From a virus: a stretch of DNA of 29,999 nucleotides. The number at the start of each line of letters is the position of its first letter. Position 1 is the first letter of the stretch. Location of the stretch: positions 1 to 29,999 of the IMG/VR virus record IMGVR_UViG_3300027963_000237. The stretch is one strand, 5' to 3'. This document shows positions 1 through 29,999 of this stretch, piece by piece. A program made the translations under genes and the position numbers. The notes under the pieces were generated by a model. That model saw only the letters and a list, made by a program, of their open reading frames with translations. It was not told the DNA's origin and did no database searches.

Positions 1-585
1 TTGAAAGAACAAACTAATGTTTCATCATTATCTAGTGGTTATACAAACTCATCAGTAGGTACTGATGTTAGTAAATTCACTTCAGGATATGGTCAAAAGA
101 CAAAAGGTACTGATATTAGCTCCATTACGTCAAGTAACGATCAAAAAACAAAGGGAACTGATGTTTCTTCATTTACGTCTGGCTATCGTCAACCTGTTTC
201 AGGAACGACAGCTATTGGTGAACCAAATGTTAATAGACCTGATTCACAAGAAACTTCTCCAACCATTGTTGAATTATCATCTAGAGATTCAAAAATGTTA
301 TCAGACAAGTTTGTTAAAATTATTAATGGTGTTAAAGATAATAAATTACAAACAATATATGATGGGCTTTATACTTCTTCAGAAATATACGGAAGACCAC
401 AATTGAAAAATTTATATAGTCAATTAGACAGATTATACAAAAATGAAAGAACCAAAAACAGACCCGAAGTTTCTTATAAAAAGAATTGGGTTACAATTAT
501 TAAAGATAATTTAGGTTACATCAGAAGATCGGATAAAATATCTTTATCTTCGGATGTTGATAATTTATTAAGAACTTTAAAATGA
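1..585 (+). CDS. Repeat-containing protein, 5' end cut by window
   Basis: The frame is open to the first base of the window, so the leading TTG is probably an internal codon and the true start lies outside. The visible N-terminal part is built of four tandem 16-residue units (about residues 4-67) with the pattern G-T-D-[VI]-S-x-[FIL]-T-S-G-Y; the third unit has lost the GY. After a Pro/Thr linker comes a charged, helix-rich C-terminal domain (about residues 95-194) without a recognised family. The gene overlaps the next by four bases (ATGA), so the first three genes are probably one transcript. The repeats suggest a flexible or adhesive virion part, but that is only an inference; I do not recognise the family. 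Confidence 0.75.
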   Translation: MKEQTNVSSLSSGYTNSSVGTDVSKFTSGYGQKTKGTDISSITSSNDQKTKGTDVSSFTSGYRQPVSGTTAIGEPNVNRPDSQETSPTIVELSSRDSKMLSDKFVKIINGVKDNKLQTIYDGLYTSSEIYGRPQLKNLYSQLDRLYKNERTKNRPEVSYKKNWVTIIKDNLGYIRRSDKISLSSDVDNLLRTLK

Positions 586-1229
586 GGAATCCCGAATCGT
601 TATTTAGAATATTATCGGCAGCATTACCAAAAGTTAAAATTGGTGATGTTAATTATGTTTTGATAGGTTATAAATCAAAAGAAAACGTATATGGGTTAGA
701 AGAACCCACCTTAATTTTTGAAGCACAACCATTGGTTGATGATTTTGTAATAAGGGTTGATCTTGTTGGTCATATTATTGAAGCTAAATATACAACTTGG
801 ATTGATAAATTAGATATGAATTACATCTTTTTTGAAAGAAATAAGACAACTCCAATGATTGATATAGAAATACAATATAAGAATTTGGTTTTCCCTTGGA
901 ATGGAGAATGTTGTTGTGAGTTATATCAGAGTCCTGAGTTTAGAAATAAGGCGGATAGATTAGTTCAAAAAGTTACCGAACTTAAAAAAGGTGATGAGGT
1001 GGTTAAAGTATCAATGGAATCAATAGACATTAGTATATCATATTGTGATGTTTCTTTTAATTTAAGAGGTATTGTTCGTGGAACTAAAAACGTAACATTT
1101 TGGGATGAGTTTACAGATAATTATCTTTGGGACTTTCATTATCATAATGATTTTAATGAGGTTTATGAGTATTTAGAAGAAAAAGCCTTGGGATATTTAT
1201 CCTTACATGACTTAATATTAAGAGAATGA
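582..1229 (+). CDS. Unknown protein, 215 aa
   Basis: A complete frame starting at an ATG that overlaps the preceding stop (ATGA) and ending in another ATGA overlap with the next gene. The protein has no signal peptide or membrane segment and is rich in aromatic and acidic residues, with alternating beta-like stretches. A run of three cysteines (ECCCELY, around residue 109) is unusual. No family is recognised. The translational coupling on both sides argues that it works with its two neighbours. Confidence 0.75.
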   Translation: MRNPESLFRILSAALPKVKIGDVNYVLIGYKSKENVYGLEEPTLIFEAQPLVDDFVIRVDLVGHIIEAKYTTWIDKLDMNYIFFERNKTTPMIDIEIQYKNLVFPWNGECCCELYQSPEFRNKADRLVQKVTELKKGDEVVKVSMESIDISISYCDVSFNLRGIVRGTKNVTFWDEFTDNYLWDFHYHNDFNEVYEYLEEKALGYLSLHDLILRE

Positions 1230-1885
1230 GAGATAGTTTAGTAGGTGTAATTAATGTATATATTAAGTTGAGATTACCTAAATTTGAATATGATACGGTT
1301 GATTGGGTATATGATCATTTAGATCATGATGGTGAAAAATTATTATTTTATTATAATATTGTCCCTAAGAAAGATGTTTGGTGTTGTAGTACTTGTGGTA
1401 ATTATAGGTTATATAATACATTACGTGCTTTATTACAAAAATTTAATATCAGAGAGTTCAGATTATTTTCATTATATAATAATGAAGAATATGAAAGAAC
1501 TGAGGATTATGAAGAGTCAGATTGTGTTACAATATATAATCAAAAGTTCACAGAATCATTTATAGAAAAATTAAATAAGGTAAAAAAAATTACCGTAGAA
1601 GGATCTTATAAATCTTTTGGTGGTTCTTTTGATGTAAAAAAAGTTAATGGATTTATAATTAATGATTTAGAAAATAATGATACAGAAATTGGTATTAAAC
1701 TCATAGCCGACAATGTTAAAATAGATGATTGGCACAAAGAATACGAACCTACTTTAGATGATTTTAGTAGTAACATATTATATGAAGATAGAGATATAAC
1801 CGAAAACATAAGAGAATTATTTCCCATATATAATTTTTTACGTAGTACTGATATTGTTTATACTGATATCTTTTTTTACGATTAA
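1226..1885 (+). CDS. Unknown protein, 219 aa
   Basis: This is the last gene of the coupled three-gene run, starting in an ATGA overlap. It has a WCCSTCG motif (about residues 51-57) that could bind metal, but there is no second CxxC pair, so a zinc ribbon is not supported. The rest is acidic and Tyr-rich with no recognised domain. The size and composition resemble the preceding gene, so the two may be distant relatives. Its stop codon overlaps the stop of the convergent minus-strand gene, leaving no room for a terminator between them. Confidence 0.75.
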   Translation: MRDSLVGVINVYIKLRLPKFEYDTVDWVYDHLDHDGEKLLFYYNIVPKKDVWCCSTCGNYRLYNTLRALLQKFNIREFRLFSLYNNEEYERTEDYEESDCVTIYNQKFTESFIEKLNKVKKITVEGSYKSFGGSFDVKKVNGFIINDLENNDTEIGIKLIADNVKIDDWHKEYEPTLDDFSSNILYEDRDITENIRELFPIYNFLRSTDIVYTDIFFYD

Positions 1886-2157
1886 ATAACTTCCAAGGTA
1901 CTAATTATTATAACTTTCTCATCATAACCCATAAACTTAAAGGCACGGCTCACAAGGTGATGTAATCCATCAGGAAATGATTCTTCACATAATTCAGGTT
2001 CATCCACAATTAATTTAATATCAACAACATAGCTCTTTTTCTGTGATGAAAAAGTTGTGGATAATAGTTTTATTTTTGAGTTTTCGCCAAATAACAAAAT
2101 TCTGTCGCTTTTGCGAAGATCGTTAATTAGTAATTCTAATAATTTTAATTTTTTCAT
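1882..2157 (-). CDS. Unknown small protein, 91 aa
   Basis: The frame extends upstream to a TTG, but the ATG at 2157 (MKKLKLLELL) is the credible start, because the extra codons lie inside a terminator hairpin. The protein is Leu/Lys-rich at the N-terminus and acidic in the middle, with no signal peptide or known motif. Its ATG lies directly after the T-run of the terminator of the lipoprotein gene at 2199, so expression may depend on read-through. No family is recognised. Confidence 0.6.
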   Translation of the reverse strand: MKKLKLLELLINDLRKSDRILLFGENSKIKLLSTTFSSQKKSYVVDIKLIVDEPELCEESFPDGLHHLVSRAFKFMGYDEKVIIISTLEVI

Positions 2158-2158
2158 A

Positions 2159-2182
2159 GAAAAAGGACCACGAGTGTGGCCC
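2159..2182 (-). terminator. Intrinsic terminator after the lipoprotein gene
   Basis: Read on the minus strand, GGGCCAC and GTGGTCC pair as a 7-bp stem (one G-T pair) around the loop ACTC, followed by TTTTT. It sits between the stop of the lipoprotein gene and the ATG at 2157. Confidence 0.7.
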
Positions 2183-2198
2183 AATCAATTTTAATCTT

Positions 2199-2381
2199 TT
2201 ATTTTGTTGTATCAACAACTGAGGTATCACAAGGAATTGTGTCACAAGTCATAGAATCACACATAGTTGAATCACATATCGTAGTGTCTATCATTGTTTC
2301 ATCGTTTGATGATTGTTCATTTTTACCACCACAAGAAGACAATGCGGTAATTAGACCAAAGGTTAAAATTAAATTTTTCAT
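2199..2381 (-). CDS. Small lipoprotein with Cys-Asp pentapeptide repeats
   Basis: This 60-residue protein begins with a type II signal peptide: Lys near the start, a hydrophobic stretch and a lipobox ending LSSC (Cys17), so the mature protein would be lipidated and envelope-anchored. The mature part is only about 44 residues. It contains a five-residue repeat in which Cys is followed by Asp (CDSTM, CDSMT, CDTIP, CDTSV), flanked by IDTTI and VDTTK. This spacing could give disulfide cross-links or metal binding. The gene has its own host-type promoter upstream and a terminator downstream, so it is a single-gene unit. A role such as superinfection exclusion at the host surface would fit, but this is inference. 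Confidence 0.75.
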   Translation of the reverse strand: MKNLILTFGLITALSSCGGKNEQSSNDETMIDTTICDSTMCDSMTCDTIPCDTSVVDTTK

Positions 2382-2412
2382 AGAATATAATTGTTTAAGT
2401 GTTTTACTAATT

Positions 2413-2443
2413 CAAATGTAATAATAATAATTATTTTGTCAAA
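2413..2443 (-). promoter_or_regulatory. Host-type promoter for the lipoprotein gene
   Basis: On the minus strand, TTTG (2440-2443) is followed after 19 bp by TACATTTG (2413-2420), matching the Bacteroidota TTTG/TAnnTTTG promoter. The leader to the ATG at 2381 is about 31 nt. Confidence 0.7.
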
Positions 2444-2487
2444 GTTTAATATGTTAAAAAAATTTAATAACTAAATAAATCTTACGT

Positions 2488-2497
2488 GATATTTATA
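2488..2497 (+). promoter_or_regulatory. Late-type motif upstream of lysis cassette
   Basis: GATATTTATA lies 17 nt before the ATG at 2515. The same TATTTAT(A/T) core recurs before many virion-type genes here. No TAnnTTTG box is present on this strand between 2382 and 2514. Confidence 0.5.
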
Positions 2498-2514
2498 GTA
2501 AAACAGGATAAATT

Positions 2515-2724
2515 ATGGTATTACTAGACACAACCGCAGCAGTTGCCAAAACAGGTCAAGATTTTGGTGTATTCACAATGTTAACCGATTACGGTGCATT
2601 AGGACTAATCGTATTAGCACTTGGTTTCGTTGCTTGGAAATTTATTGACAAGAAAATCAAAGAGGCTGACGATTTAAGAGACAAGTTAGATAAATGTCAA
2701 CAAGAACTTTATAAAAAGAAGTAA
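2515..2724 (+). CDS. Small membrane protein, holin candidate
   Basis: A 69-residue protein with one strong membrane segment (about residues 27-45, containing YGALGLIVLALGFVAWKFI) followed by a short Lys/Asp/Glu-rich helix. Size, single membrane span and position at the head of a cassette with coiled-coil envelope proteins fit a holin or holin partner. The next gene encodes a paralog with the same layout and the shared core YG-x-LG-x3-L-x-LG-x-V-x-WK. Holin pairs of this kind are common in phages, but no sequence motif proves the function. The late-type motif upstream fits late expression. Confidence 0.6.
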   Translation: MVLLDTTAAVAKTGQDFGVFTMLTDYGALGLIVLALGFVAWKFIDKKIKEADDLRDKLDKCQQELYKKK

Positions 2725-2727
2725 AAT

Positions 2728-3009
2728 ATGATACTACAAACGGTACCGTCAGCAGGAATTTTTGATTCCCTGATACAGTATGGTGTTCTCGGTATTGCAA
2801 CTTTGGGATTAGGTTGGGTTTGTTGGAAGTTGTTACAAAGACAACTCGAGACTGAGGAAAGACTTAATAGCAAATTAACAGATCTTGAGAACCGTCTTAA
2901 TTCTTATGTTGAAGATGACATCAACCAATTAAAAGATATTGCTGAGACAAATAGAAAATCATATTTGGAACTTAGAGATCTTATTGTTGTTAAGAACACA
3001 AAGAAATAA
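2728..3009 (+). CDS. Small membrane protein with coiled coil, paralog of the 2515 gene
   Basis: A 93-residue protein starting three bases after the previous stop. It has one membrane span (about residues 16-36, YGVLGIATLGLGWVCWKLL) and then a long charged helix with heptad-like leucines. It shares the span signature with the gene at 2515, so the pair arose by tandem duplication. The longer helical tail is the main difference. A holin/antiholin pair is the best guess; a scaffold for the spanin-like protein next door is the alternative. Confidence 0.6.
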   Translation: MILQTVPSAGIFDSLIQYGVLGIATLGLGWVCWKLLQRQLETEERLNSKLTDLENRLNSYVEDDINQLKDIAETNRKSYLELRDLIVVKNTKK

Positions 3010-3012
3010 GTT

Positions 3013-3405
3013 ATGTTCAAGAAAGGAATTATCGCTATCGGCGTAGTTGTTGGTTGTGTAGGATTTGTTGTATTTCAGGTTGGTTTTGCGGGTGATAAAC
3101 ACGTAACGGTTGTTAAGGAAAATTTACAACTGTATAAAGAGAATAGTGATTTAAAATCTGAAAATGAAAATCTTAAAGAGGAAAATTCAGATCTTAAATC
3201 TGAAAACTCCGCATTATCGCAAGGATTATCTGATAGTACTAAAGACGCTATGAGTTCGGCAATAAATTCTGCAATTCAAACTACTGAAAAAAAATATAAA
3301 ACTCAAATAGAAGACTTAAAGGATGAAATTAAATCTTTAAAGGATGATTTGAGAGAATTAGACACTGAAGGTAAGAAAATTCCTTTAGGACCATTGAAAA
3401 ACTAA
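3013..3405 (+). CDS. Spanin-like protein: N-terminal TM plus periplasmic coiled coil
   Basis: Residues 5-26 form a membrane anchor with no clear cleavage site, followed by a long coiled coil with an internal repeat around SDLKSENENLKEENSDLKSE (about residues 45-64) and a second helix at about 95-118. It ends with a short Pro-containing tail. This is the layout of an inner-membrane spanin (Rz-like), which links inner and outer membranes during lysis. It lies four bases after the holin-like pair, which supports the role. Coiled coils alone are not specific, so the assignment is an inference. Confidence 0.55.
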   Translation: MFKKGIIAIGVVVGCVGFVVFQVGFAGDKHVTVVKENLQLYKENSDLKSENENLKEENSDLKSENSALSQGLSDSTKDAMSSAINSAIQTTEKKYKTQIEDLKDEIKSLKDDLRELDTEGKKIPLGPLKN

Positions 3406-3407
3406 TC

Positions 3408-4244
3408 ATGAAAAAGTTATATTTATTGATTTTTCTTACATTGATATCTTTGATGTCATTTGGTCAAGGACCTGGTAAACAAAAATATCCTCAAATTAAA
3501 TATTATAGAGGTGATAGTGTGGTTATTATTACTTTGGATCAGTCCCGTAAGATTGATAGTACGTTTAAGAGTCAAGTAATTGCTTTAGATTCATTTAAGA
3601 CTATTACTGATACGTTAGTTAGATATAAGGATAGTGTTACCACTAAGTATGTCTACACCGATTCAGTATTGATCATTACAGACTCTCTACGAAGAGAACT
3701 ATTGTCCTATAAGAAAAAGGTAGAGGACGCGGCTAGACTCGGTTTATACGTCACTTATGATACAATCAGGGAACAGGCAAAATTCTTACCATTTGATAAG
3801 GACTTCAAGGTTAATATGAAAGAAACAGAAAATGGTGTCAAATTATTTGCAACAAGTTTTGATCAATTTACTAAATCACGAATAACTTTAGGTTGTGGAT
3901 TGGCGATGGTTGCCGGAATGTCCTATGGTATGAATAGTGAAATTATCAATCATCCTGGTCAATTCAGGAACACTTTCCCAAATATGAATCCTACATTTTG
4001 GAATCACATGGGTTGGGGTGGTCTACCGAGTAGTTGGGATAGAGAAGTGAGAATAGGTAATTTATGGTTTAAGTCAGATCTATGGCATATTACTAAAACA
4101 AGTTACATTACTTCAGTGTCACTAGCATTTCCAATAACAATGTATGAAACCACTACGTGGTCACAAATTATTAAACGAACTCTTTTGATGTCTGCATCAT
4201 ATACGGTTGGATATAATTTAATGACCAATGTGATTGTTAAATAA
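3408..4244 (+). CDS. Secreted protein with coiled coil, envelope/lysis cassette
   Basis: Residues 1-20 are a signal peptide ending SFGQ, a typical Bacteroidota cleavage context. Residues about 45-110 are rich in Asp, Ser, Thr and Val and may form a coiled coil. The C-terminal 120 residues hold two moderately hydrophobic segments (near 160-172 and 230-275) and a conserved-looking SDLWHITKTSY stretch that recalls periplasmic membrane-associated families. It follows the spanin-like gene by two bases and is the last gene before a strong terminator. An outer partner of the spanin, or an envelope protein delivered late, are both possible. Confidence 0.55.
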   Translation: MKKLYLLIFLTLISLMSFGQGPGKQKYPQIKYYRGDSVVIITLDQSRKIDSTFKSQVIALDSFKTITDTLVRYKDSVTTKYVYTDSVLIITDSLRRELLSYKKKVEDAARLGLYVTYDTIREQAKFLPFDKDFKVNMKETENGVKLFATSFDQFTKSRITLGCGLAMVAGMSYGMNSEIINHPGQFRNTFPNMNPTFWNHMGWGGLPSSWDREVRIGNLWFKSDLWHITKTSYITSVSLAFPITMYETTTWSQIIKRTLLMSASYTVGYNLMTNVIVK

Positions 4245-4272
4245 AAAAACCCACCGATTGGTGGGTTTTCTT
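4243..4272. terminator. Bidirectional terminator between convergent genes
   Basis: A perfect 10-bp stem, AAAACCCACC with GGTGGGTTTT around loop GATT (4246-4269), with A- and T-runs on both sides. It follows the stop at 4244 and can also end transcription of the minus-strand gene ending at 4294. Confidence 0.85.
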
Positions 4273-4293
4273 TTAGACCTTGTGATTATTTGA

Positions 4294-5052
4294 TTAAATT
4301 TTTGTTCCGCAGTTTGGACAGAATTTATAACTATCCTTTTTTATCTTACTTCCACAATTAGTACAATATTTTTTAAGATCTTTTGAATCGTATGGTTTAA
4401 CTGATGTTGGTAAGATAACCCAAGACCATTGATAATACGCTTTATTTTCAAATTTATCCTTTGATGGAACGAATTCTTGGTTACTATTAGATCCCTTCTC
4501 AACTCTACCGGTTTCAATAGTATTTCCATTTACTAAACCAAGACCGGTTGTCGTAAAATAATTACTAGATAAATTAGTGTTAATAGTTGAGTTTGTTGTA
4601 AATTGAACTCCAATTGGAATATAATTAGAGTTATTGGGGAAACCCAAAATAACATCTGGTTTCCAAACATTATTATTATAACTTAATAATGTATTAGGAT
4701 TAGATTCCTCTTTATAAAAACTAATATCTACGTTTCCATTATTTGCTATAGCGTTTAATACCTCATTGGTATTTTCAACATCGTAGGTTTCAAATAAAAG
4801 TTTAGATTTAGAATCCAAATATCTTTCCAAGAAAATTCGTTGTCCTGGGTTAATAACGATACCACCACCTGTCATTTTTTTCCCATTCAGGGTTATAACA
4901 GCAAGTACTTTTTGATTAGTTGGATTATAAAGTTCGATCTCGAACTCTTGATTGTTGTCCATATAGACATTTTTACCGTATTGTCTAATTCTTTTCTTAT
5001 TTACGGTAATGTAAGCCTCAGGATTGAGGTTAAAGTTTTGTTGATAATACAT
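4294..5052 (-). CDS. Probable virion protein with C-terminal zinc ribbon
   Basis: A 252-residue protein in two parts. Residues about 15-90 are a beta-rich domain with the features EFEIELYNPT, GGGIVINPGQRIFLER and a following FETYDV; I recall this domain as recurrent in large and T4-like phages, where it is usually listed as structural. Residues 229-252 are a zinc ribbon with two CxxC pairs (CTNC and CPNC). The middle is Asn/Thr-rich and low in complexity. It stands alone between the terminator at 4243 and a perfect palindrome at 5095. I am fairly sure of the domains, less sure of the role. Confidence 0.7.
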   Translation of the reverse strand: MYYQQNFNLNPEAYITVNKKRIRQYGKNVYMDNNQEFEIELYNPTNQKVLAVITLNGKKMTGGGIVINPGQRIFLERYLDSKSKLLFETYDVENTNEVLNAIANNGNVDISFYKEESNPNTLLSYNNNVWKPDVILGFPNNSNYIPIGVQFTTNSTINTNLSSNYFTTTGLGLVNGNTIETGRVEKGSNSNQEFVPSKDKFENKAYYQWSWVILPTSVKPYDSKDLKKYCTNCGSKIKKDSYKFCPNCGTKI

Positions 5053-5094
5053 ATTACCTTATTTTATTTTATGTGTTTATTTTAAGATCGTTTT

Positions 5095-5112
5095 GTTGAT
5101 TTTAAAATCAAC
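5095..5112. repeat. Perfect 18-bp palindrome
   Basis: GTTGATTTTAAAATCAAC is a perfect inverted repeat with no loop, 43 bp upstream of the minus-strand gene starting at 5052. It has no adjacent T-run, so an operator is more likely than a terminator. Confidence 0.6.
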
Positions 5113-5176
5113 TCAAAAGTCATTTCTAACTCACGATATTAAACCACAAGGTCTGATAATAAATATATGTGTTACA

Positions 5177-5443
5177 TTATTTTTGTAAAGTGGAATGTTC
5201 TAACTTCCAACCATTTCTAGCGACAGGTGTTGAATTTGTTTCTTTCATAACATTTTCATATACGTCCATTTTTAATTCTGATAGTTCTTCTGTGGTTGGT
5301 GTCTCTGAAAGGAATATTGTTGGTTCAAAATAAACCTTTTTTCTTTTTTCATCTATTGATATTGAAATGTTTATATTTTCCAAAAAGTTTTGATATTTAC
5401 TTTTTAACATTTCACAAATAGATGAACATAATTTTCCTTTCAT
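5177..5443 (-). CDS. Unknown small protein, 88 aa
   Basis: The frame can start at 5458, but those first codons lie in a late-type motif (minus-strand GATATTTAC, 5448-5456). The ATG at 5443 (MKGKLCSSIC) is therefore preferred. The protein is mixed alpha/beta in composition, ends in a charged stretch and has no recognised motif. It is divergent from the gene at 5481, and the two upstream regions overlap. Confidence 0.55.
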   Translation of the reverse strand: MKGKLCSSICEMLKSKYQNFLENINISISIDEKRKKVYFEPTIFLSETPTTEELSELKMDVYENVMKETNSTPVARNGWKLEHSTLQK

Positions 5444-5444
5444 A

Positions 5445-5476
5445 ATTGTAAATATCATAAAAATTAGGTAAATTTG
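5445..5476 (+). promoter_or_regulatory. Host-type promoter for the 5481 gene
   Basis: ATTG (5445-5448), 20 bp, then TAAATTTG (5469-5476), four bases before the ATG at 5481. The transcript would be leaderless or nearly so. Confidence 0.65.
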
Positions 5477-5480
5477 CGGT

Positions 5481-5687
5481 ATGAGTACAAAAAAAATTGA
5501 CGATAATAAGTTTGAGGTGATCTATGAGGATGATGATTGTGTTCAAATTTTTACCTACAATCATAAAATAAGTAAAAATGGACCAATTTCATCTGAGATT
5601 AAATGGAAACCCGGTAAATATCCGGTAGAAAAGAAGGTAATGAGTGATCATATTCCGAAAAAATCTAAAAAGAATAAAAGTACTTGA
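5481..5687 (+). CDS. Unknown small basic-tailed protein, 68 aa
   Basis: A 68-residue protein with an acidic patch (YEDDDC) and a very Lys-rich C-terminus. There is no membrane segment and no family is recognised. It is the only gene in this neighbourhood with a host-type promoter, so it may be expressed early, unlike the tagged genes that follow. Confidence 0.6.
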   Translation: MSTKKIDDNKFEVIYEDDDCVQIFTYNHKISKNGPISSEIKWKPGKYPVEKKVMSDHIPKKSKKNKST

Positions 5688-5719
5688 TATTTATTAGGTA
5701 TAAACCTACAAAAACATAT
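5671..5719 (+). repeat. Promoter/tag direct repeat, copy 1 (decayed)
   Basis: This 49-bp segment matches 6559-6607 at 44 of 49 positions. It contains the late-type core TATTTATT (5688-5695). In copy 2 the repeat runs into the start of a tagged gene (MNLKEHI). Here the same frame reads ATA instead of ATG, then NLQKHI and a stop, so it is a relic of a tag start. Confidence 0.8.
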
Positions 5720-5727
5720 TTAATAAC

Positions 5728-6528
5728 ATGGAACTAATAATAACGGAGTCACAATATAAGTTTTTATTCACAGAACAATCAGCACCTGTAAAAATAGGTT
5801 GTCGTGATTATGACAAAATTGGAACTTTATGTCCTAGTTTATCTTTTCCAAAGGCCGAAGCGGACAAGTTAATTACAAAATACAAACCAAATGCCGATAA
5901 AGGAGCCTCAATAAGAATTGATAAACTGGTTCAAACAATTAGTTCTATGGGAGGTAAGGAGGGTAAAAAATTTGCAGAAAAATTCTCAGAATCCATCACA
6001 ATCTCAAAACCACAGATAATAAAAGTTTTAACAGCCTATTATCCCCAATCAATTTATGCTTGTTGTGGTTTGGGACCTAAAATAAATATGTCACCAATAA
6101 TATTGAAGGTTTGTGGTATTATCTATAACCAATTTATGAAATCATGGAAAGATGATTTTATTGGAAGACAGGTAGTGAGTTATCTAATAACTTCTGATAA
6201 TATAAAAAAGGTTCAGTCACAGGCTAAAGACATTTTTGATACGGTTATAAATGAAATAGAATCAACTATTGACTTTTATTTCTCTGATGTGTCATACTCA
6301 GTTAGTAAAAGTGTATCTCAAATGGAAAAAACAACGCCCAAATGTTCCAAAGTTATTATTACTCAGGACAAAGAATGTAAACCAATACCAAAATCCGAAT
6401 GGTATAGTCCAAACCAAAAATACAAAAATATAGATGTAGCGGTTTTACCTGCTACAACCAACCCCTCACAGCTTACCAGGAAGACATATTCACCAAAAAT
6501 TTCGGCTTTTTTGAATAGTTTGGTTTAA
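5728..6528 (+). CDS. Tagged protein of unknown function, 266 aa
   Basis: The N-terminus MELIITESQYKFLFTEQ is one of the short tags seen in this window: a TES/TEN box, a hydrophobic helix and an end in hydrophobic-x-E-Q (FTEQ). The tag would separate from the body near residue 17. The body has several cysteines, two in a YACCGL motif (residues 110-115), but no recognised fold. The late-type motif sits in the upstream repeat. By analogy with T4 internal proteins it may be packaged in the head; the body's function is unknown. Confidence 0.7.
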   Translation: MELIITESQYKFLFTEQSAPVKIGCRDYDKIGTLCPSLSFPKAEADKLITKYKPNADKGASIRIDKLVQTISSMGGKEGKKFAEKFSESITISKPQIIKVLTAYYPQSIYACCGLGPKINMSPIILKVCGIIYNQFMKSWKDDFIGRQVVSYLITSDNIKKVQSQAKDIFDTVINEIESTIDFYFSDVSYSVSKSVSQMEKTTPKCSKVIITQDKECKPIPKSEWYSPNQKYKNIDVAVLPATTNPSQLTRKTYSPKISAFLNSLV

Positions 6529-6558
6529 TATTTGTAGAGAAATCTATAAACCATAAAA

Positions 6559-6607
6559 GGAATAAAAGTAGTTGATATTTATTAGGTATGAACCTAAAAG
6601 AACATAT
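6559..6607 (+). repeat. Promoter/tag direct repeat, copy 2 (functional)
   Basis: The partner of 5671-5719. The core TATTTATT (6576-6583) is only four bases before the ATG at 6588, so if it is a promoter box the start would have to lie further downstream; alternatively the motif acts in another way. The repeat continues into the first seven codons of the tagged gene. Confidence 0.75.
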
Positions 6608-6863
6608 AAGAAAGGTATTGAGAGAGGAGTTTAAGACTCCTTATGCGGTAATTGAGATTACCAAACCAATATCACGTATGGATCTAAAATACTATTACCA
6701 AGAGGTTCCTCTATGGCATACAACCCAAGACAAGATTTATATTAACAGAGGTTCGGCTAAACCATTGGTGATATCTACCAAAAATATTAAAGTTCTTAGA
6801 GTTTTTGAAGATGGAAACACTCAAGAATTGAGAGAGTATTTGAATAATCTACGAAATTCGTAA
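6588..6863 (+). CDS. Tagged small protein, 91 aa
   Basis: The protein begins MNLKEHIRKVLREEF, the clearest example of the basic-amphipathic tag ending in L-R-E. The remaining 75 residues form a compact, mostly beta-like domain with no recognised family. It belongs to a run of four tagged genes (5728-8485), with 15 bases to the next start. If the tag is removed by a protease at LRE, the product would be a small soluble protein of about 8-9 kDa. Confidence 0.65.
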   Translation: MNLKEHIRKVLREEFKTPYAVIEITKPISRMDLKYYYQEVPLWHTTQDKIYINRGSAKPLVISTKNIKVLRVFEDGNTQELREYLNNLRNS

Positions 6864-6878
6864 ATAATTATATATAAT

Positions 6879-7634
6879 ATGATGATTGAAAATATAATTA
6901 GACGAGTTCTTAGGGAAATGAGAAATTTGAATGAATCCACGACTGGCTTGGATGAATTCTTAAATAGTGTTACCAATAGATATCCCGAAACAATTGACTA
7001 CATTGATAAAATTAAGTCGTTTATTGAGGAATCTAGATGTAAAAAGATTGAAGTTGCTAGATTCAAACATCCAGCATTAGGGTTAGCTCTACATAATGGT
7101 GTATTACTTAATCAGAATATATTTTTTCAATCATTACCTAATTTTTTATTTATTTTATTTCATGAAATTGCCCATCAATACCAATATAAAAAGTATGGTG
7201 ATGAGAAGATGTATGAATTCTATTTGGGTGAGATAGGTGTTAGAGAAGCGGCCATCTTAATGAAAAAACTTGAAATGGTTGCTGATGAATTTGCTACTAG
7301 AAAAGTTAGAGAATTTGTAAGAATGGGTTTAATTTCACAACCAAATACACCTGGGTTAGCACAATATAATAATGTTTCTTTATCTTATTTTGAAAATTTT
7401 ATATCACAAATTAAAAATGAGATATTAAGGAAAGGTTACAATAATTTTGATCAAGTTGCTGAATTATTTTATAATATGATTAAAATGAATGAGAATAATA
7501 GTAACATTTTTAATCGACAAGAAATGAAGGAGGGGGAAATCACTGAAAAGTGTTGGTCGGGATATACTCAAAAAGGTATGAAGACAATGTTTGGTAAGAG
7601 ATACCCTAATTGTGTAAAGAAAACAAAAAAATGA
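6879..7634 (+). CDS. Tagged HExxH zinc metallopeptidase, 251 aa
   Basis: After the tag (MMIENIIRRVLREM, ending L-R-E; a second ATG three bases in is an equally good start) comes a metallopeptidase domain. Zinc ligands are the HEIAH motif (His95, Glu96, His99) and, downstream, the EMVAD motif at 132-136, which matches the ExxAD third-ligand pattern of gluzincins such as M48. The C-terminus carries a detached Cys/Gly/Lys motif (CWSGYTQKGMKTMFGKRYPN, about 226-245) that I recall as a recurrent tail of phage proteins of other kinds. It overlaps the next gene by ATGA. Target unknown: a capsid, host envelope or host cytosol substrate are all possible. Confidence 0.75.
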   Translation: MMIENIIRRVLREMRNLNESTTGLDEFLNSVTNRYPETIDYIDKIKSFIEESRCKKIEVARFKHPALGLALHNGVLLNQNIFFQSLPNFLFILFHEIAHQYQYKKYGDEKMYEFYLGEIGVREAAILMKKLEMVADEFATRKVREFVRMGLISQPNTPGLAQYNNVSLSYFENFISQIKNEILRKGYNNFDQVAELFYNMIKMNENNSNIFNRQEMKEGEITEKCWSGYTQKGMKTMFGKRYPNCVKKTKK

Positions 7635-8485
7635 TCTTAAAAGAGAGAATAAAAAAAGTTTTGAGGGACTATTTGTTTGAGTCGGACCCAAAAGTTGGTA
7701 CAGGAAAAAAACCAAAGGGTTCTGATAGAAGACTATATACTGATGAAAACCCAAAGGACACTATATCAGTCAAGTTTAGAACAAAACAAGACATTATAGA
7801 TACATTGAATAAAAAAAGTTTCAAGTCAAAGTCACATGCTAGACAATCTCAGATTATAAATTTAATTCACCAAAGACTGAGGGTTGCATTAGCAAGAGCA
7901 AAAGACCCTGAAGTAAAGAAAAGATTAAGAACGGCATTTGAATATATTGAATCTAAAAAAGAACAATCTAAAATTAAGACTCAGAGAATCAATAAGACCA
8001 TCAAAGAAATAGTTACCGATAAAAAAGTAATTTGTGACAATTGTGGATGGTCTTGGGATATTTCAGATGGGGGTGATGATCTATACATCTGTCATAAATG
8101 TGGAAACGATAATGAACCTACAGTAGGAATGATGTTTGAATCAAAGAGTAATAAATATGATAAGTTTATTACTTATTGTAAGAGATTTTTAGATCTTAAA
8201 GATATTCCTGAAATAATTTATAATAACACATCCAAATTTGAAAAAGAACACAAATCGTTCGGACTTTACGATCAATTAAAGGATCAGATAATAGTATCAA
8301 CACATAAAAGAAATGTTGGTGATATTATGAGAACAATTGCCCACGAATTGGTACATTACCAACAAAAAACTCTTCACCGTAAAGGGAAGAGTTCTGCAGG
8401 TTCCAAACATGAGAATGAAGCAAATGCTATTGCCGGTGAAATCGTGAGAAAATACAGGCAAAAACATCCCGAAATCTTCAGTTAA
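7631..8485 (+). CDS. Tagged protein with zinc ribbon and HExxH metallopeptidase domain, 284 aa
   Basis: The ATG at 7631, overlapping the previous stop, is chosen because it restores the tag MILKERIKKVLRDYLFE. Residues about 27-118 form a basic helical domain (RQSQIINLIHQRLR) that I recall from other phage proteins as a domain of unknown function. Residues 135-157 are a zinc ribbon (CDNC, CHKC). The C-terminal part holds HELVH (His238, Glu239, His242) with a likely third ligand in ENEANAIAG (Glu263), a minimal metallopeptidase. A second FES site (MMFES, near 168-171) resembles the end of the tag (YLFES), so an internal cleavage between ribbon and protease is conceivable. Confidence 0.75.
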   Translation: MILKERIKKVLRDYLFESDPKVGTGKKPKGSDRRLYTDENPKDTISVKFRTKQDIIDTLNKKSFKSKSHARQSQIINLIHQRLRVALARAKDPEVKKRLRTAFEYIESKKEQSKIKTQRINKTIKEIVTDKKVICDNCGWSWDISDGGDDLYICHKCGNDNEPTVGMMFESKSNKYDKFITYCKRFLDLKDIPEIIYNNTSKFEKEHKSFGLYDQLKDQIIVSTHKRNVGDIMRTIAHELVHYQQKTLHRKGKSSAGSKHENEANAIAGEIVRKYRQKHPEIFS

Positions 8486-8490
8486 TTACC

Positions 8491-8682
8491 TTAAACCAAT
8501 ACTACCTTAATTCCAAATTGTAATCCCAACCAGTTAATATAATATTCGGGATTATGAAGGATATCACGTTTTTGTGACCATTTATTTTTCAGGTAAAGAT
8601 GAGATAACACGATTTCAGGAATTACTCTAATAGTGGTAGTATCCCACAACCACATATTTTCAAATGTAAATTTAATTTTCAT
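8491..8682 (-). CDS. Unknown small protein, 63 aa
   Basis: A Trp-rich 63-residue protein whose start overlaps the end of the upstream gene by 11 bases, so the pair is translationally coupled. It converges on the stop of the metallopeptidase gene with only five bases between. No family or membrane segment is recognised. Confidence 0.55.
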   Translation of the reverse strand: MKIKFTFENMWLWDTTTIRVIPEIVLSHLYLKNKWSQKRDILHNPEYYINWLGLQFGIKVVLV

Positions 8683-8833
8683 ACATTTCTTGGTTTTCCG
8701 CGTTTAATACATATTCTCTGATAAGTTTACCCAATACCATATCATTAGGTATGCTTTTAACCAATTCAACAACATAGATAGGATCTACGTTCTGAGAGGT
8801 TTTAACGATTTTTTCATCTATTTTCTGTCCCAT
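8672..8833 (-). CDS. Unknown small protein, 53 aa
   Basis: The frame runs upstream to 8872, but those codons lie in the terminator at 8845; the ATG at 8833 (MGQKIDEKIV) is preferred. The product is short, helical and acidic, with no recognised motif. It is coupled to the next small gene by an 11-base overlap. Confidence 0.5.
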   Translation of the reverse strand: MGQKIDEKIVKTSQNVDPIYVVELVKSIPNDMVLGKLIREYVLNAENQEMYEN

Positions 8834-8844
8834 GATTAAATAAT

Positions 8845-8873
8845 AAAAAAAGGTGATTGAATTATCAACCACC
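8845..8873 (-). terminator. Intrinsic terminator after the 8881 gene
   Basis: On the minus strand GGTGGTTGA pairs with TCAATCACC (one G-T pair) around TAAT, followed by TTTTTTT. Confidence 0.75.
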
Positions 8874-8880
8874 CACCACG

Positions 8881-9510
8881 TTAATTTTTTGATATCTTTT
8901 CTTCATCAATATCATAATAAAATGAATTGGTGTCTTCTGTTATCCACCTATCTGACACTGACTCAACTGATAGTAGTTCGGTATCTACTTTAATATTTTT
9001 AGGTTGGATTGGAAATTCTTTTGTTACCCAATTTGAATCTTTCCAAAATATTCTGTTGTTTGGCATACATAACAAATATCCATCATCTGTTTGTAGAACG
9101 TGACCACATTTATAATCACTTGGTTCATCACTATATGGATTATTTTGCCAATCAATTGTAAACATATATGTTGCCCAAACAAATGTCTTATCTTTCATTA
9201 TTACCTTACATCGTTTCTCTTTAAGGTATTCGTAATTTATTACGGTAACATCGTTATCAAAACAATCCCATAATTGTTTGAAATGAAACGGAACGTCTTG
9301 GGTAGGTTCCTTCATATAAATCTCCGAGATTGGTACTCTTGATCTTAGCATCCCATAATCTGTCATTATATGGAATGTTAATATTTTTCCTGTTATTGAC
9401 TGAATTGCGAATGCATAACAATCGTGAAATATATTTGAGTCTTTATCGTTTTTTGTAAAATACGATTGTCTAACCAAACACTTAAAAAAGGGAATATTTG
9501 AATTTAACAT
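8881..9510 (-). CDS. Conserved phage protein of unknown function, 209 aa
   Basis: The sequence starts SNIPFFKCLVR and contains FHIMTDYGMLRSRVPI, QLWDCF, MFTIDW and PNNRIFW, a set of motifs I recognise from a family widely present in large phages and annotated only as hypothetical. There is no signal peptide. It is beta-rich and Trp/Cys-containing. A TATTTATG variant of the late-type motif lies seven bases before the ATG. The family's role is not known to me. Confidence 0.7.
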   Translation of the reverse strand: MLNSNIPFFKCLVRQSYFTKNDKDSNIFHDCYAFAIQSITGKILTFHIMTDYGMLRSRVPISEIYMKEPTQDVPFHFKQLWDCFDNDVTVINYEYLKEKRCKVIMKDKTFVWATYMFTIDWQNNPYSDEPSDYKCGHVLQTDDGYLLCMPNNRIFWKDSNWVTKEFPIQPKNIKVDTELLSVESVSDRWITEDTNSFYYDIDEEKISKN

Positions 9511-9523
9511 ATTATCATAAATA

Positions 9524-9555
9524 TAAAAAAATCCCCGAAAAAGTGATCGGGGATT
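9524..9555 (-). terminator. Intrinsic terminator after the 9565 gene
   Basis: Minus-strand AATCCCCG and CGGGGATT pair (8 bp), followed by a T-run. The stem and its left flank are nearly the same as in the terminator at 10041, suggesting a copied element. Confidence 0.8.
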
Positions 9556-9564
9556 GTTAAATTT

Positions 9565-10023
9565 TTAATCAGTATATATTGAGTTAGACTCCCAACTAAT
9601 GATTTTGGGTATCATATAAACATCGTGTGTTATCGTATTATTCCCACCTAAAATATTAGGAACTATGACTCTAGTTGCATGATTGATACTTCCCGATGAT
9701 GTTCCAAAGGTACTTAAAAATTTATTATGTAGTCGGCCACTAGGTAGAACTTTTATATACACAACAATCGGTTTTAATTGTTTAAAAAAAAAATTGAAAA
9801 CATATTGATTTGCTTGTGCCGACAAGGTGTAATTGTTTGGATTGATGACTGTTGCAATTCCAAATGTATCAACTTCATAAAGTACAATTTGAATATCCTG
9901 AAATGATGGAAGGTAATTTTGACTATTTGTGTGAATAGTCACTTTCATATATTGATGTAAATTTGTCTGAGTGTATCCCACCAATCCGATTAGTAGAAGT
10001 ACGAAAGTTAATAGTTTTCTCAT
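9565..10023 (-). CDS. Secreted small protein, 152 aa
   Basis: Residues 1-19 are a Sec signal peptide (Lys/Leu-rich, ending GYTQ). The mature part is beta-rich with many Asn, Val and Ile and no recognised domain. It has its own terminator, and the start is preceded by a variant late-type motif (TATTTAC). In a phage such a protein could act in the host envelope during lysis, or be part of the virion after export; neither is supported by a motif. Confidence 0.65.
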   Translation of the reverse strand: MRKLLTFVLLLIGLVGYTQTNLHQYMKVTIHTNSQNYLPSFQDIQIVLYEVDTFGIATVINPNNYTLSAQANQYVFNFFFKQLKPIVVYIKVLPSGRLHNKFLSTFGTSSGSINHATRVIVPNILGGNNTITHDVYMIPKIISWESNSIYTD

Positions 10024-10040
10024 ATGATGTAAATATACAA

Positions 10041-10069
10041 CAAAAATCCCCGAAGTCGTATCGGGGATT
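10041..10069 (-). terminator. Intrinsic terminator after the endolysin gene
   Basis: AATCCCCG (10045-10052) pairs with CGGGGATT (10062-10069), with a T-run on the minus strand. Confidence 0.8.
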
Positions 10070-10078
10070 GTTAAATTT

Positions 10079-10675
10079 TTATTTAAGTATTCCGTAGAAT
10101 TTTTTGAATTCTTGTATTCTATGGGTTAATCCGATAGTCCCGCCATTAACTCGTTTAGTTACTGATGTTACAACAGCGTCTGTATCACCCTTTGCTGAGA
10201 TTTCATTTAACTTATTTTTATGGAAGAACCAAGCCGCGGATAACAACGGATATTTTGTTGCAACCAAGTCAGGATTGTTTGTGATGTCATCATCTACAAA
10301 CTTATCAAACTCTTGATAATTCGCTTTACCTGTCAATTGGATGTAACCTCTACCTCTGAATTTCCAACCTTCTTTAGATGGTTCATCACCATTACCCATA
10401 CGAGAGGCATAAACTCTTGATGCAATCTTCTCAGGATTACGAGCATATTGTTCGTTTAATGTTCCCGCAAAATACTTTGGAAAGATTTTCTTCAATCCAT
10501 CTGCAGAATAGTTTAGGTTTTCAGAAACCGCTTTGAAGTTTCCGCTTTCGTGAGCACATTGTGCTAAAAAATGTGCAAGTTCTAATGGTGTATCCATTCC
10601 AAATTTTTGAACCACCATTGGGATTTGTGCCAATACCGAATCGGGTATGTGACCTTTAAGTTTGTTTATATCCAT
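10079..10675 (-). CDS. Endolysin, glycoside hydrolase family 19 (chitinase-like)
   Basis: A 198-residue single-domain GH19 enzyme. The family signature is clear: HESGNF with the catalytic acid Glu43, SENLNY with a second Glu52, then FRGRGYIQLTGKANY, which lines the substrate cleft. In phages this family cuts the glycan strands of peptidoglycan and serves as endolysin. There is no signal peptide, so it would need a holin to reach the wall; the candidates are at 2515 and 2728. A TATTTATA late-type motif lies 14 bases upstream, fitting late expression, and a terminator follows. Confidence 0.9.
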   Translation of the reverse strand: MDINKLKGHIPDSVLAQIPMVVQKFGMDTPLELAHFLAQCAHESGNFKAVSENLNYSADGLKKIFPKYFAGTLNEQYARNPEKIASRVYASRMGNGDEPSKEGWKFRGRGYIQLTGKANYQEFDKFVDDDITNNPDLVATKYPLLSAAWFFHKNKLNEISAKGDTDAVVTSVTKRVNGGTIGLTHRIQEFKKFYGILK

Positions 10676-10689
10676 AAATCATGTTTTTA

Positions 10690-10699
10690 TATAAATATC
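10690..10699 (-). promoter_or_regulatory. Late-type motif before endolysin
   Basis: Minus-strand GATATTTATA, identical to the motif before the holin-like gene at 2515. Confidence 0.5.
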
Positions 10700-10701
10700 A
10701 C

Positions 10702-10726
10702 AAAAAAGAGGACTGAAGTCCTCTTT
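10702..10726 (-). terminator. Intrinsic terminator after the 10737 gene
   Basis: AAAGAGGAC pairs perfectly with GTCCTCTTT around TGAA; a T-run follows on the minus strand. Confidence 0.8.
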
Positions 10727-10736
10727 GTGTAAATAA

Positions 10737-11057
10737 TTAGTCTCTCATTTTTCGTGTTTTAATCTTAAGAGGTCTATCGAACATTCTCTTATTTTTGTTA
10801 AACTGGAATTTTCTGTCCTTTTCTGTACCACCGAGCCATTTGTCACCCATAGGTGGGTATTTCTCATTAAATGATTCAAAATCATCAAACTCTTCCATGT
10901 CAAAATCTTCATCATTACCCATATCATCACGAGAAACCATAAAGTCTTCTTCATCATACCAATTCTCATCATCAAAAGAAGCGTATTTTTGTTCTTTGAT
11001 TACTTTTTTTACGATTCTAATCAAATCGTTTTCTGTTAGTCTTACAATTTTTGCCAT
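10737..11057 (-). CDS. Tagged acidic protein, 106 aa
   Basis: The N-terminus MAKIVRLTENDLIRIVKKVI then KEQ is a full tag of the TEN/TES type ending in I-K-E. It is followed by a strongly acidic, Asp/Glu/Met-rich stretch (about residues 28-66) and a basic tail ending KTRKMRD. The sharp acidic-to-basic change is unlike a folded enzyme and recalls DNA- or scaffold-associated head proteins. TATTTATA lies upstream. A packaged internal protein is the working guess. Confidence 0.7.
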   Translation of the reverse strand: MAKIVRLTENDLIRIVKKVIKEQKYASFDDENWYDEEDFMVSRDDMGNDEDFDMEEFDDFESFNEKYPPMGDKWLGGTEKDRKFQFNKNKRMFDRPLKIKTRKMRD

Positions 11058-11070
11058 AACTTTTTTTTAT

Positions 11071-11078
11071 TATAAATA
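11071..11078 (-). promoter_or_regulatory. Late-type motif before tagged acidic protein
   Basis: Minus-strand TATTTATA, 13 bases before the ATG at 11057. Confidence 0.45.
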
Positions 11079-11082
11079 TATC

Positions 11083-12678
11083 TTATTCTACGATTTGTCC
11101 TAAAAGTTGTTTAACGGACAAGACTTTTTTTGGTTCATCTACAATTAGTTCAAAAGGTCCAATATATTTTTTATAATTACCTGAATTAATGTAATAGTAT
11201 TTCCATATGGATGGTAATGTCAATGTCATTTCATTGGTAGTAGTTATCCATGTTGCTTTACCTGTCACTGCATTAAATCCATAAACCTCAACCATATCTT
11301 CTTTGTTTTTTACAAATTGAAAATATATGGAATCTAGATGTTGAAAATATTTTACTTCTTGAAGATTTAATACATTATAGGTAAAATTGGCCCATACTGT
11401 AGAAGATGTTACACACTGCAGAGAGGACATCATCATAAGTTGAATATCTGTAGATCCAACTACCCAAGCGGTGTCAGTATATTCAGGACCATTTCCAACA
11501 AAGAAATCATTTTTATACCATTCATAATAAGGAGTAGGTCCCCCATTAGTTGGATTAGCGGTTAAAGTGATTGTCGACTTCCTATTTACAGAGGGTGAAC
11601 CTAAAATCGTAACTGCGGTAGGTACTTTTGATACTATACCTACTTGTATTGTATTAGAATTAATAGTAGTAGTTGTAACACATGACAGAGTTGATGTCAT
11701 AGTACAAGATACAACATCATTATTTTTTAAATTAGAAGGAGTGAAGAATATAAACGTTGAATTAGATCCAACATTCACACCATTTACTTTCCATTGAAAA
11801 GTAGGAGTACCACCATATCGAGATAAGGCGGTGAAAAATAAAGTGGTACCTTCACAAACATTAGTTACTGGTACATCATTAGTAATGCTATGGGTTGGTG
11901 TAACTCTTGTGGTCACATTCATTGATATTGTATTACTTGTGGCAGTAGTTGTTGTTAAACAAGACGCATTAGAAGTCATTACACAACTAACTGTGTTACC
12001 TTGAGCCAATGCTGTTGAAGAGTAGGTGGGTCCTGTTGCAACATTCACACCATTCACTCTCCATTGGTATGTAGGAGTTAAACCTCCATTGGTAGGTGTA
12101 GGTGTAAAAGTTACATTAGTTCCTTGACATATATTATTACTACTAGCATTAATAGTAATTGATGGTGATACTGTATTTGTTTGGAATAATTGGATTTCAC
12201 CAATTTGCATTGAGTTAGCTAGACCGACATTGCATAAAGATGGAAATACGATTCTATACCAAGAATAGGATGTTGTATTTGTGAAGTTAAAACTCCTAGT
12301 AAGGAATCTATTAGAGTTGCAAGGGATGTTTCCTGATGTAATAGTAGTCCACGAAGATCCATTATTACTACCTTCAATGGTATAGTTAACAGGATCCCTT
12401 TCAGGAAAATCATTAGCTGTAGTTAAATCCATTCTATTTGCTATAGAATTTCTTCCTGTGTTAACAACTAGACCAGTATTTGTTTTATTAAAATTTAAGT
12501 ACTTAGTACCACTATTTCCATCAATAGCTTTGGTTACATCTTCACCAAATGGAGGTGAACCTGGGTTGACTTGAGTAATACTCATACTTGGTGTAAAAAT
12601 TGCACATTGAGAACTACATTGTGCCCAAGAAAGTGTGAAAATTAGTGTGAAAATTGAAATAAATAATAACTTTTTCAT
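11083..12678 (-). CDS. Secreted discoidin/Ig-like repeat protein
   Basis: The ATG at 12678 is chosen because it opens a signal peptide (MKKLLFISIFTLIFTLSWAQ). Next comes a discoidin (F5/8 type C) galactose-binding-like domain, about residues 35-170, with AIDGNSGTKYLNF and YTIEGSNNGSSWT. Three Ig/PKD-like repeats follow (about 175-440), each with GGxTPxYQW-like and VSCxMTS-like strands. The C-terminal region ends KKVLSVKQLLGQIVE, reminiscent of the LLGQ tail of Bacteroidota type IX secretion signals. The design is that of a host surface protein, so the gene may have been captured from a host; a decoration or adhesion role is likely. Confidence 0.75.
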   Translation of the reverse strand: MKKLLFISIFTLIFTLSWAQCSSQCAIFTPSMSITQVNPGSPPFGEDVTKAIDGNSGTKYLNFNKTNTGLVVNTGRNSIANRMDLTTANDFPERDPVNYTIEGSNNGSSWTTITSGNIPCNSNRFLTRSFNFTNTTSYSWYRIVFPSLCNVGLANSMQIGEIQLFQTNTVSPSITINASSNNICQGTNVTFTPTPTNGGLTPTYQWRVNGVNVATGPTYSSTALAQGNTVSCVMTSNASCLTTTTATSNTISMNVTTRVTPTHSITNDVPVTNVCEGTTLFFTALSRYGGTPTFQWKVNGVNVGSNSTFIFFTPSNLKNNDVVSCTMTSTLSCVTTTTINSNTIQVGIVSKVPTAVTILGSPSVNRKSTITLTANPTNGGPTPYYEWYKNDFFVGNGPEYTDTAWVVGSTDIQLMMMSSLQCVTSSTVWANFTYNVLNLQEVKYFQHLDSIYFQFVKNKEDMVEVYGFNAVTGKATWITTTNEMTLTLPSIWKYYYINSGNYKKYIGPFELIVDEPKKVLSVKQLLGQIVE

Positions 12679-12690
12679 GATGTCTTTTAA

Positions 12691-12698
12691 TATAAATA
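12691..12698 (-). promoter_or_regulatory. Late-type motif before discoidin/Ig protein
   Basis: Minus-strand TATTTATA, 12 bases before the ATG at 12678. Confidence 0.45.
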
Positions 12699-12706
12699 CC
12701 ATGACC

Positions 12707-12952
12707 TTATCTGATTACCGTGTCTCCAACAAAATATTTATTTGAAGAATCTTTGAAGGATCTTTCATATAATAATCCCGCGGATCTTTCAAAATCTGTG
12801 GAATAATAGTACTTTGAAATTCCTTTTGGATATTTCTTACCTTTGTTTGTTTTGTTTAGTTTTACAACGATGTAATACACCTGTTTTGGTTCTTTTTCTA
12901 TTTCAAAACACGAACTCATGAGTAATAATGACAACAATAATATCTTCTTCAT
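12707..12952 (-). CDS. Small lipoprotein, 81 aa
   Basis: A type II signal peptide with lipobox LMSSC (Cys15) predicts a lipid-anchored envelope protein. The mature part is basic and Tyr/Lys-rich with no recognised domain. It has a TATCTTTG host-type box 15 bases before the ATG, so it is probably expressed early and not with the late secreted protein downstream of it. Superinfection exclusion is a common job of such phage lipoproteins, but nothing here proves it. Confidence 0.65.
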   Translation of the reverse strand: MKKILLLSLLLMSSCFEIEKEPKQVYYIVVKLNKTNKGKKYPKGISKYYYSTDFERSAGLLYERSFKDSSNKYFVGDTVIR

Positions 12953-12967
12953 AACCTAATTTGGTTA

Positions 12968-12975
12968 CAAAGATA
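12968..12975 (-). promoter_or_regulatory. Host-type -7 box for the lipoprotein gene
   Basis: Minus-strand TATCTTTG, 15 bases before the ATG at 12952. The -33 region is weak and overlaps the terminator of the nadV gene. Confidence 0.55.
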
Positions 12976-13008
12976 ATAAAAAACCCCGAAAACTAAATCT
13001 CGGGGTTT
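12976..13008 (-). terminator. Intrinsic terminator after nadV
   Basis: AAACCCCG (12981-12988) pairs with CGGGGTTT (13001-13008); a T-run follows on the minus strand. Confidence 0.8.
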
Positions 13009-13028
13009 AACAAAATCAAAAAATATTA

Positions 13029-14579
13029 TTACAAACTTGTCTTAACTCTATCTCTGATTTCGGTTAATGTGGTTGTATTCATAAACTCACCATCTACATA
13101 GATTGGTTGTAACAATCCTGTGTCTTCGGTGTTCCAAGTAACCTTATCATACAAACCAATTTTGCCAGAATATAATTCTTCAACACACAAAAGACCTGTT
13201 GCCGATTTCTTAGTTCCATCATCTGTGATCGGATCTTTGAAGATCTCACGGGATTCAACCCAGTAGTTCTCATATTTACCGAACTTCTCTGTAACAATAT
13301 GACGACCAACCATACCATCATAAGGTTCGGATTTAACCTCAACATAGGTCGCTTTCATCGCGAATCCGAATGTATCACGAGTGTTATACTGATAGGTGAA
13401 TGATCCGATACCGAGTACCACGTTTGTTGAAGCAAATCCTTTGGATTCCAAACGACGGCAGATTTCATCGGCTCTCTCAATCGTAATTGAGTCACCATAG
13501 ATTGCTCCGATGTGTGGATCCAATACTTTGTAACCTTGTTCATTGATTGTTCCACCGAATACGTCCCAAAGCAACTCAATTACTCCTTTGTAGGCAGGAT
13601 ACAAAGCAATCTTGGTATGATACATATCTGGACCAGTATTCAAACCGCAGAGGATGTCAGCAGGATTTCCTGAGTCAGGACGAATAACCAACTTACCATC
13701 ACGAGCCATAATCTCTTCTTTCAAAGTAACAACATGTTCAGTACATACTTTCCATAAGTCCCAAGTATCAGATACAACTGATAAAATACCTGTTGGATAT
13801 GTTTCTAATAATCTACGGAAGGTACCAATCTCATCGTCTTTCCCACCTGAACACATTACTGAGTGTTCCGTTGCAGGAACTGAACCACAAATAAATTCGG
13901 TTTCACCATAGTACTTACGAGCACCATAGATGGTTGGTAATGAATCTGATCCTGAAAAAGAAGTTAAGTGTCCAAGTCCTGATGACACAACGGCATCAAC
14001 AGAGTCCATTCCCCTCATTGAGAAATCGTGACCTTGCCAATCAACAAACCAAGAGTTTGATGGGTCCGTCTTTTCCATCCAACCATTTAATACTTTTCTG
14101 TATTGTCGGGCAATTGTTGCCGAGGTCATAGGTTTCCACAACAGATTTGAAAGAATTGTTTCCAAATAATTGGTAATCCAATAAAAATCCGGATGTGTAT
14201 TGTAGATGGTTAATACGGGTACTTTAATTGGTGCTAAAGTCCCTTCCTCCAAAGATTTTACTTTAATAGGTAAGTACCCCAAATCGTGCAACGCTTCAAT
14301 GTGTGAAGTGTCATACGGCATACCCAAATACATTGAGAACTCTTTACGAATTTCTTCCACAACCTGTTCTTTTGGTTTTGAGAAGAATCCGTCCATAAAC
14401 ATTTCGTGAATTTGTTTCATCACCATTTGTGTTCCAAACACAACGACATCATTACAACCTTTCGGTGCGTGTTTGTTACTTCTTGGTGTAAAATTAGAAT
14501 ACACTAATGTTGTACCCTTTGGGTATTGCAGATGGTGTCCGGTTTTGTACCCATCAGTTAGTAAAAAAGGATTTATCAT
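13029..14579 (-). CDS. nadV: Nicotinamide phosphoribosyltransferase (NadV/Nampt-like, possibly Namat)
   Basis: This 516-residue protein is full length for the family (human NAMPT 491). Landmarks: TDGYKTGH near residue 8, SNFTPRSNKH, HDFSMRG (184-190), a substrate Asp at about 212 in SGSDSLP, the catalytic-type His239 in TEHSV, and RPDSGNP (300-306) for phosphate binding. Nampt joins nicotinamide and PRPP to make NMN. In phage NARP1 modules the Nampt-like enzyme (Namat) instead joins nicotinamide to ADP-ribose pyrophosphate, giving NAD+ directly. The prs-like gene upstream on the same strand supports such a module; sequence alone cannot choose between the two substrates. It has its own host-type promoter and a terminator. 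Confidence 0.93.
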   Translation of the reverse strand: MINPFLLTDGYKTGHHLQYPKGTTLVYSNFTPRSNKHAPKGCNDVVVFGTQMVMKQIHEMFMDGFFSKPKEQVVEEIRKEFSMYLGMPYDTSHIEALHDLGYLPIKVKSLEEGTLAPIKVPVLTIYNTHPDFYWITNYLETILSNLLWKPMTSATIARQYRKVLNGWMEKTDPSNSWFVDWQGHDFSMRGMDSVDAVVSSGLGHLTSFSGSDSLPTIYGARKYYGETEFICGSVPATEHSVMCSGGKDDEIGTFRRLLETYPTGILSVVSDTWDLWKVCTEHVVTLKEEIMARDGKLVIRPDSGNPADILCGLNTGPDMYHTKIALYPAYKGVIELLWDVFGGTINEQGYKVLDPHIGAIYGDSITIERADEICRRLESKGFASTNVVLGIGSFTYQYNTRDTFGFAMKATYVEVKSEPYDGMVGRHIVTEKFGKYENYWVESREIFKDPITDDGTKKSATGLLCVEELYSGKIGLYDKVTWNTEDTGLLQPIYVDGEFMNTTTLTEIRDRVKTSL

Positions 14580-14598
14580 AATTTGTTTTTTAACGTTA

Positions 14599-14629
14599 CA
14601 AAGTTAATGTTTATTTTTTAGAATTCAAA
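14599..14629 (-). promoter_or_regulatory. Host-type promoter for nadV
   Basis: Minus-strand TTTG (14626-14629), 19 bp, TAACTTTG (14599-14606); 19 bases to the ATG. The -33 box lies inside the 3' end of the HAD gene. Confidence 0.7.
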
Positions 14630-15052
14630 ATATTTTTGACTTTTTCCCCGAATAATATATGTTGCGGATTCCAGGATATTCAAAGATTCGTTCAACCCTG
14701 CTCTATCATCAATAAAGATGTTAGCATAAACTTTTCCGTTCTTACCATATGGTAAGTCAATTGGAGTTTGGTTAATTGAATCAATCTCTAACTCTTTAGA
14801 GGTACAATAAGATTTAATCTCATCATATCTTTCAGAATTACATGCGGTGAAGATAACAATGTAAGCACCGGTGTATTTTGCTGCTTTCAAAACACGTATA
14901 ACCCGATTGAAATCATTGTCGTACATTTTCCAAGGACTGATGGTGTCGTCAAAGTCACAGGCAATAATGATCTTGCCGTGTTGTTCCCATTCCGTAACCA
15001 ATCTATCCAAGAATGGTTTTGACTCGGGATTAGAGGTGAAATAATTTTCCAT
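14618..15052 (-). CDS. HAD-superfamily phosphatase-like protein
   Basis: A 144-residue protein with the HAD nucleophile motif DFDDT (Asp33, Asp35), a motif II-like IFTAC (about 68-72) and a C-terminal acidic pair in IFIDDRAG (about 113-120). This is a small HAD core with no obvious cap. Its ATG shares a base with the stop of the prs-like gene (TAATG), so the two are coupled, and nadV follows. A phosphatase acting on an NAD-related phosphate or cyclic phosphate would suit the neighbourhood, but its substrate cannot be read from sequence; a 5' nucleotidase or repair phosphatase are alternatives. Confidence 0.8.
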   Translation of the reverse strand: MENYFTSNPESKPFLDRLVTEWEQHGKIIIACDFDDTISPWKMYDNDFNRVIRVLKAAKYTGAYIVIFTACNSERYDEIKSYCTSKELEIDSINQTPIDLPYGKNGKVYANIFIDDRAGLNESLNILESATYIIRGKSQKYFEF

Positions 15053-16011
15053 TAAAATACTTTATGTTGTTTTACTAAACTATGAATTGTTTTATGTCTT
15101 GAGAAGGTATTCACTATGGTATCATCCTGAATGTCTTTAACACTATTAGTACAATAGATACCATCAAAATATTCGGATAATAAATCAAATCCATAACTGA
15201 ATATACCATGAGTTACCACCAAATAGTTTTTACCATAATGTTCTGGTTTTACCGAACTTGATAATTTTCTCCTCTCTTCAATTGTTTTTGCGATTTCAAT
15301 AAACGTCCTAGCACCATCACAAATATCATCAAAGATAAAGAAATCTTTGTCAGCATCATTTACGGACATCGGTACATCGGTATAATCAATCTTACCTGTT
15401 TCTAAATTACGATGTTTAGATGATATGATTACCTCATACGGATATTTTGTTTTTTCAACAACATTGAAAACTTTTTTTAACGCACCAGCATCAGGTGACA
15501 CAAATCTTACCTTTTCAAAATTATCAACACTCCATCTTTCAAATCCTTTTGAGATAAAATAATCTTTAAGTGCCGTGGTAACCAAATCCGTATTATCTAC
15601 TTTTTGGAAATTGTTGATACACGCTTCTAATACATCAGAATGTGGGTCCAAAATTATTACCTTAGTGTAGTTTTGTAAATTGATAATCGGCGCAATAACA
15701 TGTTTAATGTAGTTAATACCACCATCTGAGAATTTTCGATCACTACGACCGCCCAAACAATACGGAATGTATAGTGAGATATCTTTAACACCAACCTCAC
15801 GGAGTGCCTGAGTCGCACAAATGATAAGTTCCAAATCTTCAAATGAATTAAATCTTGATTTGATGACGATACTTGAGGGTTTAAGGGTTTCAAATTTGTT
15901 ATAACCACTCTCAACCAATCTGAACGATTGTTGTCCGTCAGGGAAACGACTAATCTCATAGTTGAATGAAAAAACGTCGTTCGGATTTACTAAGTTTAAT
16001 GTTTCTGCCAT
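15052..16011 (-). CDS. prs: Ribose-phosphate pyrophosphokinase-like enzyme (Prs, possibly Adps)
   Basis: The ATG at 16011 (MAETLNLVNP) is preferred over 16029 because the host-type box sits at 16019-16026. The 319-residue protein has the family layout: FPDGQQSF, the IPYCLGGRSDRKFSDGG loop where cellular Prs has YARQDR, DPHSDVLEA, SPDAGALKK and the PRPP loop IFDDICDGARTF in place of the usual DDxxDTGGT. Prs makes PRPP from ribose 5-phosphate and ATP; in NARP1 the homolog Adps pyrophosphorylates ADP-ribose. The altered loops are compatible with either. It is the first gene of a prs-HAD coupled pair, with nadV next. Confidence 0.9.
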   Translation of the reverse strand: MAETLNLVNPNDVFSFNYEISRFPDGQQSFRLVESGYNKFETLKPSSIVIKSRFNSFEDLELIICATQALREVGVKDISLYIPYCLGGRSDRKFSDGGINYIKHVIAPIINLQNYTKVIILDPHSDVLEACINNFQKVDNTDLVTTALKDYFISKGFERWSVDNFEKVRFVSPDAGALKKVFNVVEKTKYPYEVIISSKHRNLETGKIDYTDVPMSVNDADKDFFIFDDICDGARTFIEIAKTIEERRKLSSSVKPEHYGKNYLVVTHGIFSYGFDLLSEYFDGIYCTNSVKDIQDDTIVNTFSRHKTIHSLVKQHKVF

Positions 16012-16018
16012 AATAATA

Positions 16019-16050
16019 CAAAGATACAAAAAAGGGTTTGGAAAACCAAA
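16019..16050 (-). promoter_or_regulatory. Host-type promoter for prs
   Basis: Minus-strand TTTG (16047-16050), 20 bp, TATCTTTG (16019-16026), seven bases before the ATG. The -33 box lies inside the terminator stem at 16033-16054. Confidence 0.75.
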
Positions 16051-16054
16051 CCCT
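16028..16054 (-). terminator. Intrinsic terminator after SPFH gene
   Basis: AGGGTTTGG pairs perfectly with CCAAACCCT around a four-base loop; a T-run follows on the minus strand. It overlaps the prs promoter. Confidence 0.8.
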
Positions 16055-16072
16055 CTTACTTGTTTTTTTTAA

Positions 16073-16930
16073 TTATTTTACGTTATACATCATATTCGTT
16101 CCTGAACCAAGTTGTGTGGAAGGTAAAACACCATTCCATTTGTTAATCCACATTTGTTGTAATAACATAGGTGTTAATGTTGATTGTTTAAGTTTATTTG
16201 CTTCAGCCTCAGCCCGTGCTTGGGTTAACATAGCTTGAGCGTTACCCTCCGCAGTTGCAACTTTAATTTTTGCTTCAGCTTGCGCTGTTTTAACCCTGTT
16301 TTCGGCAGTAAGACCAAGTTGGATTGCGTTATTCTTTGCTATGATGGCATCCTTGAATTGTTTTGGATAACCTAGATTTGAAGTCATTTGACTGATGATA
16401 AATCCTTCAGGAACTAACGCACTATCCAAAAGATGACGAACTTTATTCTCAAAGTTCTGTCTTTGAGATACCATTTCATCAGCGGTGTATGAGTTGGCAA
16501 TCATTCTAAACGCGTCATATATTGTAGTCTTTAAGAATCCTTCTTCAATTGAAGATAAATCTCTACGATATTTTCCAAAGATATAAGGTACTTTTTCACG
16601 TTTAACCGAATAGTTAATGATTGGACTAACGTGGAACTCGGACCCGTCTTTTGAATTCACAACAAATGATTCATCCATATCTTCAGTCTTTGTGTATTCT
16701 TTATGTTGTACGAATGTCGGGAATTCATAAATTTTCTGACTAAATGGGTTGTAAAAAGCGATACCTGTTACTTCGGTAATATCGTCAATACCTTTTCCAT
16801 CACCATACAAATTTACTTTTACACCTACGTGACCTGCGTCAATACGTTCACAAGAGTTTGAGAACATGATTAACAATAGTAATAGACCTCCAAGACCTAA
16901 TACAATTTTGATTTTTGAAATTGTTTCCAT
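16073..16930 (-). CDS. SPFH/prohibitin-like membrane protein
   Basis: A 285-residue protein with an N-terminal membrane segment (about residues 8-25), then the SPFH domain beginning DAGHVGVKV (about 32-40) and reaching about residue 195, and a long Ala/Glu/Lys-rich coiled coil (about 200-245). This is the standard prohibitin layout; such proteins form large rings on membranes. Phage copies are known but their role is unclear. It follows the RNA-ligase-domain membrane protein by seven bases, so the two membrane proteins may cooperate. A Cys in SNSCERI after the hydrophobic stretch could act as a lipobox, which would anchor it by lipid instead. Confidence 0.85.
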   Translation of the reverse strand: METISKIKIVLGLGGLLLLLIMFSNSCERIDAGHVGVKVNLYGDGKGIDDITEVTGIAFYNPFSQKIYEFPTFVQHKEYTKTEDMDESFVVNSKDGSEFHVSPIINYSVKREKVPYIFGKYRRDLSSIEEGFLKTTIYDAFRMIANSYTADEMVSQRQNFENKVRHLLDSALVPEGFIISQMTSNLGYPKQFKDAIIAKNNAIQLGLTAENRVKTAQAEAKIKVATAEGNAQAMLTQARAEAEANKLKQSTLTPMLLQQMWINKWNGVLPSTQLGSGTNMMYNVK

Positions 16931-16937
16931 AATTTAT

Positions 16938-17636
16938 TTAATTGTTTTCTTGTTTGTTTGACAATTGTATCAGTACGAATTTTACGATTTCGTTAAACGT
17001 CAATCCTATCATTCCTATACCGATTAGACACACAATCACACCAGCAAACACTAGTAAATTGTAAGGTTGGTTTAGTAATTGAGTTCCCCAAGAAATAACC
17101 TGTAGTCCGAAACAGATTGCTGATATGGTTAGGACAACATTTAAGAATCCTTTACCAATTTTTTTAATGTTTTCTTTCATATATGAATTTATTTTAATTT
17201 TGTAGCTCTCTATACCCAAATAATCGGTAACATCTTCACCTTCTTGAATTAGAATTGCATTATCATAAGGACCAACCTGTAATTGTTTTCCCCAAGGTTG
17301 ATCAGAATAACCAATCTTTATCTCATCTTCATTTTCCAAGATTGAAATGGGAAGAAGAAGTCCTTGTGAAATCTGACCACGTAACTTAACCGTTCTCAAA
17401 CGAAACCCTTCTTGGTCTCCCATCTTCTTATATGAAGATTTTCTTAGAAACTCAAACTCAGGTTCAATCGGTAGAAATGAATCCACTTCAAAATATACCG
17501 CAAAATCACCTGGCTTGAACTCATCTCGTTTGGTAACCACTTTCCACCCACCAATGGTGCAGATGTCTAAAGAATCAGCATTGAAATGTTTTTCAACATT
17601 ATCAACATAAACAATTTTTGCTAATTTTCTTTCCAT
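16938..17636 (-). CDS. RNA-ligase N-terminal domain fused to a two-TM membrane region
   Basis: Residues 1 to about 147 match the N-terminal, OB-like domain of the DRB0094-type RNA ligase family: MERKLAKIVYVDNVEKH, GWKVVTKRDEFKPGD, AVYFEVDSFLP, FRLRTVKLRGQISQGLLLPI. In ligases a nucleotidyltransferase domain with KxDG follows. Here that domain is absent and the protein instead has two hydrophobic spans (about 165-183 and 192-213) and a short tail. It thus cannot be a ligase by itself; it may tether an RNA-binding domain to the membrane. It lies between a small two-TM protein gene and the SPFH gene with gaps of five and seven bases. Confidence 0.8.
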   Translation of the reverse strand: MERKLAKIVYVDNVEKHFNADSLDICTIGGWKVVTKRDEFKPGDFAVYFEVDSFLPIEPEFEFLRKSSYKKMGDQEGFRLRTVKLRGQISQGLLLPISILENEDEIKIGYSDQPWGKQLQVGPYDNAILIQEGEDVTDYLGIESYKIKINSYMKENIKKIGKGFLNVVLTISAICFGLQVISWGTQLLNQPYNLLVFAGVIVCLIGIGMIGLTFNEIVKFVLIQLSNKQENN

Positions 17637-17641
17637 ATTAT

Positions 17642-17794
17642 TTAATTCCCATTTCTATTCCAATCAACAATTACCAATCCCCCCAAGAAGGATACTAATC
17701 CCCAAAAATACATTCCACCACAGACTAATCCTGGTGCTATAGCCATTGTTAATATCCCACCAACAAGACCCAAAAAGATGTTTGGTTTTTTCAT
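17642..17794 (-). CDS. Small two-TM membrane protein, 50 aa
   Basis: The ATG at 17794 (MKKPNIFLGL) is chosen because the host-type box lies at 17810-17817; a longer frame would start inside or upstream of the promoter. Almost the entire protein is hydrophobic, with two spans (about 6-24 and 28-44) and a charged DWNRNGN tail. It heads the transcript with the RNA-ligase-domain membrane protein and the SPFH gene. Confidence 0.65.
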   Translation of the reverse strand: MKKPNIFLGLVGGILTMAIAPGLVCGGMYFWGLVSFLGGLVIVDWNRNGN

Positions 17795-17809
17795 AACGTT
17801 TAATTTATA

Positions 17810-17841
17810 CAAAGGTAATGACAATGAATTAAAGATACAAA
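17810..17841 (-). promoter_or_regulatory. Host-type promoter for the membrane-protein operon
   Basis: Minus-strand TTTG (17838-17841), 20 bp, TACCTTTG (17810-17817), 15 bases before the ATG at 17794. Confidence 0.75.
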
Positions 17842-18077
17842 TCTTTTCCTGAAAATTTAACATATTGTACTGAAATTTCGTTTCCTTCTTGAATTTCAAC
17901 AAACATTGGTTTCCCGGTATATAAACAGATTGTCAATGGTTCTTTTATGGAAACATTTTCCATTTTAACCATCAGTTTCCTCTCATCATCTAATACCTTG
18001 ATATTAACAATGTTAAAATCGTTTGATTGGATCTCTAAACAATTTTGGTCTTTAGCAATTGCTGATACGTGTTTCAT
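17829..18077 (-). CDS. Unknown protein, 82 aa
   Basis: An 82-residue protein that looks like a small beta domain (alternating hydrophobic and charged residues, with no membrane span). Its 3' end contains the -33 box of the next promoter. It has its own TATCTTTG promoter nine bases upstream. No family is recognised. Confidence 0.6.
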   Translation of the reverse strand: MKHVSAIAKDQNCLEIQSNDFNIVNIKVLDDERKLMVKMENVSIKEPLTICLYTGKPMFVEIQEGNEISVQYVKFSGKDLYL

Positions 18078-18086
18078 AATTTATCA

Positions 18087-18118
18087 CAAAGATATAACAA
18101 AAAATCAATCCCACCAAT
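18087..18118 (-). promoter_or_regulatory. Host-type promoter for the 17829 gene
   Basis: Minus-strand ATTG (18115-18118), 20 bp, TATCTTTG (18087-18094), nine bases before the ATG. Confidence 0.7.
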
Positions 18119-18644
18119 AGTCAATTTTATCGTGTAGGATTTGGAACAGAAGTCGTTTCGCTTTCTTTTGTTTATAATAACCAATGTCCATTGCGCACAA
18201 CTCTTTGAATTTAATTTCTTTTATGTTATAACCTTTAGATGTAAATCCCTTATCTGACCTCTTATAATTGTTCTTATTAATCTCCAAATACTCATCCAAC
18301 TTATTTATCTCGTTGAACTTATCATCGTACATATAGTTCCAGTATTCATTCACATAGTCCTCATTCTTTACCTTTTTGATCAATTCAATTGCCCACAACA
18401 TCCTCTGAGTGCAAACCGAAGTTTCACTAATTCCATACTTGATAAATGCTTCGTGCATGTTACGGATCTTAAATTCCATCACATCGTATAAAAAATAATG
18501 GTCATAATCTTTATCATTCCATCCATACTTTGCCCATCTGTAGGACAATTTGATTTTTTTGATTAGTCTCCGAAACGGTGTACCAATTTCCAAAATAGTT
18601 TCTTTAATAGTTCCCATGATATTATCGTTAATATTATTTTCCAA
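18105..18644 (-). CDS. Conserved phage protein of unknown function, 179 aa
   Basis: A helical, Lys/Tyr/Trp-rich protein without membrane spans. The region DYDHYFLYDVMEFKIRNM resembles a phage hypothetical family I recall, found in many large phages with no assigned role. It starts one base after the SET gene's stop, so it is the third gene of the 19147-18105 operon. Confidence 0.65.
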   Translation of the reverse strand: MENNINDNIMGTIKETILEIGTPFRRLIKKIKLSYRWAKYGWNDKDYDHYFLYDVMEFKIRNMHEAFIKYGISETSVCTQRMLWAIELIKKVKNEDYVNEYWNYMYDDKFNEINKLDEYLEINKNNYKRSDKGFTSKGYNIKEIKFKELCAMDIGYYKQKKAKRLLFQILHDKIDYWWD

Positions 18645-18645
18645 A

Positions 18646-18966
18646 TCATTTTGTAGGATTGTATATTGTATATTTTGCGGTTAATTCCTCACCTTCCAAA
18701 ATAGTTTTATTTGTGATCAATCTAAGATGATGTACAGGTTTATTACGTTCATCATACCACTTCTCTATAACATCACAATTGGGTATCTCAGAATGGTTAA
18801 AAAACCCTCCTAAAGGTAATCTTATTAAAGAGTCTTGAAATCTGTCATCATAAATATGGGTCATACCCAAATCCGTTCCGGAAGGAATTTCCTCGGTTGA
18901 AAATAACCCCAATCCATCAATCTCTGATTTTTTAATTGTAACTTGTTTTGGTAATGGTCTATACAT
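18646..18966 (-). CDS. SET-domain protein
   Basis: A 106-residue protein covering a compact SET core: GLGLFSTEEIPSG near the start (the N-terminal turn), GGFFNHSEIPNC (the pseudoknot motif NHSxxPNC) and GEELTAKYTIY at the end. SET enzymes methylate lysines with S-adenosylmethionine. The core is short, with no pre- or post-SET cysteines, so activity is uncertain. It sits second in an operon with a host-type promoter, suggesting early action on a host or phage protein. Confidence 0.8.
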   Translation of the reverse strand: MYRPLPKQVTIKKSEIDGLGLFSTEEIPSGTDLGMTHIYDDRFQDSLIRLPLGGFFNHSEIPNCDVIEKWYDERNKPVHHLRLITNKTILEGEELTAKYTIYNPTK

Positions 18967-19147
18967 GATCTATACAATATTGATTTATCTCATCTAACAA
19001 AAACAAAACCGACTCTAACTTAGTCCTAACACCCGATTCTAACTTGCTCACCTTACAATGAACCAAATCTTGTTCCACCAATCGTGTTACAATTCGGTTC
19101 ATCACCAACAGCTCATTAAAATCAACATCCGTTAAAGTCGGTTTCAT
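18959..19147 (-). CDS. Unknown small helical protein, 62 aa
   Basis: A short, mostly helical protein with regular leucines and no known motif. It overlaps the SET gene by eight bases and has a host-type box four bases before its ATG, so the message would begin at or next to the start codon. Confidence 0.6.
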   Translation of the reverse strand: MKPTLTDVDFNELLVMNRIVTRLVEQDLVHCKVSKLESGVRTKLESVLFLLDEINQYCIDHV

Positions 19148-19151
19148 AACA

Positions 19152-19183
19152 CAAAGATATAAAATAAAAATGGAGGGTTCAAC
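19152..19183 (-). promoter_or_regulatory. Host-type promoter for the SET operon
   Basis: Minus-strand GTTG (19180-19183), 20 bp, TATCTTTG (19152-19159), four bases before the ATG at 19147. Confidence 0.7.
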
Positions 19184-19188
19184 CTCTC

Positions 19189-19217
19189 ATCCTAATTTAA
19201 TTAGGATTATTATTTTT
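19189..19217. terminator. Stem-loop at the 3' end of the fibre operon
   Basis: ATCCTAAT and ATTAGGAT form an 8-bp stem around TTA. A T-rich run follows only on the plus strand, while the genes are on the minus strand, so a terminator role is uncertain; a weak GAGG/CCTC hairpin with a T-run on the minus strand lies next to it at 19160-19186. Confidence 0.4.
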
Positions 19218-19238
19218 AGGAATATGTGTTGAAAAAAA

Positions 19239-19343
19239 TTAGTCGATAAATATTTCCCAATATGAACCATTCCACTGCCAAGTTTTTCCACTATAGGTGT
19301 ATTGTTGATTTGGAGTTGGTGTATTTGGAAAGTTAATCAGCAT
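19239..19343 (-). CDS. 34-aa protein with fibre-type W/Y/G motif
   Basis: A short frame whose ATG lies in the last codons of the tail fibre gene. The product reads MLINFPNTPTPNQQYTYSGK then TWQWNGSYW and a short end. The pattern FPxxPxxxxxYxYxGxxWxWxGxYW is the same as residues 7-32 of the fibre encoded just upstream (FPQYPSKGEL, then YRWDGEYW). The shared motif and the overlap make it a real gene, or a split-off duplicate of the fibre N-terminus. Confidence 0.6.
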   Translation of the reverse strand: MLINFPNTPTPNQQYTYSGKTWQWNGSYWEIFID

Positions 19344-20490
19344 TGTTCAATCCTTTCTTAAGTTCTTTTATTTCTTTTTCAAGTTTTTCAACCTTTAATA
19401 TCATTTCTTGTAATGATTTAACTGTTAAAGACAAAATACCATCATAATCTAGTCCGTATGTCCCACCCTCTTTATCACCATCACCAAGTACTAATTCAGG
19501 ATATGTTGTAAGTACATCTTGAGCAATAAACCCATGTCTTTTTACCCCACTATAATCTTTATATTCAAATTTTACAGGTTTTAAATTTAAAATATGTGGA
19601 GTGGTTTCATCATCAATATATTGAATGTTTTCTTTCTTTCTTGAATCGGATGTTCCTCCACCAGGAGTACTTAATACACCGCCATCTGTAAGTGTAAATA
19701 TAAGTGTATTATATGCACTATTAACAATTTCAAATCCTCCAGTGCCATTAATCCTAAAAGTTTTGTTTGGGTGTGTTGCACCTACTGAAGTATTAGTCCC
19801 TCTTAGAAAGTCAATATAAGTTGAACCACCAACTGTATTACTTCCACTGACCACAATCATTCCTGGGTTACTACTTGCATCCATAGTAACACTACCATAA
19901 ACACCTCTTGATAAGAATGTAACACCTGACAGTGTAGGTGAAATAGTATTACCTGTAACAGTTAAATTACCATTTACGGTTAATCCTGTAATCGTACCTC
20001 CCGTAAATGGTGTGCTTGTTGAAAACCCTGATACTGTGAATGTACCTCCCGTGTTATTGGTAAATGTTGCAGTACCATTTAAGTAAGTACCACCTGTCAC
20101 TCTAATATCTGTAGGTAAATTTTGATAAGTCGTTGCTGATATTGTATTGGCCGATAAACCACCTGTAAAGTTAGTGCCCCCCGATACAGTTCCACCTGTG
20201 AAAGTAGTTGATCCACTACTTCCCGATCCACCTGTACCTGAAAATACAATTACAGATCCATTATCGGTTATGTTTATACCATTACCACTAAATGATTTGA
20301 AATTAATTGTATTTCCTGTAGCGTCTCTAAATATTGAGATACCATTACCTAAACTATTACCTGTTAGGACATACCCTGATGATGTACCATACGGCCACCA
20401 ATACTCACCATCCCATCGGTAAGCACTACCTTGGTAAGTAACTAATTCTCCTTTAGAGGGGTATTGTGGAAAAGGTGCATTAAATGCCAT
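19333..20490 (-). CDS. Tail fibre with C-terminal S74 self-cleaving chaperone
   Basis: A 385-residue fibre. The N-terminus carries the YQGSAYRWDGEYW motif. Residues about 95-185 contain one copy of the 63-residue Thr/Gly repeat shared with the gene at 20659, plus partial units. The last ~105 residues are a Peptidase_S74 intramolecular chaperone, beginning at SDSRKKENI with the Ser/Lys dyad, then FIAQDV, GLDYDGILSLTVKSLQEM and a coiled-coil end. This domain helps the fibre trimerise and then cuts itself off. It is the downstream member of the fibre operon. Confidence 0.9.
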   Translation of the reverse strand: MAFNAPFPQYPSKGELVTYQGSAYRWDGEYWWPYGTSSGYVLTGNSLGNGISIFRDATGNTINFKSFSGNGINITDNGSVIVFSGTGGSGSSGSTTFTGGTVSGGTNFTGGLSANTISATTYQNLPTDIRVTGGTYLNGTATFTNNTGGTFTVSGFSTSTPFTGGTITGLTVNGNLTVTGNTISPTLSGVTFLSRGVYGSVTMDASSNPGMIVVSGSNTVGGSTYIDFLRGTNTSVGATHPNKTFRINGTGGFEIVNSAYNTLIFTLTDGGVLSTPGGGTSDSRKKENIQYIDDETTPHILNLKPVKFEYKDYSGVKRHGFIAQDVLTTYPELVLGDGDKEGGTYGLDYDGILSLTVKSLQEMILKVEKLEKEIKELKKGLNNAD

Positions 20491-20516
20491 ATTATATAAT
20501 TATATCCGAAATTCTT

Positions 20517-20657
20517 TTATATGAATATCTCTAAATAATTACCATCATCATTTTTCTCAAAAACACGGACGTTTGATAAATCTAACCCGTCTAATGACTC
20601 ATAATCTACAAAATAGAATGAGTCATCCTCACTGAAAAACATTACTTTATATCTCAT
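20517..20657 (-). CDS. Unknown small acidic protein, 46 aa
   Basis: The frame starts one base after the stop of the repeat fibre gene (TAAG-ATG) and ends 27 bases before the S74 fibre start. The product begins MRYKVMFFSEDDSFYF and is rich in Asp and aromatic residues, with no known motif. The tight spacing inside the operon supports it. Confidence 0.55.
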   Translation of the reverse strand: MRYKVMFFSEDDSFYFVDYESLDGLDLSNVRVFEKNDDGNYLEIFI

Positions 20658-20658
20658 C

Positions 20659-22011
20659 TTAATAAATTGTTACTACTATATGGTCTACCGTTGCTGCTGA
20701 AGTACTTGGATTGACCTCAATTCTTACCGTTATATTTGAACCAACATCCGCAGCGGCAGTTGCTGATTGGTTACTATATGAATAAATTGATTGTCTACCA
20801 TAATAGACACCTGTTTGTGTTACTCTTGCCAAAAATCCAAAACTACCAGCATTTAACGTCGTTCCCATGTTCGCATTTTGTGGAGTTAACGTATTCGTGC
20901 CCCAAATACAAGTAACTGTTTTATTTGCGGCGGTCGTCTGCTGAGCAGTAATAATACCTTCAACTTTCAAAGTTTGTCCCGAGAATACAGAAGCTCTTGG
21001 AATATTCAGAGTAAATGCGGTTGTTGTTGTATTTGCAGGACACGCCACAGATGCAGGTAATCTATATAAGGTTCTTTGGATATTATCGGCAAGTATTGTA
21101 GTTGCCGATATTGTGGTTGCGGTTACATTATTTGTAAAAATAGTATCACCTGTTACTATTCCACCATTAAATGTTGCACCTGTCAAAAATCCGGAAACTG
21201 AAAATGTACCACCAGTGTTATTAGTAAATGTTGCAACACCACCTGATAAAGTACCTCCAGTTACTCTAATATCTGTTGGTAAATTTTGATAAGTTGTTGC
21301 CGATATTGTATTTGCTGATAAACCATTTGTGAATATTGTAGAACCTGTAACGGTTCCACCTGTAAATGGGTTTGTAAATCCTGATACTGAAAATGTACCA
21401 CCCGTGTTATTAGTGAATGTTGCGGTACCATTTGAATATGTACCACCAGTTACTCTAATATCTAATGGTAAATTTTGATAAGTAGCTGCGGATATTGTCG
21501 TAGCCGATACTCCACCTGTAAAATTTGTTGCACCTGAAACAGTACCACCTGTGAACGGATTAGTGAATCCTGTTACGGTAAAAGTGCCACCTGTATTATT
21601 TGTAAATGTTGTAGTGCCGTTTGAATACGTACCACCTGTTACTCTAATATCTGTCGGTAAATTAAGATATGTGGTGGCGGATATTGTGGTTGCTGTTAAT
21701 CCACTAGTGAAAATAGTGTTACCTGTTACAGTACCACCACTTAATGGTAGATAATCCCCTGACACAGTTCCACCTGAACCCGATGGTGGAGCACCCCAAT
21801 AGGCATTTCCAACACTATCTGAATATAAGACATAACCATTCTGTTCGGTCCCGTTACTATACTTGAAGTTTTCAAGTATGGTTAATCCTGAAGAAAATAT
21901 CGGATTAACAGGAACATCCCCACCAATTCTATAAACATAACCAGTTGATAAATCGGACTGAAGAACGTAATTATATGTGTCTTTTACTAATTGATTTTTA
22001 ATATCTGCCAT
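20659..22011 (-). CDS. Repeat-containing tail fibre protein, 450 aa
   Basis: An N-terminal domain (1-89) is followed by three near-identical 63-residue units (90-152, 153-215, 216-278) and a partial fourth to about 306. Each unit has GGTVxG...ATTISAxTYxNLPxDIRVTGGT and FTNNTGGTFxVxGF. The C-terminal ~140 residues are a distinct beta-rich domain with no S74 motif. Triple beta-helix fibres are often built this way. The same unit occurs in the downstream fibre gene, so units have been exchanged or copied. Confidence 0.8.
   Translation of the reverse strand: MADIKNQLVKDTYNYVLQSDLSTGYVYRIGGDVPVNPIFSSGLTILENFKYSNGTEQNGYVLYSDSVGNAYWGAPPSGSGGTVSGDYLPLSGGTVTGNTIFTSGLTATTISATTYLNLPTDIRVTGGTYSNGTTTFTNNTGGTFTVTGFTNPFTGGTVSGATNFTGGVSATTISAATYQNLPLDIRVTGGTYSNGTATFTNNTGGTFSVSGFTNPFTGGTVTGSTIFTNGLSANTISATTYQNLPTDIRVTGGTLSGGVATFTNNTGGTFSVSGFLTGATFNGGIVTGDTIFTNNVTATTISATTILADNIQRTLYRLPASVACPANTTTTAFTLNIPRASVFSGQTLKVEGIITAQQTTAANKTVTCIWGTNTLTPQNANMGTTLNAGSFGFLARVTQTGVYYGRQSIYSYSNQSATAAADVGSNITVRIEVNPSTSAATVDHIVVTIY
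21178..21744 (-). repeat. Tandem 189-bp coding repeats in the fibre gene
   Basis: Three in-frame tandem units of 63 codons each, plus a partial fourth to about 21094. Confidence 0.8.
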
Positions 22012-22039
22012 ATTATTAAGGTAAGAAATTGTGTTAAAC

Positions 22040-22047
22040 TATAAATA
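22040..22047 (-). promoter_or_regulatory. Late-type motif before the fibre operon
   Basis: Minus-strand TATTTATA, 28 bases before the ATG at 22011. On the plus strand the same bases read TATAAATA, the exact T4 late box. Confidence 0.45.
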
Positions 22048-22070
22048 GTTTGTAACTTATGTTATATTGG

Positions 22071-22078
22071 TATTTATA
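22071..22078 (+). promoter_or_regulatory. Late-type motif before the 22092 gene
   Basis: TATTTATA followed by GTAAA, as before the holin-like gene at 2515; 13 bases to the ATG. Confidence 0.5.
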
Positions 22079-22091
22079 GTAAATAATATAA

Positions 22092-23435
22092 ATGGCGTTT
22101 TATCCGGTAACTTCTTATTATGGAACATCAATTGGTGATATTTGTAATAACCCACCAATAACTTGGTATGTTCAAAACACTAATGTAATTGGTATAGGTA
22201 GTGTAATTTATAGTGATATATCAGGAAGTAATACCTACAAAAATACTTGGTTTTATATTACAGAACCAACAGATTATAATTTTAATAGGATATTTCATAC
22301 TGATGGTTCAGGTATAATTGACCAATTTGGTAGTCCTTCTGATTTTGCAACACCGATATTTGGTATAATTTACGCAGGTACAGATTGTTGTCATATAGAC
22401 AAATCTCCGTTATATTACGACGCTAGTCAATTATTTGATATCGGTGTTAATGTTTATAGTAATTTATGTTTAACAATACCTGCCGGTGATGATATAGGTG
22501 TTAAAATATGGGTACCGTCTTACACTTTATCAATAAGTTATTTGATTGATATTGTTGATGGTACTATTGCTGATTTTAGAGAAGATGGTGTTTGTATTGC
22601 TACCGACCCATATCTTTTTGAATTAGGTAGTTTGGTTAATCCTTGTAATACTAATCAAACGTACTATGTTAATTTATTTCCCGATATAGTACCAATACGA
22701 GTTGGAACAACAATTTGGACAGTCCCTCAATTGGGTGGGTGTGTGATTACTTCAGAAACAACATTAACCGATGGATATGATAATACGATCTATTATAATA
22801 TAGATGGTGGTGAGGTAACGTCTGTAAATTCTTGTATTGCTCCAGAATCGCCAACCCCAACACCCACTCCAACTGAAACACCTACGCCCACAGTAACACA
22901 GACACCTACGATTACTCCAACCATCACTCCTACTCAAACACCTACAATAACTCCTACAACTACACCAACAATTACTTCGACTCAAACACCTACAACTACC
23001 ACCACACCAACAAGATCATTAACACCAACACCAACAATCACACCAACTAGTACACGTAGTCCTATAACAACACAAACACCTACCCCAACACCATCAAGGA
23101 CATCAGGTGATTTATTTTGTTATACTTGGGCAAATGCTGATCAAGTTTGGGATACAAGTATTTTAACTTGGGCGGAGTTTTGTATCATCATTCCGATTGT
23201 TACCCCAACGACGGCTGGAAGTGGATCTATGTCTATGGTTAGAGATCGATTGAGAAAACTACCAGAAGAAGATAAAAAAATTATTATCGGATTATTCACC
23301 AGATTGGAAGTTGATGAGATTGTTTTTGAAAAAAGAGAGAACAAACAAAAGAACAAAATGGTTAAAATTAAAATTTCTGATGTGGATGTTACAATAAAAG
23401 AGAGTAAAAACGTAAGTGTTAAGATAATTATATAA
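22092..23435 (+). CDS. Probable virion protein with Thr/Pro-rich stalk
   Basis: Residues 1-250 are a beta-rich domain with many aromatic residues and cysteines. Residues about 252-336 are a low-complexity Thr/Pro stalk (PTPTPT, TETPTP, TQTPTI repeats). The C-terminal ~110 residues switch to a charged domain with an amphipathic helix (RDRLRKLPEEDKKIIIGLF), ending in a basic stretch. A stalk between two folded domains fits an extended tail or head-fibre protein. It is divergent from the fibre operon and shares the intergenic late-type motifs. Confidence 0.7.
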   Translation: MAFYPVTSYYGTSIGDICNNPPITWYVQNTNVIGIGSVIYSDISGSNTYKNTWFYITEPTDYNFNRIFHTDGSGIIDQFGSPSDFATPIFGIIYAGTDCCHIDKSPLYYDASQLFDIGVNVYSNLCLTIPAGDDIGVKIWVPSYTLSISYLIDIVDGTIADFREDGVCIATDPYLFELGSLVNPCNTNQTYYVNLFPDIVPIRVGTTIWTVPQLGGCVITSETTLTDGYDNTIYYNIDGGEVTSVNSCIAPESPTPTPTPTETPTPTVTQTPTITPTITPTQTPTITPTTTPTITSTQTPTTTTTPTRSLTPTPTITPTSTRSPITTQTPTPTPSRTSGDLFCYTWANADQVWDTSILTWAEFCIIIPIVTPTTAGSGSMSMVRDRLRKLPEEDKKIIIGLFTRLEVDEIVFEKRENKQKNKMVKIKISDVDVTIKESKNVSVKIII

Positions 23436-23446
23436 AAAGACATAAT

Positions 23447-23995
23447 ATGGCTTACAAATTATTTTCAGACAAAGCAAACAAATTTAATTGTAATATACAA
23501 GTTGAAGGAACATCATTCGCTAATTCAAAATTAAGAATGATTCTTGAAACAGATGAATTAAATTATATGTTTACAGGTCATATTCACGAAACAGGTGTTT
23601 GTGATGTTAATATTCCAAAAACTAAACATTTCCTTCCTGAAGGTACAATTGGAAATATGCGATTGGAAGTGATTGCTGATGATGTTTATTTTGAACCTTG
23701 GTCGTCCGAATTTATTGTTGCAACAGAAAAGAAAGTTGCGGTGGTTGTTCAAGAACAACAAGAAGATGAAAAACCGAAAGTTCGTGTTGAGGTGTTCCAA
23801 CAACCTGAAGAAAAGAAAATTGTTAAGGAATCTCCAAAACCTGTCGTTAAAGAGGTGAAACCTGTGATTAAAGAAAAGGTTATTGAAAAACCAAAGATTA
23901 AAGAATCTGTAACAAAGAAACCTGTTAAAAAAGAGCGTACTCTTAAATTTACACAGGAACAGATCCTTGATTTGATGAAAAAAGGTTTAATTTAA
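23447..23995 (+). CDS. Probable virion-associated protein with Lys/Pro/Glu linker
   Basis: Residues 1-90 look like a small beta domain (NIQVEGTSF, LRMILETDELNYMFTG). Residues about 105-165 are a repetitive Lys/Pro/Glu/Val-rich linker, and the end (FTQEQILDLMKKGLI) is an amphipathic helix. This layout, with a short C-terminal helix after a linker, resembles phage proteins that dock on a partner. It follows the 22092 gene by 11 bases; its stop overlaps the stop of the convergent metallopeptidase gene. Confidence 0.65.
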   Translation: MAYKLFSDKANKFNCNIQVEGTSFANSKLRMILETDELNYMFTGHIHETGVCDVNIPKTKHFLPEGTIGNMRLEVIADDVYFEPWSSEFIVATEKKVAVVVQEQQEDEKPKVRVEVFQQPEEKKIVKESPKPVVKEVKPVIKEKVIEKPKIKESVTKKPVKKERTLKFTQEQILDLMKKGLI

Positions 23996-25077
23996 CCAAT
24001 ATTTTTTGTGTCACCCTTCTCAACAGAGACGAAGTAATTATGCATCGTACTTAAAAAGTTATAATCGATGTAGAAATACTTATCCTCAATCTTGTAAGTT
24101 AATATCTCACTTACTATCCATTGTACATCAACAAAATACTTTTTGAACTCATTTGTAAATGTTTCATAACTTCCTTTATACCAATACTTGAGATTCATTT
24201 GTCCTGTATTGAAAATCGCTTTGTTTAATTCTCGAGTAAATAAACTTAGAGGGTTTAGTTTTTCAAATTTTGATTGTTGTTGAATTGTCTTCAATTCTTC
24301 TTCACTAACACTTGGATACTTGTCAAATATTGTTTTAAACTTTGACTCAAAAATTTTTTTGAATTCATCAGGTGAAATATTTTGGTCACTTGTTATACCT
24401 AAAACTTCTCTGAATTCTTTGAGTCTTGCCATCGTCTCGTCTGGTGAATATCTATAATCGTAAGCAACATCATCGTATGCATATCTATCACCCTTTATTT
24501 TTGTGGGTGAAGTTGGTAACTTATTCCAACTATCCCCTACGAAAAACTCTGCGGGTAAACTTGTTAAATTCGTGTCATATATTGAACGATATATTGCGTG
24601 TCTTAACTCGTGTCGGATAACTTTCTTCAATGTCTCTAGTGAATCACTACCCCTTTCTTTGGCATTATTGACAATACCCTCGGAATTGATATCAAGAATT
24701 GGTCCTGTTTGACCATCATCACTAAAAGTACCAAGACGTTTAGGGTCTGAATTATCACCATAAATTAGTTTTAGTTTTTCAACATAAGGTGTTAATTCTT
24801 CCATAATCCAAGTTATCACCTGGTTCTCACCATATTTCTTAATGTATTTAGGTATGACGTATGAAATAATTTTCTTTTTAATCGCTTCATTTTTTAATTC
24901 ATTTACCGCCTCATTTTTAAATGGTAATGAAAAAGTATTCAACTCACTTTCAGTTTGAGGAAACGTTGGTGGAATGATGAATTTTGTGTCCTGTTCAGAA
25001 ACCAAACTCTTTTTATAATCATTATGCAACTTAAGAATTTCAATTCTTTCAGATTCGGTAATAATAAACTTCCCCAT
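23992..25077 (-). CDS. Tagged HExxH metallopeptidase-like protein, 361 aa
   Basis: The N-terminus MGKFIITESERIEILKLHND with a later SLVSEQ is a tag of the ITES type ending in V-S-E-Q. A metallopeptidase motif HELRH follows at 156-160 (His156, Glu157, His160), within an aliphatic helix (LKKVIRHELRHAIY), and Glu214 in SPDETMARL is a candidate third ligand. The rest is helical and charged with no other known domain. It is the third tagged metallopeptidase of the window, far from the other two. TATTTATT lies 14 bases upstream. Confidence 0.75.
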   Translation of the reverse strand: MGKFIITESERIEILKLHNDYKKSLVSEQDTKFIIPPTFPQTESELNTFSLPFKNEAVNELKNEAIKKKIISYVIPKYIKKYGENQVITWIMEELTPYVEKLKLIYGDNSDPKRLGTFSDDGQTGPILDINSEGIVNNAKERGSDSLETLKKVIRHELRHAIYRSIYDTNLTSLPAEFFVGDSWNKLPTSPTKIKGDRYAYDDVAYDYRYSPDETMARLKEFREVLGITSDQNISPDEFKKIFESKFKTIFDKYPSVSEEELKTIQQQSKFEKLNPLSLFTRELNKAIFNTGQMNLKYWYKGSYETFTNEFKKYFVDVQWIVSEILTYKIEDKYFYIDYNFLSTMHNYFVSVEKGDTKNIG

Positions 25078-25091
25078 ATCTATCTTTTAAT

Positions 25092-25099
25092 AATAAATA
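25092..25099 (-). promoter_or_regulatory. Late-type motif before tagged metallopeptidase
   Basis: Minus-strand TATTTATT, 14 bases before the ATG at 25077. Confidence 0.45.
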
Positions 25100-25110
25100 T
25101 GGGGAATTAG

Positions 25111-26157
25111 TCATAATTTCATGAACTCGGGTTTAAGTTGTTTCCAAATGATGTGATCATATGTTTTTCCATCCCACATATTGAACAGAACACCTTGTAG
25201 TTCTTTTGGGTGTGTTAAAACAAAATCAACATATTCTCGTCTAGTTGGTTCCAAATCCTCATTACCATATCTATATTCGGAATATAACCCCAAACACTTG
25301 GTTTTGATGTTGTTGTATGAAGTTATTAACTCCTCGGAATATGATGAAACTTTATTATAGAATTCATCAGGAACATCCTTAATGATTGTTAATAGGTCAT
25401 CCCCCTTTGATAGACATTCCCAAACCGAAGTTGTGGATAATCCTGTCATTATCTTGTGAAGACGAATATATTCAGCACCCTTAACCTTCATTCGGTCCCC
25501 ATTGGAGAACCTGACAACGAAACCCTCAGCGTCGTCTCTAACCATTTGTTTTAATACTGAATAGTCCGATATACTATCATATTTTTTAACAACTTTAAAT
25601 CCGAGATTGTTGATTAAGTTCTTCAATCTAACGTCAACACCTTCACCATACAAATCAACCTCATATCCAGTTTCAGTGTTTATCACACCAAGTAATATAA
25701 CATCTTCAAAATCATAAGAACAAACTATTCTGTTTTCAGGATATATTATCTCAAATAAATAAGTGTAATCTTTATGTAATTTGTTGTAATCGTAGTTAGA
25801 TAACATTTCCATACCTTTCACCGCTTGGTCAGAAGTGAATGAACCACGAGTTGCCATAACCCAATTCCCATCATAGTAGAACAATAATCCCAATGAACCA
25901 TCCATTTTCTCCCAGACTTCAAAATCAGAAGTTGGGGTATGTTTTCCTTCCTCAATATTGAAGAATTTTTTGAATGGTCTTGCAATAATCTTACCATCAG
26001 AGTTGGTTACCAAACCTCGGCACATCAATGTAATGTCATCCCACATCCCTTGAAATTGCACATTTTCGCAGTAATTCCATATTGTAAGGTCTAATGTAGG
26101 ATGGGCTTGATTATAAAGTAGTCCTTTTTCTAAATAAGATTGTAATATTGTATTCAT
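25111..26157 (-). CDS. rnlA: RNA ligase, T4 Rnl1 family
   Basis: The ATG at 26157 (MNTILQSYLE) is chosen since a longer frame would start inside the promoter. The 348-residue protein has the nucleotidyltransferase motifs in order: a CRGLV stretch (46-50), motif I EKMDGS with the adenylated Lys84, a motif III-like FEIIYPENRIV, motif IV EGFVVRF and motif V MKVKGAEY. T4 Rnl1 (374 aa) rejoins tRNA cut by host anticodon nucleases, so this is a likely counter-defence repair enzyme. A P-loop kinase at 28602 could supply the end-healing step. It has a host-type promoter five bases before the ATG. Confidence 0.9.
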   Translation of the reverse strand: MNTILQSYLEKGLLYNQAHPTLDLTIWNYCENVQFQGMWDDITLMCRGLVTNSDGKIIARPFKKFFNIEEGKHTPTSDFEVWEKMDGSLGLLFYYDGNWVMATRGSFTSDQAVKGMEMLSNYDYNKLHKDYTYLFEIIYPENRIVCSYDFEDVILLGVINTETGYEVDLYGEGVDVRLKNLINNLGFKVVKKYDSISDYSVLKQMVRDDAEGFVVRFSNGDRMKVKGAEYIRLHKIMTGLSTTSVWECLSKGDDLLTIIKDVPDEFYNKVSSYSEELITSYNNIKTKCLGLYSEYRYGNEDLEPTRREYVDFVLTHPKELQGVLFNMWDGKTYDHIIWKQLKPEFMKL

Positions 26158-26162
26158 AGGTA

Positions 26163-26194
26163 CAAAGATAAATAAAAAAAGGTTTGTTTCCAAA
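26163..26194 (-). promoter_or_regulatory. Host-type promoter for RNA ligase
   Basis: Minus-strand TTTG (26191-26194), 20 bp, TATCTTTG (26163-26170). The -33 box is inside the terminator stem of the upstream gene. Confidence 0.75.
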
Positions 26195-26200
26195 CCTTTT
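26174..26200 (-). terminator. Intrinsic terminator after the 26210 gene
   Basis: AAAAGGTTTG pairs perfectly with CAAACCTTTT around TTTC; runs of A and T on both sides allow both directions. Confidence 0.75.
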
Positions 26201-26209
26201 CTATTTTTT

Positions 26210-26983
26210 TTAACTAAATAATCTCATCAGTTCTTTCATTCGTGAAAATCCTTCACCTATTTTATTGAAAGGTGTTCGTTTTCTGTCAAATTTATTACTT
26301 ACCTCATCACACTGCACTATTTGTGTGGAAAACATTCTCAATAAAAATGCTATTACTAACTTACTTATTTCGTATTGTATTTCCTGGTTAAGAAATGAAC
26401 CAACTCTCACACCACCACTAGATTGTGATAATAACATATTCATATCAGGTGAAAAGCTTTTAAACGACTTTTGGTTTTCAAAATTAATTAAAGTATTTCT
26501 GTCATCCAAAATCGCACTTTCATCGTCCATTGAGGTTGGAAAACATTCTGACACAAACTCACCATCAACTAATTCGAACCTCTTATCTTCAAAATTAATC
26601 AAGATAGTAAATTTCGTTTTGAAAATTCTATCTATGTTAATACTATATGTGAATTCCATTTTGTTACCATTGTCTCTTGGATCATGAAGAATTCTGTATG
26701 ATTGTTTTATTAACTCTGGAAGATTTGCATTCATAGTTTCTTCTCTATCTTCCATCGAATCAAAGTTCAAACCAATTCTACCCTTTTTAACATATAATGC
26801 GTAAGATTGTGCCGTTCTTACACCTTCTTCCGTTATATCATCTGAGGTGAATAATTTAGCAATTCTATCGGCTAGATACGCACCATTAAAAATACTAGTA
26901 CCCAACGTTCTTTTAGTCGTATCTTTTTTGTATCTTCTTCCACCTTCACCGGAAGCGTCTTCGTTAAATTCGTAATTTTCCAT
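26210..26983 (-). CDS. Unknown protein, 257 aa
   Basis: The ATG at 26983 (MENYEFNEDA) is chosen because the TATTTATT motif lies at 26987-26994 and an upstream start would read through it. The protein has a Gly/Arg/Lys-rich N-terminus (GEGGRRYKK), a middle mixed domain and a C-terminal helix rich in Ser, Phe and Arg. No family is recognised. It has no tag of the LxE type. Confidence 0.6.
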   Translation of the reverse strand: MENYEFNEDASGEGGRRYKKDTTKRTLGTSIFNGAYLADRIAKLFTSDDITEEGVRTAQSYALYVKKGRIGLNFDSMEDREETMNANLPELIKQSYRILHDPRDNGNKMEFTYSINIDRIFKTKFTILINFEDKRFELVDGEFVSECFPTSMDDESAILDDRNTLINFENQKSFKSFSPDMNMLLSQSSGGVRVGSFLNQEIQYEISKLVIAFLLRMFSTQIVQCDEVSNKFDRKRTPFNKIGEGFSRMKELMRLFS

Positions 26984-26984
26984 G

Positions 26985-27028
26985 ATAATAAATATATCGT
27001 CACATTGAAAATAACACGATTGGGTTAT
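26985..27028 (-). promoter_or_regulatory. Late-type motif plus 19-bp operator-like repeat, copy A
   Basis: Minus-strand TATTTATT (26987-26994) followed upstream by AATAACACGATTGGGTTAT (plus strand, 27010-27028), a dyad with AATAAC/GTTAT arms. The element with the same spacing recurs at 27959-28002. Confidence 0.65.
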
Positions 27029-27077
27029 ACACAATGTTGTATTCGTGTTTCAAAATAAATTCAGTTATAAAATCTTT

Positions 27078-27941
27078 TTAATTGTTTTTCTTCATTTTAG
27101 GTTTATTAATATCTTCCATTTCTATAGCCGCTAAAAATTCTTCTTCATCGTCCCCTCTATCTATTAAAAAAGAAACTTCATCATATCTTTTTTTAAATTC
27201 TACATTTGGGTCATACCTTTTATCGTCCAACATATTCAATAAACCTAATTTTATGCTATTATCTGTTTCTTTTACAAAGGTTTTAGTTATAAAATAATCA
27301 GTACCTAATATATTATTAAAACGATTTAACAATTCTTCTATTTTTCCTTTTATTATTTTTATATCTGTTAATTGCATACTATTTTCATCTAAAACATCAA
27401 ATTTGTCATAATTGTATAAGGATAATTTTTTTCCGTAAAAAGTATTAGTGTGACCATTCATTTTAATAAACCTACTAAGAGCCCCATCCAAATCTAATTC
27501 TTTCAGTGGTTTGAATCGATATTCAACACCAAACTCTTTTATCTTATCTATGTTTTTATATTCAACAAAAGCATACAAAGGGTGTGTTACATATCTTGAA
27601 TCAGGTGATGATAATATCGCATGTTTTTTGATAAATTTAGATGCTTCATTCCTTTTAAGTTCATTATTTGAGGGAATAGGATAAATTCTGTATGGTTTGA
27701 GAGTATTGTCAGTACTATCTCTCACCACTAAAAAATCACTTATATTTTTACCATTTGAGTAACCTATAACAGATTCAAGATATTCATTAGCGTCATCTTC
27801 TGAACTAAACCACCGACCAACAATGTACCGGTTAGTGAAAGAATCTAAATCTAATTCATCATAACTTAAATAAGTATTTTCTTTTAGATATTTTCTAATA
27901 GAGTTGTATATCTGTTTTCGTGTATTAAAATTTTTTCCCAT
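27078..27941 (-). CDS. Tagged-like unknown protein, 287 aa
   Basis: The N-terminus MGKNFNTRKQIYNSIRKYLK then EN is a weaker member of the tag group, ending L-K-E. The body is charged, with alternating helix and strand character, many Lys, Asp and Tyr, and a basic tail (KPKMKKNN). No family is recognised. It shares its upstream element with the 26983 gene, so the two are probably regulated together although each has its own motif. Confidence 0.6.
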   Translation of the reverse strand: MGKNFNTRKQIYNSIRKYLKENTYLSYDELDLDSFTNRYIVGRWFSSEDDANEYLESVIGYSNGKNISDFLVVRDSTDNTLKPYRIYPIPSNNELKRNEASKFIKKHAILSSPDSRYVTHPLYAFVEYKNIDKIKEFGVEYRFKPLKELDLDGALSRFIKMNGHTNTFYGKKLSLYNYDKFDVLDENSMQLTDIKIIKGKIEELLNRFNNILGTDYFITKTFVKETDNSIKLGLLNMLDDKRYDPNVEFKKRYDEVSFLIDRGDDEEEFLAAIEMEDINKPKMKKNN

Positions 27942-27958
27942 ACTATGTTACACATTTG

Positions 27959-28002
27959 TTAATAAATATATTACCCGATTGAGAATAACACGATTGGGTT
28001 AT
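27959..28002 (-). promoter_or_regulatory. Late-type motif plus 19-bp operator-like repeat, copy B
   Basis: TATTTATT (minus strand, 27961-27968) and AATAACACGATTGGGTTAT (plus strand, 27984-28002). The 19-mer is identical to copy A. The rest of 28003-28130 is AT-rich and I see no gene in it. Confidence 0.65.
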
Positions 28003-28130
28003 TTGAGTGGATATCTATTTCTAGAAAAGTATTTTTGAATTTTGATTTACAAAACTTGATTTTAAATTTTAAGATTTGTTAAGAAACTCAACCTTAGAGT
28101 GGTGTGTGTATCCTAGTTATATTCAAGTTT

Positions 28131-28283
28131 TTAAAATTTATTTTCTTTTCGTTCAACCAAAAACTCAAGCATAGTTCTATATGCAAGTATTGGTAGTAAA
28201 TCAAGCGGTGCGGAATATTCTTTACCTTCAAATATCACAATTTTTGGTATCCAAGTCAGTTGTCCTTTTTCTATTTCTATCAT
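28131..28283 (-). CDS. Unknown small protein, 50 aa
   Basis: A frame of 50 codons starting MIEIEKGQLTWIPKIVIFEG and ending ERKENKF. It has a mixed, folded-looking composition with no known motif. It fills the space between the 27941 gene's upstream region and the hairpin at 28317; codon use looks like that of its neighbours. Confidence 0.45.
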   Translation of the reverse strand: MIEIEKGQLTWIPKIVIFEGKEYSAPLDLLPILAYRTMLEFLVERKENKF

Positions 28284-28316
28284 TTGTATAAATTTTAAAA
28301 ACCTAAATATAACAAA

Positions 28317-28347
28317 GAATATGTGTCATTTAAACGAACACATATTC
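28317..28347 (-). terminator. Stem-loop after the 28366 gene
   Basis: A perfect 10-bp stem, GAATATGTGT with ACACATATTC, around an 11-base loop. On the minus strand it is followed by TTTGTTATATTT, a modest T-run. Confidence 0.6.
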
Positions 28348-28365
28348 TCAACCGTTAGTAGTAAT

Positions 28366-28581
28366 TTATACTCCAACAAAATCAACTTTTAACAAGTTTT
28401 TACTTTTAAGTAATTCTGTCTTAACTCTGTTAGCATGTAACCAATCATCACAAGGTATAGTTGATTTTGTAATTTTTCCATTTTTATTAGTCATAGTGAA
28501 TTCGTATAAACTGATACTAACATCGGCTATATTCAATGTCGAGTTTTCACCTAATTTGAAATTTTTGTTTTCTTTACTCAT
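28366..28581 (-). CDS. Unknown small protein, 71 aa
   Basis: A Lys-rich 71-residue protein with no signal peptide, span or known motif. It lies 20 bases after the kinase gene, so it is probably the last gene of that transcript, and a hairpin follows. Confidence 0.55.
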   Translation of the reverse strand: MSKENKNFKLGENSTLNIADVSISLYEFTMTNKNGKITKSTIPCDDWLHANRVKTELLKSKNLLKVDFVGV

Positions 28582-28601
28582 TTTATCTATTATTTTCCAT
28601 T

Positions 28602-28997
28602 TTACAACTTCACTTCAAATCTATTTTTCATTACTTCTAACTTGTCTTCAGGTACACCATGAGTGTTTACACCACCATGTCTATTCTCAACAATGACTGA
28701 ATGTACTTGGTAACCATACTCTTCGGCTAACTTATAATATGCATCCATCTCCCATTCCTGAGTAAAGGTGTTGGAAACAACTATTGGTGAGTGTTTATAT
28801 ATCATTAGAAATTCAACCTCTTCCTGACACCACTTGTGTGCATCTTTAGTCTTTGATGGTTCAAACTTGTAGTTACCATCTCGGTCAACAAAGAACATAT
28901 CAGCCTCTTTATGACAATAGTCTTTATTCACTATCATTTTAGCTAATGTTGATTTACCTGAACCTGGTGTTCCGCGTAATAGGAGTATTTGTTTCAT
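28602..28997 (-). CDS. P-loop kinase, polynucleotide-kinase-like (AAA_33/N4BP2 type)
   Basis: A 131-residue ATPase with Walker A GTPGSGKST (residues 9-17), an EADMFFVDRDGNYKF stretch, SNTFTQEWEMDAYYK and the conserved NRHGGVNTHGVP followed by MKNRFE. This set matches the small kinase family related to the 5'-kinase domain of polynucleotide kinases. It overlaps the metallophosphoesterase gene by ATGA, and an RNA ligase is encoded 2.5 kb away, so a role in RNA end-healing is plausible. The specific substrate is not shown by the sequence. Confidence 0.8.
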   Translation of the reverse strand: MKQILLLRGTPGSGKSTLAKMIVNKDYCHKEADMFFVDRDGNYKFEPSKTKDAHKWCQEEVEFLMIYKHSPIVVSNTFTQEWEMDAYYKLAEEYGYQVHSVIVENRHGGVNTHGVPEDKLEVMKNRFEVKL

Positions 28998-29661
28998 AGT
29001 TTTTTCTCGTGATGATCTTTAGGCAATGTTAATTTTTTAATTGGTTGATTTCTCATAAGGTTTAAGATCCCGTGAATTTCAATAGGATACATTCCATTCC
29101 CATCAACACCAACATCCATAGCCTTACCATCAGCAATTCTCAAATTCGGTGGTAAGTGTACGTGTCCGTGTAAGTGAATGTTTCCTTCATTCATCCCGTC
29201 CCATGAACAAATCGGATAATGGCAACAAATTAAAGTATGTCTGTCTATTTTGTTACCTGGATGTTTTACTCTAAGGTCAATCATCAAGTAATCCTGAGTG
29301 GAAGTGAATAAAGATTGAATATCACCTTTGTTTCTTCGGATATGGTGATCGTGATTACCATATGTTAAGTGAATGTTCTTACAATTGATCCTGTTTCTAA
29401 ACTCCTCAATCATTTCAAATCCTCCAAAAGACCAATCTCCTAAGTGAATAAGAATATCATTTTCATGTACAATCTCATTGATGTTATTTACCAATGTATC
29501 ATTCATATGACTTAATGACTTGAAGTCTCTAGTTAAGTTCTCGGCTTGGTTCCACTTTGTAGTAGCTCTACAAATATTGCTATGCGAGTAGTGAGCTACG
29601 TGTCCGAGGTGAACCACAATCTAGGACTGTGCACCCCGGAACTCTTAATTTCAATTTTCAT
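28994..29661 (-). pseudogene. Calcineurin-like metallophosphoesterase, frame broken in the DxH motif
   Basis: The C-terminal frame carries most motifs: GDWSFGG, YGNHDHH, CHYPICSWDG and HGHVHLP. The expected N-terminal DxH metal-binding motif is split. From the ATG at 29661 the frame reads MKIEIKSSGVHSPRLWFTSD, then T and TAG stop; the remaining motif HYSHSNICR lies in another frame. Family members have SDTHFGHxNI, so removing the five bases TAGCT (minus strand, about 29593-29597) would restore SDTHYSHSNI. The ATG at 29661 overlaps the HNH gene end by 11 bases. The only start in the long frame is a GTG at 29617, which lacks the first metal ligand. A sequencing error, a real null, or a recoding event are all possible. 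Confidence 0.75.
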
Positions 29662-29999
29662 GTTTATAATATTTTTGTATGTAGTCTTCTTTTTTGTATC
29701 TCAGTCCTTTTCTATAACCTTCAATTAGGATCAAGCATTCAGACTGTTCGTTGTACTTGTATTTCCAATTCAATATCTTATCGAATAATTCTTCTAATGT
29801 TATTACACAGTCGTTGTTGGACTTTGACTTCTTAACATTACTGGAGTGGGTTGTGATCTGACAGTTGGCAGGATGCCTGAGTAATTCAGGAAAGACCTCG
29901 TTTTTAAACCCTGCCTTTCTCCCGTACATATGATCTCTAACCAAACTATTCGCACCGTTGTTTTCTTTTGACTTTAAGCTATAGGTCTTTAGTAATTCT
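29651..29999 (-). CDS. HNH-endonuclease-like protein, 5' end cut by window
   Basis: The frame is open to the window edge; the TTG at 29944 is unlikely to be the start, since upstream codons (ENNGANSLVRDHMYGRKAGF) fit the same family. The motifs RDHMYGR, GFKNEVFPELLRHPANCQI and HSSNVKKSK are a His/Asn/His-type nuclease core. The C-terminal tail is helical and charged. Free-standing HNH genes are common as homing endonucleases in phages. It overlaps the metallophosphoesterase start by 11 bases. Confidence 0.75.
   Translation of the reverse strand, partial: ELLKTYSLKSKENNGANSLVRDHMYGRKAGFKNEVFPELLRHPANCQITTHSSNVKKSKSNNDCVITLEELFDKILNWKYKYNEQSECLILIEGYRKGLRYKKEDYIQKYYKHEN

Follow-up and report, generated by a model that had tools for sequence, protein, structure and literature searches.

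The window, a 29,999-nucleotide stretch of a Bacteroidota phage (IMG/VR record IMGVR_UViG_3300027963_000237), carries the NAD+ reconstitution pathway NARP1 in what is probably a three-gene form, in which a HAD phosphatase belongs to the module, most likely frees ADP-ribose from a phosphorylated derivative, and would share in a counter-defense role (probability of about 0.87). NARP1 itself is already known; a phosphatase component is not mentioned in the NARP1 literature that we searched, comprising papers other than the founding 2024 Nature paper. On the minus strand, between positions 13029 and 16011, three open reading frames follow one another in the order Adps, HAD phosphatase, Namat: an adps-like gene for a divergent Prs-superfamily enzyme (15052..16011; 319 aa), a capless HAD phosphatase gene, proposed here as a third NARP1 component from a context survey and a structure model (14618..15052; 144 aa), and a namat-like gene (13029..14579; 516 aa). 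These are genuine genes rather than chance frames, and they bear out the arrangement described in an earlier sequence-only reading of this DNA, with a Prs-like and a Nampt-like gene on one strand and a HAD phosphatase between them. The single short gene separating adps from namat on the same strand leaves the operon linkage looked for in NARP1 intact.

The window holds 10 copies of the Bacteroidota-type promoter consensus TTTG-N18-24-TAnnTTTG where 2.8 would be expected, and none of 100 shuffles reached 10. One copy lies just upstream of adps (16019..16050, minus strand; TTTG-N20-TATCTTTG) and another just upstream of namat (14599..14629, minus strand; TTTG-N19-TAACTTTG). No separate promoter precedes the HAD gene, whose ATG overlaps the adps stop codon (TAATG), indicating that the transcripts to which the sequence-only reading had assigned one host-type promoter each are adps-HAD and namat; the assignment stands for adps and namat and does not extend to HAD as a separate unit. 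A terminator-like hairpin read from the sequence (GGGTTTGG-TTTT-CCAAACCC-TTTTTT; 16028..16053, minus strand) marks the boundary between a Band-7 gene and adps. The window has no match in Rfam, and a near-identity search against a phage collection returned none.

Namat matches PF04095 (E 3e-34), PF18127 (E 6e-8), and PHROG_448 (E 1e-188), and its nearest solved relative is the Namat of the Bacillus phage SPbetaL1 (9w5x; E 8e-153), compared with 2e-58 or worse for Nampt. Residues F186, R189, R300, D302, and H239 are invariant in a nine-sequence alignment, consistent with a Nampt-like catalytic core (Phe189, Arg192, Arg306, Asp308, and the catalytic His in the SPbetaL1 reference). Residues 392 to 402 (13374..13406, minus strand) spell the selectivity-clamp helix motif GSFTYQYNTRD, an exact match to SPbetaL1 that follows the Namat consensus GSX-Phi-X-Phi-X-Phi-TRD with aromatics at positions 3 and 7 (PMC12774641). 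In the clamp loop, K36-H37 (14469..14474, minus strand) takes the place of Arg40 of SPbetaL1 Namat, with which K36 aligns. The stacking function there is served by Arg or by Lys/Tyr followed by a stacking residue, the Lys version being the Bas63-type loop (PMC12774641); by analogy, H37 may stack on the adenine.

Could these genes instead encode plain salvage, with Prs making PRPP, Nampt making NMN, and host enzymes completing NAD+ as in a NARP2-like route? With PRPP as substrate, Namat still shows in vitro about half the activity of human Nampt (PMC12774641), and the NCBIfam model NF006629 does not tell Namat and Nampt apart. True Nampts, however, lack the Namat motif at the clamp helix (e.g., GGALLQ...RD), which argues against a ribose 5-phosphate/PRPP route for a protein that carries the motif exactly and has no Nampt-type clamp region. 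Further, a 100/100 branch places the window protein with the Namats, apart from the Nampts of four NMNAT-bearing phages, in which the motif is missing; this branch separates 27 rows from 5, with a bootstrap still short of full settling. No NMNAT domain was detected in the part of the window's protein set that was scanned, the window itself being a fragment. The clamp motif and the tree position, together with the low score of Adps against the Prs model described below, make plain salvage very improbable. As judged from its sequence, the protein is not an ordinary Nampt and is expected to form NAD+ from nicotinamide and ADP-ribose pyrophosphate. A DNA-arabinosylation reading, prompted by a fold match to AfhF, is contradicted by the Namat motif.

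Adps matches PHROG_619 (E 5e-57) and, more distantly, solved Prs (E 6e-12). Against the Prs model TIGR01251, it scores 78 bits, under the cut-off of 113, as does the validated SPbetaL1 Adps at 106 bits. Both loops that had been singled out as diverged in the Prs homolog are present. In the first, LGGRSDRKFSDGG (15718..15756, minus strand), R89, D91, and R92 are invariant in the alignment; the second, FDDICDGARTF (15301..15333, minus strand), has DDIIDTAGT as its Bacillus Prs counterpart. The loop form DD[IL]x..GGxTF is common to most of the NARP1 Adps proteins listed, including those of phages, whereas Mucilaginibacter Prs reads DDMIRSGGSIV. A 100/100 branch likewise separates the Adps rows from true Prs, represented in this tree by three near-identical Mucilaginibacter rows. 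By its sequence, the protein appears to be a Prs-superfamily enzyme distinct from cellular Prs, with ADP-ribose pyrophosphate, formed from ADP-ribose and ATP, as its expected product. The proposed NARP1-like identity is thus supported at the sequence level by the closest solved relative, catalytic core, clamp motif, Adps-type loop, gene linkage, and tree position.

The two-step Adps/Namat chemistry has been demonstrated for homologs (PMC12774641). During infection, a host defense NADase would cleave NAD+ to nicotinamide and ADP-ribose, Adps would move pyrophosphate from ATP onto ADP-ribose, and Namat would then replace the pyrophosphate with nicotinamide, restoring NAD+ in the second step. The HAD protein most likely dephosphorylates an ADP-ribose derivative unusable by Adps, feeding ADP-ribose back to the pathway. 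One candidate substrate is 2'-phospho-ADP-ribose, which would arise from NADP+ cleavage; others are ADP-ribose 1''-phosphate and the cyclic phosphate, for which RNA repair, NAD phosphorolysis, or donor decay could be the source.

Sequence motifs and a structure model (pLDDT 93.3) place the third protein in the HAD phosphatase superfamily, with DxD, Thr/Ser, Lys, and DD motifs on a predicted Rossmann-like core. Among 42 aligned relatives, D33 and D35 of motif I (D33-F-D35, nucleophile and acid/base; 14948..14956, minus strand), K107 of motif III, and D115-D116 of motif IV (14705..14710, minus strand) are invariant, and T69 is nearly so. By profile (E 9e-10) as well as by fold (Z 11.2), the closest solved protein is the capless HAD 2OBB (BT0820; identity 23%). 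Among fold relatives of the model, the best characterized are the 3'-phosphatase of T4 Pnkp (Z 8.0) and, at Z 6.9, a phage pentose-1,5-diphosphate phosphatase; similarity at Z 7-8 does not establish a function. We rejected the PHROG_1238 label "phosphoheptose isomerase," which denotes a SIS-domain sugar isomerase and looks like a misnomer for a gene with HAD catalytic motifs and a HAD fold. The RNA-repair family HAD_SAK_2 (PF18143) was also ruled out, with 0 of 8 members matching at E up to 1; at one locus (L116), a neighboring protein matches PF18143.

The sequence-only reading had regarded the HAD gene as incidental and missed its recurrence with the pathway. Adps and/or Namat lie within 5 kb of the HAD gene in 40 of 51 phage HAD clusters, and both do so in 44 of 64 bacterial loci, which were found by scanning genomes with a HAD profile built from phage sequences only. 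The HAD gene occurs in NARP1 operons of crAss-like, Vibrio, Aeromonas, Lak, and uncultivated phages and on Bacteroidota and Paenibacillaceae chromosomes. Phage clusters show the orders Adps-HAD-Namat, Namat-HAD-Adps, and Adps-Namat-HAD, often with overlapping genes, and a gene for an NrtR-family regulator commonly precedes the bacterial operons. This recurrence suggests that the HAD family is an overlooked third NARP1 component. It also bears on the idea that the protein is an RNA 3'- or 2'-end phosphatase from a phage RNA-repair island that merely adjoins NARP1. The fold resemblance to Pnkp phosphatase domains fits that idea, as do an RNA ligase (25111-26193) and an OB-fold protein of RNA-ligase type (16938-17636) elsewhere in the window, but the close overlap of the HAD gene with Adps/Namat, seen in distant phages and on bacterial chromosomes alike, and the NrtR-family regulator genes argue against it, and we regard it as improbable.

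The association is not universal. Only 12 of 42 Namat-anchored phage clusters contain the HAD gene, indicating that it is accessory, and 11 of the 51 phage HAD clusters lack NARP1. In three Mucilaginibacter genomes, HAD relatives lie near true Nampt and Prs, and at another locus (L215), a relative adjoins NadD/NadE-like genes; a substrate limited to ADP-ribose derivatives does not explain these placements. Inorganic pyrophosphatase is already abundant in cells. This weighs against an explanation that would account for these loci, in which the HAD protein is a pyrophosphatase or AMP phosphatase that pulls NAD+ synthesis forward by clearing by-product PPi (from Namat, Nampt, NadD, NadE, or NMNAT) or AMP (from Adps, Prs, or NadE), since one or the other is common to all the reactions concerned. 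The macro, NADAR, and ADP-ribosylglycohydrolase genes of sister operons point instead to ADP-ribose derivatives, leaving a by-product phosphatase rather unlikely.

Indeed, macro, NADAR, ADP-ribosylglycohydrolase, KptA, and metallophosphoesterase genes recur in NARP1 neighborhoods, and it is their presence in these operons that favors an ADP-ribose-type substrate for the HAD protein. In the window itself, the KptA, macro, NADAR, ADP-ribosylglycohydrolase, and PF15891 families were not found. Three bacterial operons (L261, L267, and L268) have a metallophosphoesterase between Adps and Namat, directly adjoining both in L261. When the phage HAD profile was run against 295 genomes of one class, 5 matched; the low count reflects the abundance of HAD genes, of which the initial pass scored only a portion. 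Around Namat-like matches in that class, the HAD gene was present at 1 of 11 Namat loci, with metallophosphoesterase, KptA, ADP-ribosylglycohydrolase, or macro genes in its place at others. HAD and macro genes were never seen together in the 42 Namat-anchored phage clusters (0 observed, 2.6 expected; p 0.04, ignoring shared ancestry and multiple tests). When all 115 clusters were taken, HAD versus macro or metallophosphoesterase gave p 0.006-0.07, again ignoring ancestry and multiple tests, but HAD-anchored sampling biases this larger set. Mutual exclusion was set aside as a weak tendency and nothing more.

Compared with SPbetaL1 NARP1 (PMC12774641), the window has homologous enzymes, with the Adps gene ahead of the Namat gene, an identical clamp motif, and a Namat that is 48.8% identical (tblastn). 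It differs in that the two SPbetaL1 genes are adjacent, with no HAD gene between them, in an Adps identity of about 26%, and in the Lys-His clamp loop. The NrsAB system of the Vibrio phage ICP1, whose Namat is 47.6% identical to that of the window, has been tied genetically to overcoming the NAD-depleting Nezha system, and no HAD component is described for it in the available part of that report (PMC11559045). The NARP1 operon of the Mycobacterium phage DyoEdafos similarly includes an extra enzyme that supplies ADP-ribose, an inserted RyDEP glycosidase (PMC13232231); RyDEP cleaves cyclic ADP-ribose signals, whereas the extra gene here encodes a HAD phosphatase. Adjacent Adps, HAD, and Namat genes are also found in the crAss-like and Vibrio/Aeromonas phages DAC17, cr126_1, cr111_1, VPT02, PhAER-3, and Phass-1, in varying order and with HAD annotated as a hypothetical protein or phosphoheptose isomerase.

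A counter-defense role would agree with PMC12774641 and PMC11559045, in which phage NARP1 counters NAD-depleting defenses; in the latter, NAD+ was higher in a Nezha host infected by phage expressing NrsAB, homologs of Adps and Namat. It is also conceivable that NARP1 is real here but that its purpose is to replenish NAD+ which the phage's own reactions consume, not to defeat a host NADase. Ordinary bacterial chromosomes do carry NARP1, with KptA, ADP-ribosylglycohydrolase, and NADAR as neighbors and often an NrtR-family regulator as well. The defense results speak against such private recycling, as does the window, a fragment in which no NAD-consuming enzyme was recognized, and we consider it unlikely. 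More tentatively, and at less than even odds, the HAD proteins may form a new family of ADP-ribose-phosphate phosphatases, with NARP1 acting as a general recycling hub where ADP-ribose phosphates from NADP+ cleavage, KptA-type RNA repair, or NAD phosphorolysis lose their phosphate and are turned back into NAD+; bacteria would run the operon, controlled by an NrtR-family regulator, for housekeeping recycling of NAD+.

In the NARP1 papers searched, the pathway has two enzymes, and the recurrent phosphatase suggests that free ADP-ribose is not the only substrate it can take. The HAD phosphatase is a proposed third component that can be tested directly. The bacterial loci suggest that some Bacteroidota have NARP1 in their chromosomes as an operon for recycling NAD+, a point relevant to the source from which phages acquired the pathway.

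The three minus-strand open reading frames that the sequence-only reading had placed in this region are confirmed as intact: adps (16011-15052, 319 aa), a HAD phosphatase gene (15052-14618, 144 aa) and namat (14579-13029, 516 aa). The stop codon of adps overlaps the HAD start (TAATG at 15052), 38 bases separate HAD from namat, and a terminator-like hairpin lies between adps and the upstream Band-7 gene. Searching the window for the Bacteroidota-type promoter consensus (TTTG, 18 to 24 bases, TAnnTTTG) returned 10 copies versus 2.8 expected, a number reached in none of 100 shuffles. One copy immediately precedes adps and another immediately precedes namat, so the host-type promoter proposed for each transcript holds as a consensus match, both for adps-HAD and for namat. 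Further copies include those at 17810-17841 and 26163-26194 on the minus strand, and the enrichment across the window supports a Bacteroidota host. The window is the complete 29,999-base virus record, which is itself probably a fragment, and includes a tail-fibre gene.

Window Namat matches the Namat of Bacillus phage SPbetaL1 (PDB 9w5x) with 513 bits, versus 201 bits for the best Nampt; the 9w5x sequence is identical to that of the SPbetaL1 gene aligned with the window protein. According to the 2026 structural paper (PMC12774641), Namats alone share a helix motif, GSX-Phi-X-Phi-X-Phi-TRD, with aromatic side chains that stack against the adenine ring of ADP-ribose pyrophosphate. They also have a loop bearing either Arg or a Lys/Tyr with a stacking residue after it. 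Window Namat has GSFTYQYNTRD in the helix and Lys36-His37 in the loop. The motif is absent from the Nampts of four phages with an adjoining NMN adenylyltransferase, and a 100/100 branch, in a tree whose bootstrap is not fully settled, parts these from the window, SPbetaL1 and Felixounavirus Namats. The 80 nearest viral Namats almost all contain the motif; an Adps gene lies within about 5 kb of 62, and several of the others are on short contigs. This motif is the strong evidence, and assignment of the operon to the NAD+-rebuilding pathway NARP1 is very likely from sequence.

Window Adps is only distantly related to Prs (E 6e-12 against Prs in the PDB) and scores 78 bits against TIGR01251 (cut-off 113 bits), compared with 106 for the validated SPbetaL1 Adps and 187 for a true Prs. 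Its diverged loops, earlier taken as a sign of a substrate other than ribose 5-phosphate, are real; the form DD[IL]x..GGxTF recurs across NARP1 Adps, making them family features rather than peculiarities of this phage, and the argument from them is therefore right in direction and weak alone. PHROG_12872 (547 positions) matches window Adps over positions 7-257 and window Namat over 377-463, suggesting that some phages encode an Adps-Namat fusion. Namat is also matched in two pieces in the IMG/VR record of L051 (G015:C1:352-2715; one 799-aa open frame with an intein-like insertion) and in Prevotella phage Lak-A1 (MK250016.1, 207997-210867; pieces about 1.4 kb apart, an intron- or frame-like split).

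Homologues of the HAD protein occur in only 27 annotated phage records. Among those opened, it adjoins Adps and Namat in DAC17, cr126_1, cr111_1, VPT02, PhAER-3 and Phass-1, and Adps in Lak-A1. An IMG/VR scan with a profile of eight NARP1-linked phage HAD proteins found 85 loci, which form 51 clusters at 80% identity; Adps and/or Namat lay within 5 kb in 40 clusters, a count biased because the profile was built from NARP1-linked genes. One further record has both elsewhere, and neighbouring genes in these phage loci commonly overlap or sit a few bases apart. Bacterial genomes offer a fairer test, since the profile contained no bacterial sequence: both Adps and Namat lay within 5 kb at 44 of 64 loci, where adjacency by chance in multi-megabase genomes would be rare. 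Many Bacteroidota arrange the genes as Adps-HAD-Namat, several Flavobacteriaceae as Namat-HAD-Adps, and some Paenibacillus and Cohnella as HAD-Adps-Namat. Counted from the Namat side, the association is less frequent: HAD is present in 12 of 42 Namat-anchored phage clusters and, among 295 sampled genomes of one bacterial class, at 1 of 11 Namat loci. HAD is a common accessory of NARP1, not an obligatory one. It is a likely member of the module and very probably acts within the NAD+ pathway; leaving its exact substrate aside, we give the three-gene NARP1 reading a probability of about 0.87.

The AlphaFold model of HAD (pLDDT 93) is a capless HAD with a full set of catalytic residues. Among solved structures the best fold match is the functionally uncharacterised BT0820 (Z 11.2); the nearest characterised proteins are T4 Pnkp 3'-phosphatase (Z 8.0) and, at Z 6.9, a phage pentose-1,5-diphosphate phosphatase. 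These values are no proof of function, and gene context is more informative. NADP+ cleavage yields 2'-phospho-ADP-ribose. ADP-ribose cyclic phosphate is a product of KptA, and ADP-ribose 1''-phosphate is one of RES-type enzymes (PMC9503650). HAD could dephosphorylate one such phospho-ADP-ribose to ADP-ribose, which would feed Adps; among the explanations for HAD we propose such a substrate tentatively, at slightly under even odds. Removal of pyrophosphate or AMP is an unlikely alternative overall, but would better account for HAD beside NadD/NadE-like genes at locus L215 and near true Nampt (GGALLQKVDRD) and true Prs in Mucilaginibacter (L231, L245 and L247). The Mucilaginibacter loci, of which L231 and L245 also have an NMNAT/Nudix-like gene upstream, show that the family is not confined to NARP1.

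A recurrent neighbour of phage NARP1 is a PF15891 nucleoside 2-deoxyribosyltransferase-like gene (39 independent loci, usually at a distance of one or two genes, e.g., L116:3879-4352), which could encode another enzyme for ADP-ribose derivatives; Band-7 (24), macro (20), NADAR (10) and metallophosphoesterase genes recur there as well. The window copy of Band-7/SPFH (16073-16930) is directly upstream of adps. Near bacterial NARP1/HAD, an NrtR-family regulator (a family that also takes in the arabinose regulator AraR) occurs at 38 of 64 loci, and ADP-ribosylglycohydrolase, NADAR, macro, KptA and metallophosphoesterase genes are found; at L261 a metallophosphoesterase fills the slot between Adps and Namat. 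In bacterial loci L267 and L268, KptA (Tpt1, PF01885) sits inside NrtR-Adps...Namat operons, the latter also with NADAR and macro, suggesting that KptA by-products are recycled. A nicotinamidase-like gene accompanies NARP1 genes in L248 (Lachnospiraceae MAG), L205 (Clostridium tagluense) and L008 (Phass-1), with an NAD synthase-like gene additionally in the first two; a deamidated variant using nicotinate and supplying NaAD to NadE is conceivable.

NARP1 itself is already known, bacteria included: a pair from Paenibacillus foliorum was tested in two-gene form (PMC12774641). The related P. psychroresistens has the order NrtR-family regulator, HAD, Adps, Namat, PnuC, NadR-like. A different extra gene, RyDEP, occurs in a mycobacteriophage NARP1 operon (preprint, PMC13232231). 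A survey of NAD/ADP-ribose systems in viruses, from 2022, places NadV together with NadM/NadR and reports an RNA-repair HAD with a sirtuin as a separate case; the passages compared contain no description of the present HAD with NadV. The HAD link is provisionally new, since the literature compared did not extend to the founding Nature 2024 NARP1 paper.

The window phage also carries an RNA-repair set: a T4 Rnl1-type RNA ligase (25111-26193), a PHA02142 OB-fold protein similar to the N terminus of an RNA ligase (16938-17636) and a metallophosphoesterase (28994-29617) of a family also found near other NARP1 loci. For this phage, counter-defence is probably the main role of the NARP1 operon.
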